Assembly (NCBI RefSeq): GCF_007678455.1
Contig: NZ_VEEP01000008.1
Coordinates: forward strand, 97,942-161,941
Reading direction: 5' to 3'
Source: Cytobacillus oceanisediminis 2691
GTDB lineage: Bacteria; Bacillota; Bacilli; Bacillales; Cytobacillaceae
DNA length: 64,000 nt
Below are positions 1 through 64,000 of this stretch, piece by piece. The stretch's first letter is position 1. The number at the start of each line of letters is the position of its first letter. Below the pieces are notes generated by a model. That model had not been told where the DNA came from. It made no database searches and saw nothing but the letters and a program-made list of their open reading frames with translations. Both the position numbers and the translations under genes were made by a program.

Positions 1-675
1 TCTTGACAGCTTTTCGTCCTTCACTGCCTAACCTGTCAGAATAACCTGCTTTTCTTGACAGCTTTTTAGCTTCAGCAGCCTAACCTGTCAGAATAACGAG
101 GGTTTCTTGACAGCTTTTCTGCTTCCACTGCCCTACCTGTCAGAATAAACAGCTTTTCTTGACAGCTTTTCGTCCTTCACTGCCTTAGCTGTCAGAATAA
201 CCTGCTTTTCTTGACAGCTTTTTAGCTTCAGCAGCCTAACCTGTCAGAATAACGAGGGTTTCTTGACAGCTTTTCTGCTTCCACTGCCCAACCTGTCAGA
301 ATAACCTGCTTTTCTTGACAACTTTTCTGCTTTCACTGCCTAACCTGTCAGAATAAACAGCTTTTCTTGACAGCTTTTCGTCCTTCACTGCCCAACCTGT
401 CAGAATAACCTGCTTTTCTTGACAACTTTTCAGCTTTCACTGCCCTACCTGTCAGAATAAACAGCTTTTCTTGACAGCTTTTCAGCTTTCACTGCCCTAC
501 CTGTCAGAATAAACAGCTTTTCTTGACAACTTTTCTGCTTCCACTGCCCAACCTGTCAGAATAAACAGCTTTTCTTGACAGCTTTTCTGCTTCAGCAGCT
601 TTACCTGTCAGAATAACAGCCTTTACTTGACAGCTTCTCTGTCTTCACTAGCCGTAGCTGTTATAACATCCCGTG
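1..675. repeat. 52-bp tandem repeat array, 13 units
   Basis: Units start at 2, 54, 106 and so on to 626 with an exact 52-bp step; the last unit is degenerate and the array probably continues left of the window. Each unit carries CTTGACAGCTTTT near its start and CTGTCAGAATAA about 30 bp later, an imperfect inverted pair (TTCTTGACAG against CTGTCAGAA). Units 1-3 and 4-6 repeat the same order of variants, so there is a 156-bp higher-order repeat. No open frame explains it. It lies just past the 3' end of the acyl-CoA dehydrogenase gene. Confidence 0.95.
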
Positions 676-1806
676 TTACAACTGCTTACTTATGACAATC
701 TTCTGGATCTCGCTCGTACCCTCGTAAATCTCGGTGACTTTGGCGTCACGGAAGTAGCGTTCGACTGGATAGTCTTTTGTATAGCCGTAGCCGCCGAATA
801 CCTGGATGGCTTCGGTTGTGACTTCGACTGCTGTTCTTGATGTGAACAACTTTGCCATAGAGGCTTCGATTCCGCACTTTTGTCCTTCAGACCGCAATTG
901 AGCCGCTCGGTAGATTAATAGTTTTGCAGCTTCAACGGATGTTGCCATGTCTGCCAGCTTGAAGCCGACGCCTTGCTGGGCTGCGATTGGCTTGCCAAAT
1001 TGGACTCTTTCTTTTGCATATGAGGACGCTGCGTCCAATGCAGCCTCTGCAATGCCAAGAGCCTGAGCCGCGATGCCGATACGGCCGGAGTCAAGGTTGC
1101 TCATCGCGATTTTGAATCCTTCGCCTTCCTGGCCAAGCAGGTTTTCTTCTGGCACCTTCATATCCTCGAATGTCAACTGGACTGTTCGGGAGCCGTACAG
1201 CCCCATTTTGTGCTCATCCTTGCCGACGATGAAGCCCGGTGTATCTTTCTCAACGATAAAGGCTGAAACGCCCTTTGTACCTGCTTCAGGATTAGTCGAT
1301 GCGAAAACAATATAGACATCCGCTTCGCCGCCATTGGTGATGAACACTTTTGATCCGTTCAATACATAATGTCCGTCTTTTTTTACCGCCCGGGTTTTCA
1401 GGCTGGCAGCATCGGAACCGGCACTTGGCTCAGTCAGGCAGAAGGCTCCCAGGTATTCCCCTGAAGCTAGCTTAGGTACGTATTTTTTCTTCTGCTCTTC
1501 TGTACCGAAGTACAGGATCGGATTTGTTCCTACAGATGTATGAACGGATAGGATGACGCCAACCGTTGCGCTGACCCTGGAAATTTCATGGATGGCAATG
1601 ATATAGGAAATGAAGTCCATCTCTGAACCGCCATATTCCTCAGGTACCGGAATCCCCATCAGGCCAAGTTCGCCCATCTTTTTTAAAATCTCCCTCGGGA
1701 ACTCGCCTTCCTCCATTTTTTCAACGAACGGCGCAATTTCCGTATGTGCAAAATCACGGACCATCTTGCGCATCATTTCTTGTTCTTCTGTGAATCTCAG
1801 ATTCAT
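676..1806 (-). CDS. Acyl-CoA dehydrogenase (short-chain/butyryl type)
   Basis: A 376-residue FAD enzyme that introduces the alpha-beta double bond into acyl-CoA and passes electrons to electron-transfer flavoprotein. Both family signatures are visible: [13 protein letters not shown] near residue 122 and, near the C-terminus, [14 protein letters not shown] followed by IYEGTSEIQ, whose Glu is the usual catalytic base. Length is normal for the family. The start follows a GGAGGGTG site. It is the last gene of a beta-oxidation operon with the hydroxyacyl-CoA dehydrogenase (61-nt gap) and thiolase. It resembles B. subtilis AcdA/MmgC; which paralogue it is cannot be settled from sequence alone. Confidence 0.95.
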
Positions 1807-1867
1807 GTTTTCACCCTCCAGACGTCCAAACAGTGAGTATGTATGGACGCATTTGTCGCTGCATTCT

Positions 1868-2719
1868 TTACGCGTATGTGTAGAACCCGCGGCCGGATTT
1901 TTTGCCTAGCCAGCCAGCTTTTACATATTTCCTTAATAATGGGCACGGTCGATATTTATCGTCGCCGAAGCCTTCGTGAAGTGTTTCCATGATGTAAAGG
2001 CAAGTATCCAGACCGATGAAATCAGCAAGCGTCAACGGACCCATTGGATGGTTCATGCCGAGCTTCATGACTTCGTCGATTGCTTCCTTTGTTGCTACGC
2101 CTTCATATAATGTGTAGATGGCTTCGTTGATCATCGGCATAAGGATGCGGTTGGACACAAATCCAGGGAAATCATTCACTTCTACAGGAACCTTTTCCAA
2201 AGTCTTGGTGATATCTTCGATTGTCTGATACACTTCATCAGCTGTCGCCAGGCCGCGAATGATTTCGACCAGCTTCATGACAGGTACCGGGTTCATGAAA
2301 TGCATGCCGATAACTTTTTCCGGACGCTTTGTTGCTGCAGCAATCTCGGTGATTGGTAACGATGATGTATTGGAAGCAAGGATTGTGTGTTCAGGTGCGA
2401 TTTCATCAAGCTGGGCAAAAATCTTTGCCTTGATGTCCATGTTCTCCACAGCAGCTTCGATGACCAGGTCAACCTTACCCGCATCCTGAAGGTCTGTTGA
2501 GGCAGTAATCCTGCCAACAACAGCGTCCAACTGTTCTGCTGTCATCCGGCCTTTATCGACCTGGCGGTTAAGATTCTTCTTAATTCCGGAAAGTCCGCGT
2601 TCCACAAATTCCGGCTTCAGGTCGTTCAAAAACACATCATATCCACCCTGCGCGCACACCTGGGCAATACCGGAGCCCATCTGACCTGCGCCGATTACCA
2701 TAATTGTTTTCACACTCAT
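1868..2719 (-). CDS. 3-hydroxybutyryl-CoA dehydrogenase
   Basis: NAD(P)-dependent oxidation of 3-hydroxyacyl-CoA, the third step of beta-oxidation. The N-terminus has the Rossmann motif [13 protein letters not shown], then the family signatures [12 protein letters not shown] and [17 protein letters not shown], and the C-terminal dimerisation domain with [15 protein letters not shown] and [10 protein letters not shown] chose the ATG at 2719 (MSVKT), which lies 6 nt after AGGAGG, giving 283 residues; the frame is open further upstream and the ATG at 2722 is possible. It resembles B. subtilis MmgB. It sits between thiolase (69-nt gap) and acyl-CoA dehydrogenase. Confidence 0.95.
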
Positions 2720-2788
2720 CATTTCTCCTCCTAAAAAAGTTTGTATCAATGGAGGGCAGCTCTCGCATATGCCCTCATTCTTTTTTCG

Positions 2789-3982
2789 TTATTGTTTCGG
2801 AACCTCGATCATCACAGCATCACCCTGGCCGCCGCCTGAGCAGATCGCCGCAATGCCTACCCCGCCGCCGCGGCGTTTCAGTTCATGCATCAATGTCAGG
2901 ATGATGCGCGCCCCGCTTGCTCCGATCGGGTGTCCGAGGGCAACCGCACCGCCGTTGACATTGACTTTTTCCGGATCAAGGTTTGCGATTCGTCCGCTTG
3001 TCAATGCAACCGCTGCGAAGGCTTCATTGATTTCAAATAGGTCAATCTCTTCAAGTGATTTGCCGGTCTTTTTCAATAACTCGTTAATGACGATTCCCGG
3101 TGTTTTTGGGAAGTCCTTTGCTTCAGTGGCAATTGCGGCATGAGCCAAAACCACTGCCTGCGCTGTCCTTCCTTCACGCTGCGCACGCTCTTCGCTCATC
3201 AGGACGAGGGCGGCCGCACCGTCATTGACACCTGGTGCATTGCCTGCAGTAATAGTGCCGTCCGAATTGAAAACCGGCCCCAGTTTGGCCAGTTTTTCAA
3301 CTGAAGTGTCCTTCCTCGGCGCTTCATCATGCTGGACCAATATCGGGTCGCCCTTACGCTTCGGCACCTCAACCGGGACGATTTCTTCGGCAAGCTTTCC
3401 TGATTCAATCGCTTCGATAGCCCTTTGATGGCTGCGGTACGACCACTGATCCTGCTCCTCACGGCTGATTTCATATTCCTTCGCTACTTCATTTCCGTAT
3501 GTCCCCATATGGACACCTTTGAAGCTGCATGTCAGGCCATCATGGATCATCAGGTCTTTCACCTGACCGTCGCCCATCCTGAAGCCCCATCGTGCTTTAG
3601 GCAGGATATAAGGCGCATTGCTCATTGACTCCATTCCGCCGGCTACAATCACTTCCTCATCTCCAGCACGGATGATCTGGTCGCCAAGTGTCAGGCTGCG
3701 CATCCCGGATGCACATACTTTGTTGATGGTTTCTGTTTTCACTTCCCATGGAATGCCTGCTTCCCTTGCTGCCTGGCGTGATGGAAGCTGTCCCTGGCCT
3801 CCCTGCAGCACTGTCCCAAGAATGACTTCGCCGACTTCCTCAGGTTTAACACCAGCGCGTGATAATGCTTCCTTTACAGCAATTCCTCCTAACTGACTGG
3901 CCGAAAAACTGCTCAATCCGCCGCCAAGCTTGCCAAACGGTGTTCTTGCCCCTGCTAAAATGACTGTTCTTCCCATTGCCAT
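2789..3982 (-). CDS. Acetyl-CoA C-acyltransferase (thiolase)
   Basis: Thiolase cleaving 3-ketoacyl-CoA to acetyl-CoA plus shortened acyl-CoA, or acting as acetoacetyl-CoA thiolase. The nucleophilic Cys lies in [11 protein letters not shown] (about residue 88); the C-terminal catalytic His and Cys lie in [16 protein letters not shown] and CSGGGQGDA. At 397 residues it has normal length. First gene of the three-gene operon running left. The ATG at 3982 follows AGGGAG closely; the ATG at 3976 is an alternative. Upstream are a degenerate FadR-like palindrome and a cre-like site, consistent with fatty-acid and carbon control. Confidence 0.95.
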
Positions 3983-4036
3983 CTCTCCCTTTTAATCTAT
4001 TAATTTTTAAAAATGAAAAATTCTTGTGACATTGAG

Positions 4037-4054
4037 TGACTGAACGCTCGCTCG
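4037..4054. promoter_or_regulatory. Degenerate FadR/TetR-type operator candidate
   Basis: TGACTGAACGCTCGCTCG is an imperfect palindrome resembling the Bacillus FadR box (roughly TGAATGA..TCATTCA) upstream of the thiolase operon. The match is partial; function is inferred from its place and from the better site at 6461. Confidence 0.4.
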
Positions 4055-4127
4055 ATACTGGTCCAAAAAAAATCCTTCTGCTGTTCCATGAGGCTATAAA
4101 AAGTGGATTCTTGCTGAATAAGATAAA

Positions 4128-4143
4128 TGTAAGCGCTTTATCA
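4128..4143. promoter_or_regulatory. cre-like site (CcpA) upstream of thiolase operon
   Basis: TGTAAGCGCTTTATCA matches the core of the catabolite-responsive element (TGWNANCGNTNWCA) except at its end. Catabolite repression of a beta-oxidation operon would agree with the mmg operon of B. subtilis. Confidence 0.4.
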
Positions 4144-4257
4144 TATTATTCATTTTACTTTAAAAATAGTAGAAATTGAAACACTTTGCTAAAAATTCTG
4201 GCATATGTCGAATTTTTAATGTGAGTCAACTTCTACTATTCAGGTTTTAACTATTCA

Positions 4258-6369
4258 TTAAGAAACTAACGGCTTAATCTCACCAAAAACGGATTTTTCA
4301 AGCAGTTCCGCAACGTCGAGCGTCTCAACGCTGTCTTCAACTTCCTTCGCCTTAGTGCCATCGGAAAGCATTGTCAGGCAGTATGGGCAGCCGGAACTGA
4401 TGACGGACGGGTTCACGGCAAGTGCCTGTTCGGTACGGGAAACGTTGATTCTGTGGCCCGTTTCTTCCTCCATCCACATCAAGCCGCCGCCAGCGCCGCA
4501 GCACATTGCTGTATCGCGGTTGCGTTCCATTTCCTTGAGGTCCACGCCCGGGATCGCTTTGAGGATATCTCGCGGTGCGTCATAAACCTCGTTATAGCGG
4601 CCAAGGTAGCAGGAATCATGGAAAGTGATCGTTTCGTTCACTGCATGCTTCGGAGTCAGTCTTCCTTCCTTGACTAATTGAGCAAGAAGTTCAGTGTGGT
4701 GATATACCTCTGCTTCAAGGCCGAAATCTGGATACTCATTCTTAAAGATATTGTATGCGTGAGGGTCGATCGTCACGATCTTCTTTACTTCATTTTTCTC
4801 GAATTCTTCGATATTCTTTGTTGCCAGCTCCTGGAACAGGAATTCATTGCCCAGACGGCGCGGTGTATCGCCGGAGTTCTTTTCCTTGTTGCCAAGGATG
4901 GCGAATTTGACGCCTGCTTCGTTCATCAGCTTGGCGAATGACAGCGCGATCTTTTGGCTGCGGTTGTCAAACGCACCCATTGCGCCGACCCAGAATAAGT
5001 ATTCGAATTCTTCATCTGCTTTCTTAAGTTCTTTTACGGTAGGAACGACAACATCGTCGCGAAGCTCGCGCCAGTTTTCTTTTTCCTTGCGGTTCAAGCC
5101 CCAAGGGTTGCCCTGGCGTTCGATATTTGTCATCGCACGCTGTGCATCAGCGTCCATCTTGCCTTCTGTCAAAACAAGATAACGGCGAAGGTCGATGATT
5201 TTATCAACGTGTTCGTTCATGACCGGACACTGGTCTTCACAGTTTCGGCAAGTCGTACATGCCCAGATTTCCTCTTCTGTGATGACATCGCCGATCATGC
5301 TTGGGCTGTAAGCCAGAGCTGCAGCCGATTCATTGACACCCTGTCCTGAAGCTGACAGAGCAATCTGATTGCCTTTTGTGCCTGAAAATGCAAATGTCGG
5401 TACCCAGGGCTGTTTTGATGTGACCGCTGCACCTGTTAGAGTCAGATGGTCACGCAGTTTGACGATCAAGTCCATCGGAGACAGCATCTTCCCAGTCCCT
5501 GTTGCAGGACACATATTCGTACAGCGTCCGCATTCAACACAAGCATAGAAGTCGATCATTTGTTCATAATTGAAATCAGTGATTTTACCAGCACCGAATG
5601 TTTCCTGTGTTTCATCTTCAAAATCGATCTTCGTGATTTTTCCTGGTGAGTCAACCCTTGTTAAATAAACATTGGCTGGTCCAGCAATCAAGTGGGCGTG
5701 CTTTGATTGCGGCACGTACACAAGGAACGCAAGCAGGAATAATAAGTGAATCCACCATGCAATATAGAAAACCGTAATGGCAGCTGCCTCAGGAATTCCG
5801 CTGAAAGCCGCAGCAATAAGTGATGCAACCGGCTCAGTCCATGTTCCTTCATGGCCATGCCAGATCATGCCCATCCCGTTCCCGAGCAGTACAGAAAGCA
5901 TCAATCCGCCGATGAACAGCAAGACCAATCCGTTTTTGAAGCCGCGCTTCAGGCGGACAAGTTTTTCAACATAACGGCGGTAAAAAGCCCATACAACCGC
6001 TACAAGAATCGTCAGTGTAACAAGCTCCTGGAAGAAAGTGAAGCCCGGATACAACGGTCCCAGCGGCAAATGCGAGCCAGGCTTTATGCCCTTCCAGATA
6101 AAATCAATTGCCCCAAACTGGACAAGGAGGAAGCCATAGAAAAACATAACGTGGATGGCGCCGCTTTTCTTGTCCTTCAAGAGCCTTTTCTGGCCGAATA
6201 CATGAACAAGGATTCTTCTCCAGCGATCTTTGATATCATCATCAAACTCAGATTTCTTGCCGAGTTTGATGTATTCGATTCTCGTCTTTACCACATAAAC
6301 GAACAGACTGATAGCGTAAGCGGTTACAAACAAGAACGCAATAAGATTGATCCAAAGCAAACCGTTCAT
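4258..6369 (-). CDS. ywjF: Membrane Fe-S oxidoreductase, heterodisulfide-reductase-like (YwjF family)
   Basis: A 703-residue integral membrane protein with about five hydrophobic segments in the first 225 residues, then two [4Fe-4S] motifs (CVECGRCTNMCP and CTTCRNCEDQCP) and two CCG-type cysteine domains (CYLGRYNEVYDAPR with CCGAGGGLMW, and SGCPYCLTM). The architecture suggests that it moves electrons between a soluble carrier and quinone. In Bacillus this gene sits next to acyl-CoA dehydrogenase genes, so a role as ETF-linked quinone reductase for beta-oxidation is likely but inferred. It has its own promoter with a FadR-like box, separate from the thiolase operon. Confidence 0.88.
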   Translation of the reverse strand: MNGLLWINLIAFLFVTAYAISLFVYVVKTRIEYIKLGKKSEFDDDIKDRWRRILVHVFGQKRLLKDKKSGAIHVMFFYGFLLVQFGAIDFIWKGIKPGSHLPLGPLYPGFTFFQELVTLTILVAVVWAFYRRYVEKLVRLKRGFKNGLVLLFIGGLMLSVLLGNGMGMIWHGHEGTWTEPVASLIAAAFSGIPEAAAITVFYIAWWIHLLFLLAFLVYVPQSKHAHLIAGPANVYLTRVDSPGKITKIDFEDETQETFGAGKITDFNYEQMIDFYACVECGRCTNMCPATGTGKMLSPMDLIVKLRDHLTLTGAAVTSKQPWVPTFAFSGTKGNQIALSASGQGVNESAAALAYSPSMIGDVITEEEIWACTTCRNCEDQCPVMNEHVDKIIDLRRYLVLTEGKMDADAQRAMTNIERQGNPWGLNRKEKENWRELRDDVVVPTVKELKKADEEFEYLFWVGAMGAFDNRSQKIALSFAKLMNEAGVKFAILGNKEKNSGDTPRRLGNEFLFQELATKNIEEFEKNEVKKIVTIDPHAYNIFKNEYPDFGLEAEVYHHTELLAQLVKEGRLTPKHAVNETITFHDSCYLGRYNEVYDAPRDILKAIPGVDLKEMERNRDTAMCCGAGGGLMWMEEETGHRINVSRTEQALAVNPSVISSGCPYCLTMLSDGTKAKEVEDSVETLDVAELLEKSVFGEIKPLVS

Positions 6370-6451
6370 AAAATCATTTACCCCTTTCGATGCTGAATTT
6401 TTGGGAGAAAATTTTTAACCAAATCAATTTTCTGAATTTACCTTTAACTCC

Positions 6452-6479
6452 ATTATATAATGAATGAGCATTCAGTCAA
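6452..6479 (-). promoter_or_regulatory. Promoter of ywjF with an overlapping FadR-like box
   Basis: On the minus strand TTGACT (6479-6474) and TATAAT (6457-6452) are separated by 16 nt. A near-palindrome TGAATGAGCATTCAGTCA (6461-6478), 15 of 18 matches to the Bacillus FadR consensus as I remember it, fills the space between -10 and -35, an ideal repressor position. Confidence 0.7.
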
Positions 6480-6610
6480 CTCATTTCCATTCATTTCTGA
6501 AAATTGTTTACGCTCGCCCTTTTACAGGAACTTAACATATATAAAGCGTTTTCGGCAAAAATAATATGAAATGTACAACCCTAAATTTTTAACAAGGGAG
6601 CCAAAACGCT

Positions 6611-7810
6611 ATGGTAATTGGATGGATGATATTTTGGATAATAGCCGGGATTGCACTGTGGGTCACAGCGGACTTCTTTCTTGGCAGGAAGCAGCATCTT
6701 GCAAATGCAAAAAAGTACGCTTTTCCAGAAAGGTATAGTGATCTGGAAATATTCGCAAAGGGACCAGAATTGTTCGAGGATTTATTTTCTGAAATTAAAA
6801 AGGCCAGACAGCACATCCATATTTTATTTTATATCATCAAAGATGATAAACTCAGCCACGAGTTCGTCACTTTATTGAAGGAAAAGGCACAGGAGGGAGT
6901 TGAGGTTCGGCTTCTTGTAGATTGGATCGGAAGCAACTTGAAACGGAAGACGATCCAGTCCCTGAAAGCAGCGGGAGTGCAGTTCGCTTATACCCATATT
7001 CCGAAGCCCCCCTTCCTGTTCTATTCATCCCAGGTCCGCAACCATCGCAAGATTACGGTTATTGACGGACAAATCGGTTACCTTGGCGGCTTTAATATTG
7101 GTGATGAATATAATGACAAGAATCCAAAGCTTTCACCTTGGCGGGATTATCATTTGAAATTAACTGGTGAAGGGATTGTTGACTTGCAGAAGGAATTTTT
7201 ACGTGACTGGCAATGTGCAAGCAAGGTGAACCTTCTCCAGAACAAAGCGTACTTTCCTGAGTTGCAAAAGGGATCGATTCGCCAGCAGTTCGTCCCAACC
7301 GAAGGTGATTCACTCGAAGACTTAATCGCCACATTAATCAGCGAAGCAAAGAAATCCATCATCATCGGCACACCATATTTCATTCCAAGCAAAGAGGTAT
7401 TTGAGCAATTAAATGCTGCGATTTCCCGGGGAGTGTCCGTTACGGTCCTTGTCCCATATAAGTCCGATCATATTCTCGTAAAAGAAGCATCGTACAGGTA
7501 TTTACGTTCCCTCCTCAAGGATGGAGCCGATGTATATCAATATTTGAAGGGTTTTTATCATGCCAAAGTCGTGATGATCGATGACAATATTTGTGATATC
7601 GGAACAGCAAATTTTGATCAACGAAGCATGTTTTTAAATTATGAATTGAATTGCTTAGTTTATGACCCTTCTTTTATTAAAAAAGTGAAGCATATTCTCA
7701 CTGAAGACATGTTGGATTCTCATAAAGCTTCACTTGCTGACTTCAGCCGCGCTAACCTGTTTTTATCATTCAAAGAAACAGCCGCAAGGACGATTTCATT
7801 TTTCCTATAG
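6611..7810 (+). CDS. ywjE: Cardiolipin synthase-like phospholipase D family protein
   Basis: A 399-residue membrane protein with an N-terminal hydrophobic segment (residues 3-22) and two HKD motifs: HRKITVIDG near residue 142 and HAKVVMIDD near residue 316. Each is followed by the usual glycine-rich stretch (GGFNIGDEY and GTANFDQRS). This is the duplicated catalytic fold that condenses phosphatidylglycerol into cardiolipin. It is shorter than the main ClsA type, as in B. subtilis YwjE, and has the same neighbours (ywjF, uvsE). Its TAG stop overlaps the first bases of a MITE-like element. Confidence 0.9.
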   Translation: MVIGWMIFWIIAGIALWVTADFFLGRKQHLANAKKYAFPERYSDLEIFAKGPELFEDLFSEIKKARQHIHILFYIIKDDKLSHEFVTLLKEKAQEGVEVRLLVDWIGSNLKRKTIQSLKAAGVQFAYTHIPKPPFLFYSSQVRNHRKITVIDGQIGYLGGFNIGDEYNDKNPKLSPWRDYHLKLTGEGIVDLQKEFLRDWQCASKVNLLQNKAYFPELQKGSIRQQFVPTEGDSLEDLIATLISEAKKSIIIGTPYFIPSKEVFEQLNAAISRGVSVTVLVPYKSDHILVKEASYRYLRSLLKDGADVYQYLKGFYHAKVVMIDDNICDIGTANFDQRSMFLNYELNCLVYDPSFIKKVKHILTEDMLDSHKASLADFSRANLFLSFKETAARTISFFL

Positions 7811-7864
7811 GCTCTTTTCGTAAAAATTCGGAAGCATCTCTGAAAAGCAGCGAAAACAGCCTTT
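7809..7864. mobile_element. MITE-like family B, short copy (B1)
   Basis: Ends are AGGCTCTTTTCG and CGAAAACAGCCT, near-perfect inverted repeats matching the ends of the two longer copies at 29279 and 56820. Only about 56 bp remain, so this looks like an internal deletion derivative. It carries no gene. Confidence 0.7.
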
Positions 7865-7918
7865 CTATAACATAACCGGAGTTAGTGTTCGGCCTCCTCC
7901 GGAAAAAGGAGGTTCTAT

Positions 7919-8875
7919 ATGATCATTCGGCTGGGATATGTATCCACCGCCATCAGCCTATGGGATGCATCTCCCTCCAAGGCACTTACGTTTGCCAGAT
8001 TTGGGCAGCTGCCTGAGGAGGTGCGGTATGAAAAATTGCTTTCCGTTACCTATCAAAATCTCTTGAACACGGAAAGAATGATTCATTACAATATCGCCCA
8101 TGACATTCCTTTATACCGCTTTTCAAGCTCGATCGCCCCGCTGGCGACCCATCCGGAGGTCAAGTGGGATTTTGTCACACCTTTTCGTGAAAAATGGCTG
8201 GAAATCGGTGCGTTGGTGAAAAAGCATGAGTTGCGCACAAGCTTCCATCCTAACCAGTATACGCTGTTCACTTCCCCGAGGGAGGAAGTAACGGCCAATG
8301 CCATCATCGATATGGAATATCACTACGGAATGATCGAAGCAATGGGATTGGAAAACAACGCACTCATCAATATCCATATTGGCGGTGCTTACGGAAACAA
8401 AGAAGAGACAATTTTGCGTTTTCATGAAAGCTTCGCAAAACTGCCTCCCCATATCAAGGCAATCACCACGCTTGAAAACGATGATAAAACCTATAATTCT
8501 GAAGAAACTTTGAAGGCTTGTAAAAAAGAGGACGTGCCATTCATGTTCGATTATCACCATCACATGGCAAACCTCTGTGAAGAGCCTCTTGAAAAATTGC
8601 TTCCTGAAGGTTTCGCAACCTGGGAACGGATAGGGATGAAGCCAAAGATCCACATCTCCTCACCGAAATCAGAAAAAGCGTACCGCTCACATGCCGATTA
8701 TGTGGATCCGGATTTCATCCTTCCGCTGATCCATATTTTGCGGAGTATCGGCCAGGACATTGATTTTATGATTGAAGCGAAGGAGAAGGACAAAGCAGCG
8801 TTGAAGCTCGTCGAGGATTTGACGAAAATCCGCGGAGTGAAGCGGATTGGCGGTGCTGTTTTGGAGTGGAAGTGA
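7919..8875 (+). CDS. uvsE: UV damage endonuclease UvsE
   Basis: A 318-residue UvdE-family TIM-barrel endonuclease that nicks DNA 5' of UV photoproducts. The start [19 protein letters not shown] and conserved blocks [41 protein letters not shown] and [10 protein letters not shown] supply the His/Glu/Asp metal ligands expected of the family. The start has a strong AGGAGG site. It lies downstream of ywjE as in B. subtilis (ywjD), separated by a short MITE-like element. Confidence 0.95.
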
Positions 8876-8918
8876 AGAATATAGAAGCTAGGAAAGATAA
8901 TGGCATCCGTTTCCTATA

Positions 8919-8927
8919 TGGTATAAT
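8919..8927 (+). promoter_or_regulatory. Extended -10 promoter of the type I toxin mRNA
   Basis: TGGTATAAT is a perfect extended -10 element. A transcript would start near 8934, just before two short segments that are complementary to segments in the 3' UTR (8946-8952 with 9096-9102; 8956-8963 with 9142-9149). Confidence 0.6.
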
Positions 8928-8996
8928 TATCTAGCACAGCAAAAAGCAGGGTGAGCAGCGGCCGTCCCCAATCCAGCAGGAAAGGGGGTGACGCTG

Positions 8997-9092
8997 ATGG
9001 TTACTTACGAAGCAATGAACTTGATGGTGAGTTTCGCCACGCTTATCGTTGCCGTAATCGCCATAGGTATTTCTTCTAATAAAAAGAAGTAA
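8997..9092 (+). CDS. Small holin-like type I toxin peptide
   Basis: A 31-residue peptide (starting MVTYEAMNLMVSFATLIVAV, ending SSNKKK) with one hydrophobic span from about residue 8 to 25 and a basic tail. It fits the putative holin-like toxin family of Firmicutes, whose members begin with a Tyr-Glu-Ala-like stretch. It has a strong AAAGGGGGTG site. The mRNA has 5'/3' complementary segments, a strong terminator, and a convergent promoter beyond its 3' end, all typical of type I toxin loci such as TxpA/RatA and BsrG/SR4. Toxicity is inferred. Confidence 0.8.
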   Translation: MVTYEAMNLMVSFATLIVAVIAIGISSNKKK

Positions 9093-9223
9093 CCTACCCT
9101 GCACATCGCCAAATGTGAGTAGATTACTTCTATTCGGAACTGGCCGCTGTAATTCAAGCAGCTTGCTGTGTATTGAGATCTCGGTTGCAGCCGAGATCTC
9201 TTTTTTTACTATATGGACTTTAT
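9080..9223 (-). ncRNA. Candidate antisense antitoxin RNA
   Basis: The minus-strand promoter at 9230-9258 would start an RNA near 9223 running left across the toxin terminator and 3' UTR, giving a 3'-overlap antisense RNA as in TxpA/RatA. A small hairpin (CACAT/ATGTG, around 9103-9117) and a T-rich stretch on the minus strand near 9081-9088 could end it. Boundaries are estimates; the RNA itself is inferred. Confidence 0.5.
9175..9207 (+). terminator. Terminator of the toxin mRNA
   Basis: A perfect 10-bp stem, GAGATCTCGG with CCGAGATCTC, 6-nt loop, followed by seven T. Confidence 0.9.
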
Positions 9224-9229
9224 GCTTAA

Positions 9230-9258
9230 ATTATAAACCTTATATTACATCAATTCAA
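9230..9258 (-). promoter_or_regulatory. Promoter of the candidate antitoxin RNA
   Basis: On the minus strand TTGAAT (9258-9253), a 17-nt spacer and a perfect TATAAT (9235-9230). No gene start follows on that strand before the toxin, which supports an antisense RNA. Confidence 0.6.
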
Positions 9259-9300
9259 CAAAACCGATAATACTTCACTATAATTTGGAAGTTCAGTTAC

Positions 9301-9334
9301 TAAGAGAGACCCAGCCAAGTGGCTGGATCTCTTA
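9301..9334 (-). terminator. Hairpin downstream of argS
   Basis: TAAGAGA..CAGCC and GGCTGG..CTCTTA form a long imperfect stem just past the argS stop. No clear T-run follows on the minus strand, so termination is only likely. Confidence 0.5.
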
Positions 9335-9343
9335 AAAGGTATA

Positions 9344-11014
9344 TTACATCTTCTCCGGAGCAGATACCCCGATCAACTCAAGTGCATTCTTCAAAGTGAT
9401 CTGCGCTGTCTTGATCAGCGACAGACGGGCTGCTGTTCTTTCTTTATTCTCCAGATCCAGTACTTTTTCAGCGTTGTAGAAGCTGTGGAATACGGATGCC
9501 AGTTCGAAAATGTAGTTAGAGATTCGATGCGGCATACGCTTCTGGGCTGCTTCGGCAACAGCCAGCGGGAATTCTCCCAGCTTTTTCAGCAGGTCGATTT
9601 CCTTCTCGGATTGGATATGCTTGAAGTCTGCTTCAATGTCGAAAATCAAACCTTGCTCTGCAGCAGAACGCAGAATGCTGTTAATGCGGGCGTGAGCATA
9701 TTGTGCGTAGAATACCGGGTTTTCGTTTGACTGGGAAACGGCCAGGTCAAGATCGAAGTCCATGTGAGTATCAGCGCTTCTCATTGCGAAGAAGTAACGC
9801 ACTGCATCCAGGCCTACTTCATCAATCAAATCACGCATTGTCACGGCTTTACCCGTACGCTTGCTCATCTTCATCTTTTCGCCATTCTTGTACAGGTGGA
9901 CGAGCTGGATGATTTCGACTTCAAGCGCATCACGGTCATAGCCCAATGCCTGGATCGCCGCCTTCATCCGCGGGATGTACCCGTGGTGGTCTGCTCCCCA
10001 GATGTTGATCAGCTTTTCAAAACCGCGCTCAAGCTTGTCTTTATGGTAGGCAATATCAGGCAGCAGGTAAGTATAAGAGCCATCCTGCTTGATCAGCACG
10101 CGGTCCTTGTCATCTCCAAGCTCTGATGAACGGAACCATGTTGCGCCGTCCTCCTCATAGATATGGCCATTTTCACGCAATGCTTCAAGCGCCACGTCAA
10201 TTTTGCCGTTTTGATATAGAGATGTTTCCGAGTACCAGACATCGAACTTAACACGGAAGTTTTCAAGGTCCTGCTTCAGTTTTTCCATTTCATATTTCAG
10301 GCCATATTCACGGAAAGCATCAAAACGCTCCTGTTCAGGAACATTTACATACTTATCACCAAACTCTTCAGCCAGGGTCTGGCCTATCCCAATGATGTCA
10401 GCGCCATGGTAGCCATCCTCAGGCATCTGCTTATCCATGCCAAGCGCCTGGAAATAGCGAGCCTCAACAGAGAGCGCCAGGTTATTGATCTGGTTGCCGG
10501 CATCATTGATATAGTACTCACGGGAAACATCGTAACCCGCTTTAGCGAGCACATTGCACAAAGTATCGCCGACAGCCGCGCCGCGCGCATGTCCAAGGTG
10601 TAGGTCGCCAGTCGGGTTCGCCGAAACGAACTCAACCTGGATTTTCTGGCCGTTTCCTACCTTTGATTCCCCATAGTTATCCCCTGCTTCAAGGATTGCC
10701 GGAATCAAATCCGTCAGATAGCTATTGTCCATGTAAAAATTGATGAAGCCCGGACCGGCAATTTCAATTTTCTCAATGGATGCCTTGCTTTTATCAAAGT
10801 TCTCGATCAATTGTTCAGCGATCTGGCGCGGAGCTTTCTTCGCCACGCGGGCAAGCTGCATCGCCATATTCGTGGAGTAGTCACCGTGCGCTTTTTCCTT
10901 TGGCGTTTCAAGGATCACAGCCGGAATCTGCGCTTCTTCAGCAAGATTGGCCTTGATGATCGCCTGCTTGATTTCTTCCTTCAGCTTCAATTGAACCTGT
11001 TCAACTATATTCAT
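9344..11014 (-). CDS. argS: Arginyl-tRNA synthetase
   Basis: A 556-residue class I aminoacyl-tRNA synthetase charging tRNA-Arg. It has the N-terminal additional domain, the HIGH-type motif [16 protein letters not shown] (about 132-147), the KMSKS-type motif [13 protein letters not shown], and the C-terminal anticodon-binding DALR domain ending in [13 protein letters not shown]. Its start overlaps the end of ywiB by 4 nt (ATGA), so translation is probably coupled. The argS-ywiB pair is conserved in Bacillus. Confidence 0.98.
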
Positions 11015-11478
11015 TTGCCTTCCTCCTTATATTTAATCGTCATATGGTATGTACCTGCACTCGCGCACTGGATCGCCATTTCATACAGCAAGTCCACATG
11101 GCCCTCCTGCTTTTCCTCGTTAAAATCCAGATCAAGACGCTTCGTCAGCGCAGAAGTCTCGAGCAGACCGTATGGCGTCTTGTAATTGCCAGGGGTTTTT
11201 TTATTCAGCAGAAAATGAAGCCTCATCTTGATTGCACCGCTGCGCAGGATCAGCACTTCATCTCCTGAAATTTTCACCGTCGTATGAACATCCCCTTCCT
11301 CCATCACTTCATCATACTGGAGGTACGAGCTGTTCGCCTTTTTATAGTATCGGCCAAAAGTGGTCAATTCAAAAGTATCCTTCTCACTGCCACTATAAAT
11401 TGCCGTTTTCACCGTCACCTTTACAGGAGTCTGTTCAGCGGGTCCAGTTGACACCGATAACACATCCTTTTCAAACAC
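11011..11478 (-). CDS. ywiB: DUF1934 family protein (YwiB)
   Basis: About 155 residues, a small beta-barrel protein of unknown function found next to argS in Bacillus. Visible features include the run [14 protein letters not shown] and the C-terminal stretch with [20 protein letters not shown]. The first codon is GTG at 11478; a GTG a few codons later also has a possible site (AAAAGGAT), so the exact start is uncertain. First gene of the ywiB-argS operon. Confidence 0.85.
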
Positions 11479-11622
11479 TATTATAACTTTATAAGTATAA
11501 ATATTCTCCTATGAAAGTGCAAGGTTCTCGGAGATTTGAATGATAAATGGAATACCCTGATAGGATTAACTCTGCTGAAAAGCGGGTATTGATTATCAAA
11601 ACCTTTTAAGGAGGTGGCCTTC

Positions 11623-11775
11623 ATGAAAATTGAAGTTAAATGTGAAGTAGAAAACTGCAAATACTGGGCTGAAGGCGACAAATGTGTTGCTGATTCAATC
11701 CTTGTCGTTGCGAATTCAGGAAAACAGGCACTAAATGAACGCGAAACCATTTGTGATACATTCGAAAAGATGTAA
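11623..11775 (+). CDS. DUF1540 small cysteine-rich protein
   Basis: A 50-residue protein starting MKIEVKCEVENCKYW with four cysteines (C7, C12, C21, C44), a spacing typical of DUF1540 and suggestive of metal binding. The start has a perfect AAGGAGGTG site and a terminator follows directly, so it is a complete single-gene unit. Members of this family occur in spore formers; function is unknown. Confidence 0.88.
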   Translation: MKIEVKCEVENCKYWAEGDKCVADSILVVANSGKQALNERETICDTFEKM

Positions 11776-11782
11776 GAATGTG

Positions 11783-11815
11783 AAAAACCGGCTGGCGAAA
11801 TGCCTGCCGGTTTTA
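11783..11815. terminator. Terminator after the DUF1540 gene
   Basis: AAAACCGGC and GCCGGTTTT form a stem with flanking A and T runs, so it may work in both directions. Confidence 0.8.
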
Positions 11816-11848
11816 TCATGTTTAGGAAATCCAGTGATATCCCTCATT

Positions 11849-11973
11849 ATCCCGCGAAAACTAGCCTCGATTCCGCGAAAAATCCCCCCCTATCCCGCGA
11901 AAGTCTCCCCTAATTCCGCCAAAAACAACCCCGATTCCGCGAACTGGAAAAAAACTCCTGATTTTTTCCAGTT
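11849..11973 (-). repeat. 21-bp keyword array (ATTCCGCG type) with boundary hairpin
   Basis: Five copies of ATTCCGCG or a one-base variant start at 11849, 11870, 11892, 11913 and 11934, with different 13-14-nt sequences between them. At the right end is a hairpin AACTGGAAAA..TTTTCCAGTT (11942-11973) that overlaps the stop codon of the atoE-like gene. Read on the minus strand it is hairpin first, then CGCGGAAT units whose spacers end in T runs. The same plan occurs at 60501 and, with another keyword, at 49928. Confidence 0.85.
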
Positions 11974-13291
11974 AGAAGAATAGCATTCCAGCTGAAATGA
12001 CAACTCCTGAAACAACCAGCATGAGGACACAGTATCCCATGATATCTTTTGCCTTCAAACCGGCAATTGCCAGTGCTGGCAGTGCCCAGAACGGCTGGAT
12101 CAGGTTGGTCCATGCATCACCCCAGGCAACAGCCATCGCCGTTTTTGGGATCGAAACACCAAGAGTCTGTGCTGCGTCAAGCATGACAGGCGCCTGGACT
12201 GCCCATTGTCCTCCGCCAGACGGTACAAAGAAGTTGACTAGTCCCGCGCTCAGGAAGGTGAAGAACGGGAAGGTGAATTCATTCGAAATCGACACGAAGC
12301 CTTCCGACATGACCGCTGCCAGGCCAGAAGCTGTCATCATACCCATGATCCCCGCGTAGAAAGGGAATTGGATGATGATTCCGCTTGCCCCTTTTACCGC
12401 ATTCACCACCGCGTCAAGGAATCGCTTTGGCGTTCCATGGAACAGGATTCCGAGGAATAGGAACAAGAAGTTAACTATATCGAGATTTAGCTTGAATCCG
12501 TTTGTTGCAAAATAGTAAAACAGGAAAACAAGGCCCATTATTCCAATCAATAAAGAAATGATTCTGCTGTTTTCCAGTTTTTCTGCAGGTGTCATCGCTC
12601 CCTGCTCAATTGCCGCTGCCTGAACATCCGCTTCAAGCAATACAGGATCGACCATCACTGTTTGATCCTTAGATGGCATCATCATTCGGTTAACTACCGG
12701 CAAGACGATAAGCAAGATTAAGATAATCAAAAGATTGAAGCCTGCAAAAATCGTCTGGTCAGTCGGGATGATTCCAATCAGATCCTGGGAGAAGTGCCCC
12801 TCCGTCGCAATCGTCAGCGGAATCGAACCAGAGATGCCGCCATGCCAGACGATGAAGCCCCCGTAAGCGCTTGCAATTAACAGTCTGTAGTCGACATTTT
12901 GAATCTTTTTCGCCAGCTCTTTCGCGAATAGAGCACCTATGACCAGACCAAATCCCCAGTTGATCAAGCTTGCGATCATTGAAACGACCGTGACGATCAC
13001 AATCGCCTGCCCCGGCGATTTCGCCAGCGATGCCAGCGCACCCAATCCTTTTTTAAAGATATTGCTGCTCGCGAGAACATGCCCTGTCACAAGCACGAGC
13101 ACCATCTGCATCGAGAACGTCAGCAGGCTCCAGAAGCCGCCGCCCCAATGCTGGGCCATTTGATAAGGACCACTGTCAGTAAAAATAAGGCCCAATCCAA
13201 ATACAACAAAAGTTAGGATAATGACAAAAAGAAATGGATCAGGCAAATACCGCTGCATCAGGCGGTTGAAAAAAGAAACCAACATTTTCAT
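11972..13291 (-). CDS. Short-chain fatty acid transporter, AtoE family
   Basis: A 439-residue integral membrane protein with about ten to twelve hydrophobic segments, homologous in pattern to AtoE (short-chain fatty acid uptake). Recognisable conserved pieces are RYLPDPFLFVIILTF near the N-terminus, YGGFIVWHGGISGSIPL, and NFFVPSGGGQWAVQAPV. The frame is open further upstream, but I chose the ATG at 13291 because GGAGG lies 8 nt before it. It stands alone on the minus strand; the beta-oxidation genes 8 kb away could use the same substrates. Confidence 0.88.
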   Translation of the reverse strand: MKMLVSFFNRLMQRYLPDPFLFVIILTFVVFGLGLIFTDSGPYQMAQHWGGGFWSLLTFSMQMVLVLVTGHVLASSNIFKKGLGALASLAKSPGQAIVIVTVVSMIASLINWGFGLVIGALFAKELAKKIQNVDYRLLIASAYGGFIVWHGGISGSIPLTIATEGHFSQDLIGIIPTDQTIFAGFNLLIILILLIVLPVVNRMMMPSKDQTVMVDPVLLEADVQAAAIEQGAMTPAEKLENSRIISLLIGIMGLVFLFYYFATNGFKLNLDIVNFLFLFLGILFHGTPKRFLDAVVNAVKGASGIIIQFPFYAGIMGMMTASGLAAVMSEGFVSISNEFTFPFFTFLSAGLVNFFVPSGGGQWAVQAPVMLDAAQTLGVSIPKTAMAVAWGDAWTNLIQPFWALPALAIAGLKAKDIMGYCVLMLVVSGVVISAGMLFF

Positions 13292-13412
13292 CCTTATTAC
13301 CTCCTTTTTAGTAGTTACCTTCATAAATACTATATTTTCTATACATTTCGGAATATTCCTTCTTTTAATACCAACTATTAATACTTGGTTTTTAAAAAAT
13401 CCCTATACAAGA

Positions 13413-13546
13413 CTGTTGATTTTCGTTCCAGGCGCTTCGCTTTCCGCGGGGCTGGCGCTGAGCCTCCTCGTCGCTTTGCTCCTGCGGGGTCTCACCTGAC
13501 CAGCTGCGCCCGCAGGAGTCTACGCGCCTTCCACTACAATCAACAG
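13413..13546. mobile_element. MITE-like family A, copy 1
   Basis: A 134-bp GC-rich element starting CTGTTGATTTTCG and ending CAATCAACAG, nearly identical to and the same length as the copy at 33176-33309. It contains several internal palindromes (for example CTCCTGCGGG with CCCGCAGGAG) and no gene. Outer inverted repeats seen around copy 2 are only partly recognisable here. Similar elements are common in Bacillaceae genomes. The gap 13292-13636 holds only this element and the speB terminator. Confidence 0.85.
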
Positions 13547-13593
13547 GGTTTAAAAATCAAACCTTCAGCTTTTAATAGAGCCGTAAATAACCA

Positions 13594-13624
13594 TAAAAAA
13601 ATGCCCCCTCAATAAAGGGAGCAT
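13594..13624 (-). terminator. Terminator of speB
   Basis: On the minus strand ATGCTCCCT..GGGGGCAT forms a hairpin followed by seven T. Confidence 0.8.
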
Positions 13625-13636
13625 TGCTTAACTTTC

Positions 13637-14509
13637 TTATTTTACAAACCCAAGCAGCATTTCACGGATGATTTTGCTAGCTGTGTTTGCGGTCATTTCG
13701 GATGTATCGTAGATTGGCGCTACTTCCACAAGGTCGGCTCCTACTACATTGACTTCAGAGTTTGCGATCGCATGGATGGAAGCCAGCAGTTCCTTGGAAG
13801 TGATGCCGCCAGCGTCAACCGTTCCTGTTCCAGGAGCGTGAGCCGGGTCAAGAACATCGATATCGATCGTCACATAAACCGGACGCTCAGCAAGCTTCGG
13901 CAATACTTCCTTCAACGGTTCAAGAACCTCAAACTTAGAAATATGCATGCCCACTTCCTTGGCCCATTCGAATTCTTCCTTCATCCCTGAACGGATCCCG
14001 AATGAATAAACATTCTTCGGTCCGATGTGCTCAGCGATCTTACGGATTGGCGTGGAGTGTGACAATGGCTCGCCCTCATAATGCTCACGCAGGTCAGTGT
14101 GTGCATCAAAGTGAATGATGGCAAGGTCTTCATACTTTTTCGCGAATGCCTTCATGACCGGCCATGACACGAGGTGCTCGCCGCCCATTCCAAGCGGGAA
14201 TTTTTCCTCAGCCAAAAGCTTGTCCACGTACTCCTCGATTAAATCAAGGCTCTTCTGGGCATTACCGAATGGCAGCGGGATGTCTCCTGCATCGAAGTAG
14301 TTAAGGTCTGCCATCTCGCGGTCAAGATACGGGCTGTATTCTTCAAGGCCGATCGATACCTCACGGATGCGGGTCGGGCCGAAACGTGAACCCGGACGGT
14401 AGCTGACAGTCCAGTCCATTGGCATTCCGTAAAGGACAGCCTTGCTTTCTCCATAGTTTGAATGGCTGCCGATAAACACATTGCCAGAATAGGCTTCATC
14501 AAAACGCAT
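13637..14509 (-). CDS. speB: Agmatinase
   Basis: A 290-residue ureohydrolase converting agmatine to putrescine and urea. The manganese-binding motifs are present: GMGGEHLVSW, IHFDAHTDLREHY and TIDIDVLDPAHAPG. I chose the ATG at 14509 (MRFDEAYSG), preceded by AGAGGTG, rather than the upstream in-frame ATG at 14518; this gives the length known for B. subtilis SpeB. It follows speE in the same direction, so agmatine-derived putrescine goes straight to spermidine synthesis. Confidence 0.97.
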   Translation of the reverse strand: MRFDEAYSGNVFIGSHSNYGESKAVLYGMPMDWTVSYRPGSRFGPTRIREVSIGLEEYSPYLDREMADLNYFDAGDIPLPFGNAQKSLDLIEEYVDKLLAEEKFPLGMGGEHLVSWPVMKAFAKKYEDLAIIHFDAHTDLREHYEGEPLSHSTPIRKIAEHIGPKNVYSFGIRSGMKEEFEWAKEVGMHISKFEVLEPLKEVLPKLAERPVYVTIDIDVLDPAHAPGTGTVDAGGITSKELLASIHAIANSEVNVVGADLVEVAPIYDTSEMTANTASKIIREMLLGFVK

Positions 14510-14547
14510 TGCAAACACCTCTTTTTAAAAATATTTTTACAGTAAAA

Positions 14548-14574
14548 CGGCCCCCGGGAAACCGGGAAGCCGAT
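14548..14574 (-). other. Hairpin between speE and speB
   Basis: CGGC..CCGG and CCGG..GCCG form a GC-rich stem with a GAAA loop in the 76-nt gap. There is no long T-run, so it may stabilise or attenuate rather than stop the speE-speB transcript. Confidence 0.5.
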
Positions 14575-14585
14575 TGAGATTTTGA

Positions 14586-15413
14586 TTATTTTACAAGGTC
14601 GCCAACAAATTTAGGCAAGACGAAAGCTGCTTTGTGAAGCTCTTTCGTGTAGTACTTTGTTTCGATGTCGTGGAAACGCTCCTCGCCCACTTCAAGCGGA
14701 TCGTGCTTCTTGGATCCAAGTGTGAATGCCCACATTCCGCTTGGGTATGTCGGGATGTTCGCCACATAAAGGCGAGTAATCGGGAAGATTTCCTTAACAT
14801 CCTTTTGCACGTTGCGAATCAGGTCAGCCTTGAACCATGGGTTGTCAGACTGGGCAACAAAGATACCGTCTTCTTTCAATGCTTTTGAAATTCCAGCGTA
14901 AAAGCCCTTTGTGAACAGATTTACTGCCGGTCCAACTGGCTCAGTAGAGTCAACCATGATGACATCATACTGGTTGTCGCTTTCTGCAATGTGCATGAAG
15001 CCGTCGCCAACCTGGACATCGACGCGCGGGTCGTCCAGCTTGCCTGCGATTTCAGGCAGGTATTTCTTTGAGTACTCGATGACTTTTCCATCGATATCGA
15101 CAAGAGTCGCCTTTTTCACGCTTGGGTGCTTAAGCACTTCACGGATGACACCGCCGTCGCCGCCGCCTACTACCAATACGTGCTCAGGGTTCGGGTGAGT
15201 GAACAACGGAATATGCGCAACCATTTCGTGGTAAACGAACTCATCTTTTACAGAAGTCATGACCATGTCGTCAAGCAGAAGCATATTGCCCCACTCCTCT
15301 GTTTCAACCATGTCAAGCTTCTGGAATTCTGTCTGTTCTGTATGTAACGTCTTGTTCACTTTCATAGTGATACCAAAGTTTTCTGTCTGCTTTTCTGTAA
15401 ACCAAAGACCCAT
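14586..15413 (-). CDS. speE: Spermidine synthase
   Basis: A 275-residue aminopropyltransferase transferring the aminopropyl group of decarboxylated S-adenosylmethionine to putrescine. Motifs: [16 protein letters not shown] (nucleotide-binding loop), [16 protein letters not shown], and [11 protein letters not shown] with the catalytic Asp. The ATG at 15413 (MGLWFTEKQ) follows AAGGAAGGA; the upstream extension of the open frame looks unlike the family. First gene of the speE-speB operon, as in B. subtilis. Confidence 0.97.
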
Positions 15414-15671
15414 TTTTCTTCCTTCCTTTCGGCAAAAAAATTTTCCGTTATGTTGCGGCGAATTTTTCATGGTGGGAGCCACTGACCAAATTTTATATGA
15501 ATCAAGCATTGCGCTTACATTTATTTGTTATACTTCCCCAACATCACGAATACAAACATCAGAAAAAGTATAGTTGAATCTAGCAAAAATGCAAGCAAAA
15601 TTTGATTCTATGTTTAAAAACAGCTGTTTTTTTTCATACTGATACTATCTATCTTTTTAGGGGGAAGCAGT

Positions 15672-17735
15672 ATGGAGCTGATGACCGACCAGCGGTTTCG
15701 CAAAACAATCAAATATTTGCGTGCTTTGATCTTTTTCGGGCTTGCGGGGCTTGCATTGGCGATGATCGTCTATTTTTCGCTGATCGGCTATGCGAAAATC
15801 CAGGGTCCGCCCCCTCTCGCCGTGCCGCAATCGACCTTGTTATTTTCAAACGATGGGACGGTAATCGGCGAAAGCCATTCGGGACAGAAGCGCTATTGGG
15901 TGGCGCTCAAGGATATCTCGCCCCATTTGATCAATGCGACGGTTTCGATAGAGGATAAGACCTTTTTTACCCATAACGGGTTTGATTATAAGCGAATTGC
16001 AGGTGCCGCAATTGCGGATATGAAGGCAATGTCCAAAGTCCAGGGCGCGAGCACGATCACACAGCAGTATGCAAGGAACCTTTTCCTCGAGCATGATAAG
16101 ACATGGTCACGGAAAGCGACCGAGGCGCTCTACACCTTGCGCCTTGAGATGAATTATTCCAAAGATGAGATTCTCGAAGGCTATCTGAATACGATTTATT
16201 ACGGCCACGGAGCATACGGCGTCCAGGCAGCGAGCCTTTATTATTTTGGCAAGGATGCAAAGGATTTATCCCTGGCGGAAGCTTCCATGCTTGCAGGGAT
16301 TCCGAAAGGACCAAGCATCTACTCGCCTTTTTCATCTATGGAAAAAGCAAAGCAGCGTCAGCAGACGATTTTAAATACAATGAAATCCAATGGGTATATC
16401 ACAGAGCTTGCCGCGCAAAAAGCAGGCACGGAAAAGCTGAAGCTTGTCGGTGAGCACCAGCATAACCGGATTGGCACGGCACCTTACTTCCAGGATGCTG
16501 TTCAAAATGCACTCCGGAACTCGTTGAATTTTGATGACCGGACGATTTCACTCGGCGGTTTGAGGGTTTACACAACACTTGACCTTGAGCAGCAGGAAGT
16601 GGCCGAAAAATCGATCAGCAAAATGATCGCGACTGATTCAGAAATCCAGGCAGGATTGGTGGCGATGAATCCGAAAAATGGTTATGTAAAGGCACTCGTC
16701 GGCGGCAGGGATTATAAGGTGAGCCCTTTTAACCGGGCAGTGCAGGCTGTCAGGCAGCCAGGGTCGACGATGAAGCCAATCCTGTACTATGCTGCTCTCG
16801 AGAATGGCTTCACGCCGTCGACAACGATGAAAAGCCAGTTGACGACCTTCCTGTTCGATGATGGTCGTTCGGAGTATACGCCGCATAATTTCAACAATAA
16901 ATACGCTGAAGAGGATATCACAATGGCGCAGGCCCTGGCATTGTCGGATAACGTCTATGCCGTAAAAACCCATCTGTTCCTGGGCGAGGATACGCTGATC
17001 AAGACAGCGAAGCGCTTTGGAATCAAGACAGAGATGGAGAAGGTTCCCTCTCTCGCCCTGGGTACCTCAGGCGTCAGAGTCATCGAGATGGCCAATGCAT
17101 ACAGCATTTTAGCCAATGGCGGGAAAAAAGTAGAACCAGTCCTGATCACAAAGGTCGAAAACCATAAAGGCGAGGTCATCTATGAATATGAGGGTGAAAA
17201 GAAAGAGGTATTGAAGCCCGAACTCGCATCGGTGATGACCCATATGCTGACAGGCATCTTCGATAAAAAATTGAATGGCTATTCTTCCGTGACAGGAAGC
17301 ACGCTGATCAAAAAGATGACTCGGCCATACGCAGCAAAATCAGGCACGACAGAAACGGACAGCTGGATGGTTGGCTATACCCCGCAGCTCGTGTCGGCAG
17401 TTTGGACGGGATATGACAAAGGGAAACCGATTGAGCTGACCGTGGAAAAATCCTACGCTAAAAATATCTGGATGGATTTTATGGAAAAATCGCTCGACAA
17501 TGAACCTGTCAAAAAATTCAAGGCAGCCAAAGGCACGGTCGCCGTCTATGTGGATCCCGCTAACGGAAACCTCGCCTCCGATGGCTGCCCAGTTAAAAGA
17601 CTTACTTGGTTCGCGGCAGGAACCGAGCCAACCGAATATTGCACAGACCATCTTGCACACGAGGAGCATAAAGAAGAAACATCTGAAATGAAGAAAGAGA
17701 AGAAGCCTTGGTACAAGCGCTGGTTCGGATTATAG
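15672..17735 (+). CDS. pbpG: Bifunctional class A penicillin-binding protein
   Basis: A 687-residue membrane-anchored peptidoglycan synthase with an N-terminal hydrophobic anchor (about 19-42). The GT51 transglycosylase domain contains EDKTFFTHNGFD, GASTITQQYARNLF and EGYLNTIYYGHGAYG. The transpeptidase domain has SxxK (PGSTMKP), SxN (ALSDNVYA) and KSGT (AAKSGTTETDSWMVGYTP). It sits between speE and ywhD like B. subtilis pbpG, which is made in the forespore and helps spore wall synthesis; that role is inferred from orthology. An AGGGGG site precedes the ATG. Confidence 0.92.
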   Translation: MELMTDQRFRKTIKYLRALIFFGLAGLALAMIVYFSLIGYAKIQGPPPLAVPQSTLLFSNDGTVIGESHSGQKRYWVALKDISPHLINATVSIEDKTFFTHNGFDYKRIAGAAIADMKAMSKVQGASTITQQYARNLFLEHDKTWSRKATEALYTLRLEMNYSKDEILEGYLNTIYYGHGAYGVQAASLYYFGKDAKDLSLAEASMLAGIPKGPSIYSPFSSMEKAKQRQQTILNTMKSNGYITELAAQKAGTEKLKLVGEHQHNRIGTAPYFQDAVQNALRNSLNFDDRTISLGGLRVYTTLDLEQQEVAEKSISKMIATDSEIQAGLVAMNPKNGYVKALVGGRDYKVSPFNRAVQAVRQPGSTMKPILYYAALENGFTPSTTMKSQLTTFLFDDGRSEYTPHNFNNKYAEEDITMAQALALSDNVYAVKTHLFLGEDTLIKTAKRFGIKTEMEKVPSLALGTSGVRVIEMANAYSILANGGKKVEPVLITKVENHKGEVIYEYEGEKKEVLKPELASVMTHMLTGIFDKKLNGYSSVTGSTLIKKMTRPYAAKSGTTETDSWMVGYTPQLVSAVWTGYDKGKPIELTVEKSYAKNIWMDFMEKSLDNEPVKKFKAAKGTVAVYVDPANGNLASDGCPVKRLTWFAAGTEPTEYCTDHLAHEEHKEETSEMKKEKKPWYKRWFGL

Positions 17736-17753
17736 AACCACATATATCAAAAG

Positions 17754-17785
17754 AAAAACCCCGGAAGCATAGCTCCGGGGTTTTT
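17754..17785. terminator. Terminator after pbpG
   Basis: AAAAACCCCGGA and TCCGGGGTTTTT form a strong stem with A and T runs on both sides; probably bidirectional, also serving ywhD. Confidence 0.9.
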
Positions 17786-17917
17786 CTCGTCCTAGCATAA
17801 AATGTGTTTTACGCTGTTATCAGTTTACTTTTTTTATTGAAATTGAGCAAGCCAGATATTGTCACTTGCTATCAAATGTCACAATTTAGACACTTTTTTA
17901 GAATAATTATCCAATCG

Positions 17918-18430
17918 CTACTCTGCAGATAAATCGGTCTTCAACTTCTCTTCAGACCGCTCCCACATTCCAGGGTCATGGTTCTTCAGGAAGTCTGCGA
18001 GAATTTTCTTGGATTTTTCATCCATATGGTCGACGATGATATGGCGCTTGATCGACTTGTCAAGACGGTTCACATGCTCCGGAAGCGATTTATAACCGCG
18101 GCGGATTTCCCGGTTGACGGTCATTTCACAGGCAGTGACGCCAGCGTAATATGGCCCTTCTTCCTTCCTGTCAATTGTCACCCAGACAACCCAGTATAGC
18201 TTGGCATCCGGCACTTCATTGCGGTCAGGAAGGAACTTGATGCCTTTTTCAACAGCACTGCGCGCGTGCATCGCTCCCACTTCTACAGCTGCTTCCCCCG
18301 CATCAACATCAATGATGACCGGTGATACATTATCAAGTGTAAGGACGCCTTTACCAAAACCCTTATGGCCATCCATAGGGTCATTTTTTATAATATTGAA
18401 GCCAATATTCTTTCCCTTTTTTTCTTCCAT
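17918..18430 (-). CDS. ywhD: YwhD family protein
   Basis: A 170-residue soluble protein of unknown function conserved in Bacillales. It starts MEEKKGKNIGFNIIKNDPMD and includes VIIDVDAGEAAVEVGAMHAR and the run YWVVWVTIDRKEEGPYYAGV. A perfect AGGAGGT site precedes the ATG. It lies 12 nt after the M50 protease gene ywhC on the same strand, so the two are cotranscribed, as in B. subtilis. Confidence 0.9.
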   Translation of the reverse strand: MEEKKGKNIGFNIIKNDPMDGHKGFGKGVLTLDNVSPVIIDVDAGEAAVEVGAMHARSAVEKGIKFLPDRNEVPDAKLYWVVWVTIDRKEEGPYYAGVTACEMTVNREIRRGYKSLPEHVNRLDKSIKRHIIVDHMDEKSKKILADFLKNHDPGMWERSEEKLKTDLSAE

Positions 18431-18442
18431 GAAAAATACCTC

Positions 18443-19081
18443 CTAGAAAAACAGATTGGATATTCCATCAGTCACAGCCGGGATCAAATAGCTGAAAATC
18501 GGCTGGATTGTATATTGGTCAAGGGGTGTGATCACCAGGATCAAGAAAATGATTGAACCGTATGCTTCGTATTGGGTCATTTTTGCCCGGATGTCCGCTG
18601 GTGCCAGGTCCTCGATGATCCGGTAGCCATCAAGCGGCGGGAACGGCAGAAGGTTGAAGACGAACAGCATCGCATTCAGCCCGATAAATATATTCAGGAA
18701 TTCCAGGAAAAATTCCGGAACTACCTGGGCCAAACCGAGCGTGACAAATATGTACCAGATTGCAAAAGCCAGGAACACAAGAATAAGATTGCTTATTGGC
18801 CCGGCAACCGATACAAGCACACCGGCAAGCCTGGGATTCTTGAACATGAATCGATTGACTGGAACTGGCCTTGCCCACCCGAATCCAGCGATAAAAATCA
18901 AGATAGTCCCCAGCGGATCCAGATGCTTGATCGGATTCAAGGTCAACCGTCCCTGTCTCTGGGCAGTCGGGTCGCCAAACTTATACGCCACCCAGGCGTG
19001 CGCGAATTCATGGACCGCGAAAGCGATCATCAAAGCTGCAGCTACAAACGGAATTTGCTCTAACGAATAGGGTAAGCTCAC
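18443..19081 (-). CDS. ywhC: Site-2-type M50 metalloprotease
   Basis: A 212-residue intramembrane zinc protease with several hydrophobic segments, the zinc motif HEFAH at residues 24-28, and the second conserved block NLLPFPPLDGYRI, whose Asp is the third zinc ligand. I placed the start at GTG 19081, seven nt after AAGGGGA; the open frame continues upstream but the extra residues look non-coding. Substrate unknown. Cotranscribed with ywhD and divergent from ywhB. Confidence 0.9.
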   Translation of the reverse strand: MSLPYSLEQIPFVAAALMIAFAVHEFAHAWVAYKFGDPTAQRQGRLTLNPIKHLDPLGTILIFIAGFGWARPVPVNRFMFKNPRLAGVLVSVAGPISNLILVFLAFAIWYIFVTLGLAQVVPEFFLEFLNIFIGLNAMLFVFNLLPFPPLDGYRIIEDLAPADIRAKMTQYEAYGSIIFLILVITPLDQYTIQPIFSYLIPAVTDGISNLFF

Positions 19082-19235
19082 ATTCCATTCCCCTTTTATT
19101 GTCTTTTCCCTAAAGTATAACCCATTCTCGTTGGAATGTGAAAAAGACAATCTTTCACCAGACTTGCGAATTTCCGCGAATTATGAAAAACTCAATTTAG
19201 ATTTACATATCTATCATTTTAAGGAGGCAAAACAA

Positions 19236-19421
19236 ATGCCATACGTAACAGTAAAAATGATTGAAGGCCGCACAGAGGACCAAAAGAAAGCACTAGTTGA
19301 AAAGGTAACAGACGCTGTCAGCGAAACAACAGGCGCACCAAAGGAGAAAGTCGTTGTGTTCATCGAGGAAATGGCGAAGAATCATTATGCGGTAGCTGGC
19401 AAAAGGTTAAGTGACGAATAG
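19236..19421 (+). CDS. ywhB: 4-oxalocrotonate tautomerase family protein
   Basis: A 61-residue tautomerase subunit starting MPYVTVKMIEGRT. After removal of Met the N-terminal Pro is the catalytic base. The body, ALVEKVTDAVSETTGAPKEK then VVVFIEEMAKNHYAVAGK, is typical of the family. The start has a perfect AAGGAGG site 8 nt upstream. Its natural substrate in Bacillus is not established. Confidence 0.93.
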   Translation: MPYVTVKMIEGRTEDQKKALVEKVTDAVSETTGAPKEKVVVFIEEMAKNHYAVAGKRLSDE

Positions 19422-19430
19422 GACTCCTAA

Positions 19431-19458
19431 AAGCTCAGAGAAATCTGGGCTTTTTTCT
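19431..19458 (+). terminator. Terminator of ywhB
   Basis: AAGCTCAGA and TCTGGGCTT form a stem followed by a T-rich run. Confidence 0.85.
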
Positions 19459-19461
19459 TTT

Positions 19462-19626
19462 TGTGCCCGTAAACCGTGATTTTCTCGTTTTACGGGCACA
19501 TGTTTCCCTTTCTTGTGACCGTAATCCGCGGTTTCCTCTTTTCACGGGCACATATTTCCCTTTCTTGTGACCGTGACCTCGGCTTCTCCTTTGCACGGGC
19601 ACATGTTTCCCTATTATATGGCCGCC
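19462..19626. repeat. 52-bp keyword array (CGGGCAC / GTGACCG type)
   Basis: CGGGCACAT starts at 19493, 19545 and 19596 (steps of 52 and 51), and GTGACCGT lies between these copies. The two motifs are near reverse complements. A partial unit (GTGCCCGTAA) opens the array at 19463. It fills most of the 19422-19737 gap together with the two flanking terminators. Confidence 0.85.
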
Positions 19627-19678
19627 ATTTCAATTTCACACCTCTAACGGTCGCATAATACCTTTTCTTTTTTTACAT

Positions 19679-19720
19679 AAAAAAACCGAGCACAAAACCC
19701 TATAAGGGCCCATACTCGAT
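19679..19720 (-). terminator. Terminator of the ywfO-ywgA operon
   Basis: On the minus strand CGAGTATGGGCCC and GGGTTTTGTGCTCGG form an imperfect stem followed by seven T. Confidence 0.75.
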
Positions 19721-19737
19721 TCCAAGTAAAAATCTGC

Positions 19738-20253
19738 TTATGCTAATAATTGCTTTGACTTGCTTTTCAAACTCGAGATATAATCATAAGCTTCATCAAT
19801 TTCTTCGTCTGTGTATTTCTGGCTCTTTTTCACGGTCTGGATCTTCTCGCGTACTTCGGCTTCTGGCAAGTTATCAAAATATAAAACCGTGGAAACGAGT
19901 TCAAGGAATCTTGCATTCTGGTCGTTGATGTCGGTCAGGCAGTCGCCGAGGCATGGCATCTCGATGCTGTTTTCACCGAGGAATTCCTGGCCTGCTTCTG
20001 TCAGGGTGTAGCGGTATTGATAGTAGCCGCCTTTCTTTTCCTTCACTTCGTCGAGGAAGCCCATATTGCAAAGCTCCTCTACTCTAAGGGTCAGTTCTTC
20101 GGAATAGGGTCCGTAAAAATGGAACTGGAATCGTTCCTGGAATGGGAACTCCATCTTTTTGGCGATATAGATCATCTTCTGAAGCTTTTTCCTGCCGATG
20201 ACTTCTCCAGAAACTGAAATGGCATGTATGATTTTAGCGTGGTCTTTTAACAA
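19738..20253 (-). CDS. ywgA: YwgA family protein
   Basis: A 171-residue protein of unknown function with an N-terminal winged-helix-like pattern (GRKKLQKMIYIAKKMEFPF, then FHFYGPYSEELTLRVEELC) related to the SocA/phage-associated type domain. The C-terminal half is charged and helical. It follows ywfO by 18 nt and shares its operon, as in B. subtilis. Confidence 0.85.
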   Translation of the reverse strand: MLKDHAKIIHAISVSGEVIGRKKLQKMIYIAKKMEFPFQERFQFHFYGPYSEELTLRVEELCNMGFLDEVKEKKGGYYQYRYTLTEAGQEFLGENSIEMPCLGDCLTDINDQNARFLELVSTVLYFDNLPEAEVREKIQTVKKSQKYTDEEIDEAYDYISSLKSKSKQLLA

Positions 20254-20271
20254 AACGAGTCAACTCCTGTA

Positions 20272-21588
20272 TCAAATGGTCCCATTGTCTAAGTTCAGTT
20301 CAAGAATCTGTGCAATCTGCCTGATTTCAGGTCGGGCTTTTTCCCTTTCCAGGAAATCGGCAGGATAATAAAGTTTGTGGTCGGTCCTTCTTTTTCCGGA
20401 AATGGCGTCGACAATCTCTGACTCGCGTGAAAGTTCGCGGATTTCGCCGTTTTTCTTCAGCAGGTGGATTGGGAGGCGTTCTTCCTCCTCGCCAGGACGG
20501 TAAAAATCGTATGGAAGGTCTGATGATGAATCGACCACCAGGTAGTATTCAGGGTCAAGACCAGCCTGCTCGAATAACACAGAAAGCTTTGCCAGCTTCT
20601 TGTATTCTTTTGCAGGGTCGAACTCGACATATTTAAATAGATTTCGGTTATTGAAGCGGCGGCACAAATCGCTCAGGATCTGGTCCTCCTCTTCCTCCCA
20701 TATCTGGAAATAATAGAGGAACACAGCTTCATCCAATTTTAAATAGTCTTGCAAAGTCATGCGGTCCTCAAAGATTGAGTAAAAATGGTGCGGTTTATGT
20801 TTAAATGTGTAGTTTTGCTCATGAAGGTGTTTGGCACGGTGCAGGATTTTCGTCAGGATGACCTCGGCACTCCTTGTCACTGGGTGGAAATAAACTTGCC
20901 AGTACATCTGGTAGCGGCTCATTATGTAGTCCTCGACAGCATGCATCCCGCTTTGCTTGATGACGACCTGGTCCTCGCGCGGGCGCATGACGCGCAAAAT
21001 CCGTTCCATATCAAAATGTCCGTAGCTGACTCCTGTAAAATATGCATCCCTCTGCAGATAATCCATCCGGTCGGCATCAATCTGGCTCGAAATCAGGCTG
21101 ATGACAAGCTTGTTCTCATAGGTTTTTTCGATCACTTCAGCAACCTTCTTCGGGAAATCTGCGGCGACCTTTGAAAGCACCTGATTCACTTCTGTATCGC
21201 CAAGGATGATTTCCCTTGTGAAATCCTCATGATCAAGGTCGAATACCTTCTCGAACGAGTGCGAAAACGGTCCATGGCCAAGGTCATGAAGCAGGGCGGC
21301 GCATAACGATAGCAGGCGCTCTCCTTCATTCCATTCAGGGCGGGATGCGAACGCATTGTCAACTATCCGCCGGGTGATTTCATAGACTCCCAGTGAATGG
21401 TTGAAGCGGCTGTGTTCAGCTCCGTGGAAGGTCAGGTACGTTGTGCCGAGCTGCTTGATCCTTCTCAGGCGCTGGAATTCCTTTGTCCCGATCAAATCCC
21501 AGATGACACGGTCACGGACATGGACATACCGGTGTACTGGATCTTTGAATACTTTTTCTTCAAGTAATTTTTCTTCCGAATATTCCAT
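20272..21588 (-). CDS. ywfO: HD-domain phosphohydrolase (YwfO family)
   Basis: A 438-residue HD hydrolase. Metal-binding residues are in HSRFNHSLGVYEITRR (first His) and ALLHDLGHGPFSHSFE (HD pair); a third conserved Asp lies in SSQIDADRMDYLQRD. This set resembles deoxynucleotide triphosphohydrolases such as enterococcal EF1143, so dNTP hydrolysis is plausible but not shown here. The start has an AGAAGGAGAA site. First gene of the ywfO-ywgA operon. Confidence 0.88.
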   Translation of the reverse strand: MEYSEEKLLEEKVFKDPVHRYVHVRDRVIWDLIGTKEFQRLRRIKQLGTTYLTFHGAEHSRFNHSLGVYEITRRIVDNAFASRPEWNEGERLLSLCAALLHDLGHGPFSHSFEKVFDLDHEDFTREIILGDTEVNQVLSKVAADFPKKVAEVIEKTYENKLVISLISSQIDADRMDYLQRDAYFTGVSYGHFDMERILRVMRPREDQVVIKQSGMHAVEDYIMSRYQMYWQVYFHPVTRSAEVILTKILHRAKHLHEQNYTFKHKPHHFYSIFEDRMTLQDYLKLDEAVFLYYFQIWEEEEDQILSDLCRRFNNRNLFKYVEFDPAKEYKKLAKLSVLFEQAGLDPEYYLVVDSSSDLPYDFYRPGEEEERLPIHLLKKNGEIRELSRESEIVDAISGKRRTDHKLYYPADFLEREKARPEIRQIAQILELNLDNGTI

Positions 21589-21756
21589 CGTTCTCCTTCT
21601 TCCTGATTAGCTTGTTTTTATTATAGCCTGTTTCATTCGTCAAATCATCTCGATTTTCTGCAAATTTTTACAAAAATTGCATACTGTTTTTAAAATCCTA
21701 TTCCCTTCATTCCAATATTCCCGGATGTATAAACTAGTTTGCAAGTTTGCGCGGGA

Positions 21757-21795
21757 AAAAAAATCACCTCTAAACGGTGGTTTAAAGGTGATTTA
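21757..21795 (-). terminator. Terminator of the DUF1450 gene
   Basis: On the minus strand AAATCACCTTT and AGAGGTGATTT pair and are followed by a T run. Confidence 0.85.
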
Positions 21796-21816
21796 TCTAT
21801 TTTATAAGGAAAAAGT

Positions 21817-22038
21817 TTATTTAAGCTTCTTTTGCACTTTTTCCATGAGCTCTTCCTCAGACAGTGCAGCGACTGGCCGATTGTTGACGAATGCGAAAGT
21901 CTTCTTCCTGCCTGGTCCGCAGTAGGACTGGCAGCCGATGTCAACTGTTGCTTCAGGATCAAGCTGCTTGAGCTTCGGTATCAATGTTTTAAGGTTTACG
22001 GCCTGACAATCGTCGCAAACACGGAATTCGTTTGCCAT
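21817..22038 (-). CDS. DUF1450 family protein
   Basis: A 73-residue protein with a C-x2-C near the N-terminus (VCDDCQA) and the conserved block [18 protein letters not shown], which marks the YuzB-like DUF1450 family. The fold is expected to be thioredoxin-like; function is unknown. A monocistronic unit with its own terminator. The ATG at 22038 follows an AAAGGGTT site. Confidence 0.85.
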
Positions 22039-22292
22039 TTAGGACAACCCTTTCTTTAAAAACTGTCCAGCTGCGCCGCCCCTCCAAGTGCCTTAGCAGG
22101 AATCCGGATTGCTGTCCCGATCCAGCTTTGCTTTATGGCTGACAAGGCGGTTGCGCTTTTCTTTAAGACTAAAGCGTATTTTACCTCTAATTGGACTTGA
22201 ATGCAAGCTGTTGAACAGGCCCACTTGCTTATCTATCTATATGGAAAACACGTATTTCCCGCAAAAAATCTACTATCCTCCAATTATACGAT

Positions 22293-22322
22293 GTATAAGG
22301 TTTCCAATTTCAGGACAAGATT
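22293..22322 (+). promoter_or_regulatory. Possible sigma-F-type promoter of rsfA
   Basis: GTATA, 15-nt spacer, GGACAAGATT. The -35 and spacing fit the sigma-F pattern well, the -10 only in part. B. subtilis rsfA is forespore-expressed, which agrees. I see nothing else in the gap 22039-22371. Confidence 0.4.
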
Positions 22323-22371
22323 GAAATAGAAGTTTCAATAGTTAACCAAAGTAAAAGGGAGTTGAAGAAGA

Positions 22372-23232
22372 ATGAAAACACGCCAGGATGCCTGGACAGA
22401 TGAAAATGATTTATTGCTGGCTGAAACCGTGCTCCGCCATGTAAGAGAAGGCAGCACCCAATTGAATGCTTTTGAAGAGGTGGGCGACAAGCTCGACCGT
22501 ACTTCCGCTGCCTGCGGATTCCGCTGGAACGCCGTTGTGAGGCATAACTATGAAAAAGCCTTGCAGCTTGCCAAAAAGCAGCGTAAACAGAGACAGAGAA
22601 TCCTAGGAAAAGATCAGGGCGGCAAGAAAAAACTGCTATACAACCCGCCGGTTCCAACATTGGATGAAAGTTTGACAGGATCGTTGCCAGCAGAAGAACT
22701 AACTGAAATGGCCCAGCCTACCTTCGACCTATCCGTTCTTGAACAAGATGATAAACAGATCGATGCTGCACTCATGGCAGAAATGCAAGAATTAGTGAAC
22801 AAGGAGAACGCGCAAAAGGATTACTCAGTGGAAACGGCTGAAGAAGTGTCCGAAATGCCGGTCCAGGCTGTACAAACACGAGTAACCCATACGGCACCTG
22901 TCCGTCACACTGTCCCGCCAACCGGCCTGACAATGGGACATGTCATCGCCTATCTGCAAAGCCTGAACGGCTCATCGCTGCAGGTTGATATTTATAAGAG
23001 CGAGAATGAAAGATTGAAGCGTGAAATCCATAGTTTAAGAAAACATAATGAAGAACTGCAGCAAAAAATCAACAGGCTTGAAGAAAATACGAACACCATG
23101 CAGGAAGATTACGAAACACTCATGAAAATCATGAACCGCGCCCGCAAGCTTGCCCTGTTTGAAGAAGAAGAGCGTCCGGCAACCAAATTCAAGATGGACC
23201 GCAATGGCAATCTCGAAAAAGTAGCCGAATAG
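22372..23232 (+). CDS. rsfA: Prespore-specific transcription regulator RsfA
   Basis: A 286-residue protein with an N-terminal Myb-like DNA-binding region ([19 protein letters not shown], then [19 protein letters not shown]) followed by a basic stretch (KKQRKQRQR), an acidic linker and a long C-terminal coiled coil from about residue 195. This is the RsfA family, which tunes sigma-F-dependent genes in the forespore. Position between ywfO and lipL matches B. subtilis ywfN. An AAGGGAG site precedes the ATG. Confidence 0.9.
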
Positions 23233-23310
23233 ATATCTAGTTATAAAATAAATAGATAATAGATGGAGAAGGAGACTTTGGCAGCTGCCCCCTCTTATGT
23301 TTTTTAAAAA

Positions 23311-23339
23311 AAGCCGGAAATCACAGATTTCCGGCTTTC
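23311..23339. terminator. Terminator between rsfA and lipL
   Basis: AAGCCGGAAATC and GATTTCCGGCTT form a long stem with A and T runs outside; it can serve both convergent genes. Confidence 0.9.
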
Positions 23340-23345
23340 ATTGCA

Positions 23346-24182
23346 TTAATCCAGGAATTTTTCATTCCGTTCGATGACACGATTATAATAATGATCAAAA
23401 AGCCCAATCTCGTCTCCGTTCAAATATCCTGAAGTGAGCTCGTTGCTGTTGGCATGCAGGAATGTCAAAAACCGCAGCATAACATCCTGAATGGTCAGCT
23501 CAATCCCGAATAATTCGGACAAGGAGGCCATGACCTCTGGCTGGACTTCCGGATAGGTGAATTTCGTGATCTCCCCTTTTTTGGCGCGATCGTAAAATCC
23601 ACGGATCAATTCAGCCCTCTGGCTGCCGCTTCCCGTCACACAAAGATAGATTTGCACAGCTACCCCTTTTTTCAGGCGGCGTTGCGAGATGCCAGCGAAT
23701 TTTTTACCGGCGATGCTCAAATCATAGCTTCCAGGACAATAGGAAGCAGAAATTTCCCTTGCCTCAATCTTTTTATTGAAGTCAGCGAACATCTCCTTGA
23801 TCAATAACCACATAGCATCATAGCCGCGATTGATGTCAATCCCTTTTTCCTTTTCAGGTAAAATGAGTGAAAGATTCAGGACACCTTCGTCCAGCACGAC
23901 AGCAAGTCCGCCTGAATTGCGGACGATATACTGATAGCCCTGCTCCTCGAGGTAGTCGAGACCTTCCTGGAGATGAGGAAGCCTTGTATCCTGGATTCCG
24001 AGGACAACTGTGTCATGATGGACCCATGCCCTTGCAGTTGCCGGTGACTGTCCTTTGCCGACCGATTCGCATAATGTATCATCCGTCCCGAATGACTGCA
24101 GGGCATGAAATTGCGTGCCGAGCGCCGACTGGTCGATCAATCTCCATTTATCCTGACGCAGTAAATTAAGCGCCTCATCCAT
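23346..24182 (-). CDS. lipL: Octanoyl-GcvH:protein N-octanoyltransferase
   Basis: A 278-residue member of the lipoate-protein ligase A fold. LipL moves octanoyl groups from GcvH to the E2 subunits of 2-oxoacid dehydrogenases in the Bacillus lipoylation relay. The expected nucleophilic Cys is C149 in [13 protein letters not shown], in agreement with C150 of the B. subtilis enzyme; the adjacent [10 protein letters not shown] block is also conserved, as is [14 protein letters not shown]. Located between rsfA and pta, as ywfL. Confidence 0.92.
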
Positions 24183-24264
24183 CGTGGTTTCCTCTTTTCT
24201 ATCTCTAGCTTTTTCGTTGATATTATAGCATATCTGGGCCGGCAGCTAATACGATAGCCGATTT

Positions 24265-24296
24265 AAAAAAGCCGATCGAAAAGTTCCGACCGGCTC
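24265..24296 (-). terminator. Terminator of pta
   Basis: On the minus strand GAGCCGGTCGGAA and TTCGATCGGCT form a stem followed by six T. Confidence 0.85.
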
Positions 24297-24311
24297 AGAA
24301 ATTCATTATTT

Positions 24312-25289
24312 TTACTTCGTAAGTGCCTGTGCTGCCGTTATGAGCGCAAGCTTGTACACGTCTTCTTCGCTGCAGCCGCGGGACAGGTCGTTTACCGGAC
24401 GGTTCAAGCCCTGCAAAATTGGTCCAACTGCTTCGAATCCTCCTAAGCGCTGAGCAATCTTATAGCCGATATTCCCTGCTTCAAGGCTTGGGAATACGAA
24501 AACATTCGCATTGCCCATGATCACTGAATCGGGAGCTTTCTTTTCAGCAACAGATGGAACGAAAGCTGCATCGAATTGGAACTCTCCGTCAACGATTAAT
24601 AATGGGTCGCGAAGCTTGGCTTCTTCGACTGCTTTGGACACTCTTTCAGTCTCAGGAGAAACAGCTGAGCCTTTTGTGGAGAAGCTAAGCATGGCCACGC
24701 GCGGCTCTACATCGAACATTCTTGCTGTCTTTGCACTTTCGACCGCGATTTCAGCAAGGTCCTGGCTGTCGGGAGCGATATTGATCGCGCAGTCAGCGAA
24801 GACATACTTCTCATCTTCACGTACCATAATGAAGACACCTGAGGTCTTGCGTACGCCTTCCTTCGTCTTGATGATCTGCAATGCCGGTCTTACTGTGTCC
24901 GCAGTCGAGTGTGCCGCACCGCTTACAAGACCATCTGCTTTGTTCGAATACACGAGCATCGTACCGAAGTAGTTTTCATCGAGAAGGATTTTGCGCGCCT
25001 GCTCTTCTGTTGCTTTTCCTTTCCGTCTCTCAACGAATGCAGCGACAAGCTCATCCATCATCGCAAAATTGACAGGATCATAAATTTCTGCCGCATCCAA
25101 CGAAACATTCATATCAGCAGCTTTCGCCTGGATCTGTTCAATATTCCCTACTAAAATTGGTGTTAATACTCCGTCTGCAGCCAGTCTTCCCGCTGCAGCA
25201 AGAATCCGTTCGTCGAGGCCTTCCGGAAACACGATCCGTAAATTTTGTCCGCTTAATTTGGCTTTTAAGCCTTCAAATAAATCACTCAT
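24312..25289 (-). CDS. pta: Phosphate acetyltransferase
   Basis: A 325-residue Pta interconverting acetyl-CoA and acetyl phosphate in overflow and fermentative acetate metabolism. Landmarks are RIVFPEGLDERILAAA at the N-terminus, GLVSGAAHSTADTVRPALQ in the middle, and NVFVFPSLEAGNIGYKIAQR with GPILQGLNRPVNDLSRG near the C-terminus. It is the short single-domain type usual for Bacillus. A cre site lies about 60 nt upstream of the start, in line with CcpA activation of pta in B. subtilis. Confidence 0.97.
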   Translation of the reverse strand: MSDLFEGLKAKLSGQNLRIVFPEGLDERILAAAGRLAADGVLTPILVGNIEQIQAKAADMNVSLDAAEIYDPVNFAMMDELVAAFVERRKGKATEEQARKILLDENYFGTMLVYSNKADGLVSGAAHSTADTVRPALQIIKTKEGVRKTSGVFIMVREDEKYVFADCAINIAPDSQDLAEIAVESAKTARMFDVEPRVAMLSFSTKGSAVSPETERVSKAVEEAKLRDPLLIVDGEFQFDAAFVPSVAEKKAPDSVIMGNANVFVFPSLEAGNIGYKIAQRLGGFEAVGPILQGLNRPVNDLSRGCSEEDVYKLALITAAQALTK

Positions 25290-25348
25290 GCTGACTCCTC
25301 CTTTTATCTATACTTATAGCATACTTTACCAGCCCTAAAATTCAAGAA

Positions 25349-25362
25349 TGTTACCGTTTACA
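25349..25362 (-). promoter_or_regulatory. cre site upstream of pta
   Basis: TGTTACCGTTTACA fits the cre consensus TGWNANCGNTNWCA at every defined position. In B. subtilis a cre in this region mediates CcpA activation of pta. It could also touch the divergent hemQ promoter. Confidence 0.7.
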
Positions 25363-25543
25363 GCCCAGAAGTCTTTTTATTGAAAATTTTCAAGCATGTT
25401 TTTCCTGCCCCTTTTACTATTTGCAATCTTTAACAAAATATCCTTTTTCCCATCAGGATAAACAAACGGGGTTTATTAACATGACGAATGGCGAAACTAT
25501 GATATGATATTGGTATATTGTTGATTTATAGGAGTGATATAAA

Positions 25544-26287
25544 ATGACTGAAGCAGCACAGACTTTGGATGGCTGGTATGCCCTTCATGATTTCCGCACT
25601 GTTGATTGGACAACCTGGAAAATGCTCCCGGGTGAAGAGCGCCAGGAAATCATCCAGGAATTCCTCGGCCTTGTGGAAAAGTGGAATAAAACTCAGGCTG
25701 AAAAACAAGGCAGCCATGCCCTGTATACAATCGTTGGCCAAAAAGCAGATTTCATGATGATGATCCTGCGCCCTACGATGGAAGAATTGAATGAAATCGA
25801 GACAGAATTCAACAAATCCAGACTTGCTGAATACACGATTCCTGCTCATTCTTATGTTTCTGTTGTCGAGCTCAGCAACTATCTGCCAGCAGGCGAAGAT
25901 CCTTACCAGAATCCGCAAATCCTTGCCCGCCTTTACCCTGAACTTCCAAAGGCGAAATATGTTTGCTTCTATCCAATGGACAAGCGCCGTCAGGGCGAAG
26001 ACAACTGGTACATGCTGCCGATGGAAGACCGCCGCAATATGATGCGCAGCCACGGCATGATCGGCCGCCAGTATGCAGGCAAAGTCAAGCAGATCATCAC
26101 TGGTTCCGTCGGCTTCGACGACTATGAGTGGGGCGTAACATTGTTCGCGGACGATGTCCTTCAATTCAAAAAGCTAGTATATGAAATGCGTTTTGACGAA
26201 GTCAGCGCACGCTATGGCGAATTCGGTTCATTCTTCGTAGGAAACCTGCTGGAAGAAGACCGCGTTGTTTCATTCCTGAATGTCTAA
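25544..26287 (+). CDS. hemQ: Coproheme decarboxylase
   Basis: A 247-residue chlorite-dismutase-fold enzyme that makes protoheme by oxidative decarboxylation of coproheme, the last step of the Gram-positive heme pathway. It starts [20 protein letters not shown]; the coproheme-proximal region [20 protein letters not shown] carries the radical-forming Tyr, and [19 protein letters not shown] contains the likely His ligand region. Lack of the distal Arg of true chlorite dismutases is expected but I did not align it. Divergent from pta, as B. subtilis ywfI. Confidence 0.95.
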
Positions 26288-26297
26288 TGATTCGATA

Positions 26298-26327
26298 AAT
26301 CCCCGGGCTGATGCCCGGGGATTTTTT
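26298..26327 (+). terminator. Terminator of hemQ
   Basis: AATCCCCGGGC and GCCCGGGGATT with a short loop and a T run. Confidence 0.92.
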
Positions 26328-26539
26328 TGTCCGTTCTCATTAATATGAAGCATTGTTTATGCCCCTTTCTTACGCCCCTCCATCCAAAATATTTGAGTCA
26401 TAAAATGCAGCTTCCCTCATATGAATGAAATAGTGAGGATTCATTTTACTTGTACCCTATCCTATTAAAGCTCAATTTCACCATTTACATAAATAAGGTG
26501 AAATGAATGAAAAGAAAATAATTTTAAGGAGGCTACACA

Positions 26540-27085
26540 ATGACTCAATACAATAACCCATACTATAACTACAGAACCTATCCACAGATGTATCAGCCTT
26601 ATAGCGGCACAGAAGAAAAATCGGCAGCACAAGCCCAGGTGCCGCAGATGTCTCAGATGGGACAGATGGGACAAATGGGGCAAATGGGGCAAATGGGCCA
26701 GCCAGGATTCCCGCAGGCAACATCATTCCCAACCCAGTCTGGCGGTGCCTTTCCAGGTACAAGTGCAGGTGCAGTTGGAGGTGTCCAGGTACCAGGAATG
26801 CTTCCAATTGAAGCATCCTACATCGAGAATATCCTTCGCTTGAACAAAGGAAAACTCGCAACAGTGTATGCTACTTTTGAAAACAACACCGAATGGAATG
26901 CGAAAATTTTTCAGGGACTCATAGAAGCTGCTGGACGTGACCATCTCATCCTCAGTGACCCGCAAACAGGAAAACGGATTCTCCTGCCAATGATTTACCT
27001 TGATTATGTTACTTTCGATGAAGAAATCGAGTACGAATATCCATTCGGCGGCGGAGCTGGACTGACGGTATACCCGCCAAGATAA
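26540..27085 (+). CDS. gerQ: Spore coat protein GerQ
   Basis: A 181-residue coat protein needed in B. subtilis to localise the cortex hydrolase CwlJ and cross-linked by transglutaminase Tgl. The N-terminal half is Tyr/Gln/Pro-rich with a Gln-Met-Gly repeat (26645-26700), the C-terminal half from IEASYIENILRLNKGK to LPMIYLDYVTFDEEIEYEYP is the conserved domain. An AAGGAGG site precedes the ATG. Gene order hemQ-gerQ-ywdK fits Bacillus. The Gln-rich repeat would offer many acceptor residues for Tgl. Confidence 0.93.
   Translation: MTQYNNPYYNYRTYPQMYQPYSGTEEKSAAQAQVPQMSQMGQMGQMGQMGQMGQPGFPQATSFPTQSGGAFPGTSAGAVGGVQVPGMLPIEASYIENILRLNKGKLATVYATFENNTEWNAKIFQGLIEAAGRDHLILSDPQTGKRILLPMIYLDYVTFDEEIEYEYPFGGGAGLTVYPPR
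26645..26702 (+). repeat. 9-bp in-frame repeat encoding Gln-Met-(Gly/Ser)
   Basis: Six consecutive CAR ATG KSN units, the later ones almost identical (CAAATGGGG), inside gerQ. Such a run can change in number by slippage without shifting frame. Confidence 0.9.
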
Positions 27086-27103
27086 TGAAAACTACTATTC
27101 TCC

Positions 27104-27126
27104 AAAGCGGCTTCGGCCGTTTTTTT
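27104..27126 (+). terminator. Terminator of gerQ
   Basis: AAAGCGGC and GGCCGTTTT around a TTC loop, followed by T. Confidence 0.8.
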
Positions 27127-27314
27127 GTTGTGGTATCATTCATTATTTTTAAACAATCTTTTTTCTGACAGGTGACAGAAAACACGTAGTTGGGACAGTT
27201 AATCATGATTAATCAGCTAAAAAGCATGTCATAGTTCAGCCTACAAATTCTTGACAATGATTCTACTCGAAAAATAAAATTTATATACTTACTATATCCG
27301 ATGAAGGAAGCTGG

Positions 27315-28841
27315 GTGGATGAGATGGTTTCAAATGAAAGCAATATTAGGCTTGTAGTGGCAGGTTTGCTGCTTGGGATCTTGATGGCTGCAATGGATAA
27401 TACGATTGTGGCGACGGCAATGGGAACAATTGTTGCGGACCTTGGCGACTTTGACAAGTTTATCTGGGTGACCTCTGCTTATATGGTTACCGTGATGGCC
27501 GGAATGCCCATTTTTGGGAAGCTGTCAGATATGTATGGCCGGAAACGATTTTACATATTTGGCTTGCTGGTTTTTTTAATAGGCTCCGCGCTTTGCGGAA
27601 TTGCCCAAACAATGGTGCAGCTAAGCATTTTCAGGGCGATCCAGGGAATCGGCGGCGGAGCTTTGATGCCGATTGCGTTCACGATTGTTTTTGATATCTT
27701 CCCTCCCGAAAGGCGCGGCAAAATGACTGGACTGCTTGGCGCCGTTTTCGGGACTTCAAGTGTCCTTGGACCACTCCTTGGTGCTTATATCACTGACTGG
27801 TTCAGCTGGCATTGGGTGTTTTACATTAATGTCCCGATTGGCATTGTCTCTTTATTCTTTATTGGGAAGTATTATCATGAATCCACTCAGCATTCCAGGC
27901 AGAAAATTGACTGGGCTGGCGCCTTCACATTAGTTGTCGCAGTTGTCAGCTTAATGTTCGCCCTCGAACTCGGCGGAAAAGAATATGACTGGGGCTCAGT
28001 CCAAATCATAGGTTTGTTTTCAAGTTTCGCTCTATTCTTTTTAGTATTTATTTTTGCTGAAAGAAAAGCAGCGGAACCGATCATTTCTTTTTGGATGTTT
28101 AAAAGGCGGCTGTTTGCTGCATCACAGGTTCTGGCCTTCCTCTACGGAGCAACATTCATCATTCTCGCAGTCTATATCCCTATTTTTGTACAGGCGGTTT
28201 ATGGGGGCTCGGCTAAGACGGCTGGACTGATTTTGACACCGATGATGCTAGGTTCTGTTGCCGGCAGTGCGGTTGGCGGCATATTCCAGACAAAGACCAG
28301 CTATCGGAACCTTATGTTCATTTCGGTTATCGCCTACTTTGCAGGGATGCTGCTGCTCAGCATGATGTCACCTGATACGTCGAGACTGGTCCTGACACTT
28401 TTCATGATATTGGTCGGATTTGGAATGGGCTTCTCTTTCTCCCTCCTCCCTACAGCTTCCATACACAACCTCGACCCGCGGCACCGAGGATCGGCGAATT
28501 CAACTAATTCGTTCCTTCGCTCGCTTGGAATGACACTGGGCATCACCATATTTGGGACTATCCAGAATAATAGTTTTATGGACCAGCTAAAAAGTGCCTT
28601 TGCTGGAATGGGCGGCGGCCAAGGAAACCAGCTGATGGGAGACCCGCAGCAATTATTCCAGTCTGGACAACGTTCGCAAATCCCGGAATTTGTCCTGGAT
28701 AAAATCGTCGAGGCGATGTCTTCTTCAATCACTCATATTTTCGCACTTGCTTTAATTCCAATTGCTATTTCGGCAATTGCGGTCTTTTTCATGGGAAAAG
28801 AACGTGTTGAAATCAATAAGACGATTGTCAAAGAATCTTAA
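27315..28841 (+). CDS. MFS multidrug transporter, DHA2 (14-TM) family
   Basis: A 500-residue-plus major facilitator with about 14 hydrophobic segments. Family motifs: the loop motif GKLSDMYGRKRFYIFG between TM2 and TM3, the antiporter-type stretch GIGGGALMPIAFTIVFDIFP, and GLLGAVFGTSSVLGPLLGA. This points to proton-driven drug export of the EmrB/LmrB type; substrate unknown. The start is either GTG 27315 or ATG 27324; GGGTGG sits 5 nt before the ATG, so ATG is a little more likely. Followed directly by a terminator. Confidence 0.92.
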   Translation: MDEMVSNESNIRLVVAGLLLGILMAAMDNTIVATAMGTIVADLGDFDKFIWVTSAYMVTVMAGMPIFGKLSDMYGRKRFYIFGLLVFLIGSALCGIAQTMVQLSIFRAIQGIGGGALMPIAFTIVFDIFPPERRGKMTGLLGAVFGTSSVLGPLLGAYITDWFSWHWVFYINVPIGIVSLFFIGKYYHESTQHSRQKIDWAGAFTLVVAVVSLMFALELGGKEYDWGSVQIIGLFSSFALFFLVFIFAERKAAEPIISFWMFKRRLFAASQVLAFLYGATFIILAVYIPIFVQAVYGGSAKTAGLILTPMMLGSVAGSAVGGIFQTKTSYRNLMFISVIAYFAGMLLLSMMSPDTSRLVLTLFMILVGFGMGFSFSLLPTASIHNLDPRHRGSANSTNSFLRSLGMTLGITIFGTIQNNSFMDQLKSAFAGMGGGQGNQLMGDPQQLFQSGQRSQIPEFVLDKIVEAMSSSITHIFALALIPIAISAIAVFFMGKERVEINKTIVKES

Positions 28842-28852
28842 TGAGCCTGTAA

Positions 28853-28880
28853 AAAGAGCATGCCAGCCGGCATGCTCTTT
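28853..28880. terminator. Bidirectional terminator between the MFS gene and ywdK
   Basis: AAAGAGCATGCC and GGCATGCTCTTT, a perfect 12-bp stem with AGCC loop, shared by two convergent genes. Confidence 0.85.
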
Positions 28881-28882
28881 GA

Positions 28883-29254
28883 TTATAAGTATTTAACTGC
28901 GGCAATGATCAACAATACCCAGGCGGCGAGGAATGATACTCCACCAAGCGGGGTGATGGCCCCAAGGATGCTGATTTTTGTAAGGGTCAAGGCATACAGG
29001 CTTCCGGAAAACAGGATGATTCCGATCAGCATCAGCCAGCCTGACCAGTTCAGCAGTGAAGTTGCAGGGAGTTTTCCCAGCAGGACTCCAATTATCAAGA
29101 TTCCGGTTGCGTGGAACATCTGGTATGTAACACCGGTTTTCCAGGTTTCTAGATATTTTGGTTCGACCTTGCCTTCCAGCCCATGTGCTCCAAAGGCTCC
29201 GAGTGCGACTGCAAGAAAGGCATTGATTGCCCCTATTATGATAAATAACTTCAT
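28883..29254 (-). CDS. ywdK: DUF423 membrane protein (YwdK)
   Basis: A 123-residue membrane protein with four hydrophobic segments; the conserved DUF423 block AVALGAFGAHGLEGK lies near residue 20. Function unknown. In-frame starts exist at 29263 (GTG), 29257 and 29254; the last is best spaced from GAGGTGG and gives the B. subtilis length. Confidence 0.9.
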   Translation of the reverse strand: MKLFIIIGAINAFLAVALGAFGAHGLEGKVEPKYLETWKTGVTYQMFHATGILIIGVLLGKLPATSLLNWSGWLMLIGIILFSGSLYALTLTKISILGAITPLGGVSFLAAWVLLIIAAVKYL

Positions 29255-29278
29255 CATTTCCACCTCTATCTTTAAATT

Positions 29279-29462
29279 AAGGCTCTTTTCTCAAACTATG
29301 TTGCCATTGATTACAAAATGGGATTGAATGACCTAGTTTTCTGCATAAAAAAGCTTATTATGAGAAAAGAGCTTGCACACTTAAAAACGAACTGCAAAAT
29401 GGCTTAATAGCACGTTAAAATCGGCTTTAAGATTTTAACAACAATCTTTACGAAAACAACCT
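29279..29462. mobile_element. MITE-like family B, long copy (B2)
   Basis: A 184-bp element starting AAGGCTCTTTTCTCAAAC and ending CGAAAACAACCT. Its reverse complement aligns along its whole length with 56820-57006 at roughly three quarters identity by eye. AT-rich, no gene. It lies between ywdI and ywdK, both on the minus strand. Confidence 0.8.
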
Positions 29463-29465
29463 AAA

Positions 29466-29789
29466 TTAGAAATCGAATAGCGAGTCTCCGTTTGAATCAT
29501 CATCCATTTCCAGTTTTTTCGGCTGCGGAACCATTGTTGATGGCTGGCTTACTGGCATCTGCTGCTGAGGAAAGACTGGTTGAGCAGGAATAAATTGCTG
29601 TGCTGGCTGCTGGATGATATGGCATTGCCCGGACTTGCCTGACCCCTGCTGTGGTTCATCAAGAACAAGTTCACAAAGCGTTTTAATCGACTGGATTCGT
29701 TCTCGCTGTGCAGCTTCAGATTGTGTCGATTTGGCCCGGCTTAATTCTTCTTCCATTTTCAAAAGCAATTTTTGCAGTGAAATATTCAT
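29466..29789 (-). CDS. ywdI: YwdI family protein
   Basis: A 107-residue protein of unknown function. The N-terminal half (MNISLQKLLLKMEEELSRAK and following) is a charged helical region, the C-terminal half is Gln/Pro-rich and low complexity, ending in the acidic DDDSNGDSLFDF. A GGAGGTGA site precedes the ATG. The position between ung and ywdK matches B. subtilis ywdI. Confidence 0.8.
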   Translation of the reverse strand: MNISLQKLLLKMEEELSRAKSTQSEAAQRERIQSIKTLCELVLDEPQQGSGKSGQCHIIQQPAQQFIPAQPVFPQQQMPVSQPSTMVPQPKKLEMDDDSNGDSLFDF

Positions 29790-29901
29790 TAACTCACCTC
29801 CACGGGCGGTACCTGATAAGTAGGATCAGACTCGATCATGCTGTACGGTTCCATTCTACAATAAATCTTTTATATTTTCGACTGTATAAGAATTTGCTGT
29901 C

Positions 29902-29917
29902 AGTTCCACGTGGAACA
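29902..29917. promoter_or_regulatory. Candidate parS site (Spo0J/ParB)
   Basis: AGTTCCACGTGGAACA contains a perfect 14-bp palindrome and matches the Bacillus parS consensus TGTTNCACGTGAAACA at 14 positions (the N counted as a match). Intergenic, between ung and ywdI, a region that in B. subtilis lies in the origin-proximal left arm where parS sites occur. Confidence 0.6.
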
Positions 29918-29974
29918 TGTCGATTTTTACAAAAAGAACTCAGTCGACCAGAAAAAAACTCTGGTCCCCAAGAG

Positions 29975-30658
29975 CTAATAATTTTTCATCTCGTCGATTT
30001 GCCAATCGATTTCCTGTCTGCCCCACTCTCGCAAAATCTCGTTTACTCTTGAGAATGGCTTGCTTCCAAAGAAACCTCTTCTTGCGGACAAAGGGCTTGG
30101 ATGTGCAGACATGATGATCTTATGTTTGCTTTCATCAATCAACTTTAATTTACTTTGAGCCGGTTTGCCCCAAAGGATGAAAATGACTGGTTCTTGACGT
30201 TCATTCAACAGGGTGATGACTTTATCGGTGAAGGTTTCCCAGCCCTTCCCCTTGTGAGAATGCGCTTCGCCCTTCCTGACTGTAAGCACCGTATTCAAAA
30301 GCAGCACACCCTGGTCTGCCCACTTTTTCAAATATCCGTGATTGGGTATCTCACAGCCAAGATCAGCCTTTAGCTCCTTGAACATGTTCCGGAGTGATGG
30401 CGGGATTGCAACCCCTGGTTTTACCGAAAAACTCAAGCCATGTGCCTGACCCGGTCCGTGGTATGGATCCTGGCCAAGGATGACCACTTTTACCTTATCA
30501 TAGTCGGTATACCGCAATGCATTGAAGATGTCTTCCTTATCGGGATAAACCGTTTTGTTCTGGTATTCTTCTATCAAGAATTCTCTTAAATCCAGATAAT
30601 AAGCTTCTTCAAACTCCTCTGCCATCAGTGGTGCCCAGCCGTTTTGCATTAAGCGCAT
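29975..30658 (-). CDS. ung: Uracil-DNA glycosylase
   Basis: A 227-residue family 1 uracil-DNA glycosylase that starts base-excision repair of uracil. The water-activating motif [17 protein letters not shown] has its catalytic Asp at residue 64, and the C-terminal DNA-intercalation loop is [20 protein letters not shown]. The proposed start [11 protein letters not shown] follows GGAGCGATCACG. It matches B. subtilis ung (ywdG) in location. Confidence 0.97.
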
Positions 30659-30727
30659 CGTGATCGCTCCTTTCTCTACTATCTAACTACCCGATTTCCA
30701 AAAAGGTATGTGAACATTTGCCAGCAT

Positions 30728-30752
30728 GTTTAATAGAGCAAAAAACGGTTAT
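30728..30752 (+). promoter_or_regulatory. Sigma-B-type promoter of the general stress gene
   Basis: GTTTAA, 13-nt spacer, GGTTAT. This differs by one base from the sigma-B consensus GTTTAA-N12-14-GGGTAT. The downstream gene is a general stress protein, which supports the call. Confidence 0.75.
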
Positions 30753-30830
30753 ATAAATAGTGTAGACGCGGAAGGCTATAAAAGCTTCCCAAACTAGTAT
30801 AGGTTAAAAACACTTAAGGAGGAAGATAAT

Positions 30831-31160
30831 ATGTTGAAAGTAGAAGTTGTGGAAAACGGCGTACAGGCAACTGAAAAAATCAGCTCTCTGGAAGCTGAAG
30901 GTTTTGGAAAAGAAAACATTTATATTTTCGCTCATGATGAAGACCGAAGTGAGCACTTGACAGATGCTACCGAAACAGGCGGTATGGGCTTCAAGGAACA
31001 GGGCTTCTTTGATTCCATCGGCAATATGTTCAAGTCCCGCGGAGACGAACTGCGAAACAAATTCGAATCCCTCGGACTTTCAAAGCAAGAAGCTGAGCAG
31101 TATGAGGTCGAATTGGACAAAGGCCGTTTAGTCCTTGTCGCAACCGATGAAGTAAAATAA
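30831..31160 (+). CDS. General stress protein 17M-like (YflT family)
   Basis: A 109-residue protein of the general stress protein 17M family. It starts MLKVEVVENGVQATEKISSL and carries the pattern YIFAHDEDRSEHLTDATE and a C-terminal helical stretch ending in DKGRLVLVATDEVK. The fold suggests a small soluble protein; molecular role unknown. A perfect AAGGAGG site precedes the ATG. Upstream is a sigma-B-type promoter, and a terminator follows, so it is a monocistronic stress gene. Confidence 0.88.
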   Translation: MLKVEVVENGVQATEKISSLEAEGFGKENIYIFAHDEDRSEHLTDATETGGMGFKEQGFFDSIGNMFKSRGDELRNKFESLGLSKQEAEQYEVELDKGRLVLVATDEVK

Positions 31161-31212
31161 AGCCATTAATCAGCAATGGTATATCCGATCCGCTGTGATC
31201 GTTTATCATAGA

Positions 31213-31241
31213 AACCCCCTGCCGAAGCCGGCAGGGGGTTT
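31213..31241. terminator. Terminator between the stress gene and moeB
   Basis: CCCCCTGCC and GGCAGGGGG form a strong GC stem flanked by A and T; it lies between two convergent units. Confidence 0.85.
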
Positions 31242-31257
31242 GCGCTTTTAAAGGTTT

Positions 31258-32277
31258 TTAGCCAAAGAATCTCTGGTAGATGCTGCGAGCCTGCGCCAGA
31301 TCCTTCGTTCCATGGATCAATGCACGCCCGTCCTGGAAAATGACCATCCTGTTATCATCCATTTCAACAGATACCAGATAAGGGTTTCCTTTTACCTGAT
31401 AACCCAAATCCCTCATTTTTTCAGCCGTCTCCTGGAGGTTAAGCTGCTGCTGTTTCGGCGGCCTGATCTGTACGGTATCACGGCCGCACAGGACAGTCGT
31501 TTTGGTCATATTTTCAACATCCAAATACGGATATTCCGGATTGTCGCCGCATGAGAGACAGCCAGGGTCCTTCGCTTTTGACATTTTCATGCTTGTATAC
31601 TGATTCCGCCACAGATCAAAGCTGACAAAAGAAGTTCTGACCGCATCCCAGTCTTCCACAAGGATCTTCAGTGCTTCGGCACCCTGGTGGGCAATGACCA
31701 TCTGTACCGCAGGCCCGATGATTCCGCCGGTATCGCAGGTCAGCCCCTGCAGCGGCACCGTCTTCAGCAAACAGTTCAGACATGGTGTTTTTCCAGGAAT
31801 AATGGAGAAACTCATGCCAAAGCTGGCAACGCAGGCACCATATATCCACGGAATCTGGTACTTCTGCGAAATATCATTAATGGCCATCCTTGTTTCAAAA
31901 TTATCGGTAGCATCGATAATCAAATCGACGCCATCAACAAGCTCAGCCAGTTTTTCGGGAGTGGCATCCGCAATCAATGCGGTGATTTCAACGTCAGAAT
32001 TGATCGCCTTCAATCTTTTTTCAGCCGCTGCAGCCTTTGGAAGCTTCTCAGCGACATCCTCTTCAGTATATAATTGCTGTCTTTGCAGGTTGCTTGCTTC
32101 GACATAATCCCGGTCGACAATCGTCAGACGGCCGATACCTGCTCTAACCAGCAGCTCGGCATTCCCTGAACCAAGTGCACCTGCGCCAATCATCAGGACA
32201 TGCTTGCTGCGGATTTTGTCCTGGCCTCCCTTGCCTATTTGAGGAAACAGCGTCTGGCGTGAATATCTTTCTGACAT
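31258..32277 (-). CDS. moeB: Molybdopterin-synthase adenylyltransferase (MoeB/ThiF family)
   Basis: A 339-residue E1-like enzyme that adenylates the C-terminal Gly-Gly of MoaD with ATP. Nucleotide-binding motif MIGAGALGSGNAELL (29-43), catalytic region DRDYVEASNLQRQQLY, DATDNFETR, and two zinc CxxC pairs (PCLNCLL and CLSCGDNPEY). No rhodanese domain. The last gene of the formate dehydrogenase/cofactor operon, 85 nt after moaD, whose product is its substrate. A ThiF role with ThiS is possible from sequence, but the context favours MoeB. Confidence 0.92.
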   Translation of the reverse strand: MSERYSRQTLFPQIGKGGQDKIRSKHVLMIGAGALGSGNAELLVRAGIGRLTIVDRDYVEASNLQRQQLYTEEDVAEKLPKAAAAEKRLKAINSDVEITALIADATPEKLAELVDGVDLIIDATDNFETRMAINDISQKYQIPWIYGACVASFGMSFSIIPGKTPCLNCLLKTVPLQGLTCDTGGIIGPAVQMVIAHQGAEALKILVEDWDAVRTSFVSFDLWRNQYTSMKMSKAKDPGCLSCGDNPEYPYLDVENMTKTTVLCGRDTVQIRPPKQQQLNLQETAEKMRDLGYQVKGNPYLVSVEMDDNRMVIFQDGRALIHGTKDLAQARSIYQRFFG

Positions 32278-32362
32278 AGGGTGTACCCCCTCCTGTAAAA
32301 CAAACGCCCTGATTCCATCGACAATCCTGTCAACGGAACGGGGCGCCGTAATTTGCTATGGA

Positions 32363-32596
32363 TCAACCGCCGGAAACAGGCGGTATGAAGGCAATTGTGT
32401 CTCCTTCTTTAATGACTTCATCATTAGATGAAAATTCTTCATTGATCGCTGTCATTGAAGTATCAAGCTTTTGGACACCATATTTTTCTGCGACTATTTG
32501 CTTCAGTTCGGCAACTGTCTTGCCTGCTGCTTCGATTTCGACTGATTCATGGCCTGCTTCGTCACGCAGGTGGGCAAAAAATAATATTTTATTCAT
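32363..32596 (-). CDS. moaD: Molybdopterin synthase sulfur-carrier subunit
   Basis: A 77-residue ubiquitin-like protein ending in FIPPVSGG; the terminal Gly-Gly is thiocarboxylated and donates sulfur to precursor Z. It starts MNKILFFAHLRDEAG. The start overlaps the 3' end of moaE by 8 nt, so the two synthase subunits are translationally coupled. Confidence 0.95.
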   Translation of the reverse strand: MNKILFFAHLRDEAGHESVEIEAAGKTVAELKQIVAEKYGVQKLDTSMTAINEEFSSNDEVIKEGDTIAFIPPVSGG

Positions 32597-33053
32597 TGAG
32601 ATCCTTCTCCTCCGGTTTCCCTGTCGGATATGGGACAGTTTCTAGTTGGTTGCCAATCCATTCTTCCCCGTCTTCCCAATGCTCTTTCTTCCAGATTGGG
32701 ACGATTTCCTTGATGCGCTCGATCGCATAACGATTGGCTTCATATGCATCGTTGCGGTGAGGTGTGGAAACGGCGATCACGACAGCAATATCCGTGATGT
32801 CGAGCTTGCCGACCCGATGGGTGATCGCGACCTGCGCGCCATCCCAGCGTTCCTGGATTTCCGTGCCAATCTGCTCAAGCTTTTTGACAGCCATCGGCTC
32901 ATAAGCTTCATATATAAGATAAAGGGTTTTCTTTCCCTTCGTCAATTCACGGACAGTGCCAATGAATGTCGTGATTGCCCCTGCTTCACGCTGGACCACT
33001 TTATCAATGACAGATTGAACGTTGATTGGATCTTTCGCTATTTCATAATTCAT
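32589..33053 (-). CDS. moaE: Molybdopterin synthase catalytic subunit
   Basis: A 154-residue catalytic subunit converting cyclic pyranopterin monophosphate to molybdopterin. Conserved pieces: GAITTFIGTVRELTKGKK, YLIYEAYEPMA, ITHRVGKLDITDIAVVIAVS, and the catalytic region VPIWKKEHWEDG. The frame is open to 33107, but the ATG at 33053 has GAGGTGA at proper spacing and gives the usual length. The 288-nt gap upstream of it contains a MITE-like element. Confidence 0.95.
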   Translation of the reverse strand: MNYEIAKDPINVQSVIDKVVQREAGAITTFIGTVRELTKGKKTLYLIYEAYEPMAVKKLEQIGTEIQERWDGAQVAITHRVGKLDITDIAVVIAVSTPHRNDAYEANRYAIERIKEIVPIWKKEHWEDGEEWIGNQLETVPYPTGKPEEKDLNE

Positions 33054-33101
33054 CAAAATCACCTCAATAAACTGATCCGGATCAGGATTTAATATGTTTA
33101 T

Positions 33102-33149
33102 GGACACTTTTTCCGGGTTCTGGCTCCGTTTTGTCCATTAGAGTGTCCC
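33102..33149. repeat. Single unit of the 44951-type 52-bp repeat
   Basis: GGACACTTTTT at 33102 and GTCCATTAGAG at 33133 have the same 31-bp offset as in the array at 44951-45190. Located in the cofactor operon between moaE and the MITE-like element. Confidence 0.75.
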
Positions 33150-33150
33150 T

Positions 33151-33347
33151 TTAAAAATGGCTCTGTTAAACAAGACTGTTGATTTTCGTTCCAGGCGCAT
33201 CGCTTTCCGCGGGGCTGGCGCTGAGCCTCCTCGTCGCTCTGCTCCTGCGGGGTCTCACCTGACCAGCTGCGCCCGCAGGAGTCTACGCGCCTTCCACTAC
33301 AATCAACAGGTGTATAAACATCATTGGGCTTTAACAGAGCCTTAAAA
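33151..33347. mobile_element. MITE-like family A, copy 2, inside the cofactor operon
   Basis: The 134-bp core (33176-33309) is nearly identical to 13413-13546. Here outer inverted repeats are clear: GGCTCTGTTAAA (33159-33170) and TTTAACAGAGCC (33330-33341). The TAA stop of the moeA gene at 33342 lies directly at the outer edge (TTTTTAAGGCTC on the minus strand). No gene inside. Confidence 0.85.
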
Positions 33348-35261
33348 ATAAACAGGCTCAGGATTCTCAACAACTGCGTATCCGCCAATTTTGTCGACTT
33401 CGGCTTTGAAGACCTGTGATTGGATCACTGACCTTAACCATATACCCTTTTCGCTTTCGAAGAATGCCTTTGTCATCAGCAAATCGTAGCTTTCGTCAGC
33501 GACCGGGATGAAGTCGAGCCCCATTGCCCTGGCAGCCGGGAATATGCCGAGTCCGGCCGCATTGTCGTTCCCCTTCACTTCAGCAGCGACGCTCAAATGT
33601 GAGAACATTTCACGGTCATAGCCGTTGACCTGTTCTGCGTCAAGGCCGGCATCTTTTAACATTAAATCAAACAGGATCCGTGTACCGGCGCCTTTTTGCC
33701 TGTTGGCATAATCTGCGCCCTTCACAGCGATGTCGCTGACATTTTCGATTCCGAGCGGATTGCCTTTTGGCAGCATCCAGCCCTGGGTTCTTTTCAAGAA
33801 AGGATAAAGGACTGCGTCTTGCCCGGCAAGGAATTTCCTTACGTAGGTAACATTATATTCTTTCGTCTCCGGGTCAAGCAAATGAATGCCCGCTACATGG
33901 GCTTCCCCTTTTCTGATTGCCATCAAACCGGCCATGCTGCCAACATGGGAAGAAACAATTTTCATGTCGGTGCGCTGATTTTTGAGCTGGGAGGACAAAA
34001 GGTCAATCGTCAGGTCATGGCTGCCGCTGAAGACGATCGCGTTCTTGATTTCTTCAACCGGTCTGTATAGCTCGACCATGACGGTATCTCCCTGTTCATA
34101 TCCTAACTCCTCCGGCGGAACAACGAGCAAGCCGTCCGCACGCACCAGTGACATCGTGACCCCCGCCGCGCGTGTCAGCGGATTGGCGACAAATTGTCCA
34201 TCCACATAGCCGATATTCATTCGGACAAAGTCCTCCGCCCCCATTGTGGAGACGATCCTGCGGCCAAGCTTCACTTCTAGTTTTGGCCTTTCGGGTTCTG
34301 GTATCCCCAGATACTTGCAAACGAGCGGCCTGACGAACCACTCAAGCGCCATGTAGGCCGACACTGGATATCCAGGCACGCCTACTACCACTTTATCTTT
34401 AATTTTCCCAAGGATGACTGGCTTACCCGGCCTTGTCGCGACACCATGGGTAAAAACAGTGCCTAGCTCCTCAAGGATGTGTACGGTATAATCTTTTGAA
34501 CCTGCGGAAGAACCAGCATTAATCACGACAATATCAGATGTTTCTACCGCGTTCAGCAATGCTTCCCTGATTTTTTCCGGTTCATCCTTCACGATCGGAT
34601 GCAAATAAGGCTTGCCGCCCCAATCTTCTACATATGCGCTAAAAACGGTGCCATTGAACTCGATGATCCTTCCTGAAGACAGCGACGCATCTGCGCTGAC
34701 CAGTTCATTTCCTGTCGGGATGATCGTTACCAGCGGTTTCTTCATAACGCATACTTCGGTCACCTGTGCTGCAAGGAGTGCTCCGAGGTCGGCAGGACGC
34801 AGCTGATGCCCCTGCGTGAACAACATCTCCTCCTGGACGATATCCTCACCGATCGGGCGGATATGCTGCCAGGGAGTTGCCGGCTCGATGATTTCGATGG
34901 TCTCATCGTCAATGACGTGAATGTTTTCGACCATAATGACGGCATTGAACTCCTGAGGGATCGCATTGCCTGTATCAACGTATTTAAACTGCTCATCCTT
35001 TTTTAAATGGAGCGGGCGCTGCTCATGTGCTTCATAAGTATCCTCAGCGTTGACGGCAACTCCATCCATTGCGGATGCATGGTAAAAAGGCATCGACACA
35101 TTGGCGAAAACAGGTTCAGCAGTAATTCGGCCAAGGGCAGCGGCAGCCGGAATCCATTCTTTTTCCTGAGGCAGGTCGAACGCAGCCAGCACTTCATCTC
35201 TGGCTTGCACGCGCGGCTTGTCTTCAAGATAAATCTTTCGGTTATAACGTATTTGGTCCAT
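33342..35261 (-). CDS. moeA: MoeA with C-terminal periplasmic-binding-like domain
   Basis: 639 residues. The first about 410 residues are a MoeA molybdenum insertase (FYHASAMDGVAVNAEDTY, DIVVINAGSSAGSKDY, GVPGYPVSAYMALEWF). From about 420 (AIVFSGSHDLTIDLLSSQL) follows a type-2 periplasmic-binding-protein-like domain, known from MoeA fusions in Firmicutes, which may sense molybdate or a cofactor. It follows the single-domain moeA by 13 nt. The start at 35261 has a GGGGGAG site. Having two MoeA proteins in one operon suggests division of labour, which is inference. Confidence 0.9.
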   Translation of the reverse strand: MDQIRYNRKIYLEDKPRVQARDEVLAAFDLPQEKEWIPAAAALGRITAEPVFANVSMPFYHASAMDGVAVNAEDTYEAHEQRPLHLKKDEQFKYVDTGNAIPQEFNAVIMVENIHVIDDETIEIIEPATPWQHIRPIGEDIVQEEMLFTQGHQLRPADLGALLAAQVTEVCVMKKPLVTIIPTGNELVSADASLSSGRIIEFNGTVFSAYVEDWGGKPYLHPIVKDEPEKIREALLNAVETSDIVVINAGSSAGSKDYTVHILEELGTVFTHGVATRPGKPVILGKIKDKVVVGVPGYPVSAYMALEWFVRPLVCKYLGIPEPERPKLEVKLGRRIVSTMGAEDFVRMNIGYVDGQFVANPLTRAAGVTMSLVRADGLLVVPPEELGYEQGDTVMVELYRPVEEIKNAIVFSGSHDLTIDLLSSQLKNQRTDMKIVSSHVGSMAGLMAIRKGEAHVAGIHLLDPETKEYNVTYVRKFLAGQDAVLYPFLKRTQGWMLPKGNPLGIENVSDIAVKGADYANRQKGAGTRILFDLMLKDAGLDAEQVNGYDREMFSHLSVAAEVKGNDNAAGLGIFPAARAMGLDFIPVADESYDLLMTKAFFESEKGIWLRSVIQSQVFKAEVDKIGGYAVVENPEPVYF

Positions 35262-35274
35262 GATGCTGCTCCCC

Positions 35275-36507
35275 CTATCTCGTCAAAATGACTGGAACGT
35301 ATTCGCCTTGAGAAATCCCCTCTTTTTCGGAAACAATCTCCACGATTCCATCGCTTTTTACCAAAGTTGTGATCAGGCCTGATTTGCCGATGATCGGCTC
35401 GGCCCACCATTCTCCATCTCTTTCCTCAAGTCTCACCCTGATATAGTCAGATCGCCCTGGTGAGGAGGCAATATTTTTAACAATCCGGGCAAAAATCCGC
35501 TCGGGCTTCTGTTCGTATTTTTCACCCTTCAGCTTCCTGAAGACCTGTTCGCCAAACAGCTTGAAGATGATCATTGCCGATGCTGGATGCCCCGGCAGTC
35601 CGATGACTGGTTTTCCATCCGCCACCGCTAGAATCGTCGGCTTGCCTGGCTTAATCGAGATTCCGTGGACAAATACGCCTGGATCTCCAAGTGACTGGAT
35701 GACCTCGGTCGTGTAATCCTTCGTGCCGACAGAACTTCCCCCTGATAAAATAAGGCAGTCCGCCTGTTCATACAATTCGCGGGCCTTGCTTGCGAACTCC
35801 TGATAGTCATCGCGGGTGATGCCGCCATATATGACCTCAATGTCCCATTCATTGGCCAGGCCTTTGACAGTCAGGTAATTGATATCGCGGATTTGACCGG
35901 TTTCAAGTGTTTTCGTTTCATAAGGAACGATTTCGTCCCCTGAAGAAAGGTAAGCAGCTTTCAGCTTGCGGTAGACTTTCACCTCGGAAACGCCTAATGC
36001 CGCCAGGGCTCCGAGCTCCTGTGGCCGCAATTTTGTCCCTTGTGTCAACAGCACCTCGCCTGAGCGGATATCTTCCCCTGATCGGATGACGTTTTCGCCT
36101 GGGGCAATCTGCTTGTAAGTATTCAACAGCCCGCCGATTTCCTCGCAATGCTCGATCATCAGGACGCTGTCGCTGCCCGGAGGAAGCATTCCGCCCGTCG
36201 GGACATAGATTGCTTCTCCCCTGCCCACCGGTTTTACTGCTTCTTCGCCCATATGGACCTCACCGGCGACATTCAGGAATCCAGGCATGGATTCAGAAGA
36301 TCCATAGGTGTCCCTGGCGATGACGGCATAACCATCAACGGTCGATCGATCAAAGCCCGGCACATTTTCTTCCGCTCTGATGTCCTCGGCCAGGATGAAA
36401 TGAAGTGCCTCATCAAGCGTGCGAACCTCGGTTTCTTTGATCTTGCTGATTTTCTCATCAATTAACGCAAAGGTATCTTCAACCGTTTTCACTTTGAAAA
36501 ATTGCAT
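35275..36507 (-). CDS. moeA: Molybdopterin molybdenumtransferase MoeA
   Basis: A 410-residue MoeA that inserts molybdate into adenylylated molybdopterin. Motifs: VPGFDRSTVDGYAVIARDTY, VPTGGMLPPGSDSVLMIEHC, CLILSGGSSVGTKDYTTEV, GLPGHPASAMIIFKLFGE. The frame is open to 36576, but I chose the ATG at 36507 (MQFFKVKTVED), after an AAGGAAG site, because the longer form overlaps mobA and its extra residues look foreign to the family. Confidence 0.95.
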   Translation of the reverse strand: MQFFKVKTVEDTFALIDEKISKIKETEVRTLDEALHFILAEDIRAEENVPGFDRSTVDGYAVIARDTYGSSESMPGFLNVAGEVHMGEEAVKPVGRGEAIYVPTGGMLPPGSDSVLMIEHCEEIGGLLNTYKQIAPGENVIRSGEDIRSGEVLLTQGTKLRPQELGALAALGVSEVKVYRKLKAAYLSSGDEIVPYETKTLETGQIRDINYLTVKGLANEWDIEVIYGGITRDDYQEFASKARELYEQADCLILSGGSSVGTKDYTTEVIQSLGDPGVFVHGISIKPGKPTILAVADGKPVIGLPGHPASAMIIFKLFGEQVFRKLKGEKYEQKPERIFARIVKNIASSPGRSDYIRVRLEERDGEWWAEPIIGKSGLITTLVKSDGIVEIVSEKEGISQGEYVPVILTR

Positions 36508-36538
36508 GCTGCCTATCTTCCTTTCTGGCACCTGAAAA

Positions 36539-37138
36539 CTATTCCCCGGATTCCGTCCACTTCTTCGCATTTTCATATTCTTCGGGATGGTTCATATTGA
36601 AAAAGACGCGTTCAAGATTGTTTCCGCAATAGAGTTGCAAATCTGACTCATCGAGGTATCGGACATTCAGTTTTTCAAGCATATGCCTGATCCTTAACGT
36701 TCCGTCCTCAATGCATTTCACCGCTTCGCGGGCCACGCGTTTTTGGTACGCCGCAAAAAGCGGATGCTTCCGCCCATCACTGACGGGCACGACTGCATCG
36801 TGGTGCTTGAGGGCTTTCACAAGGTTCTCGGCAAGCTCTGCGGATACAAATGGCATATCACAGGCAACGATGAAATTCTCTTCGTAATCTGATGCCTCGA
36901 GCCCCGCATGGATTCCCGCCAGCGGTCCAGAACCCGGATATTGGTCTGTCACACTTTTGATATTTAAAAATTGATAGGTTTCAGGATCATTTGTTACTAG
37001 AATTATATCATCAAAAACGTGCTGTAACTCATCCTTAATTCTCTCAATATTCGTTTTTTCGTGAAATTTCAGGAGAGCTTTATTCGTTCCCATCCTGCTA
37101 GATTTGCCGCCTGCTAAAATAATCGCTCCGGCTTTCAT
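36539..37138 (-). CDS. mobA: Molybdenum cofactor guanylyltransferase MobA
   Basis: A 199-residue nucleotidyltransferase that attaches GMP to Mo-molybdopterin, making the bis-MGD cofactor used by formate dehydrogenases. N-terminal signature AIILAGGKSSRMGTNKALL and the central VACDMPFVSAELAENL with the metal-binding Asp. Start chosen at the ATG 37138 (MKAGAIILAGG), next to AAGGTG. Its presence in the fdh operon fits the bis-MGD need of FdnG. Confidence 0.95.
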   Translation of the reverse strand: MKAGAIILAGGKSSRMGTNKALLKFHEKTNIERIKDELQHVFDDIILVTNDPETYQFLNIKSVTDQYPGSGPLAGIHAGLEASDYEENFIVACDMPFVSAELAENLVKALKHHDAVVPVSDGRKHPLFAAYQKRVAREAVKCIEDGTLRIRHMLEKLNVRYLDESDLQLYCGNNLERVFFNMNHPEEYENAKKWTESGE

Positions 37139-37154
37139 CCCACAGCACCTTCTT

Positions 37155-37964
37155 TTAATTTGTCTGTTTGGTTTCCCCAGCGGCTTTGTAGCCATTTTCC
37201 TGTGCAACAAAATCGAGGTGGATTGTATTCAAGTCTAGCATTGCCGGTGTCGGCTTCACAATATATTGTCTTGTATCGATTACTTTCGTGTAGCCCTTGC
37301 ATTCCTCACAAACCTGGATCTGGGCAGCGGACTCACCCTCGATGGTCAGGAACTGGACTGTTTCATGATCTTCATTGCCACAATGCGAGCATGTAATGCG
37401 TTTATCATGCCAGTGGGCCAGACAGCGAGGGCAATGCAATACCTTTTTTCCTCCGTCTTCCAGCTGAGCAAGGCGGACTGGTTCACCGCAGACAGGACAT
37501 CCGGCGCCGTGAACAGCATATTGGATTTCATCCTGGACTTTTTCAGCGGTCAGCTGCAAATAGGGACGCAGCACGGTTTCGGCGATAAATTGGGGAATCC
37601 ACGCATCGACACCCTGCTCTTCTGCAAAGCTGGCAAAATAAATATGGTTAAAAGCAAAAGCCTCATCAATCCAGCGTGTTGCTGTCTCTTCATCTAATAG
37701 TCTCTTGATTGATTCCATTGTTTTTTCGAGCTCTGGTTGATACTTCGCTAAAAGTTCACCTATATCCTCTATCCACTGTAAGAATAGGGGAATATCAAAA
37801 TCAATGGCCGTCAATGCAGCGACAGGCACCCCTGTTTCCATGGCCGCTTTGTCAAGCTTAGGCTCGATACGGTCAGGGTTGAGTGATGTTTTCCATTGTT
37901 CCTGCAACGTGATAATATCTTTCTGCAGTTTCTGGTACTCTTTTGAGACAACGGACTTTTTCAT
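37155..37964 (-). CDS. fdhE: Formate dehydrogenase accessory protein FdhE
   Basis: A 269-residue maturation factor for respiratory formate dehydrogenase. The C-terminal half has four cysteine pairs: CPVCGEP, CPRCLAHW, CSHCGNED and CEECKGY, a rubredoxin-like metal-binding layout seen in FdhE. It lies between the structural genes and mobA. FdhE is typical of the exported FdnGHI type, in agreement with the Tat signal on FdnG. ATG at 37964 after an AGAGG site. Confidence 0.92.
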   Translation of the reverse strand: MKKSVVSKEYQKLQKDIITLQEQWKTSLNPDRIEPKLDKAAMETGVPVAALTAIDFDIPLFLQWIEDIGELLAKYQPELEKTMESIKRLLDEETATRWIDEAFAFNHIYFASFAEEQGVDAWIPQFIAETVLRPYLQLTAEKVQDEIQYAVHGAGCPVCGEPVRLAQLEDGGKKVLHCPRCLAHWHDKRITCSHCGNEDHETVQFLTIEGESAAQIQVCEECKGYTKVIDTRQYIVKPTPAMLDLNTIHLDFVAQENGYKAAGETKQTN

Positions 37965-38016
37965 TGCTGTAGCCTCTTTTCATCAGATTTTATTAAGCGG
38001 CGACGATTTAAATTTT

Positions 38017-38051
38017 GAGGGAATGGGCCCATTTGGTGAACCCATTCCCTC
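38017..38051. other. Perfect hairpin between fdnI and fdhE
   Basis: GAGGGAATGGG (38017-38027) and CCCATTCCCTC (38041-38051) form an 11-bp perfect stem. No T-run follows on the minus strand, so it may be an RNA-stability or attenuation element that separates the structural genes from the accessory genes. Confidence 0.6.
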
Positions 38052-38062
38052 TGTCAAAGGTT

Positions 38063-38770
38063 TTAAGCGCCTTTTTTCTTGTTCTTGCCTTTGTCAAGAT
38101 CAGGGAAGTTGCCTTTCTTGACTTCTTCTTCATACCATTCTGTATAGTGGTCTTTTGCCCACTCTGCCGGAACCTCACCTGTAATGACGCCCGTATATCC
38201 TGGACGTGAATTTTTGTGGATGACACTCAGATAGATGTGGCCGACCACGACTGCGATCGCAAGACCGAAGCCAACGTTATGGGCGACATATGCCCACTGA
38301 ACCATTGCTTTCGGGAACAAGGCCGGGAACCACATCGGGAATCCCGAACCGATGATCAAAATTGCTGTGAAGATCTGGATGATCGAGTTGATTTTTTCAC
38401 CCGCGTTGAAGAATGTCTGTTTTACATGCTTGAACTTAAAGCCGAACAGTTCTTTAACGAACTCCGTGAAAAACTGGATATCCCTCTTTTTCCAGGTAAC
38501 GAGTTCCTTGCCCCAGCGAAGCAGGCCTTTTGGATCCATGATCATCCAGATGAAAGTCGGCGTGACGAACGCGACAGCGAAAATCCTATGGAGCAATCTG
38601 GCACCTTCTGGTCCGCCAAGCACAGGGTATAGCCAGTCAAACCATTCTGTATACATCGGCAAGGCCGTGATATACAGGGCGAAGAATGAAATGGCGTTCA
38701 CAGCATGCGCTAAGACAAAGCCTTTTGAAAAACGTTTGACCTTCACACCTGAGTACTGCGTTTTACTCAT
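38063..38770 (-). CDS. fdnI: Formate dehydrogenase, cytochrome b gamma subunit
   Basis: A 235-residue membrane subunit with four hydrophobic segments that anchors the enzyme and passes electrons to menaquinone through b hemes. Recognisable pieces are VKRFSKGFVLAHAVNAISFF (first helix with its His), LLHRIFAVAFV, FFNAGEKINSIIQIF, and HNVGFGLAIAVVVGHIYLSV. Start at ATG 38770 with GGAGGTG 6 nt upstream; it overlaps fdnH by 8 nt. Confidence 0.93.
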   Translation of the reverse strand: MSKTQYSGVKVKRFSKGFVLAHAVNAISFFALYITALPMYTEWFDWLYPVLGGPEGARLLHRIFAVAFVTPTFIWMIMDPKGLLRWGKELVTWKKRDIQFFTEFVKELFGFKFKHVKQTFFNAGEKINSIIQIFTAILIIGSGFPMWFPALFPKAMVQWAYVAHNVGFGLAIAVVVGHIYLSVIHKNSRPGYTGVITGEVPAEWAKDHYTEWYEEEVKKGNFPDLDKGKNKKKGA

Positions 38771-39596
38771 GGCTGCCACCTCCATCTTCTTCATGGCCTT
38801 TGTCCTCTTTATTGAACAGCTTATTGCTGACGAATGCGCCAACAAGTGCCATGCTTGTCGCTCCAAGCATCATTTTGCCGATTGGCTGTGCGTAATCCTT
38901 CCAGACTACCGCTGAAGTTGGAACCTTAGGCTTTTCAGGCAATCCGTAAACGGAAGGCTTTTCAGCTAGGACATAAATCGTATGTGTACCGCCGACTCCT
39001 TCTGGGTTGTAGATCATGGCGTTAGGGAAACGGCCCTTGATTTCGCTCAGGCGCTTTTCAGCTTTCTTGAGCATTTCATCTTTTGTGCCGAACTCCATTG
39101 CGTCTGTATGGCAGGTAGTGACACAAGCAGGCTGCATGCCTTCCTCAAGGCGGTCAACACACATCGTGCATTTCTGGGCCTTCTTGTATTCCTTGCCATT
39201 CTTGTCTTTGTATGTTGCCAGCTGGACGACATCGAATGGGCAGTTCTGTACACAGTAGCCGCAGCCAACGCATTTATCCGTGTTCACATCGACCGTGCCG
39301 AATTCTGTGTAGTGCATAGCATCCTCCGGGCACACCTTAACGCAGGCAGCTTCCGTACAATGGAAACAGGATGAATGACGGAAAAGGTATTCAAGATTTC
39401 CTTTTCCGTTTTCGTGTTCAATGAATGACAGCACGTTCCAGGTATTTGCCGTTACATTCGCATGTGATTGGACGCTGCCCTGGAAAGCTTCCGGCTCAGC
39501 CGGAAGGTCATTCCAGTTTTTGCAGGCGACCATACATGCGCGGCAGCCATCACACTTGGTCACGTCAACAAATTTTACATATTCAGCCTTCGCCAT
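38763..39596 (-). CDS. fdnH: Formate dehydrogenase iron-sulfur beta subunit
   Basis: A 277-residue electron-transfer subunit with four [4Fe-4S] motifs: CDGCRACMVACKNW, CFHCTEAACVKVCPEDA, CVGCGYCVQNCPFDV and CTMCVDRLEEGMQPACVTTC. A C-terminal hydrophobic helix near residue 250 (GKMMLGATSMALVGAFVSN) anchors it. Its ATG overlaps the fdnG stop by one base (TAATG), so translation is coupled. Matches the FdnH/FdoH plan of E. coli. Confidence 0.95.
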   Translation of the reverse strand: MAKAEYVKFVDVTKCDGCRACMVACKNWNDLPAEPEAFQGSVQSHANVTANTWNVLSFIEHENGKGNLEYLFRHSSCFHCTEAACVKVCPEDAMHYTEFGTVDVNTDKCVGCGYCVQNCPFDVVQLATYKDKNGKEYKKAQKCTMCVDRLEEGMQPACVTTCHTDAMEFGTKDEMLKKAEKRLSEIKGRFPNAMIYNPEGVGGTHTIYVLAEKPSVYGLPEKPKVPTSAVVWKDYAQPIGKMMLGATSMALVGAFVSNKLFNKEDKGHEEDGGGSHE

Positions 39597-42577
39597 TAGT
39601 CAGCCCTCCTTACGTCGCAGAGGAATGCCTTATATTCAGGAATCATCGTGTTGGCGTCCCCGATATGAGGTGTTAAGCGGTTTGCTGTATCCCCTGTTGC
39701 ATATCCTTTATATCCGAAGTGCCAAGGCATGCCAATCTGGTGGACTTTCTTGCCGTTTACAGTGTGCGGCTTGAAGCGTTTCGTCACCATCGCATAGGCT
39801 TTAACCTCGCCGCGAGCTGATGTCACGATAACCTCGTCCTTGTTCTTGATGCCTTTTTCCTTCGCTAGCTCTTCACTCATCTCGATGTACATATGGCCCA
39901 TCAATTCTGACAGCCATTGCTGGTTCCTTGTCATCGAGCCTGATTGCCAGTGTTCACTTACACGATACGTTGTCGCCACGATCGGGTACTGCTTCTTCGT
40001 GCCTTTAAGGTTGAAGTCGCCATCCCAGACCTTGATGGTCGGGTTGAATTCCTGGCTGGAGAACGCATTCGGCACCGGACTTTCAAACGGCTCATAGTGT
40101 TCTGGGAACGGTCCGTCATTGAGCGTTGGAGCAAACATGCCGCCGACGCCATCCTTCAGCATGATGAATGGATTCGTGCCTCCCTTGTCAGAAGGAGCGA
40201 CCACTGCCTTGAAGTCAGGAATATCATGTCCAGTCCATTTTTTAGCCAGGCCATCCCACCAGATGACTGCCTTATCCTTGTTCCATGGCTTGCCGGCTGG
40301 ATCTGCAGATGCGCGATTATAAAGAATCCGACGGTTCATAGGCCATGCATAAGACCAGTTCAGGAAATTGCCCATGCCATTATCCTTGTTGTCACGGCGC
40401 TTGGACAGGTTGCCTTCTTCCGGATAGAAGCCTGAATAAATCCAGTTTCCGGAGCATGTGGACCCGTCATCAGCAAGCGAACCGAAGTTCTCGACCTGTT
40501 TGCCTGTCTTAGTGTAATAACCGTTGATTTCACGGGCGACTAGATCGAATTCTGGATGATCATGTTCACCGTAATTCCAGTACAGTGCATTGATAGCTTT
40601 TGCAGCAGGTGAGCTTTCATTTTTGTACATGCCTTTGATTCTTTGCATCAGCATATGGATGATTTCCATGTCTGCCTTTGATTCGCCTTTAGGCTCAATT
40701 GCCTTCCAGCGGTACTGCATCCAGCGTCCGCTGTTCGAAACCGTTCCTTCTTTCTCGTATGAGGATGCGGCCGGAAGCAGGAATACCTCTGTGTTGATTT
40801 TTGATGGATCGCTGCCAGCTTCTTTTTGCCAGAATGCTGAAGTTTCTGTCTCCCAAAGGTCAATTGCAACCAGCCAGTCAAGGTTGCTGAGTGCTTCTTT
40901 TTCCTTGCCTGCATTCGGGCCGCCGACTACAGGATTGGTTCCAAACAGGAATGCGCCATCCAATTCGCCTTTATACATCGCATTGAAAAGGGCGATATGG
41001 GAGTAATTCTTGTTTCCTTTAGGAAGATATTGATAGCAGAACTCATTGTCCTTTGTCGCGTTAGGGCCATACCATGCCTTGAGAAGGCTGACGACGAATT
41101 TTGGCTTATTGCTCCAATATCCAGCAGCAGGCGTTTCTTTTTCAAGATAGGCCTTAAGAGTTGCATGTTCAGGAAGCTCTTTCGGCGCTCCCAGGTATCC
41201 TGGAAGATCCCCGAACAAAAGACCGAAGTCTGTTGAGCCTTGTACGTTTGATTCACCGCGAAGGGCGTTAACTCCGCCGCCAGGCATACCGATGTTGCCA
41301 AGAAGCAGCTGAAGCATGGCATATGAGCGGACGTTCTGGGTACCGACCGTATGCTGGGTTGTACCCATCGCATAAAGGATCGTACCTGCTTTTCCAGGCT
41401 TTCCTGTTGAACAGAATGATTCAGCCACTTTCAGATAGTCTTCCTTAGGTGTTCCTGTCACTGTTGACACAGTGTCAACATCATAACGAGAATAATGCTT
41501 TTTCATTAACTGGAACACGCTGCGAGGATGCTGTAGTGTTTCATCCTTGACCGGGGTTCCGTCTTCTTGTGTTTCGAAAGACCAGCTAGCCTTGTCATAT
41601 GAACGGGTTTTTGCATCATATCCGCTGAACAGGCCATCCTTGAATTCGAAGCCTTCCTTGACGATGAAGGAGGCATTTGTATATTTAGCAACATACTCTT
41701 TGTGGAAAAGATTCTTTTCAATCGCATAATTGATCAATCCGCCGATAAAAGGAATATCGGTTCCAGAACGGAGCGGAGCATAAGTGTCAGCCTGTGACGA
41801 CGTTCTTGTGAAACGCGGGTCGACTGATAGTATTTTCCCTCCGTTTTCCCTTGCCTTTAAAAGCCATCTAAAGCTGACTGGATGGTTTTCAGCAGGGTTC
41901 GCGCCAATAATCAGCGCACAATCGGTATGCTGCAGATCATTCCAGTGATTTGTCATTGCTCCACGACCAAATGAAGGTGCCAGACCGGCAACCGTTGAAC
42001 TGTGTCATATTCGTGCCTGGTGCTCTAAATAGGTGACACCAAGCCCTCTCATCATTTTCGCGAGCAAATAAGTTTCTTCATTATCAAGTGCCGCGCCGCC
42101 TAGGCTGGCGATCGCTTCTGTTTTATTGACAAAAATTCCGTTTGTTTTTTCAACGAATGTCTTGTCACGTGTTTCCTTCACGCGCTTGGCAATGGTATCA
42201 AGCATCCATCCCCAATCTTTTTCTTCCCACTTATCGCTTCCAGGAGCCCGGTAACGAGGCTTCAGGACGCGTTTTTCTGAGGTGAATAATTGTCTGATCG
42301 TTGTCCCTTTGCTGCACAGGCTTCCTTCGTTGATGGGATGGTCCGGATCCCCTTCCGTATATACCACATCATTGTTTTTCGTATGGACTAAAATTCCGCA
42401 GCCCACAGCGCAGTATGGACAAATGGTTGGTGTAACAGTAGCTTTGGCAATCTTGAATTCTTTTGTTTTCGCATGGACTTCTTTTTCGTTGAAGCCAAGT
42501 TCAACAATCGCCAGGGTTGCCGCAGTGGCTCCTGACAGCTTCAAAAACTGCCTGCGATTCAGGTTGATTTCAACCAT
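39596..42577 (-). CDS. fdnG: Selenocysteine-containing formate dehydrogenase catalytic subunit (UGA read as Sec191)
   Basis: A 993-residue molybdopterin enzyme oxidising formate to CO2 outside the membrane. A Tat signal (NRRQFLKLSG) opens the protein. The [4Fe-4S] cluster has C53, C56, C60 (CPYCAVGC) and C88. The frame is interrupted only by UGA at 42007-42005, codon 191, in the context HQARI-Sec-HSSTVAG, continuing APSFGRGAMTNHW as in E. coli FdnG around its selenocysteine. A SECIS-like hairpin follows the UGA. Read as a stop the gene would look like two pieces (42577-42005 and 41956-39596), but length and homology are continuous. AAGGAGAGAG precedes the start. Confidence 0.95.
41976..42007 (-). 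promoter_or_regulatory. Bacterial SECIS element with its UGA codon
   Basis: On the minus strand UGA (42007-42005) is followed 11 nt later by GGUUGCCGGUCUGGCACC (41993-41976): stem GGU-GCC with GGC-ACC, one bulged U, apical loop GGUCU. E. coli fdhF has the same bulged U and GGUCU loop for SelB binding. Confidence 0.92.
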
Positions 42578-42631
42578 CTCTCTCTCTCCTTCCCAATAGT
42601 TGCTTGAACATCCGTAATCCCACAGTTGGTG

Positions 42632-43426
42632 TTAATTCAATACTTGCTGGGCTTCCCCCCTTTCAAGCAGGTCATCCGCAGCAGCGGGCGGGGTTAAATC
42701 ATTGTTGATCCTCCCGGCCGATGTATAAATCGTCGCCATTTTCCCGCGAAGGTAGCCGACAACCTCAATATTGAGGAATCTTGCCAGCTGTACCGCCTGC
42801 TTGGTGGCAGCTGTACGGGAACCGATGACGGCAAAGCCAAATTTTGCTGCTTTTGAGAGCATTTCATATGAAACCCTGCCGGTCGTCAGCAGGACGAGCC
42901 GGTCGGGCTGCAAACGCTTTCGAATTGCGTGTCCGATAATCTTATCGACAGCATTATGCCTGCCGATGTCTTCCCGGACCTTGATACTGCCATCCTCCAG
43001 GATGATACATGCGCCATGCATGCCGCCTGTTTCCAGGTACAATGGCGAATTTTGCGCGAATTCCGCCCGTTTTTTCAATAAATAGGTCAACGAATAGGTT
43101 TCATCGGAATTCACTTTATTGAACTTTTTGACATCCGTCATTGAAAAGAAGGTCACTCCCCGGCCGCAGCCCGCTGTATAGTGCTTCTTTTTCGAAAACA
43201 TCTGTTCAGGATCGAAGGAATTGCATAACGACACATTCAATGTGCCAGTCTTTTCACTAAAATCAACACTGACGACATCCTCCGGGCCATCGATCAACCC
43301 TTCTGAGAAAAGGTAGCCGTATACCCAATCTTCGAGATCCTGATTGGTCAGCTGGAAAACCGCAATTTCATATCCATTCAGCTTCAGGCTGATTGGATAT
43401 TCTTCAGGACAGCCTTTCTTTGTCAT
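42632..43426 (-). CDS. fdhD: Formate dehydrogenase sulfurtransferase FdhD
   Basis: A 264-residue protein that passes sulfur from cysteine desulfurase to the molybdenum cofactor of formate dehydrogenase. Conserved pieces: GYLFSEGLI, HYTAGCGRG (with C87), SPLYLETGGMHGACI, VREDIGRHNAVDKIIGHA, LTTGRVSYEM and VIGSRTAAT. Only one cysteine is present where E. coli FdhD has a CxxC. ATG 43426 with AGGGGTG is preferred to GTG 43435. First gene of the long operon; an FNR-like box lies upstream. Confidence 0.93.
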   Translation of the reverse strand: MTKKGCPEEYPISLKLNGYEIAVFQLTNQDLEDWVYGYLFSEGLIDGPEDVVSVDFSEKTGTLNVSLCNSFDPEQMFSKKKHYTAGCGRGVTFFSMTDVKKFNKVNSDETYSLTYLLKKRAEFAQNSPLYLETGGMHGACIILEDGSIKVREDIGRHNAVDKIIGHAIRKRLQPDRLVLLTTGRVSYEMLSKAAKFGFAVIGSRTAATKQAVQLARFLNIEVVGYLRGKMATIYTSAGRINNDLTPPAAADDLLERGEAQQVLN

Positions 43427-43507
43427 GTTCTTCACCCCTTATCTGTTCGGTCATCTCTGGGTCCGGTTCAGCAATCGATATCTCCCAGTTCATTGGAATT
43501 GAAAGAC

Positions 43508-43523
43508 TGTGATCAATCTCGCA
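43508..43523 (-). promoter_or_regulatory. FNR-like box upstream of the fdh operon
   Basis: TGTGATCAATCTCGCA matches TGTGA-N6-TCACA at nine of ten defined positions. Its centre is about 90 nt before the fdhD start, which permits an FNR-dependent promoter. The AT-rich stretch 43524-43924 shows nothing else I can name. Confidence 0.6.
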
Positions 43524-43924
43524 AACTGGCAATCTCTATAATTCACTCAGTAACATTAGATGCTTTGAAATCCTTGAAAACGGCCTTTCTGAATCAATTA
43601 CAAGGTTGCTGTGCCATACATTAAAAAACATTTCACTATGCAAAAAGGAATAATACCCCTATGCCTTAAATGTAAGGGAAAACGAATGGTTGTAACCGTT
43701 TCAATTGTTACAATAATATAGATGAAAATTGTCTATTTCTTTAACAAATGCTTAAATCTATATTTTCGTTTTACGAAAAATTTGTTCTGAGCCAAATTAC
43801 ACATTTCCCATGCTATATCAAATTATTTTTCCGCTCAGTAACTTTCATCACGTCAACGCACTAATGCCACAGAATTGTCAAAAGTTAATTTTTACCTAAT
43901 ACACCTTTCTCAAAAACCAATTCT

Positions 43925-43952
43925 TTGTCTATTCTTACAGAATTGGTATAAT
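43925..43952 (+). promoter_or_regulatory. Sigma-A promoter of pdxK
   Basis: TTGTCT, 16-nt spacer, perfect TATAAT. A transcript would start near 43959 with a leader of about 66 nt that contains a hairpin (43970-44000). Confidence 0.75.
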
Positions 43953-43969
43953 TATAAGAAAGTGTTGAA

Positions 43970-44000
43970 GGCGACAGGCCTGTCCATTCAGGCAGCCGCC
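43970..44000 (+). other. Leader hairpin upstream of pdxK
   Basis: GGCG..GCCTG and CAGGC..CGCC form a two-part stem with a small internal loop just before the ribosome site. No T-run follows, so it is not a simple terminator. It could affect translation; that is inference. Confidence 0.45.
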
Positions 44001-44024
44001 ATTCTATAAATGGAGGTAGTTCAC

Positions 44025-44849
44025 ATGAGTTTGAAAAAGGTGTTAACAATCGCAGGATCCGATACAAGCGGCGGCGCCGGCATCCAGGCTGACCTAAAAA
44101 CGTTCCAGGAACTTGGCGTTTACGGAATGACCGCTCTTACAACGGTCGTGACAATGGACCCAAAGAACCACTGGCATCATGAAGTCTTCCCTCAGCCGGT
44201 AGACCTGGTAGAAAAGCAGCTGGAAACGATCCTTTCCGTCGGAATTGACGCGATGAAGACAGGAATGCTGGGAACGGTTGAGATCATCGAGCTTTCTGCC
44301 CGTAAAATCGATGAATATAACTTGGACCGAGTTGTCATCGACCCTGTCATGGTCTGCAAGGGAGAAGATGAGGTTTTGATGCCTGAAAACACAGACGCTA
44401 TGAGGGAATTGCTACTTCCAAGAGCGACTGTAGTCACTCCCAACCTTTTCGAAGCATGGCAGCTGGCACAGACAGGACCAATCCGCACGATCGATGACAT
44501 GAAAGAAGCAGCTGCAAAAATCCATGACCTTGGCGCGAAGAATGTCATGATCAAGGGCGGAAACAAACTGAACCATGAAAAAGCAGTCGACCTTCTATAT
44601 GACGGAAAAGACTTCACACTGTTCGAATCAGAAAAAGTTGAAACAAGCTTCACGCATGGCGCAGGCTGCACATTCGCGTCAGCGATCACAGCTCAGCTGG
44701 CAAAAGGCAAAACAGTCCCTGAAGCACTGGAAGTCGCAAAAAAATTCATCACAGAAGCAATCAAGCATGGCTTCAGACTGAACAAATATGTAGGACCAAC
44801 CGCGCATCTTGCTTACAACAAATACGCAGACGGCAACCGCGGAGAATAA
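44025..44849 (+). CDS. pdxK: Pyridoxal kinase/HMP kinase (PdxK/ThiD family)
   Basis: A 274-residue ribokinase-fold kinase. Conserved pieces: KVLTIAGSDTSGGAGIQADLK at the start, VIDPVMVCKGEDEVL in the middle, VVTPNLFEAWQLA, and the catalytic THGAGCTFASAITAQLA. In B. subtilis the orthologue at this location (ywdB) is a pyridoxal kinase that also phosphorylates HMP. The frame opens at 44010, but the ATG at 44025 has GGAGG nine nt before it. Monocistronic, with its own promoter and terminator. Confidence 0.92.
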   Translation: MSLKKVLTIAGSDTSGGAGIQADLKTFQELGVYGMTALTTVVTMDPKNHWHHEVFPQPVDLVEKQLETILSVGIDAMKTGMLGTVEIIELSARKIDEYNLDRVVIDPVMVCKGEDEVLMPENTDAMRELLLPRATVVTPNLFEAWQLAQTGPIRTIDDMKEAAAKIHDLGAKNVMIKGGNKLNHEKAVDLLYDGKDFTLFESEKVETSFTHGAGCTFASAITAQLAKGKTVPEALEVAKKFITEAIKHGFRLNKYVGPTAHLAYNKYADGNRGE

Positions 44850-44857
44850 ACCATAAT

Positions 44858-44886
44858 AAAAAGGATGGCAGCCGCCATCCTTTTTT
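44858..44886. terminator. Terminator of pdxK
   Basis: AAAAAGGATGGC and GCCATCCTTTTTT form a strong stem with flanking A and T runs. Confidence 0.92.
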
Positions 44887-44950
44887 CTATCCCTATTTCT
44901 GTTTCTAATGATATTTTAAAAGCCTTTTTGCCTGGTAGAGCCCTTTTTAT

Positions 44951-45190
44951 GGACACTTTTCTGGGATTCTTCTATATTTTTGTCCATTAGAGCCCTTCTT
45001 ACGGACACTTTTTCAGGAATTCCTCATGTTTTTGTCCATTAGGGCCCTTCTCATGGACACTTTTCTGGGATTTCTCTTTATTTTTGTCCATTAGAGCCCC
45101 TCTTACGGACATTTTTCAGGGAATTCGTCATGTTTTTGTCCGATAGAGCTCTTCTAATGGACACCAGCAATCGTCATCTTTTTGTCCAAT
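44951..45190. repeat. 52-bp keyword array (GGACAC / GTCCATTAG type)
   Basis: GGACA starts at 44951, 45003, 45055, 45107 and 45159, an exact 52-bp step each time. TTGTCCATTAG, containing the inverted motif, lies 30 bp after each GGACA. Sequence between the motifs varies. It fills most of the 44850-45261 gap. A lone unit occurs at 33102. Confidence 0.92.
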
Positions 45191-45261
45191 AGACTCTTCT
45201 CCTGCCCACTATACAGCGGCCTCCAAGAGTCTAACAGCTATTATCCAGCCTATTTTTTCTA

Positions 45262-45618
45262 TTATATTTTCCGGTTGATATGAAGAACCCGATCTGCGAC
45301 ATAACTATGGAAGAACCATTCACCAGAGGCGATCAGGGCAGCTGCAAAAAGTGACGCTCCAATCAAGCCATTAGTCTGTTCAAACAACATCAGCCCCAGT
45401 CCCAATATTACGAGAAACGACAATGCAAAATCTGCAAGTGAAGCTGTCAGATTGCTTGTTTTTGGAAGAATAAACAAATCTCCAGCCAGGTAGGATATGG
45501 CCCCAAGAACAATGGTGATGATCAGGATGTCTCCTAACCCTGCATAACTGCCCAAAAACAGAAGCAGGATGGCAAATGTCATGATGGCTTTAATCAGCAA
45601 TGCTTTTGCGTGCTCCAT
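45262..45618 (-). CDS. DUF2512 membrane protein (YndM-like)
   Basis: A 118-residue membrane protein with four hydrophobic segments (about 10-28, 30-48, 60-80, 85-102), with the pattern YLAGDLFILPKTSN after the second helix and a short C-terminal tail with FFHSYVADRVLH. This fits DUF2512, found in spore formers; function unknown. It stands alone on the minus strand, with AGGGAG before the ATG. Confidence 0.8.
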   Translation of the reverse strand: MEHAKALLIKAIMTFAILLLFLGSYAGLGDILIITIVLGAISYLAGDLFILPKTSNLTASLADFALSFLVILGLGLMLFEQTNGLIGASLFAAALIASGEWFFHSYVADRVLHINRKI

Positions 45619-45892
45619 ATGCTCCCTCCTTTTCCCTTCACTATTTCCATTTACTTTCCTGATTAAACACTTACTGTAAAAACCTCCGAGCGTACATTTC
45701 GCTTTAAGAAAGATTTTTTAGTAATATAGATATAATCGATTTTAAAAAGATTGATGCAATCAAAAGCAGAAGGACGAAGCCGCGAAAACTTGTCGATAGA
45801 CCGAAAGGCGAATCATTCATTTTTCACATAGAAGGCTGTCCCTTCGGCTATTATAAATTGAAAACATCGAAATCCGGGAAGGAGGAACAAGG

Positions 45893-46240
45893 ATGGATCC
45901 GGTGATTTTGTCAGATGTCCAGGAAGCATTGGACCGTTTTAAAGACAAAGAAGTCTATATTCATTTGGAAACAACAAATGGGGCATACGCATCCCATAAC
46001 GATGAGTCGTTCTTTTCATCAGGCGCATATATTCGAAATGCGAAGGTCACTTATGAACGCGCGAAGATTGCTGGCGAAGGTCCATATCGGGCTGGTTTAA
46101 AGATACCCTTCGGCTGGGTTTACGCAGAAGGAATCACCCATTTTGAAATTGATGATAAAGGCAGGCTGCTGCTTGCAGGCCATGATTTTAATGGGAAGTT
46201 AGCCGTCGCCCTTGAAATAAGCGAAACGCCGTTCGAATAA
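45893..46240 (+). CDS. yojF: YojF family protein (DUF1806)
   Basis: A 115-residue protein starting MDPVILSDVQEALDRFKD with the conserved stretch KIPFGWVYAEGITHFEIDD. Family members are encoded directly upstream of bshB2 in Bacillus, as here with a 28-nt gap, which links it to bacillithiol metabolism, though no activity is known to me. A GGAAGGAGG site precedes the ATG. Confidence 0.9.
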   Translation: MDPVILSDVQEALDRFKDKEVYIHLETTNGAYASHNDESFFSSGAYIRNAKVTYERAKIAGEGPYRAGLKIPFGWVYAEGITHFEIDDKGRLLLAGHDFNGKLAVALEISETPFE

Positions 46241-46268
46241 ATAGCGTACAGAAAGGAGAGATCTTACG

Positions 46269-46934
46269 ATGGAAAAAGAAAGGCAGGTACTTGTCGTGTT
46301 CCCTCATCCTGATGATGAGGCATTTGGTGTTTCAGGAACAATCGCATCCCATGTCAATATGGGTACACCTGTTACATATGCGTGTTTGACACTTGGACAG
46401 ATGGGACGAAATATGGGAAATCCGCCATTCGCAAACAGGGAAACCCTTCCTGCAATCCGTGAGCAAGAATTAGACAACGCAGCACGGGCTATGGGCATCA
46501 ACGATTTGCGGAAGCTTGGATTCCGTGACAAAACGGTTGAGTTCGAGGATGAAAATATGCTGACAAACCTTATGTCCTCACTGATTGCTGAATTGAACCC
46601 TTCACTCGTCATCACATTCTACCCTGGCTATTCCGTACACCCGGACCACGAGGCAACAGGTGCAGCAGTGGTGCGCGCAGTAGAGAAAATCCCTGAAGCA
46701 GACCGGCCAAAACTGCATTGCGTAGCGTTCTCGCGCAACTGTGTTGAAGAGCTCGGTGAACCGGATATCGTCCATAATATCAGCGCCGTTGCCGATATCA
46801 AGCTGGATGCTATTCGTGCCCACCGCTCGCAAACCGAGCTGATGCTTGAGAATATGGCGGAAAAGCTGAAAGAGAAAGATCCACAAACGATGGCGTGGCT
46901 CAATAATGAACGCTTTTGGACCTATAAATTTTAA
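46269..46934 (+). CDS. bshB2: Bacillithiol biosynthesis deacetylase BshB2
   Basis: A 221-residue LmbE-family zinc deacetylase that removes the acetyl group from GlcNAc-malate in bacillithiol synthesis. Zinc-binding HPDDEAFG at residues 13-20 and the second ligand in GYSVHPDHEATGAAVVRAV. Cotranscribed with yojF. An AAAGGAGAG site precedes the ATG. Paralogue BshB1 is expected elsewhere in the genome. Confidence 0.93.
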   Translation: MEKERQVLVVFPHPDDEAFGVSGTIASHVNMGTPVTYACLTLGQMGRNMGNPPFANRETLPAIREQELDNAARAMGINDLRKLGFRDKTVEFEDENMLTNLMSSLIAELNPSLVITFYPGYSVHPDHEATGAAVVRAVEKIPEADRPKLHCVAFSRNCVEELGEPDIVHNISAVADIKLDAIRAHRSQTELMLENMAEKLKEKDPQTMAWLNNERFWTYKF

Positions 46935-46959
46935 TCCACCTGTTTCAGGTGGATTTTTT
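46934..46959 (+). terminator. Terminator of bshB2
   Basis: ATCCACCTG and CAGGTGGAT with TTT loop and a T run. Confidence 0.88.
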
Positions 46960-47329
46960 ATTTTCTTTCATATACTCCTTCAATCATCAGGCCTTTCACG
47001 AACACCACTTCCTCGGCAGGCTCTCCTTTGATTTTCCACACTGATTCCTTGAATCCAAGGAATTTGCTGTTGTTTGTCTTGCCGATCAACCTGTCGATTT
47101 CGAAATTCCGTTCCCCATTATGATAAAATTTCTGATACGTTTCATAGCCGGTATGGAATTCCTGGTCCTTAAAGATCAGGACCCCGTTTGTTTTGCTGGT
47201 ATACACATCAAGGTTCACATCATAGAAGTAAAGGCCAGCGATTAACAAGACCGGAGCAAGAATCAATACCCATCTCTTCTTTTTCTGGAACAAGCAACCA
47301 CTTCCCTCTTTTTTAAAATTTTCAGTCAC
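46958..47329 (-). CDS. Small membrane-anchored protein of unknown function
   Basis: 123 residues, not recognised. An N-terminal basic stretch (QKKKRW) is followed by one hydrophobic segment (about 20-37) and a C-terminal outside domain rich in Phe, Tyr, Lys and Glu (VYTSKTNGVLIFKDQEFH, then LMIEGVYERK). The topology suggests a single-pass protein with its domain outside the membrane. It is convergent with bshB2 and divergent from the ABC exporter operon, whose first TetR operator lies about 60 nt upstream of it. Confidence 0.65.
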   Translation of the reverse strand: MTENFKKEGSGCLFQKKKRWVLILAPVLLIAGLYFYDVNLDVYTSKTNGVLIFKDQEFHTGYETYQKFYHNGERNFEIDRLIGKTNNSKFLGFKESVWKIKGEPAEEVVFVKGLMIEGVYERK

Positions 47330-47388
47330 TTCCTATAATAGCATATTACCCTGGCTTCAATTAAAATTGTCGGATTATAAGTTAATTT

Positions 47389-47404
47389 GTGAGTGATTAC
47401 TCAC
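47389..47404. promoter_or_regulatory. TetR operator candidate, copy 1
   Basis: GTGAGTGATTACTCAC, an inverted repeat with 6-bp arms. The identical sequence recurs 49 bp downstream. Confidence 0.75.
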
Positions 47405-47437
47405 TATACAAATTTATGTGAATGCGTTATGCTCTTA

Positions 47438-47453
47438 GTGAGTGATTACTCAC
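47438..47453. promoter_or_regulatory. TetR operator candidate, copy 2
   Basis: GTGAGTGATTACTCAC again, here with A and T extending the palindrome on each side, ending 24 nt before the ABC transporter start. Likely bound by the TetR regulator encoded third in the operon. Confidence 0.8.
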
Positions 47454-47477
47454 TTCTAAAAAGGAAGGTGAACTCAA

Positions 47478-48200
47478 ATGATTGTTTCGATAAAAAACGT
47501 AAGTAAACGTTACGGTACTCATGAAGTCTTAAAAGATCTCAATCTCGAGATTGAAAGCGGGGAAATCTTTGGACTGCTGGGTCCCTCAGGTGCTGGAAAA
47601 ACCACTCTTGTCAGGCAGCTCGTCGGACTGGAAACACCGACTGAAGGCGAAAACTATCTTTTCGGTGAAAAAATGCCATCATTGCAGCTGATTGAAAGAA
47701 TTGGCTATATGGCTCAATCCGACGCGCTTTATACCGAATTATCCGCTAAGGAAAACCTTGAATTCTTCGCTTCATTGTTCGGCCTGAAAGGTGCGCAGCG
47801 AAAAAAGCGAATTCTGGAAGTGATGGAGCTGGTGGACTTGTCCGACCATCTTAACAAACTGGTAACCAATTACTCTGGCGGCATGAAGCGGCGCCTCTCC
47901 CTTGCTGCTGCATTGCTGCATGAGCCTGAACTGCTGATCCTCGATGAGCCGACTGTCGGGATCGACCCAGTTCTCCGCCAGAGCATTTGGTCAGGATTTT
48001 ATGATTTGAAAAACAGCGGAAAGACGCTGATTGTCACAACACATGTCATGGATGAAGCAGAGAAATGCGACAGACTGGGACTGATCCGCGACGGAAAACT
48101 GATTGCAGTCGGCACTCCTGCCGAGTTGAAGGAAAAAACCGGTTCAGCCAGTGTCGAGGAAGCATTTTTAGCATACGGAGGTGTCCAGCTTGCGAATTAG
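47478..48200 (+). CDS. ABC transporter ATP-binding protein
   Basis: A 240-residue ATPase of an ABC-2 exporter. Walker [10 protein letters not shown] (35-43), signature [12 protein letters not shown], Walker [14 protein letters not shown], and switch His in [13 protein letters not shown]. First gene of a three-gene operon with its permease (overlapping) and a TetR regulator; two identical operators sit just upstream. Substrate unknown, export of a drug or lipid-like compound is the usual role. Confidence 0.93.
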
Positions 48201-49221
48201 AGCTCTGGCAATCAGGATTATCCGGCAATTTCTGAGGGATAAAAGGACGCTTGCGATGATGCTCGTCGCTCCTCTATTGATCTTGACGATGCTCCATCTT
48301 GTATTTAATGGCGAAAACTATATTCCCAAGGTCGGTTTGGTCAATACCCCTGATACAATCATTAACAAACTGGATTTAAAAGATGTCAAAATGACAGAAT
48401 ATGACTCTGAAAAAATTGCGAAAGAAGCCGCCCTCGACCATACTCTTGACGGATATGTTGTATTTGAAGGTCCAATGGTAGATAAAATTGTGCTTGAAGG
48501 AAGTGACCCATCCGTTAACGGTGCTTTTATGAAGTGGTTCCAACAGGCTGCCAAGCAGCTAATGCCTTCACAAGGTAACCCTGAATTGAACACTGAATAC
48601 CTGCACGGATCGGAGGATATGGGACAATTTGATTATTTTGGGCCTGTATTGCTTGGATTCTTTGCCTTCTTCTTTGTATTCATTATTTCCGGGATTTCAT
48701 TTTTGCGGGAGAGAACGAGCGGCACCCTTGAAAAATTGCTGTCGAGTCCATTGAGGAAATGGGAGATTGTTGTCGGCTATATTCTTGGATTTGGGCTGTT
48801 CACCTTGCTGCAGGCTACCTTGATCGCCTGGTATGCGATTTACATTCTCGGAATGCTGATGGAAGGCTCGTTCATCTATGTACTGCTGATAACGCTGATG
48901 CTTTCCATGACGGCACTGACACTCGGGACACTGCTGTCGGCGTTCGCGAACAACGAGTTCCAGATGATCCAGTTCATCCCGATCATCATCGTGCCGCAGT
49001 TTTTCTTCTCCGGCCTGATCAATCTTGAGACGATTTCCGATTGGCTGAGCTGGCTCGGACCGATCACACCGCTCTATTATGCTGCTGATGCGTTGCGTGA
49101 TATTATGGTGAGAGGATACGGATGGGATGCTATCTACGTGAATATGCTGATGCTTGCCGGGTTCTCTGCTCTGTTCATGTTCCTGAATATTTTAGCGCTG
49201 CGAAAGCACCGCGCAGTCTAA
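48190..49221 (+). CDS. ABC-2 type permease
   Basis: About 343 residues with one N-terminal and five C-terminal hydrophobic segments separated by a large outside domain (about 45-160), and the ABC-2 pattern SFLRERTSGTLEKLLSSPLRKWEIVVGY reduced here to its core RERTSGTLEKLL. I prefer the TTG at 48190 because GGAGG lies 8 nt before it; GTG 48181 is possible. Overlaps the ATPase gene, indicating translational coupling. Confidence 0.9.
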   Translation: MRIRALAIRIIRQFLRDKRTLAMMLVAPLLILTMLHLVFNGENYIPKVGLVNTPDTIINKLDLKDVKMTEYDSEKIAKEAALDHTLDGYVVFEGPMVDKIVLEGSDPSVNGAFMKWFQQAAKQLMPSQGNPELNTEYLHGSEDMGQFDYFGPVLLGFFAFFFVFIISGISFLRERTSGTLEKLLSSPLRKWEIVVGYILGFGLFTLLQATLIAWYAIYILGMLMEGSFIYVLLITLMLSMTALTLGTLLSAFANNEFQMIQFIPIIIVPQFFFSGLINLETISDWLSWLGPITPLYYAADALRDIMVRGYGWDAIYVNMLMLAGFSALFMFLNILALRKHRAV

Positions 49222-49243
49222 ACACCAGCGAAAGGAGTAAACA

Positions 49244-49900
49244 ATGACAGATCCAGAATTAACAATAGATGAGTTGATGGACGGAGAAGAGCTGACAGAT
49301 AAGCAGAAGAAGATTATCGTCTCTGCGATTGAATCCTTCGCCGAAAAAGGATTTTCAGCTACATCAACCAGCGAAATCGCCAAAAAGGCAGGCGTAGCGG
49401 AAGGAACGATCTTCAGGCATTATAAAACGAAAAAGGAGTTGCTGCTGGCGATTGTTTCACCAGTAATGGCAAAGTTCGTGGCTCCTTTTATCATAAAAGA
49501 TTTAAAAAAGATCCTTCATCAGGATTACGAACATTTTGAAGACTTCCTTACAGCAATGCTTATGAATCGCCGTGATTTCCTTGTCAAAAACCTTGCTACC
49601 GTTAAAATTCTGGTGCAGGAAATTCCGTTCCACCCTGAATTGAAGGAATTATTCAAGGAACATATCGCCCTTAAAGTATATGCCCAATTCGAAAGGCTTG
49701 TTGAGCATTATCAGGCTAAAGGCCAAATTATTGATATTCCAGCCTACAGTGTATTCAGGATGACGTTTTCCTCTATCTTCGGCTATTTGATTGCACGCTA
49801 TATGATTCTGCCCGAAGCAGACTGGGACGATGAAGCAGAAACAGAACGGACAATCCAGTTCATCATGCATGGATTGGCAGGACCAAACAGTAAGAATTGA
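49244..49900 (+). CDS. TetR family regulator of the ABC exporter
   Basis: A 218-residue repressor. The N-terminal helix-turn-helix is STSEIAKKAGVAEGTIFRHY followed by KTKKELLLAI, typical of TetR; the remaining part is an all-helical ligand domain. Third gene of the exporter operon and the probable reader of the two identical palindromes at 47389 and 47438, which would give autoregulation. Ligand unknown. An AAAGGAG site precedes the ATG. Confidence 0.92.
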   Translation: MTDPELTIDELMDGEELTDKQKKIIVSAIESFAEKGFSATSTSEIAKKAGVAEGTIFRHYKTKKELLLAIVSPVMAKFVAPFIIKDLKKILHQDYEHFEDFLTAMLMNRRDFLVKNLATVKILVQEIPFHPELKELFKEHIALKVYAQFERLVEHYQAKGQIIDIPAYSVFRMTFSSIFGYLIARYMILPEADWDDEAETERTIQFIMHGLAGPNSKN

Positions 49901-49927
49901 ACCGGGTGTGGGTGCCCGGTTTATTTA
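49901..49927 (+). terminator. Terminator of the exporter operon
   Basis: ACCGGG and CCCGGT around TGTGGGTG, followed by TTTATTT. Confidence 0.75.
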
Positions 49928-50070
49928 ATTGGAAAAAATCACGGAAAATTACCAGTTCGCCAATAAATTTTGATTTTCGCCAATAAACCAGTGAAAATCG
50001 CCAATAAAAAAATTTTTTCGCCAATAAAGTTGTGAACTTCGCCAATAAAACTCGATTTTCGCCAATAAAA
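49928..50070 (+). repeat. 21-bp keyword array (CGCCAATAAA type) with boundary hairpin
   Basis: Six identical CGCCAATAAA copies start at 49959, 49979, 50000, 50020, 50041 and 50061 (steps 20, 21, 20, 21, 20) with five different 10- or 11-nt spacers, several ending in TTTT. The array opens with a 31-nt imperfect hairpin (49928-49958, AATTGG..CCAGTT, with AAAAAATCACGG inside). That hairpin resembles those bordering the CGCGGAAT arrays at 11942 and 60530. Confidence 0.9.
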
Positions 50071-50125
50071 TGATTAGCGCCTTTATAATAGGAAGTTAAA
50101 ACTCTCCTTTCTCCCCAAAAAAGAA

Positions 50126-50151
50126 AAGAAGCACCGTTTTAAGTGCTTCTT
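50126..50151 (-). terminator. Terminator of the aldose-dehydrogenase-like gene
   Basis: AAGAAGCAC and GTGCTTCTT form a stem; on the minus strand a T-rich run follows. Confidence 0.85.
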
Positions 50152-50161
50152 CTGTACAATT

Positions 50162-51259
50162 TTAACGCAATTCTTCAAGTTTAACGCGATATAGTTTGTC
50201 ATCGCCCTCACTTGGGGTGCCGCGGCCGTCTGTATTATTGCTGATAAAATACAGATACTCCCCATCCGCCATTACGTCCCTGATCCGGCCGACTCCCGTA
50301 ATGACCTCTTTCGTCGTTTTTGCAGCTGGATCGAATTCACGGAGTGCATTGCCTCTTAAGGTTGCGACATATAGCTTGCCCTCGTTCGCTGCCATGCCGG
50401 ATGGTGCCCATGTATTGCTGCCAGACTGAAAAATGGGTGTTTCCATGCCCTGCTTTGTATTATCACCGGTAATTTCCGGCCAGCCGTAGTTTTTTCCTGC
50501 TTCAATCCGATTGATTTCATCATGAGCGGAAGGCCCGTGCTCGCTGGCAAACATCGTTCCATCCTCCGACCAGGCGATTCCCTGAGGATTGCGGTGGCCG
50601 TAGCTGTATACGTATGAATTTTTGTACGGATTATCTTCGGGAAAAGACCCATCAAGGTTCATCCGCAGAATTTTTCCGCCGAGCGAGGTTAAATCCTGAG
50701 CGATTTCCGGGTTTGTTGCAGCGTCCCCTGCTGTGGCATATAATTTTCCGTCCGGACCGATTTTCAGTCTGCCGCCATGATGGAAGCGTCCGCTCGGGAT
50801 GTTATCGAGCAACAACTTCCCTTCCGTCCATTCATCATTTTTCAAAGTTAGCTCGACAATCCGATTGAACTGGCCGGTGCCATTCTTGTATGTGTAGTAG
50901 GCAAATGCCTTCTGCGATTGCTCGAAATCCGGTGCCAGGACAAATCCAAGCAAACCGGCTTCAGCTGCCTGTGATAAGTCCTTTTTCAATGAAACATTTT
51001 GTCGTGTCATGTTTTCACCAGATACTTTTACAATCGAGCCAGGACGCTCACTGAGGTAAAAGGTTTCCCCGCTTTTACTGATCGACCACGGCACTTGCAA
51101 ATTTTCCGCCACAACCTCAAGCCCGCCAATCTGCTCCACCGCTTCCTCGTCCGCTTGATTTTTATTCGCTTCTCCGGCAGGCTTTGTTTCTTCGTCACTG
51201 CCTGTACATCCTGATAAAACCATCAGCATCATCAGCAGCACATACAAGATTCTTTTCAT
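50162..51259 (-). CDS. Lipoprotein with soluble-aldose/sorbosone dehydrogenase-like propeller
   Basis: A 365-residue lipoprotein: signal MKRILYVLLMMLMVLSGC with lipid-modified C18, an acidic linker, then a six-bladed beta-propeller of the PQQ-dependent soluble glucose dehydrogenase/YliI family. Conserved pieces: LGFVLAPDFEQ, RFHHGGRLKIGPDGKLYATA, YSYGHRNPQGIAW, EHGPSAHDEINRIEAGKNYG. Most family members outside Gram-negatives have no proven PQQ dependence, so the substrate is open. 20 nt after the HAD phosphatase gene on the same strand, so probably cotranscribed. Confidence 0.88.
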   Translation of the reverse strand: MKRILYVLLMMLMVLSGCTGSDEETKPAGEANKNQADEEAVEQIGGLEVVAENLQVPWSISKSGETFYLSERPGSIVKVSGENMTRQNVSLKKDLSQAAEAGLLGFVLAPDFEQSQKAFAYYTYKNGTGQFNRIVELTLKNDEWTEGKLLLDNIPSGRFHHGGRLKIGPDGKLYATAGDAATNPEIAQDLTSLGGKILRMNLDGSFPEDNPYKNSYVYSYGHRNPQGIAWSEDGTMFASEHGPSAHDEINRIEAGKNYGWPEITGDNTKQGMETPIFQSGSNTWAPSGMAANEGKLYVATLRGNALREFDPAAKTTKEVITGVGRIRDVMADGEYLYFISNNTDGRGTPSEGDDKLYRVKLEELR

Positions 51260-51279
51260 GACACCAGTCCTTTCTTAAA

Positions 51280-52140
51280 TCAGTCTGCCAACACACTCAT
51301 AATCGCCTTTCCTACACCGCTCTCTTCATTCGTCAATGTCACTTCGCCGCATATGACTTTGATTTCTTCAGCTGCATTGCCCATTGCGACCGGTTTCCCG
51401 ACTTTTTCAAGCATCGACACATCATTGAAATTATCTCCGAGGGCCATCGTTTCTTCGAGACTGATCCCTCTTGATTGAACGAATTTTTCAAGAGCGATGC
51501 CTTTTTGGGCGTCAAGGCTTGTGATTTCGATATTCTCCCGTCCGGATGAACTTACTGCTAATCCGGCAATTTCCTTCAAACCAGACCTAGCAGCACCAAG
51601 CTTGGCATCATCGAGAGAAAAAGCCAGAAGTTTGTATATTTCGTATTGGTCATCCTTGAATAACTGGTCATATTGATCAATCTTTGTAATCAGTCCTTTA
51701 TGCATCCTTTCCTCAGCCGCAGCGGCAATCTGCTCGATTGGCACTTCTGGATTGGCTGTTGAAAAAATATCGGCGATGATCGAGACCGCTTTATCTTCGT
51801 CTTCCGTGAATGTTCCTTTGTTTGTATACACCTCGAAATAGACACCGTTTTCTACAAGACGCAGTGCAGCCTGACGGGCCTTTGCCTTTTCCAGTGGATT
51901 CGAGGCAACAACCTCGCCTGCTTCCGAACGGACCTCTGCACCATTCACACAGATCATCGGCAGCTTAAGTCCTGCTTCCTCCACTACGAATCTTGCCTCC
52001 TGGTAAGAGCGCCCGGTCGCGACAACTACCTCGACCCCCTGCTCCTTCGCTTTTAAAATCGCTTCGCGGTTTTCAGGTGTAATCTCCTGGGTTGCCGTCA
52101 ATAATGTTCCATCCATATCAGTTGCTATGCACTTAATCAT
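51280..52140 (-). CDS. Cof-type HAD family phosphatase
   Basis: A 286-residue sugar-phosphatase-type HAD hydrolase. Motif I DMDGTLLT with nucleophile Asp and acid/base Asp, motif II VATGRSYQEA, cap of the C2B type, motif III Lys in the C-terminal half and motif IV GDNFNDVSMLE. Substrate unknown; the neighbouring glucoside uptake cluster is divergent and could supply sugar phosphates. First gene of a likely two-gene operon. Confidence 0.92.
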   Translation of the reverse strand: MIKCIATDMDGTLLTATQEITPENREAILKAKEQGVEVVVATGRSYQEARFVVEEAGLKLPMICVNGAEVRSEAGEVVASNPLEKAKARQAALRLVENGVYFEVYTNKGTFTEDEDKAVSIIADIFSTANPEVPIEQIAAAAEERMHKGLITKIDQYDQLFKDDQYEIYKLLAFSLDDAKLGAARSGLKEIAGLAVSSSGRENIEITSLDAQKGIALEKFVQSRGISLEETMALGDNFNDVSMLEKVGKPVAMGNAAEEIKVICGEVTLTNEESGVGKAIMSVLAD

Positions 52141-52335
52141 GTCTTCACCTTCTGCTATTATTTTTCAGTATTATCATCCATGATAGACCTTCAAACCCAC
52201 CACAAGCAAATAATACGTGTATATACATCATGCTATGCTTTAATCCCCAGCTATCTAACTTTTTTGCAAACTTAAATTCTCTGAAACTTTCATATTGTCA
52301 TCGTGAAAATCATATGCTATTATGTAGCCACAAGC

Positions 52336-52349
52336 TGCAATCGTTTGCA
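52336..52349. promoter_or_regulatory. LacI-family operator candidate
   Basis: TGCAATCGTTTGCA, an almost perfect palindrome of the LacI/MalR type. Further TGCAAAC or GTTTGCA half-sites lie at about 52265, 52399 and 52483 in the same divergent gap (52141-52546). The likely binder is the LacI protein at 55764. Confidence 0.65.
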
Positions 52350-52481
52350 TACAAGGGCATCACTCTTCTACTTTTGCCAAAAAGTCCAATAACGCTAATG
52401 TTTGCAGACTTTTTACCCTTTTATGTAAGCGTTTTTAAGGTGTTGTATATTATCAATATCTTCCTAGAATCTATGCAAAAT

Positions 52482-52497
52482 ATGCAAACGCTTTCGG
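52482..52497 (+). promoter_or_regulatory. cre/LacI-type site near the binding-protein gene
   Basis: ATGCAAACGCTTTCGG matches the cre core (two differences) and shares the TGCAAACG half with the palindrome at 52336. It could be bound by CcpA, by the local LacI regulator, or by both. Confidence 0.55.
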
Positions 52498-52546
52498 AAC
52501 GCAGGTATTGCACGCAAAAAACAAAATATTTGGGGGTATCTCAGCA

Positions 52547-53851
52547 ATGAAAGCAAAAAAGCTATTTCCAGCAGTTCTTTCTCTTGGGCTTTTAGTTGGC
52601 GGCGGACTGGCAGGATGTTCATCAGATGATGACGCGAAAAAATCAGGAGATGGCGGCGGCGACCAGGTTACCGTTGACATTTTCCAATTCAAGGTAGAAT
52701 TCAAGGATCAGTTCGAAGACCTTGCAAAAGCTTATGAAGATGCACACAAGGACGTAGACATCAACATAACAACTGTTGGCGGCGGCGAAGATTACGGTGC
52801 AGCACTTAAATCCAAGTTCGCTTCAGGCAATGAACCTACCATCTACAACGTTGGCGGACCACAGGACGTTGCAGACTGGGAAGATAAGCTGGCAGACCTT
52901 TCTGACACAGCTGCTGCAAAGGCTGCTCTAAGCGGAACTCTTGAAGGCGTAACGAAAGATGACAAAGTACTTGGACTTCCATACAACCAGGAAGGCTATG
53001 GCTTCATCTATAATAAAAGCATTTTTGAAAAAGCAGGGATCGATCCTAAGAGCATCACAAGCTACAGTGCTCTAGAAGAAGCGGTTAAGACACTTGACAG
53101 CAAGAAGAAAGATCTTGGTCTGACATCTGTATTCGCTCTACCTGCAAAAGAAACCTGGGTAACAGGACTTCACCTTTCAAACGTGTTCCTGGCACCTGAA
53201 TTTGACCAGAACGTAATCAACGCATTCAATGCGAAGGAAGTCACTTTCAAGCATGGCGATGCGTTCAAGAAGATTCTTGACCTGCAAAACAAATATTCTG
53301 ACCAGCCTACTGTAAGCCTCGACTATGCTAAGCAAGTTGAAGAATTATTCTCTACTGGCAAAGCAGCGATCATTCAGCAAGGTAACTGGGTATCTGGTTC
53401 AATCGCTGGAATCGACGAAGAGCTTGCTAACAGCGGCGTAGGAATCCTTCCTATTCCAGTTGAAGGCTACAAAGAAGATTCAATCCCGGTTGGCGTGCCA
53501 ATGTACTGGGCTGTAAACAGCAACAAGGATGACAAAGAAGTAGCAGCAGCTAAGGAATTCTTAGACTGGCTATATACTTCTGAAGAAGGAAAAACTGCTG
53601 TAATCGAAGATTTCAAATTCATACCAGCATATGAAGGATACGACGCTGGCAAGATCTCTGACCCTCTTGCAAAAGAAATCTATGAATACTCTTCAGCTGG
53701 CAAGACTTTGGCTTGGACATTCATGGGTTACCCAACTGGCTGGGGACAAGAAAAGCTTGGTGTCAACATCCAGAAGTATGTAAGCGGTGAAATGAGCTGG
53801 GATGAACTAGTAAAAGAGTCTTCCAAAGCTTGGGCAGACGCTCGTAAATAA
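52547..53851 (+). CDS. Sugar ABC transporter substrate-binding lipoprotein
   Basis: A 434-residue family 1 solute-binding protein. Lipoprotein signal ends in GLAGC (C24), followed by an acidic linker and the mature domain. Pieces such as GLPYNQEGYGFIYNKSIFEKAG and AAIIQQGNWV are typical of sugar binders; W-rich C-terminus (TLAWTFMGYPTGW). I chose the ATG at 52547 after GGGGGT; the frame is open from TTG 52508. First gene of the uptake cluster; the GH13 neighbour suggests malto- or other alpha-gluco-oligosaccharides as ligand. Confidence 0.92.
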   Translation: MKAKKLFPAVLSLGLLVGGGLAGCSSDDDAKKSGDGGGDQVTVDIFQFKVEFKDQFEDLAKAYEDAHKDVDINITTVGGGEDYGAALKSKFASGNEPTIYNVGGPQDVADWEDKLADLSDTAAAKAALSGTLEGVTKDDKVLGLPYNQEGYGFIYNKSIFEKAGIDPKSITSYSALEEAVKTLDSKKKDLGLTSVFALPAKETWVTGLHLSNVFLAPEFDQNVINAFNAKEVTFKHGDAFKKILDLQNKYSDQPTVSLDYAKQVEELFSTGKAAIIQQGNWVSGSIAGIDEELANSGVGILPIPVEGYKEDSIPVGVPMYWAVNSNKDDKEVAAAKEFLDWLYTSEEGKTAVIEDFKFIPAYEGYDAGKISDPLAKEIYEYSSAGKTLAWTFMGYPTGWGQEKLGVNIQKYVSGEMSWDELVKESSKAWADARK

Positions 53852-53869
53852 TAGCTTTTCATCAGAGAA

Positions 53870-53911
53870 GGAAACAGAACGGCCGCGGCTGTTTTGTTTC
53901 CTATCTTTTTT
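53870..53911 (+). terminator. Intra-operon hairpin 1 after the binding protein
   Basis: GGAAACAGAACGG and CTGTTTTGTTTCC pair and are followed by TATCTTTTTT, so partial termination is likely. Confidence 0.7.
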
Positions 53912-53945
53912 CTGGGAGGCTATCGCTCCGCCGCTGATTTTTGCG

Positions 53946-53985
53946 GAATTATGAAAAAGCCCTGCTGCTGGTTTTTTCATAATTC
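53946..53985 (+). other. Intra-operon hairpin 2 upstream of the permeases
   Basis: GAATTATGAAAAA and TTTTTTCATAATTC form a long AT-rich stem. With hairpin 1 it may lower permease expression relative to the binding protein. Confidence 0.55.
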
Positions 53986-54057
53986 TTCTGCAGCGCTATT
54001 GGAGCATCATTTATTTAAATTAGATTATTACACCATTAAGAATAGGAGGATTTACAG

Positions 54058-54918
54058 ATGCGCAACCGGAATCTTTGGTACTGGCTTTTCCTTGCTCCAG
54101 CTTTGCTTGCCCTGGCTGTGGTGGTTCTTCTGCCGCTGGCTTACGGCGTTTATTACTCATTTACAGACTGGAATGGGATTAAGACCCCATCTTTTGTAGG
54201 TCTAGAACATTATAAAGCACTATTTGCTGAAGAAGAATTCAGGGATGCCCTGTGGTTCACTACAAAATTCACTGTTGTTTCTGTGTTCCTGATCAACTTT
54301 TTTGGACTTTCCCTGGCTTTGCTGGTTACACAGAAATTCAGGACAAACAATATCCTGCGAACAATTTTCTTCATGCCGAACCTGATCGGCGGATTGATCC
54401 TTGGATTCATCTGGCAGTTCATTTTCACAAAGGTTTTCGCCAGCATTGGTGAATTGATCGGTGTGGAAGGACTCCAGGGCTGGCTGTCGACTGAAACGAC
54501 CGGCTTCTGGGCAATGGCAATTTTAATGAGCTGGCAAATGGCCGGTTACATCATGGTCATCTATATCTCATTCCTTGAAGGCGTGCCGCAGGAATTGCTT
54601 GAGGCAGCTGAAATTGACGGTGCGAACAGCTTCCAGCGCTTTTACCATGTCACGTTCCCGCTGGTCATGCCGGCATTCACGGTCAGCTTGTTCCTGACCC
54701 TTTCCAACTCTTTCAAGCTTTATGACCAGAACCTGTCGCTTACTGGCGGAGGTCCTTACAACTCCACCCAGATGGTCGCAATGGAAATTTTCAAGACGGC
54801 GTTCGTCGAAAACGCCATGGCTTTCGCACAGGCAAAAGCAGTCATCTTCTTCCTGATCGTCGCGGCCATTTCGTTGACACAGGTGTATATCAATAAGAAA
54901 CGGGAGGTCGAGATGTAA
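54058..54918 (+). CDS. Sugar ABC transporter permease (MalF type)
   Basis: A 286-residue inner-membrane permease with six hydrophobic segments and the EAA loop EGVPQELLEAAEIDGANSFQ (ATPase contact site). N-terminus NLWYWLFLAPALLALAVVVL. Preceded by a GGAGG site; overlaps the next permease gene by one base (TAATG). Pairs with the MalG-type permease. No ATPase gene is in the cluster, so a shared MsmX-like ATPase encoded elsewhere probably powers it. Confidence 0.93.
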   Translation: MRNRNLWYWLFLAPALLALAVVVLLPLAYGVYYSFTDWNGIKTPSFVGLEHYKALFAEEEFRDALWFTTKFTVVSVFLINFFGLSLALLVTQKFRTNNILRTIFFMPNLIGGLILGFIWQFIFTKVFASIGELIGVEGLQGWLSTETTGFWAMAILMSWQMAGYIMVIYISFLEGVPQELLEAAEIDGANSFQRFYHVTFPLVMPAFTVSLFLTLSNSFKLYDQNLSLTGGGPYNSTQMVAMEIFKTAFVENAMAFAQAKAVIFFLIVAAISLTQVYINKKREVEM

Positions 54919-55739
54919 TGAAAAAGAAGAAGCAAAGCCGAATCATTCTTGAAATTCTCGGCATCATTCTTGCGCTGATCTGGCTTTCCCCGTTTTACTT
55001 GATGATCGTCAACTCGTTTAAGACGAAACGGGAAATGTTCGAGGACACTTTGAAGCTTCCGGATGTTTTTTCATTCGAAAACTATACGATTGCGTTTGAA
55101 CGGCTTGATTTTATCAAAACATTTTTCAACTCTGTTCTGATTACTGTGCTAGCAGTTGCGGTGATCATCATTTTCTCCTCGATGGCTGCTTATGCCCTAT
55201 CAAGACGAGGCGGAAAAACAAGCGGAATCATCTTCATGCTGTTCGTTGCGGCAATGCTGATTCCTTTCCAATCGGTCATGATCCCGCTCGTATCCATTTT
55301 CGGAAAGCTCGAAATGCTGAACAGAGCCGGCCTGGTTTTCATGTATCTTGGTTTTGGCGCGAGCCTGTCCATTTTCCTTTATCATGGAACATTGAGCGGG
55401 ATTTCAAAGTCGCTTGATGAAGCGGCGACAATCGACGGAGCGAACCGGTTCCAGATTTTCTGGTACATCATTTTCCCGATGTTAAAGCCTGTTTCCGTTA
55501 CTGTGGCAATTTTAAACATCATCTGGATCTGGAACGACTACCTGCTTCCTTCTCTTGTCATCAACCAGCAGGGAATGGAAACAATACCGCTAAAGATGTT
55601 CTTCTTCTTTGGGGAATATACAAAGCAATGGCATCTGGCGCTCGCAGGATTGACGATCGCGATCATCCCGGTCATCATCATCTACTTCTTCCTGCAAAAA
55701 CAAATCATCAAGGGAGTTTCAGAAGGTTCGGTAAAATAA
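54918..55739 (+). CDS. Sugar ABC transporter permease (MalG type)
   Basis: A 273-residue permease with six hydrophobic segments and the EAA loop GISKSLDEAATIDGANRFQ. Begins with a basic KKKKQSR stretch. C-terminus FLQKQIIKGVSEGSVK is characteristic of CUT1 sugar transporters. Translationally coupled to the first permease; followed after 24 nt by the LacI regulator. Confidence 0.93.
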   Translation: MKKKKQSRIILEILGIILALIWLSPFYLMIVNSFKTKREMFEDTLKLPDVFSFENYTIAFERLDFIKTFFNSVLITVLAVAVIIIFSSMAAYALSRRGGKTSGIIFMLFVAAMLIPFQSVMIPLVSIFGKLEMLNRAGLVFMYLGFGASLSIFLYHGTLSGISKSLDEAATIDGANRFQIFWYIIFPMLKPVSVTVAILNIIWIWNDYLLPSLVINQQGMETIPLKMFFFFGEYTKQWHLALAGLTIAIIPVIIIYFFLQKQIIKGVSEGSVK

Positions 55740-55763
55740 TCGATACTATAGGAGAGACGACCA

Positions 55764-56789
55764 ATGGCAGTCACAATCAAAGATGTAGCCAGGGCAGCCG
55801 GTGTGTCACCTTCCACCGTTTCCCGGGTAATTGGGGACCATCCTCATATCAATGACGAAACGAAGAAACGTGTGCGAAAGGTGATGGATGAAATGGGGTA
55901 TCATCCTAATTACCAGGCACGCAGTCTCGTGGGAAAAAGTACAGAAACGATCGGGATCGTCATGCCAAATTCGGCTACCCAGGCATTGCAAAATCCTTTT
56001 TTCCCTGAAGTCATCAGGGGAATAAGCATGAAAGCCCATGAACACCAATTTGGGGTATATTTAACAACCGGCATCACCGATGAAGAAATTTATCAGCAGG
56101 TCGTTTCGATGGTACAGGGCCGCAGGGTTGACGGTATCATCCTCCTCTACTCGAAGACCGACGACAAGATCATGAAATATCTGCTGAATCAAAAATTCCC
56201 TTTTACCGTCATCGGCCGTCCGAGCAAGAATGCCGAGCGGATTACGTATGTCGATAATGATAATATCTATATCACCAGGCAAGTGACAGACTATCTGATC
56301 AGCCTTGGCCACAGAAGGATCGCGTTTATCGGGGTCAATACTGAATATGTTTTCACGATTGACCGGCTTGAAGGCTTCAAACAGGCTCTTGAGGAAGCGA
56401 ACATTCCTTTTGAAAAGGAATATATCATTCATGAACAATGCTTGAAATCCGAGGGGAAAGAAGGCATTCAGTCGTTCCTCTCCTCTCATGAGCCCCCTAC
56501 TGCCCTGGTAGTAGCGGATGATTTTACAGCAATCGAACTGATGAGTTATTCAGAGGAATTGAATATATTGGTTCCGGATGATATCTCGATTGTCAGCTTC
56601 AATGACGTACCGCTGGCAGAGCATATGAAACCGCAGCTGACTTCAGTCAATATCGACATTTTCCAGCTGGGATTCGAAGCGGCCAACTGTTTAATCGAGC
56701 TTATCAAGAATCCGGACGCTTTGCCGAAAAGGGTCACAATCCCGGCAAAAATGATTGAGCGAAAATCTTGCAGTGAAATTAATAAGTAA
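55764..56789 (+). CDS. LacI family regulator of the alpha-glucoside cluster
   Basis: A 341-residue repressor. N-terminal HTH and hinge: TIKDVARAAGVSPSTVSRVI and MDEMGYHPNYQARSLVG; C-terminal sugar-binding domain with VDGIILLYSKTDD and DISIVSFNDVPLAEHMKPQL, resembling MalR-type regulators. The GGAGAG site precedes the ATG. It probably binds the palindrome at 52336 and controls this operon. Confidence 0.92.
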   Translation: MAVTIKDVARAAGVSPSTVSRVIGDHPHINDETKKRVRKVMDEMGYHPNYQARSLVGKSTETIGIVMPNSATQALQNPFFPEVIRGISMKAHEHQFGVYLTTGITDEEIYQQVVSMVQGRRVDGIILLYSKTDDKIMKYLLNQKFPFTVIGRPSKNAERITYVDNDNIYITRQVTDYLISLGHRRIAFIGVNTEYVFTIDRLEGFKQALEEANIPFEKEYIIHEQCLKSEGKEGIQSFLSSHEPPTALVVADDFTAIELMSYSEELNILVPDDISIVSFNDVPLAEHMKPQLTSVNIDIFQLGFEAANCLIELIKNPDALPKRVTIPAKMIERKSCSEINK

Positions 56790-56819
56790 GTTACTGGCAG
56801 CGCAAAATGATTAAAATGA

Positions 56820-57006
56820 AAGGCTGTTTTCGTAAAGATTGTTGTTAAAATCCTAAAGCCGATTTTAACGTGATAATAGCCATTTTGTATGTCGGTACTA
56901 AGTTTGCAAGCTCTTTTCTCAGCATAAGCGTTAATTGTGTGAATAATCTTAGGTAATTCAATCCTATTATTTAGGCAATAGCAACAAAGTTTGAGAAAAG
57001 AGCCTT
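56820..57006. mobile_element. MITE-like family B, long copy (B3)
   Basis: A 187-bp AT-rich element starting AAGGCTGTTTTCGTAAAG and ending GAGAAAAGAGCCTT; ends are inverted repeats with one mismatch in 12. It aligns with the reverse complement of 29279-29462. Lies between lacI and the GH13 gene, so it may separate or alter their cotranscription. Confidence 0.8.
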
Positions 57007-57055
57007 ATGAAATGACAGGTTACATCAGGATTAAACAATGAAATGAGGGTTCACA

Positions 57056-58714
57056 TTGAAACATACATGGTGGAAAGAGGCTGTTGCCTATCAGGTATAT
57101 CCAAGGAGCTTCATGGATTCCAACGGTGACGGCATCGGCGATTTGCAAGGAATGATTTCAAAGCTTGATTACTTAAAGGATTTAGGGATCGATGTCATCT
57201 GGATTTGCCCGATGTACAAGTCCCCTAATGACGATAACGGTTATGATATCAGCGATTATCAGGATATCATGGATGAGTTCGGAACGATGGAGGACTTTGA
57301 CCAACTGCTTGCTGAGACGCACAAGCGCGGCATGAAGCTGATCATTGACCTTGTCATCAACCATACGAGCGATGAGCATCAATGGTTTATCGAATCCCGT
57401 GAATCCAAGGAAAGCCCTAAGCGCGACTGGTATATCTGGCGCGATGGCAAGGACGGCGCTGAGCCTAACAACTGGGAGAGCATTTTTGGCGGATCTGCCT
57501 GGGAGTATGATGAGACGACAGATCAGTACTTCCTGCATATCTTCTCCCGCAAACAGCCGGACCTGAACTGGGAAAACAAAGAGGTCCGCACGGCATTGTA
57601 CGACATGATCAACTGGTGGCTTGATAAGGGAATTGATGGTTTCCGTGTTGATGCGATCAGCCATATCAAAAAGGAAGAAGGCCTGAAGGATATGCCAAAC
57701 CCTGAAGGACTGCAGTATGTGTCTTCCTTTGACAAGCATATGAATGTCAATGGAATCCAGACTTTCCTTGAGGAGCTGAAACAGGAGACCTTTTCAAAAT
57801 ACGACATCATGACAGTCGGCGAAGCAAATGGTGTCAGCATCGAGGAAGCGGATCTCTGGGTCGGCGAGGAACAGGGCAAGTTCAATATGGTCTTCCAGTT
57901 TGAACACCTTGACCTGTGGGACTCTGAAAAGAAAGCACTGGATCTGGAAAAATTGAAGAATACTTTTACCCGCTGGCAAAAAGGCCTTGAAGGCCACGGC
58001 TGGAATGCATTATTCATTGAAAACCATGATAAGGCGCGGATTGTTTCGACCTGGGGAGATGACAAGGAGTATTGGCGCGAAAGTGCGACAGCGCTTGCGT
58101 CAATGTATTTCCTGATGCAGGGTACACCATTCATCTATCAGGGACAGGAAATTGGCATGACGAATGTCCAGTTCCCTTCCATCGATGACTATGATGATGT
58201 TGCCATCAAAAACCTGTACAAAATCCGCCGTGAAAACGGAGTCTCTCATGAAGAAATCATGGATTTCATTTGGGCAACAAGCCGTGACAACTCAAGGACA
58301 CCTATGCAATGGTCCGATGCTGAAAATGCCGGGTTCACGACAGGAAATCCATGGCTGGGCATGAACCCGAATTACACCGACATCAATGTCGAAGCACAAC
58401 TAAAGGACCCAGATTCCATCCTTCATTTTTACAAAAAAATGATCCAGATGAAAAAGGCCCATGAAGTGTTCACTTACGGCATATATGATTTGGTTGTGGA
58501 AGACCATGACCAACTCTATGCATATACGCGAACATTGGGCGACAAGCAGGCAATTGTGATTTCAAACCTTTCTGGTGAACCGGCAAGCTTTGAATTTGGT
58601 GGATTCCCGCTTGAGACAAGCAAGCTTTTGCTTAACAATTATGAAGTGGAAGAGCATGGACATGCGACAGAGTTAACATTAAAGCCTTATGAAACAAGGG
58701 TTTATATTAAATAA
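57056..58714 (+). CDS. GH13 alpha-glucosidase (oligo-1,6-glucosidase family)
   Basis: A 552-residue cytoplasmic glycoside hydrolase of GH13 subfamily 31 type. Four conserved regions: DLVINHTS, GFRVDAISHI with nucleophile D199, GEANG with acid/base E256, and IENHDKAR with D325. Residue 200, after the nucleophile, is Ala; in this family Val there goes with alpha-1,6 and Ala with alpha-1,4 activity, so maltooligosaccharides may be preferred. Start is TTG 57056 with GAGGGT 5 nt upstream; the first downstream ATG is out of frame. Hydrolyses sugars brought in by the adjacent ABC transporter. Confidence 0.93.
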   Translation: MKHTWWKEAVAYQVYPRSFMDSNGDGIGDLQGMISKLDYLKDLGIDVIWICPMYKSPNDDNGYDISDYQDIMDEFGTMEDFDQLLAETHKRGMKLIIDLVINHTSDEHQWFIESRESKESPKRDWYIWRDGKDGAEPNNWESIFGGSAWEYDETTDQYFLHIFSRKQPDLNWENKEVRTALYDMINWWLDKGIDGFRVDAISHIKKEEGLKDMPNPEGLQYVSSFDKHMNVNGIQTFLEELKQETFSKYDIMTVGEANGVSIEEADLWVGEEQGKFNMVFQFEHLDLWDSEKKALDLEKLKNTFTRWQKGLEGHGWNALFIENHDKARIVSTWGDDKEYWRESATALASMYFLMQGTPFIYQGQEIGMTNVQFPSIDDYDDVAIKNLYKIRRENGVSHEEIMDFIWATSRDNSRTPMQWSDAENAGFTTGNPWLGMNPNYTDINVEAQLKDPDSILHFYKKMIQMKKAHEVFTYGIYDLVVEDHDQLYAYTRTLGDKQAIVISNLSGEPASFEFGGFPLETSKLLLNNYEVEEHGHATELTLKPYETRVYIK

Positions 58715-58718
58715 TCAT

Positions 58719-58750
58719 AAAGGGAGTGCCTTAATAGAGGCACTCCCTTT
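58719..58750 (+). terminator. Terminator of the alpha-glucosidase gene
   Basis: AAAGGGAGTGCC and GGCACTCCCTTT form a perfect 12-bp stem. The remaining gap to 59048 contains nothing I can name. Confidence 0.85.
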
Positions 58751-59048
58751 GCTTATACCATTAAACATGTTTGATAAGTAACCTCTTCCCCATCCTGTTT
58801 TTTGTTCCAAGAGTACATTCATTCGTCGAAAACAAGGTTTTAGTCCTGTTAGAAATCCTGCTTTTATTGATGGATTCCTTTTGTAAATAATGAATTTGAC
58901 TAAAAAGGTGTCTGTTTACAGTTTAGCTTGCTAGCTTTAGGAGAATATAACACAGGAAGGAATTGGACTGAGAAAAGGGTTGGCAAATCAGGGGCAATGA
59001 ATTAAAATGTTTTTTGGCTTATAAATATGTATTAAGGGTGAATGAATT

Positions 59049-60410
59049 TTGGAAAAACCATTGCGTAAAACAAGATCAACAGGGGATTTATTAGCGTTCC
59101 TCATCCCCTCTTTAATAGGAATATTCTTTTTCATGATACCAATCTCCTATAAAGGAGAAATTACGATTCCCATCGCGGTATTGTCAGGCTGGGTCCAGGA
59201 ATTGCTTGGCGGCACACTGCCAGCGATCATGACTGTCATCATTGTGTTGACATTAATCGGTACACTTTTAATAAAAACCATCCGGCCGGAAATCCTGAAT
59301 CGCAATCATTTTCTTAAAGCATTATTCGATGTTCCGATGGTCTGGTTTGTTGCGCGTATCTTAGGCGCCACTTTTGCGATTATGACCTTATTCAAATTAG
59401 GTCCAGAAGCCGTTTGGTCGCCGAACACAGGCGGACTGCTGCTCAATGACCTTTTGCCAATCCTGTTCGCTGTCTTCCTGTTTGCGGGCTTGTTCCTTCC
59501 ATTGCTCTTGAACTTCGGTTTGCTTGAGTTATTTGGAACATTGCTGACAAAAGTGATGCGCCCGATTTTTAAATTGCCTGGCCGCTCTTCGATTGACTGT
59601 CTGACATCATGGCTGGGCGATGGTACAATCGGTGTCCTGCTGACAAGCAAGCAGTATGAAGAGGGCTACTATACAAAAAGAGAAGCCGCTGTCATCGGTA
59701 CGACCTTCTCGGTTGTTTCGATCACTTTCAGCCTGGTTGTCATTTCCCAGGTTGACCTGGCCCGCATGTTCGTCCCGTTTTATCTTACGGTGACAGGTGC
59801 TGGCGTCGTGGCTGCGATCCTACTCCCGAGAATCCCGCCTCTTTCAAGGAAGCAGGATACGTATTTCGTGGAGCAGAACAATGACTACTCTGAGGAAAAC
59901 ATCCCGGAAGGCTATACACCATTCACCTGGGGGATGGCCCAGGCTGTCGAAAAAGCAGGCAGCAATAAAAGCCTCAAGGATTTCCTCCTTGCCGGTGTCC
60001 GCAATATCCTTGATATGTGGATGGGCGTTGCCCCAATCGTCATGGCGCTTGGAACCCTGGCATTGATCGTCGCTGAATACACACCAGTATTCCAATGGCT
60101 AGGAATGCCGTTCATTCCGCTGCTTGAACTCATGCAGGTTCCTGAAGCGAAGGCTGCATCCGAAACACTGGTCGTCGGCTTTGCAGACATGTTCCTTCCT
60201 TCCGTTATCGGTGCCGATATAGCAAGCCCGATGACAAGGTTCATTGTTGCGGCTGTTTCCGTAACCCAGCTGATCTACATGTCAGAGGTCGGCGGATTAT
60301 TGCTAGGATCAAAAATTCCCGTTTCATTCTGGGAACTATTCATCATCTTCCTGCAGCGTACAATTGTGACACTGCCAATCATCGTACTGGTTGCGCATAT
60401 GCTCTTTTAA
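59049..60410 (+). CDS. YjiH family membrane protein (nucleoside-recognition domain)
   Basis: A 453-residue integral membrane protein with about ten hydrophobic segments and two Gate-type (nucleoside-recognition) blocks: DCLTSWLGDGTIGVLLTSKQYEEG and LVVGFADMFLPSVIGADIAS, here given in part as SWLGDGTIGVLLTSKQYEEG. This fits the YjiH family, suspected transporters of unknown substrate. Start is TTG 59049 with AAGGGTGA upstream. Stand-alone gene with a terminator. Confidence 0.85.
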   Translation: MEKPLRKTRSTGDLLAFLIPSLIGIFFFMIPISYKGEITIPIAVLSGWVQELLGGTLPAIMTVIIVLTLIGTLLIKTIRPEILNRNHFLKALFDVPMVWFVARILGATFAIMTLFKLGPEAVWSPNTGGLLLNDLLPILFAVFLFAGLFLPLLLNFGLLELFGTLLTKVMRPIFKLPGRSSIDCLTSWLGDGTIGVLLTSKQYEEGYYTKREAAVIGTTFSVVSITFSLVVISQVDLARMFVPFYLTVTGAGVVAAILLPRIPPLSRKQDTYFVEQNNDYSEENIPEGYTPFTWGMAQAVEKAGSNKSLKDFLLAGVRNILDMWMGVAPIVMALGTLALIVAEYTPVFQWLGMPFIPLLELMQVPEAKAASETLVVGFADMFLPSVIGADIASPMTRFIVAAVSVTQLIYMSEVGGLLLGSKIPVSFWELFIIFLQRTIVTLPIIVLVAHMLF

Positions 60411-60456
60411 GTAATTTTGGCAAACAACGATCCATCTAGAAGATGTAAATCAATTT

Positions 60457-60488
60457 AAACCGGTTGGCACAGTGCCAGCCGGTTTTTT
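60457..60488 (+). terminator. Terminator of the YjiH gene
   Basis: AAACCGGTTGGCAC and GTGCCAGCCGGTTT stem followed by T run. Confidence 0.9.
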
Positions 60489-60500
60489 CATCGTAAAGCA

Positions 60501-60560
60501 ATTCCGCGAAAACAAAACCAAATTCCGCGAACTGGAAAAAACCCGTGATTTTTCCCAGTT
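60501..60560 (-). repeat. Short 21-bp keyword array (ATTCCGCG, two copies) with boundary hairpin
   Basis: ATTCCGCG at 60501 and 60522 (21-bp step), then the hairpin AACTGGAAAAAACC..TTTTTCCCAGTT (60530-60560). The same keyword, period and boundary hairpin occur at 11849-11973. Confidence 0.85.
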
Positions 60561-60601
60561 AAAAAAGAGAAGCAAAACGCTTCTCTTCTCAATTCCTCTT
60601 A

Positions 60602-61129
60602 TTAACACTGGAATGACCGAATCTGTCTCAGGTCTATGCCGAAGTAAACCCATCCGCGGCGGCGGCTCCATCTCCAGCCGGCAACTGAATTGCGGCCCAG
60701 GAAGACTGGATAGAACCAGAAGCTTCTGCCATCAATCAGCCAGATGTAAGTGAAACGGAACATGCATCTCCGGATTCCTCCCGGGTCGACCGCAAAGGCA
60801 GTCGCCTGTTCTTGCGGTACAAAGGCTGGCGGCGGTGACGATGGCGGGCCTCCTGCCTGGCCTCCGCCTGGTGAACCGCCGGGACCTCCCGGGAATCCTC
60901 CTGCACCGCCCGGAAACCCGCCAGGGCCTCCTGGGAATCCTCCTGGACTGCCCGGAAACCCACCAGGGCCTCCCGGGAATCCTCCTGGGCTGCCTGGAAA
61001 TCCTCCAGGAAACCCGCCAACTGTCCTCATATCCACATTCTGGTCGTACTCATTTTCATAGCAATCATAATCATTTTCAAATTGTTGATTAGGTCCGTAT
61101 GGGTAGAAGTTGTTGTTATCCAAACTCAT
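60602..61129 (-). CDS. Gly/Pro/Phe-repeat protein, possible spore surface protein
   Basis: About 175 residues, family not recognised. The N-terminus is Asn/Tyr-rich (LDNNNFYPYGPNQQ), then a low-complexity region of GGFPG(G/S)P repeats, a Pro-rich linker (PPSSPPPAFVPQ) and a conserved-looking aromatic C-terminal domain (IRRCMFRFTYIWLIDG, RRRGWVYFGIDLRQI). The layout resembles exported surface or coat proteins of Bacillus, but there is no signal peptide. The ATG at 61129 lies close to GAGAGGGG; an in-frame ATG at 61153 is possible. Confidence 0.7.
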   Translation of the reverse strand: MSLDNNNFYPYGPNQQFENDYDCYENEYDQNVDMRTVGGFPGGFPGSPGGFPGGPGGFPGSPGGFPGGPGGFPGGAGGFPGGPGGSPGGGQAGGPPSSPPPAFVPQEQATAFAVDPGGIRRCMFRFTYIWLIDGRSFWFYPVFLGRNSVAGWRWSRRRGWVYFGIDLRQIRSFQC

Positions 61130-61182
61130 ATCCCCTCTCTTGGTGTATTCCATGTAATCTATGCGAATCGCCCAGTTTGGTG

Positions 61183-62280
61183 CTAGATGGAACCAAGTTT
61201 TTCAAATTCTTTTTTGATCTGGCCGGTGAGTTCATCTACCTTTGCAAAGTCCATGGCTCCGATATAGATGGCCTCCAATTGGTCGCGCAGTTCTTTTGCA
61301 TTTGCCAGTGAGGCGATTGCTTCATTCATTTTATCTTTGTACCTTCCGCCGACATCCTTGATTTCTGCGGCATACCTCTCGTCAGTTCCCGGTGTGATCA
61401 GCTCATCGTACATATCGATAATTTCATCGGTTTCTCTTTCAGGAAAATACTCATGTGGTGCGGTACTGTCAAAAATCGCAAAATCAAGCTCGCGGACAAT
61501 CACCATATCAAGGCTGTGGGGATCAAACCCGCAGTGGTAAACTTCTACATCATATCCTCGAGACTGCGCTTCCGCTGCCAACTTTTTCAGCATCGTCGAC
61601 TTTCCAGAGCCTGGACGTCCTTTAATGAAGTATCTTTTCCCGACGGTCTCTGTCAGGTTCGGAACAAAATCAACTGCTCCAGCTGGTGTTGCGGCACCGA
61701 GAAACCGGTCATACACTCGCCCATTTCCTGTTTCTGACCTGCTGTCGCCAAAGAAGCTCTCAATCAATCTGTTTGTCAGGCCATTCGCTTTTTCAAAATC
61801 CATATTTTCGATATAGATTTTTTCCCATTCATCATGAATTCTTAGCGCTTCAGCAAAAAGGCTGTATGCTGTGTTGAATGCTCCGCTGATTTTTTCAGTC
61901 AGCTCCGTGATTGTCTCCTTATGCTCCTGCAGCTTCCTGGAATTCCATGCTTCCCCAAGATTGATATACTCCTCCACCGCCCCCGGAGCCTTAGGCTCGA
62001 TGACATGCGGGGCTGTGCCGTCCACAATTCCCGCGTTCAATTCAGGAATCAGTACACCATCAATCGATTTATTATCAGAGGAGCAATGCAGAAATTGAAT
62101 ATCATATCCTTTTTCCTGCCATTCATAACCGATCTTTTTCATGAGAGATGACTTCCCTGTTCCAGGACCGCCCTTCAATATGAACAACCGTGACAAGCCC
62201 TGCAAGCTTGAATCATACAAGCTGTAAAAACCGCGGGCAGTGTTGCCTCCGGCGAAAAAGTTGAGGATTCTTCCTGCCAT
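61183..62280 (-). CDS. Tandem P-loop ATPase of unknown function (PRK06851-like)
   Basis: A 365-residue protein made of two similar halves, each with a Walker A motif: ILKGGPGTGKSSLMKK (about 35) and FIKGRPGSGKSTMLKK (about 215), each followed by matching blocks (YDIQFLHCSSDNKSIDGVL and YDVEVYHCGFDPHSLDMVI, then STAPH or GTAPH). An internal duplication is therefore plain. Family occurs in spore formers; function unknown. The start at 62280 has GGAGGGAG upstream. Next to the Gly/Pro-rich gene on the same strand (53-nt gap), so cotranscription is likely. Confidence 0.8.
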   Translation of the reverse strand: MAGRILNFFAGGNTARGFYSLYDSSLQGLSRLFILKGGPGTGKSSLMKKIGYEWQEKGYDIQFLHCSSDNKSIDGVLIPELNAGIVDGTAPHVIEPKAPGAVEEYINLGEAWNSRKLQEHKETITELTEKISGAFNTAYSLFAEALRIHDEWEKIYIENMDFEKANGLTNRLIESFFGDSRSETGNGRVYDRFLGAATPAGAVDFVPNLTETVGKRYFIKGRPGSGKSTMLKKLAAEAQSRGYDVEVYHCGFDPHSLDMVIVRELDFAIFDSTAPHEYFPERETDEIIDMYDELITPGTDERYAAEIKDVGGRYKDKMNEAIASLANAKELRDQLEAIYIGAMDFAKVDELTGQIKKEFEKLGSI

Positions 62281-62417
62281 ATATTCGCACTCCCTCCAGC
62301 CGTTGACCATAACGGCAAGTTTTTGCTTCCCCCTTACTATATGCAGGGCATAGGCGCTGGGTGAATGCCCAATTGCAAATGTAATTTTGTCTATTTTTAA
62401 ACTTTATTTCCCGGGCA

Positions 62418-62433
62418 AGTGATGTTCTTCACA
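62418..62433 (+). promoter_or_regulatory. FNR-like box upstream of the nos operon
   Basis: AGTGATGTTCTTCACA matches TGTGA-N6-TCACA at nine of ten positions. It lies about 130 nt before the cytochrome c start. A second palindrome, ACACAAATTTGTGT (62470-62483), follows and might bind another regulator. Confidence 0.6.
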
Positions 62434-62554
62434 TCCCCTCATAGCGCTTTCACAAATCATTCACAATAAACACAAATTTGTGTGCCGTACATCACACTGA
62501 CGTTTTTTTGAAAAAGTTAGGATGTAATTGTAAATCAATCTAGGGGGGAAGAAA

Positions 62555-63001
62555 GTGAACAAACCAGTCATTCATTTCATCTTAAGTGCTGTGCTCGGAC
62601 TCGGTATTGGTTATATAGCCTACGACGTCATCCCGCAAGGCAATGGGCAGGAAAAAGAAGTCACGGCTGTCGATCAATCACCAAAGGCTAAGGAACCCGC
62701 CAAGGAAGAAAAGAAGTCAACTGAGACTTCTACAGCTTCTGCTGGTGATGAAAGCATCCTGCAATCAAAAGGCTGCCTTGGCTGCCACTCTGTCGAAGCA
62801 TTGAACCTTAAAGGCGGAGCAACCGGACCGGACCTGTCCCAGGCATTCAATAATGTCGAAGGAAAGCATGGCAAACCTGTCAATGAATTTTTGAAAGAGC
62901 CTACCTCCGCAGTCATGTCAGGCGTCATCGGCGGCAACCCGCTGACAGATGAAGAAATCAATCAAGTCGTAGAAATTTTGAAGGAAGCTTCTGAAAAATA
63001 A
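62555..63001 (+). CDS. Membrane-anchored cytochrome c of the nos operon
   Basis: A 148-residue monoheme cytochrome c. Residues 7-25 form an N-terminal hydrophobic anchor, followed by a Lys/Glu-rich linker, then CLGCH (C74, C77, H78) and a C-terminal class I domain in which Met in SAVMSGVIGG is the likely second ligand. It starts with GTG after a GGGGGG site and precedes nosZ by 21 nt. It likely delivers electrons to NosZ, as small c-type cytochromes do in clade II nos clusters. Confidence 0.9.
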   Translation: MNKPVIHFILSAVLGLGIGYIAYDVIPQGNGQEKEVTAVDQSPKAKEPAKEEKKSTETSTASAGDESILQSKGCLGCHSVEALNLKGGATGPDLSQAFNNVEGKHGKPVNEFLKEPTSAVMSGVIGGNPLTDEEINQVVEILKEASEK

Positions 63002-63022
63002 ACCAAAGGTGGTGCAGTGTTA

Positions 63023-64000
63023 ATGAAAAAATGGGTTCCCGCAGCTTCAGGGCTGCTCGCCGGTTTTATGGCGGCAACAGTATTTTTCGCTGATTTTTCA
63101 CCAGGACCTAAAGGAACGGCAAGCAGTGATAACAACTCAAAGAAGTCAAATGCTGAAAAAGTGTATGTACCGTATGGCGAGCTGGATGAGTATTACATGC
63201 TTTCATCAGGAGGACATTCTGGCCAGCTATTTGTATACGGACTGCCTTCCATGAGGAAAATTCGCACCGTGCCTGTATTCTCGCCAGACCCGGCCACAGG
63301 TTATGGTTTTGACAAAGACTCGAAAGAAATGCTGGGCAAATATACTTGGGGGGATTTCCACCACCCGGCAATTTCTGAGACAAACGCTGAATATGACGGC
63401 AAATTCTTGTTTGCGAATGATGTAGCCAATAACCGGATCGCCGCTGTCGACTTAAGTGTATTCCATACCGCCGATATCATGGAAATGCCGAATATGGGCG
63501 GACCGCACGCCGGTACGTTCGTCACCCAGAATACGGAATACATTGTGATGCCTACCCGCTTCTCGGTACCGATTGGAAAAGAATATGCTCCACTTGATGA
63601 ATTCGAGGAGAAATATAAAGGCGTTGTATCTATGGTCACTTTTGACCAGAAAAAGAAGAACCTTGACCTTGCTTACCAGATCATGCTTCCGCCATGGTCC
63701 TATGACCTGTCTGACGCCGGCAAAAAGATGTCTGGCGACTGGATTGTCATGACGACTTACAATACTGAATTCGCGACAACCAATAACGAAATCAACGCAT
63801 CCCAGAATGACCGTGACTATATTGTTTTATTGAACTGGAAAGAGCTTGAGAAAAAAGTAGCAGCAGGAGAGTTTGAGGAAGTCAACGGCGCGAAGATGAT
63901 TGACCCGCGCAAGCACAAAGGATCCATTTACGCTGTACCTGTCGCAAAATCACCGCACGGCGTTGACGTCACTCCAGACGGTACACGCTTCATCGCGTCC
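63023..64000 (+). CDS. nosZ: Nitrous oxide reductase (partial, cut by window end)
   Basis: The first 326 codons of NosZ, which reduces N2O to N2 with copper centres CuA and CuZ. The N-terminus (MKKWVPAASGLLAGFMAATV) is a plain hydrophobic signal without twin arginines, as in the Sec-exported clade II enzymes. The early CuZ histidines are in WGDFHHPAISE, followed by the propeller pattern GKFLFANDVANNRIAAVDL and, at the window end, SPHGVDVTPDGTRFIAS. The CuA domain is beyond the window. Expected nosB/D/Y/F genes also lie outside. Confidence 0.95.
   Translation, partial: MKKWVPAASGLLAGFMAATVFFADFSPGPKGTASSDNNSKKSNAEKVYVPYGELDEYYMLSSGGHSGQLFVYGLPSMRKIRTVPVFSPDPATGYGFDKDSKEMLGKYTWGDFHHPAISETNAEYDGKFLFANDVANNRIAAVDLSVFHTADIMEMPNMGGPHAGTFVTQNTEYIVMPTRFSVPIGKEYAPLDEFEEKYKGVVSMVTFDQKKKNLDLAYQIMLPPWSYDLSDAGKKMSGDWIVMTTYNTEFATTNNEINASQNDRDYIVLLNWKELEKKVAAGEFEEVNGAKMIDPRKHKGSIYAVPVAKSPHGVDVTPDGTRFIAS

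Follow-up and report, generated by a model that had tools for sequence, protein, structure and literature searches.

The reading frame at 39596..42577 on the minus strand of the Cytobacillus oceanisediminis 2691 window (i.e., the whole 64,000-nucleotide stretch of DNA analysed here) raises the question of whether a formate dehydrogenase gene has been split by a stop codon or instead encodes a selenoprotein. A preliminary description had placed the gene at the right coordinates, leaving its strand unstated, and had expected standard gene callers to report two fragments or a pseudogene. Under table 11, the mechanical open reading frame (ORF) list indeed breaks the stretch into two ORFs of 190 aa and 786 aa; the expectation did not extend to RefSeq in the one case considered, as E. 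coli fdnG is annotated there as a single coding sequence (CDS) with no pseudogene flag. When the minus strand is translated and TGA is rendered as U, the frame comprises 993 codons, with the TGA at codon 191 (42005..42007, minus strand) as its sole interruption, whereas the plus-strand frame over the same interval contains many stops.

The translated product matches the formate dehydrogenase-N alpha (catalytic, molybdopterin) subunit over its full length, scoring 1319 bits against TIGR01553 (cut-off 814.2) across residues 6-990. Its highest PDB match is 1h0h_A (1069 bits), the tungsten formate dehydrogenase of Desulfovibrio gigas, followed by 1kqf_A (986.3 bits), the E. coli enzyme. Residue 191, in the context HQARI-U-HSSTVAG, aligns with the non-standard residue X of 1h0h_A, placing it at the active-site selenocysteine (Sec)/Cys position. 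The alpha subunit is also similar to that of E. coli FdnGHI over nearly its full length (query 5-992), with the TGA at the matching place, in keeping with the earlier proposal that the apparent stop coincides with the E. coli FdnG Sec position. The TGA is most likely a Sec insertion signal. Near the N terminus lies RRQFLK, which we regard as a twin-arginine-like motif.

The SECIS hairpin described previously, with a bulged U and GGUCU loop, was recovered by covariance model at 41952..42010 (minus strand), overlapping the TGA and the codons 3' of it. This was the sole Rfam match in a cmscan of the whole window at the gathering threshold (SECIS_3, RF01989; E = 1.1e-12), its 64.2 bits lying only 1.2 bits above the gathering score of 63. 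Elsewhere in the same genome, no further SECIS_3 match was found at E <= 0.001 (150 of the 596 first-look candidates scored), and among 14 control genomes only E. coli gave one. The stem-loop reads GGU-U-GCC(GGUCU)GGC-ACC, and across the whole element 46 of 59 nucleotides are identical to those of E. coli fdnG; the E. coli loop is AGUCU rather than GGUCU, but the register is the same, as both loops begin at nucleotide 22 counted from the U of UGA. In single-sequence folding, the hairpin showed no unusual stability (z = 0.14; 99 of 200 shuffles were equal or better), so the argument for the element draws on its covariance-model match and on the comparative data. Three Sec-encoding relatives tested fell under the gathering score, at 62.8 (L149), 57.0 (L115), and 40.6 bits (L164). 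All three, together with another Sec copy (L025) and that of E. coli, were nevertheless detected in a search at E <= 0.01 that returned no SECIS in the two Cys paralogues found (L190 and L191; codons TGT and TGC), which offer a natural control for what maintains the element.

To assess conservation among relatives, we compiled 110 loci from the best 30 matches of one search and the best 80 of 550 of another, the sets overlapping so that they represent 95 distinct genes, including one Cys gene (L136); codon 191 was TGA in 109 of the 110 loci and TGC in the remaining one. Synonymous diversity reached its minimum, over 515 sliding windows in fdnG, at codons 193-209, within the SECIS, and drawing columns at random 100,000 times never yielded a value as low as that of codons 192-208 (14 usable columns). 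Of 59 distinct 63-nucleotide segments, we aligned the 58 that carry TGA and excluded the TGC segment of L136; in this alignment, the six-pair apical helix was paired in 99.1% of 348 cells, compared with 33.6-49.4% when the helix was slid by 1-3 columns. No compensatory changes were seen in these 58 segments, because the helix is nearly invariant, and column shuffles matched the observed covariation values in 500 of 500 trials. Judged by the frozen synonymous sites and the proportion of paired cells, the helix with its bulged U and GGUCU/AGUCU loop appears to be maintained by selection. It is hardly conceivable that a genuine nonsense mutation produced the TGA and that the gene is a decaying pseudogene; such decay would fit the two pieces of the mechanical ORF list, as well as genomes G070, G089, G101, and G179, which match fdnG in pieces only, but it is at odds with the conserved TGA, the frozen SECIS, and a complete set of sel genes, and we rejected it.

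That set had been predicted to lie elsewhere in the genome, with absence of selA, selB, and tRNA-Sec named as grounds for abandoning the Sec reading. All four components are present above curated cut-offs in this one genome: selA (568.4 bits; cut-off 267.9), selB (361.7; 242.25), selD (397.3; 125), and selC, for which two tRNA-Sec matches scored 56.1 and 50.9 bits (cut-off 47; 150 of the 405 first-look candidates scored), with ARAGORN calling tRNA-SeC, anticodon tca. SelB carries the C-terminal winged-helix domains SelB-wing_2 and SelB-wing_3, and selD itself contains one in-frame TGA. Across the two families searched, FdnG and a Sec-containing SelD are thus the predicted selenoproteins of this genome. 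In the 14 control genomes, SelB and SelD profiles matched all 14 at E <= 0.001, exceeding the cut-off in two each, and SelA exceeded it in one. With tRNA-Sec above its cut-off in 5 of the 14, this gene by itself is weak evidence of the trait. The same inventory bears on the idea that the TGA is read through by a suppressor tRNA, or is reassigned to Trp or Cys, such that a residue other than Sec is inserted. Nothing in its favour was found, and it is highly improbable, given the SECIS, the presence of SelA, SelB, SelD, and tRNA-Sec, and the use of TGT and TGC by the SECIS-less Cys paralogues; general TGA reassignment was rejected, as the other cluster genes match their families under table 11.

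The neighbouring genes, all on the minus strand, place the predicted selenoprotein in an fdhD-fdnGHI-fdhE-molybdopterin cluster. Directly upstream is fdhD, encoding the accessory sulfurtransferase (42632..43435; TIGR00129, 168.2 bits, cut-off 140.9). Downstream follow genes for an iron-sulfur beta subunit (38763..39596; TIGR01582, 234 bits, below the cut-off of 334.7), a cytochrome b gamma subunit (38063..38866; TIGR01583, 90.1 bits, below 115.85), the true start of which is probably inside that ORF, and an FdhE-like formate dehydrogenase accessory protein (37155..37964; TIGR01562, 54.4 bits, below 187.65). Since the beta and gamma subunits score below the NCBIfam equivalog cut-offs, we name them FdnH-like and FdnI-like only, the gene types being present in order. 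Beyond these lie a mobA-like molybdenum cofactor guanylyltransferase gene (36539..37210) and a moeA-like molybdopterin molybdotransferase gene (35275..36576), with every match for either below curated cut-off; a molybdopterin biosynthesis gene of the PRK14498 type (33342..35261; NF011068, 720 bits, cut-off 534); a moaE-like gene for the molybdopterin synthase catalytic subunit (32589..33107; two matches, both below curated cut-offs); and a MoeB/ThiF family adenylyltransferase gene (31258..32277; NF009123, 533.1 bits, cut-off 510). The order around fdnG is conserved: among 70 named relatives with full flanks, fdhD is upstream on the same strand in 67, while the fdnH-like, fdnI-like, and fdhE-like genes are downstream in 70, 68, and 70, respectively.

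Beta- and gamma-type genes downstream of fdnG are a feature shared with E. coli FdnGHI, from which the locus differs in the sub-cut-off scores of both subunits and in the clustering of fdnG with fdhD, the fdhE-like gene, and molybdopterin genes. These low scores, and the ranking of 1h0h_A above the nitrate-inducible enzyme 1kqf_A, would suit an enzyme that incorporates Sec yet is not a quinone-linked FdnGHI, being nearer Desulfovibrio FdhAB and possibly tungsten-dependent or CO2-reducing. We consider this unlikely, as a gene for a cytochrome b-like third subunit follows here, a difference from 1h0h, and does so in nearly all the named relatives; moreover, the TIGR01553 cut-off for the FDH-N alpha subunit is exceeded by about 500 bits. 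On sequence grounds, the locus almost certainly encodes an FdnGHI-type respiratory formate dehydrogenase that is anchored in the membrane, is probably exported, and has Sec at residue 191 of its catalytic subunit.

For such an enzyme, a ribosome arriving at UGA 191 would encounter SelB with Sec-tRNA(Sec), bound to the SECIS hairpin just 3', allowing the codon to be decoded as Sec and termination by release factor 2 to be avoided. Maturation would then depend on FdhD and FdhE together with the molybdopterin genes that share their cluster and strand, with either Mo or W as the putative metal. If active, the enzyme would oxidize formate and pass electrons via the FdnH-like Fe-S subunit to the FdnI-like cytochrome b and on to the quinone pool.

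Passages in two surveys name FdhA and Sec-containing SelD as the most widespread bacterial selenoproteins (Zhang 2006, PMC1794560; Peng 2016, PMC5029168). The pair predicted here is the same, with no difference of substance from those passages, and this FdnG is a typical representative of the selenoprotein family that is most widespread in bacteria. Literature searches on selenoproteins or selenocysteine in Bacillaceae returned nothing relevant, and Mesobacillus with selenocysteine returned nothing; in a word search of the main text of a Bacillus azotoformans paper (PMC3475470), "seleno" was absent and "formate dehydrogenase" occurred once.

Sec use had been presumed rare in Bacillaceae, which fails for the family around Mesobacillus and Neobacillus: tRNA-Sec was above cut-off in 172 of its 193 genomes (20 candidates per genome scored), and an FdnG homologue (best E at most 4e-290) was present in 121. 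Co-occurrence, sorted by hand and with one genome lacking tRNA-Sec assigned as G192 by exclusion, held for 120 of the 121 FdnG genomes, the exception (G078) being 66% complete. SelD tracks the trait inexactly, as it was matched in 10 of the 21 genomes without tRNA-Sec and was unmatched in G183 (80% complete), where tRNA-Sec is present. Each SelD among the matches listed for the family contained at least one TGA, counted wherever placed.

The tRNA-Sec gene is also a recurrent island site in this family, of possible interest for mobile-element research; in the present genome, a 10.6-kb island with defence-like genes lies between two nearly identical tRNA-Sec genes. We tentatively suggest, as a possibility short of even odds, that tRNA-Sec has served time and again in this family as the attachment site of mobile islands, some of which carry a tyrosine recombinase and cargo of the anti-phage type, and that the att block (64 to 96 nt among the examples observed) is long enough for an integration event to give the host another tRNA-Sec gene, intact or almost so. 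If true, the traffic of defence islands would be tied physically to Sec decoding, and the host Sec tRNA could be supplied or edited by islands. For the Mesobacillus/Neobacillus family, the expectation itself is corrected: the Sec trait is the rule, and tools blind to Sec would be likely to report false breaks in fdnG and selD across this group.

Read on the minus strand, fdnG (42577..39596), the gene for the alpha subunit of formate dehydrogenase-N, is a 993-residue open frame once the TGA at codon 191 (42007-42005, minus strand; context HQARI-U-HSSTVAG), the sole TGA in the frame, is taken as selenocysteine (Sec), which confirms the position and in-frame stop of the preliminary description. 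That description also held that standard gene callers would report fragments or a pseudogene; the ORF list does give two pieces (190 aa and 786 aa) when Sec is not read, and the statement is not upheld as a blanket one. With this and its remark on rarity excepted, its interpretation as a Sec formate dehydrogenase is supported. In a profile search the protein scored 1319 bits against TIGR01553 (formate dehydrogenase-N alpha; cut-off 814.2). Its top PDB match was 1h0h_A (1069 bits), with residue 191 lying opposite X in the alignment shown; the nitrate-inducible formate dehydrogenase 1kqf_A scored lower (986.3 bits).

The gene is preceded on its own strand by fdhD (43435-42632, minus strand) and followed, also on the minus strand, by FdnH-like, FdnI-like and FdhE-like genes and then by molybdopterin genes reaching 31258; the FdnH-, FdnI- and FdhE-like proteins all score under the curated equivalog cut-offs. 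Full flanks were available for 70 of 80 named relatives, and in these fdhD lies upstream of fdnG in 67/70, with FdnH-like (70/70), FdhE-like (70/70) and FdnI-like (68/70) genes downstream. Among the best 80 of 550 named matches, titles are mostly Neobacillus, Bacillus, Mesobacillus and Cytobacillus, the few others including Ammoniphilus, Evansella and metagenome bins; the nearest, locus L162 set aside, is fdnG of Mesobacillus subterraneus (96%). L162 (JAGGQZ010000031.1) is titled Chryseobacterium sp. ISL-80 and carries an fdnG 99% identical to that of the window; its label looks wrong, or its sample mixed, and the relative genome G081 is placed in the genus of the window.

Overlapping the TGA and running on past it lies the single Rfam element found in the window at the gathering threshold, a SECIS_3 match at 42010-41952 (minus strand; 64.2 bits vs a gathering score of 63). 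The hairpin described earlier is present in every part: the GGU-U-GCC / GGC-ACC helix, the bulged U and the GGUCU loop. In its own genome, where 150 of the 596 first-look candidates were scored, this element is the one SECIS_3 match at E <= 0.001; of the 14 control genomes, E. coli alone gave a match. In the E. coli fdnG SECIS, which scores 85 bits under the same model, the loop has the same position as in the window element (nucleotide 22, counted from the UGA), and the two share 46/59 nucleotides. Three Sec relatives tested fell under the gathering score (L149, 62.8; L115, 57.0; L164, 40.6 bits), and folding energy by itself did not single out the window hairpin (z 0.14).

Conservation was assessed over 30 loci from the family search and the best 80 of 550 named-genome loci, the 110 being overlapping. 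The equivalent of codon 191 is TGA in 109/110 and TGC in 1/110. Across 95 distinct genes (448 usable codon columns), codons 193-209 form the minimum of synonymous diversity among 515 windows, and a value as low as that of codons 192-208 did not arise in any of 100,000 random 14-column draws. Codons 195 (ACG) and 198 (GGT) are invariant in 95/95 genes, codon 197 is GCC in all 94 genes with Ala there, and codons 196 and 199 vary in 1/95 and 2/95, respectively. Over 58 Sec segments the six-pair helix is paired in 99.1% of 348 cells, falling to 33.6-49.4% once slid; no compensatory changes were seen across these segments, so covariation speaks neither for nor against the helix. Two relative genomes, G184 and G006, carry a Sec copy plus a second copy with Cys (TGT, TGC) at the site. 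These Cys copies (L190, G184:C60; L191, G006:C159) have VPG in place of the VAG of Sec copies and have lost the SECIS motif, with no match at E <= 0.01; L149, the Sec copy of G184 as judged by match position, retains its 62.8-bit element. This is a small natural comparison in which the SECIS motif is kept with TGA and lost with Cys.

The selA, selB, selC and selD genes that were expected elsewhere in the genome were located on contigs C22, C477 and C332. On C22, selA (568.4 bits) stands beside and divergent from selD (193363-194355; loci L019 and L194; 397.3 bits), on the opposite strand. The latter has one in-frame TGA that, read as Sec, gives AG-U-GCK, making SelD a predicted selenoprotein itself; this sequence agrees with UxxK, the motif that PMC9312934 lists for SelD. 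Contig C477 encodes SelB (361.7 bits) with SelB-wing_2 and SelB-wing_3 domains, and C332 holds two tRNA-Sec genes, both over cut-off with anticodon tca. Control genomes over cut-off numbered 5/14 for tRNA-Sec, 2/14 for SelB, 2/14 for SelD and 1/14 for SelA, and some of the five tRNA-Sec-positive ones are not, to our knowledge, known as Sec users. The weight of the argument lies in the complete sel set together with the SECIS and the conserved TGA.

The two tRNA-Sec genes (L009, C332:388000-407500; 7485-7580 and 18066-18161) are on the same strand, 10,581 bp apart, with 96 identical nucleotides; over 98-nt stretches position 2 is the sole difference. The copy beside the original upstream flank has G there, as does G075, a genome of the same species; the island-side copy has A, which, with pairing judged by eye, would spoil one acceptor pair. 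G075 has a single tRNA-Sec and both flanks with the 10.6-kb insert absent, i.e., an empty site. The insert, which together with the flanking tRNA-Sec genes spans L009 7485-18161, encodes an OLD-family nuclease (PADLOC Old, 6.1e-62) and a DitA-like protein, matched by PADLOC at 1e-17 and by Pfam DUF5677 at less than the cut-off. It also holds two IS110 transposases and ORFs that matched nothing. Both genomes of the species have a 41-nt piece of the 3' end of tRNA-Sec some 5.2 kb downstream of that gene (L009 2277-2317, 95%; L184 14827-14867), perhaps a remnant of an older attachment or integration.

At least two tRNA-Sec matches occur in 18/193 family genomes. Sequence was fetched for three further pairs: the G160 pair (16.4 kb) comes with type II restriction-modification, the G036 pair (19 kb) with type I restriction, and the G021 pair (13.4 kb) with SIR2-type and LmuB-like proteins. 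In G160 and G036 one tRNA-Sec has a tyrosine integrase (Pfam PF00589) directly downstream; a search for relatives of this integrase gave none in G021 or in the insert of the window's genome. At 8/30 loci examined, a strong relative of it (E <= 1e-65) follows tRNA-Sec directly and in the same orientation. For six of these eight, with up to 20 kb fetched each, repeats of the tRNA 3' part (64-90 nt) were present in G085, G010 and G097 and were not found in G191, G027 and G019. Overall, att-like repeats at these islands measure 64 to 96 nt, and cargo includes restriction-modification and Lamassu-like proteins. Within the family, islands recur at the tRNA-Sec gene (L185, L186, L187, L195, L197, L200, L055-L084). 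E. coli selC carries islands. In Pseudomonas aeruginosa, according to PMC7549136, Pf phages integrate in tRNA-Sec with a 27-bp att. Our literature search returned no direct report of such integration in Bacillus, which is no proof of novelty.

With the decoding parts present at the level of sequence, the SECIS would let SelB with Sec-tRNA(Sec) decode UGA 191. By analogy with known families, Sec would be inserted, the metal would be Mo or W, and electrons from formate would pass via the Fe-S subunit and the cytochrome b subunit to quinone. The enzyme, with its twin-arginine-like motif RRQFLK, would probably be exported by the Tat route.

Selenocysteine use had been called rare in Bacillaceae, which is wrong for this family, because tRNA-Sec is found in 172/193 genomes (E <= 1e-8; every one over cut-off) and an FdnG homologue, full or broken, in 121/193. 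In four of the genomes (G070, G089, G101 and G179) fdnG matched in pieces only, which suggests broken, contig-split or misassembled copies. When the two family-wide searches were sorted by hand, 120 genomes had both FdnG and tRNA-Sec, 52 had tRNA-Sec without FdnG, 20 had neither and one, the 66%-complete G078, had FdnG without tRNA-Sec (Fisher p 6e-9, kinship ignored). SelD (E <= 1e-60) is present in 181/193 genomes, including 10/21 of those lacking tRNA-Sec, and each SelD among the matches listed has at least one internal TGA, irrespective of its location in the gene. The fdnG of the window is an ordinary selenoprotein in a setting ordinary for its family. Zhang 2006 (PMC1794560) proposes a Sec-containing SelD as a reason for keeping the Sec trait and, on that proposal, Sec SelD could be why genomes of this family that lack FdnG retain it.
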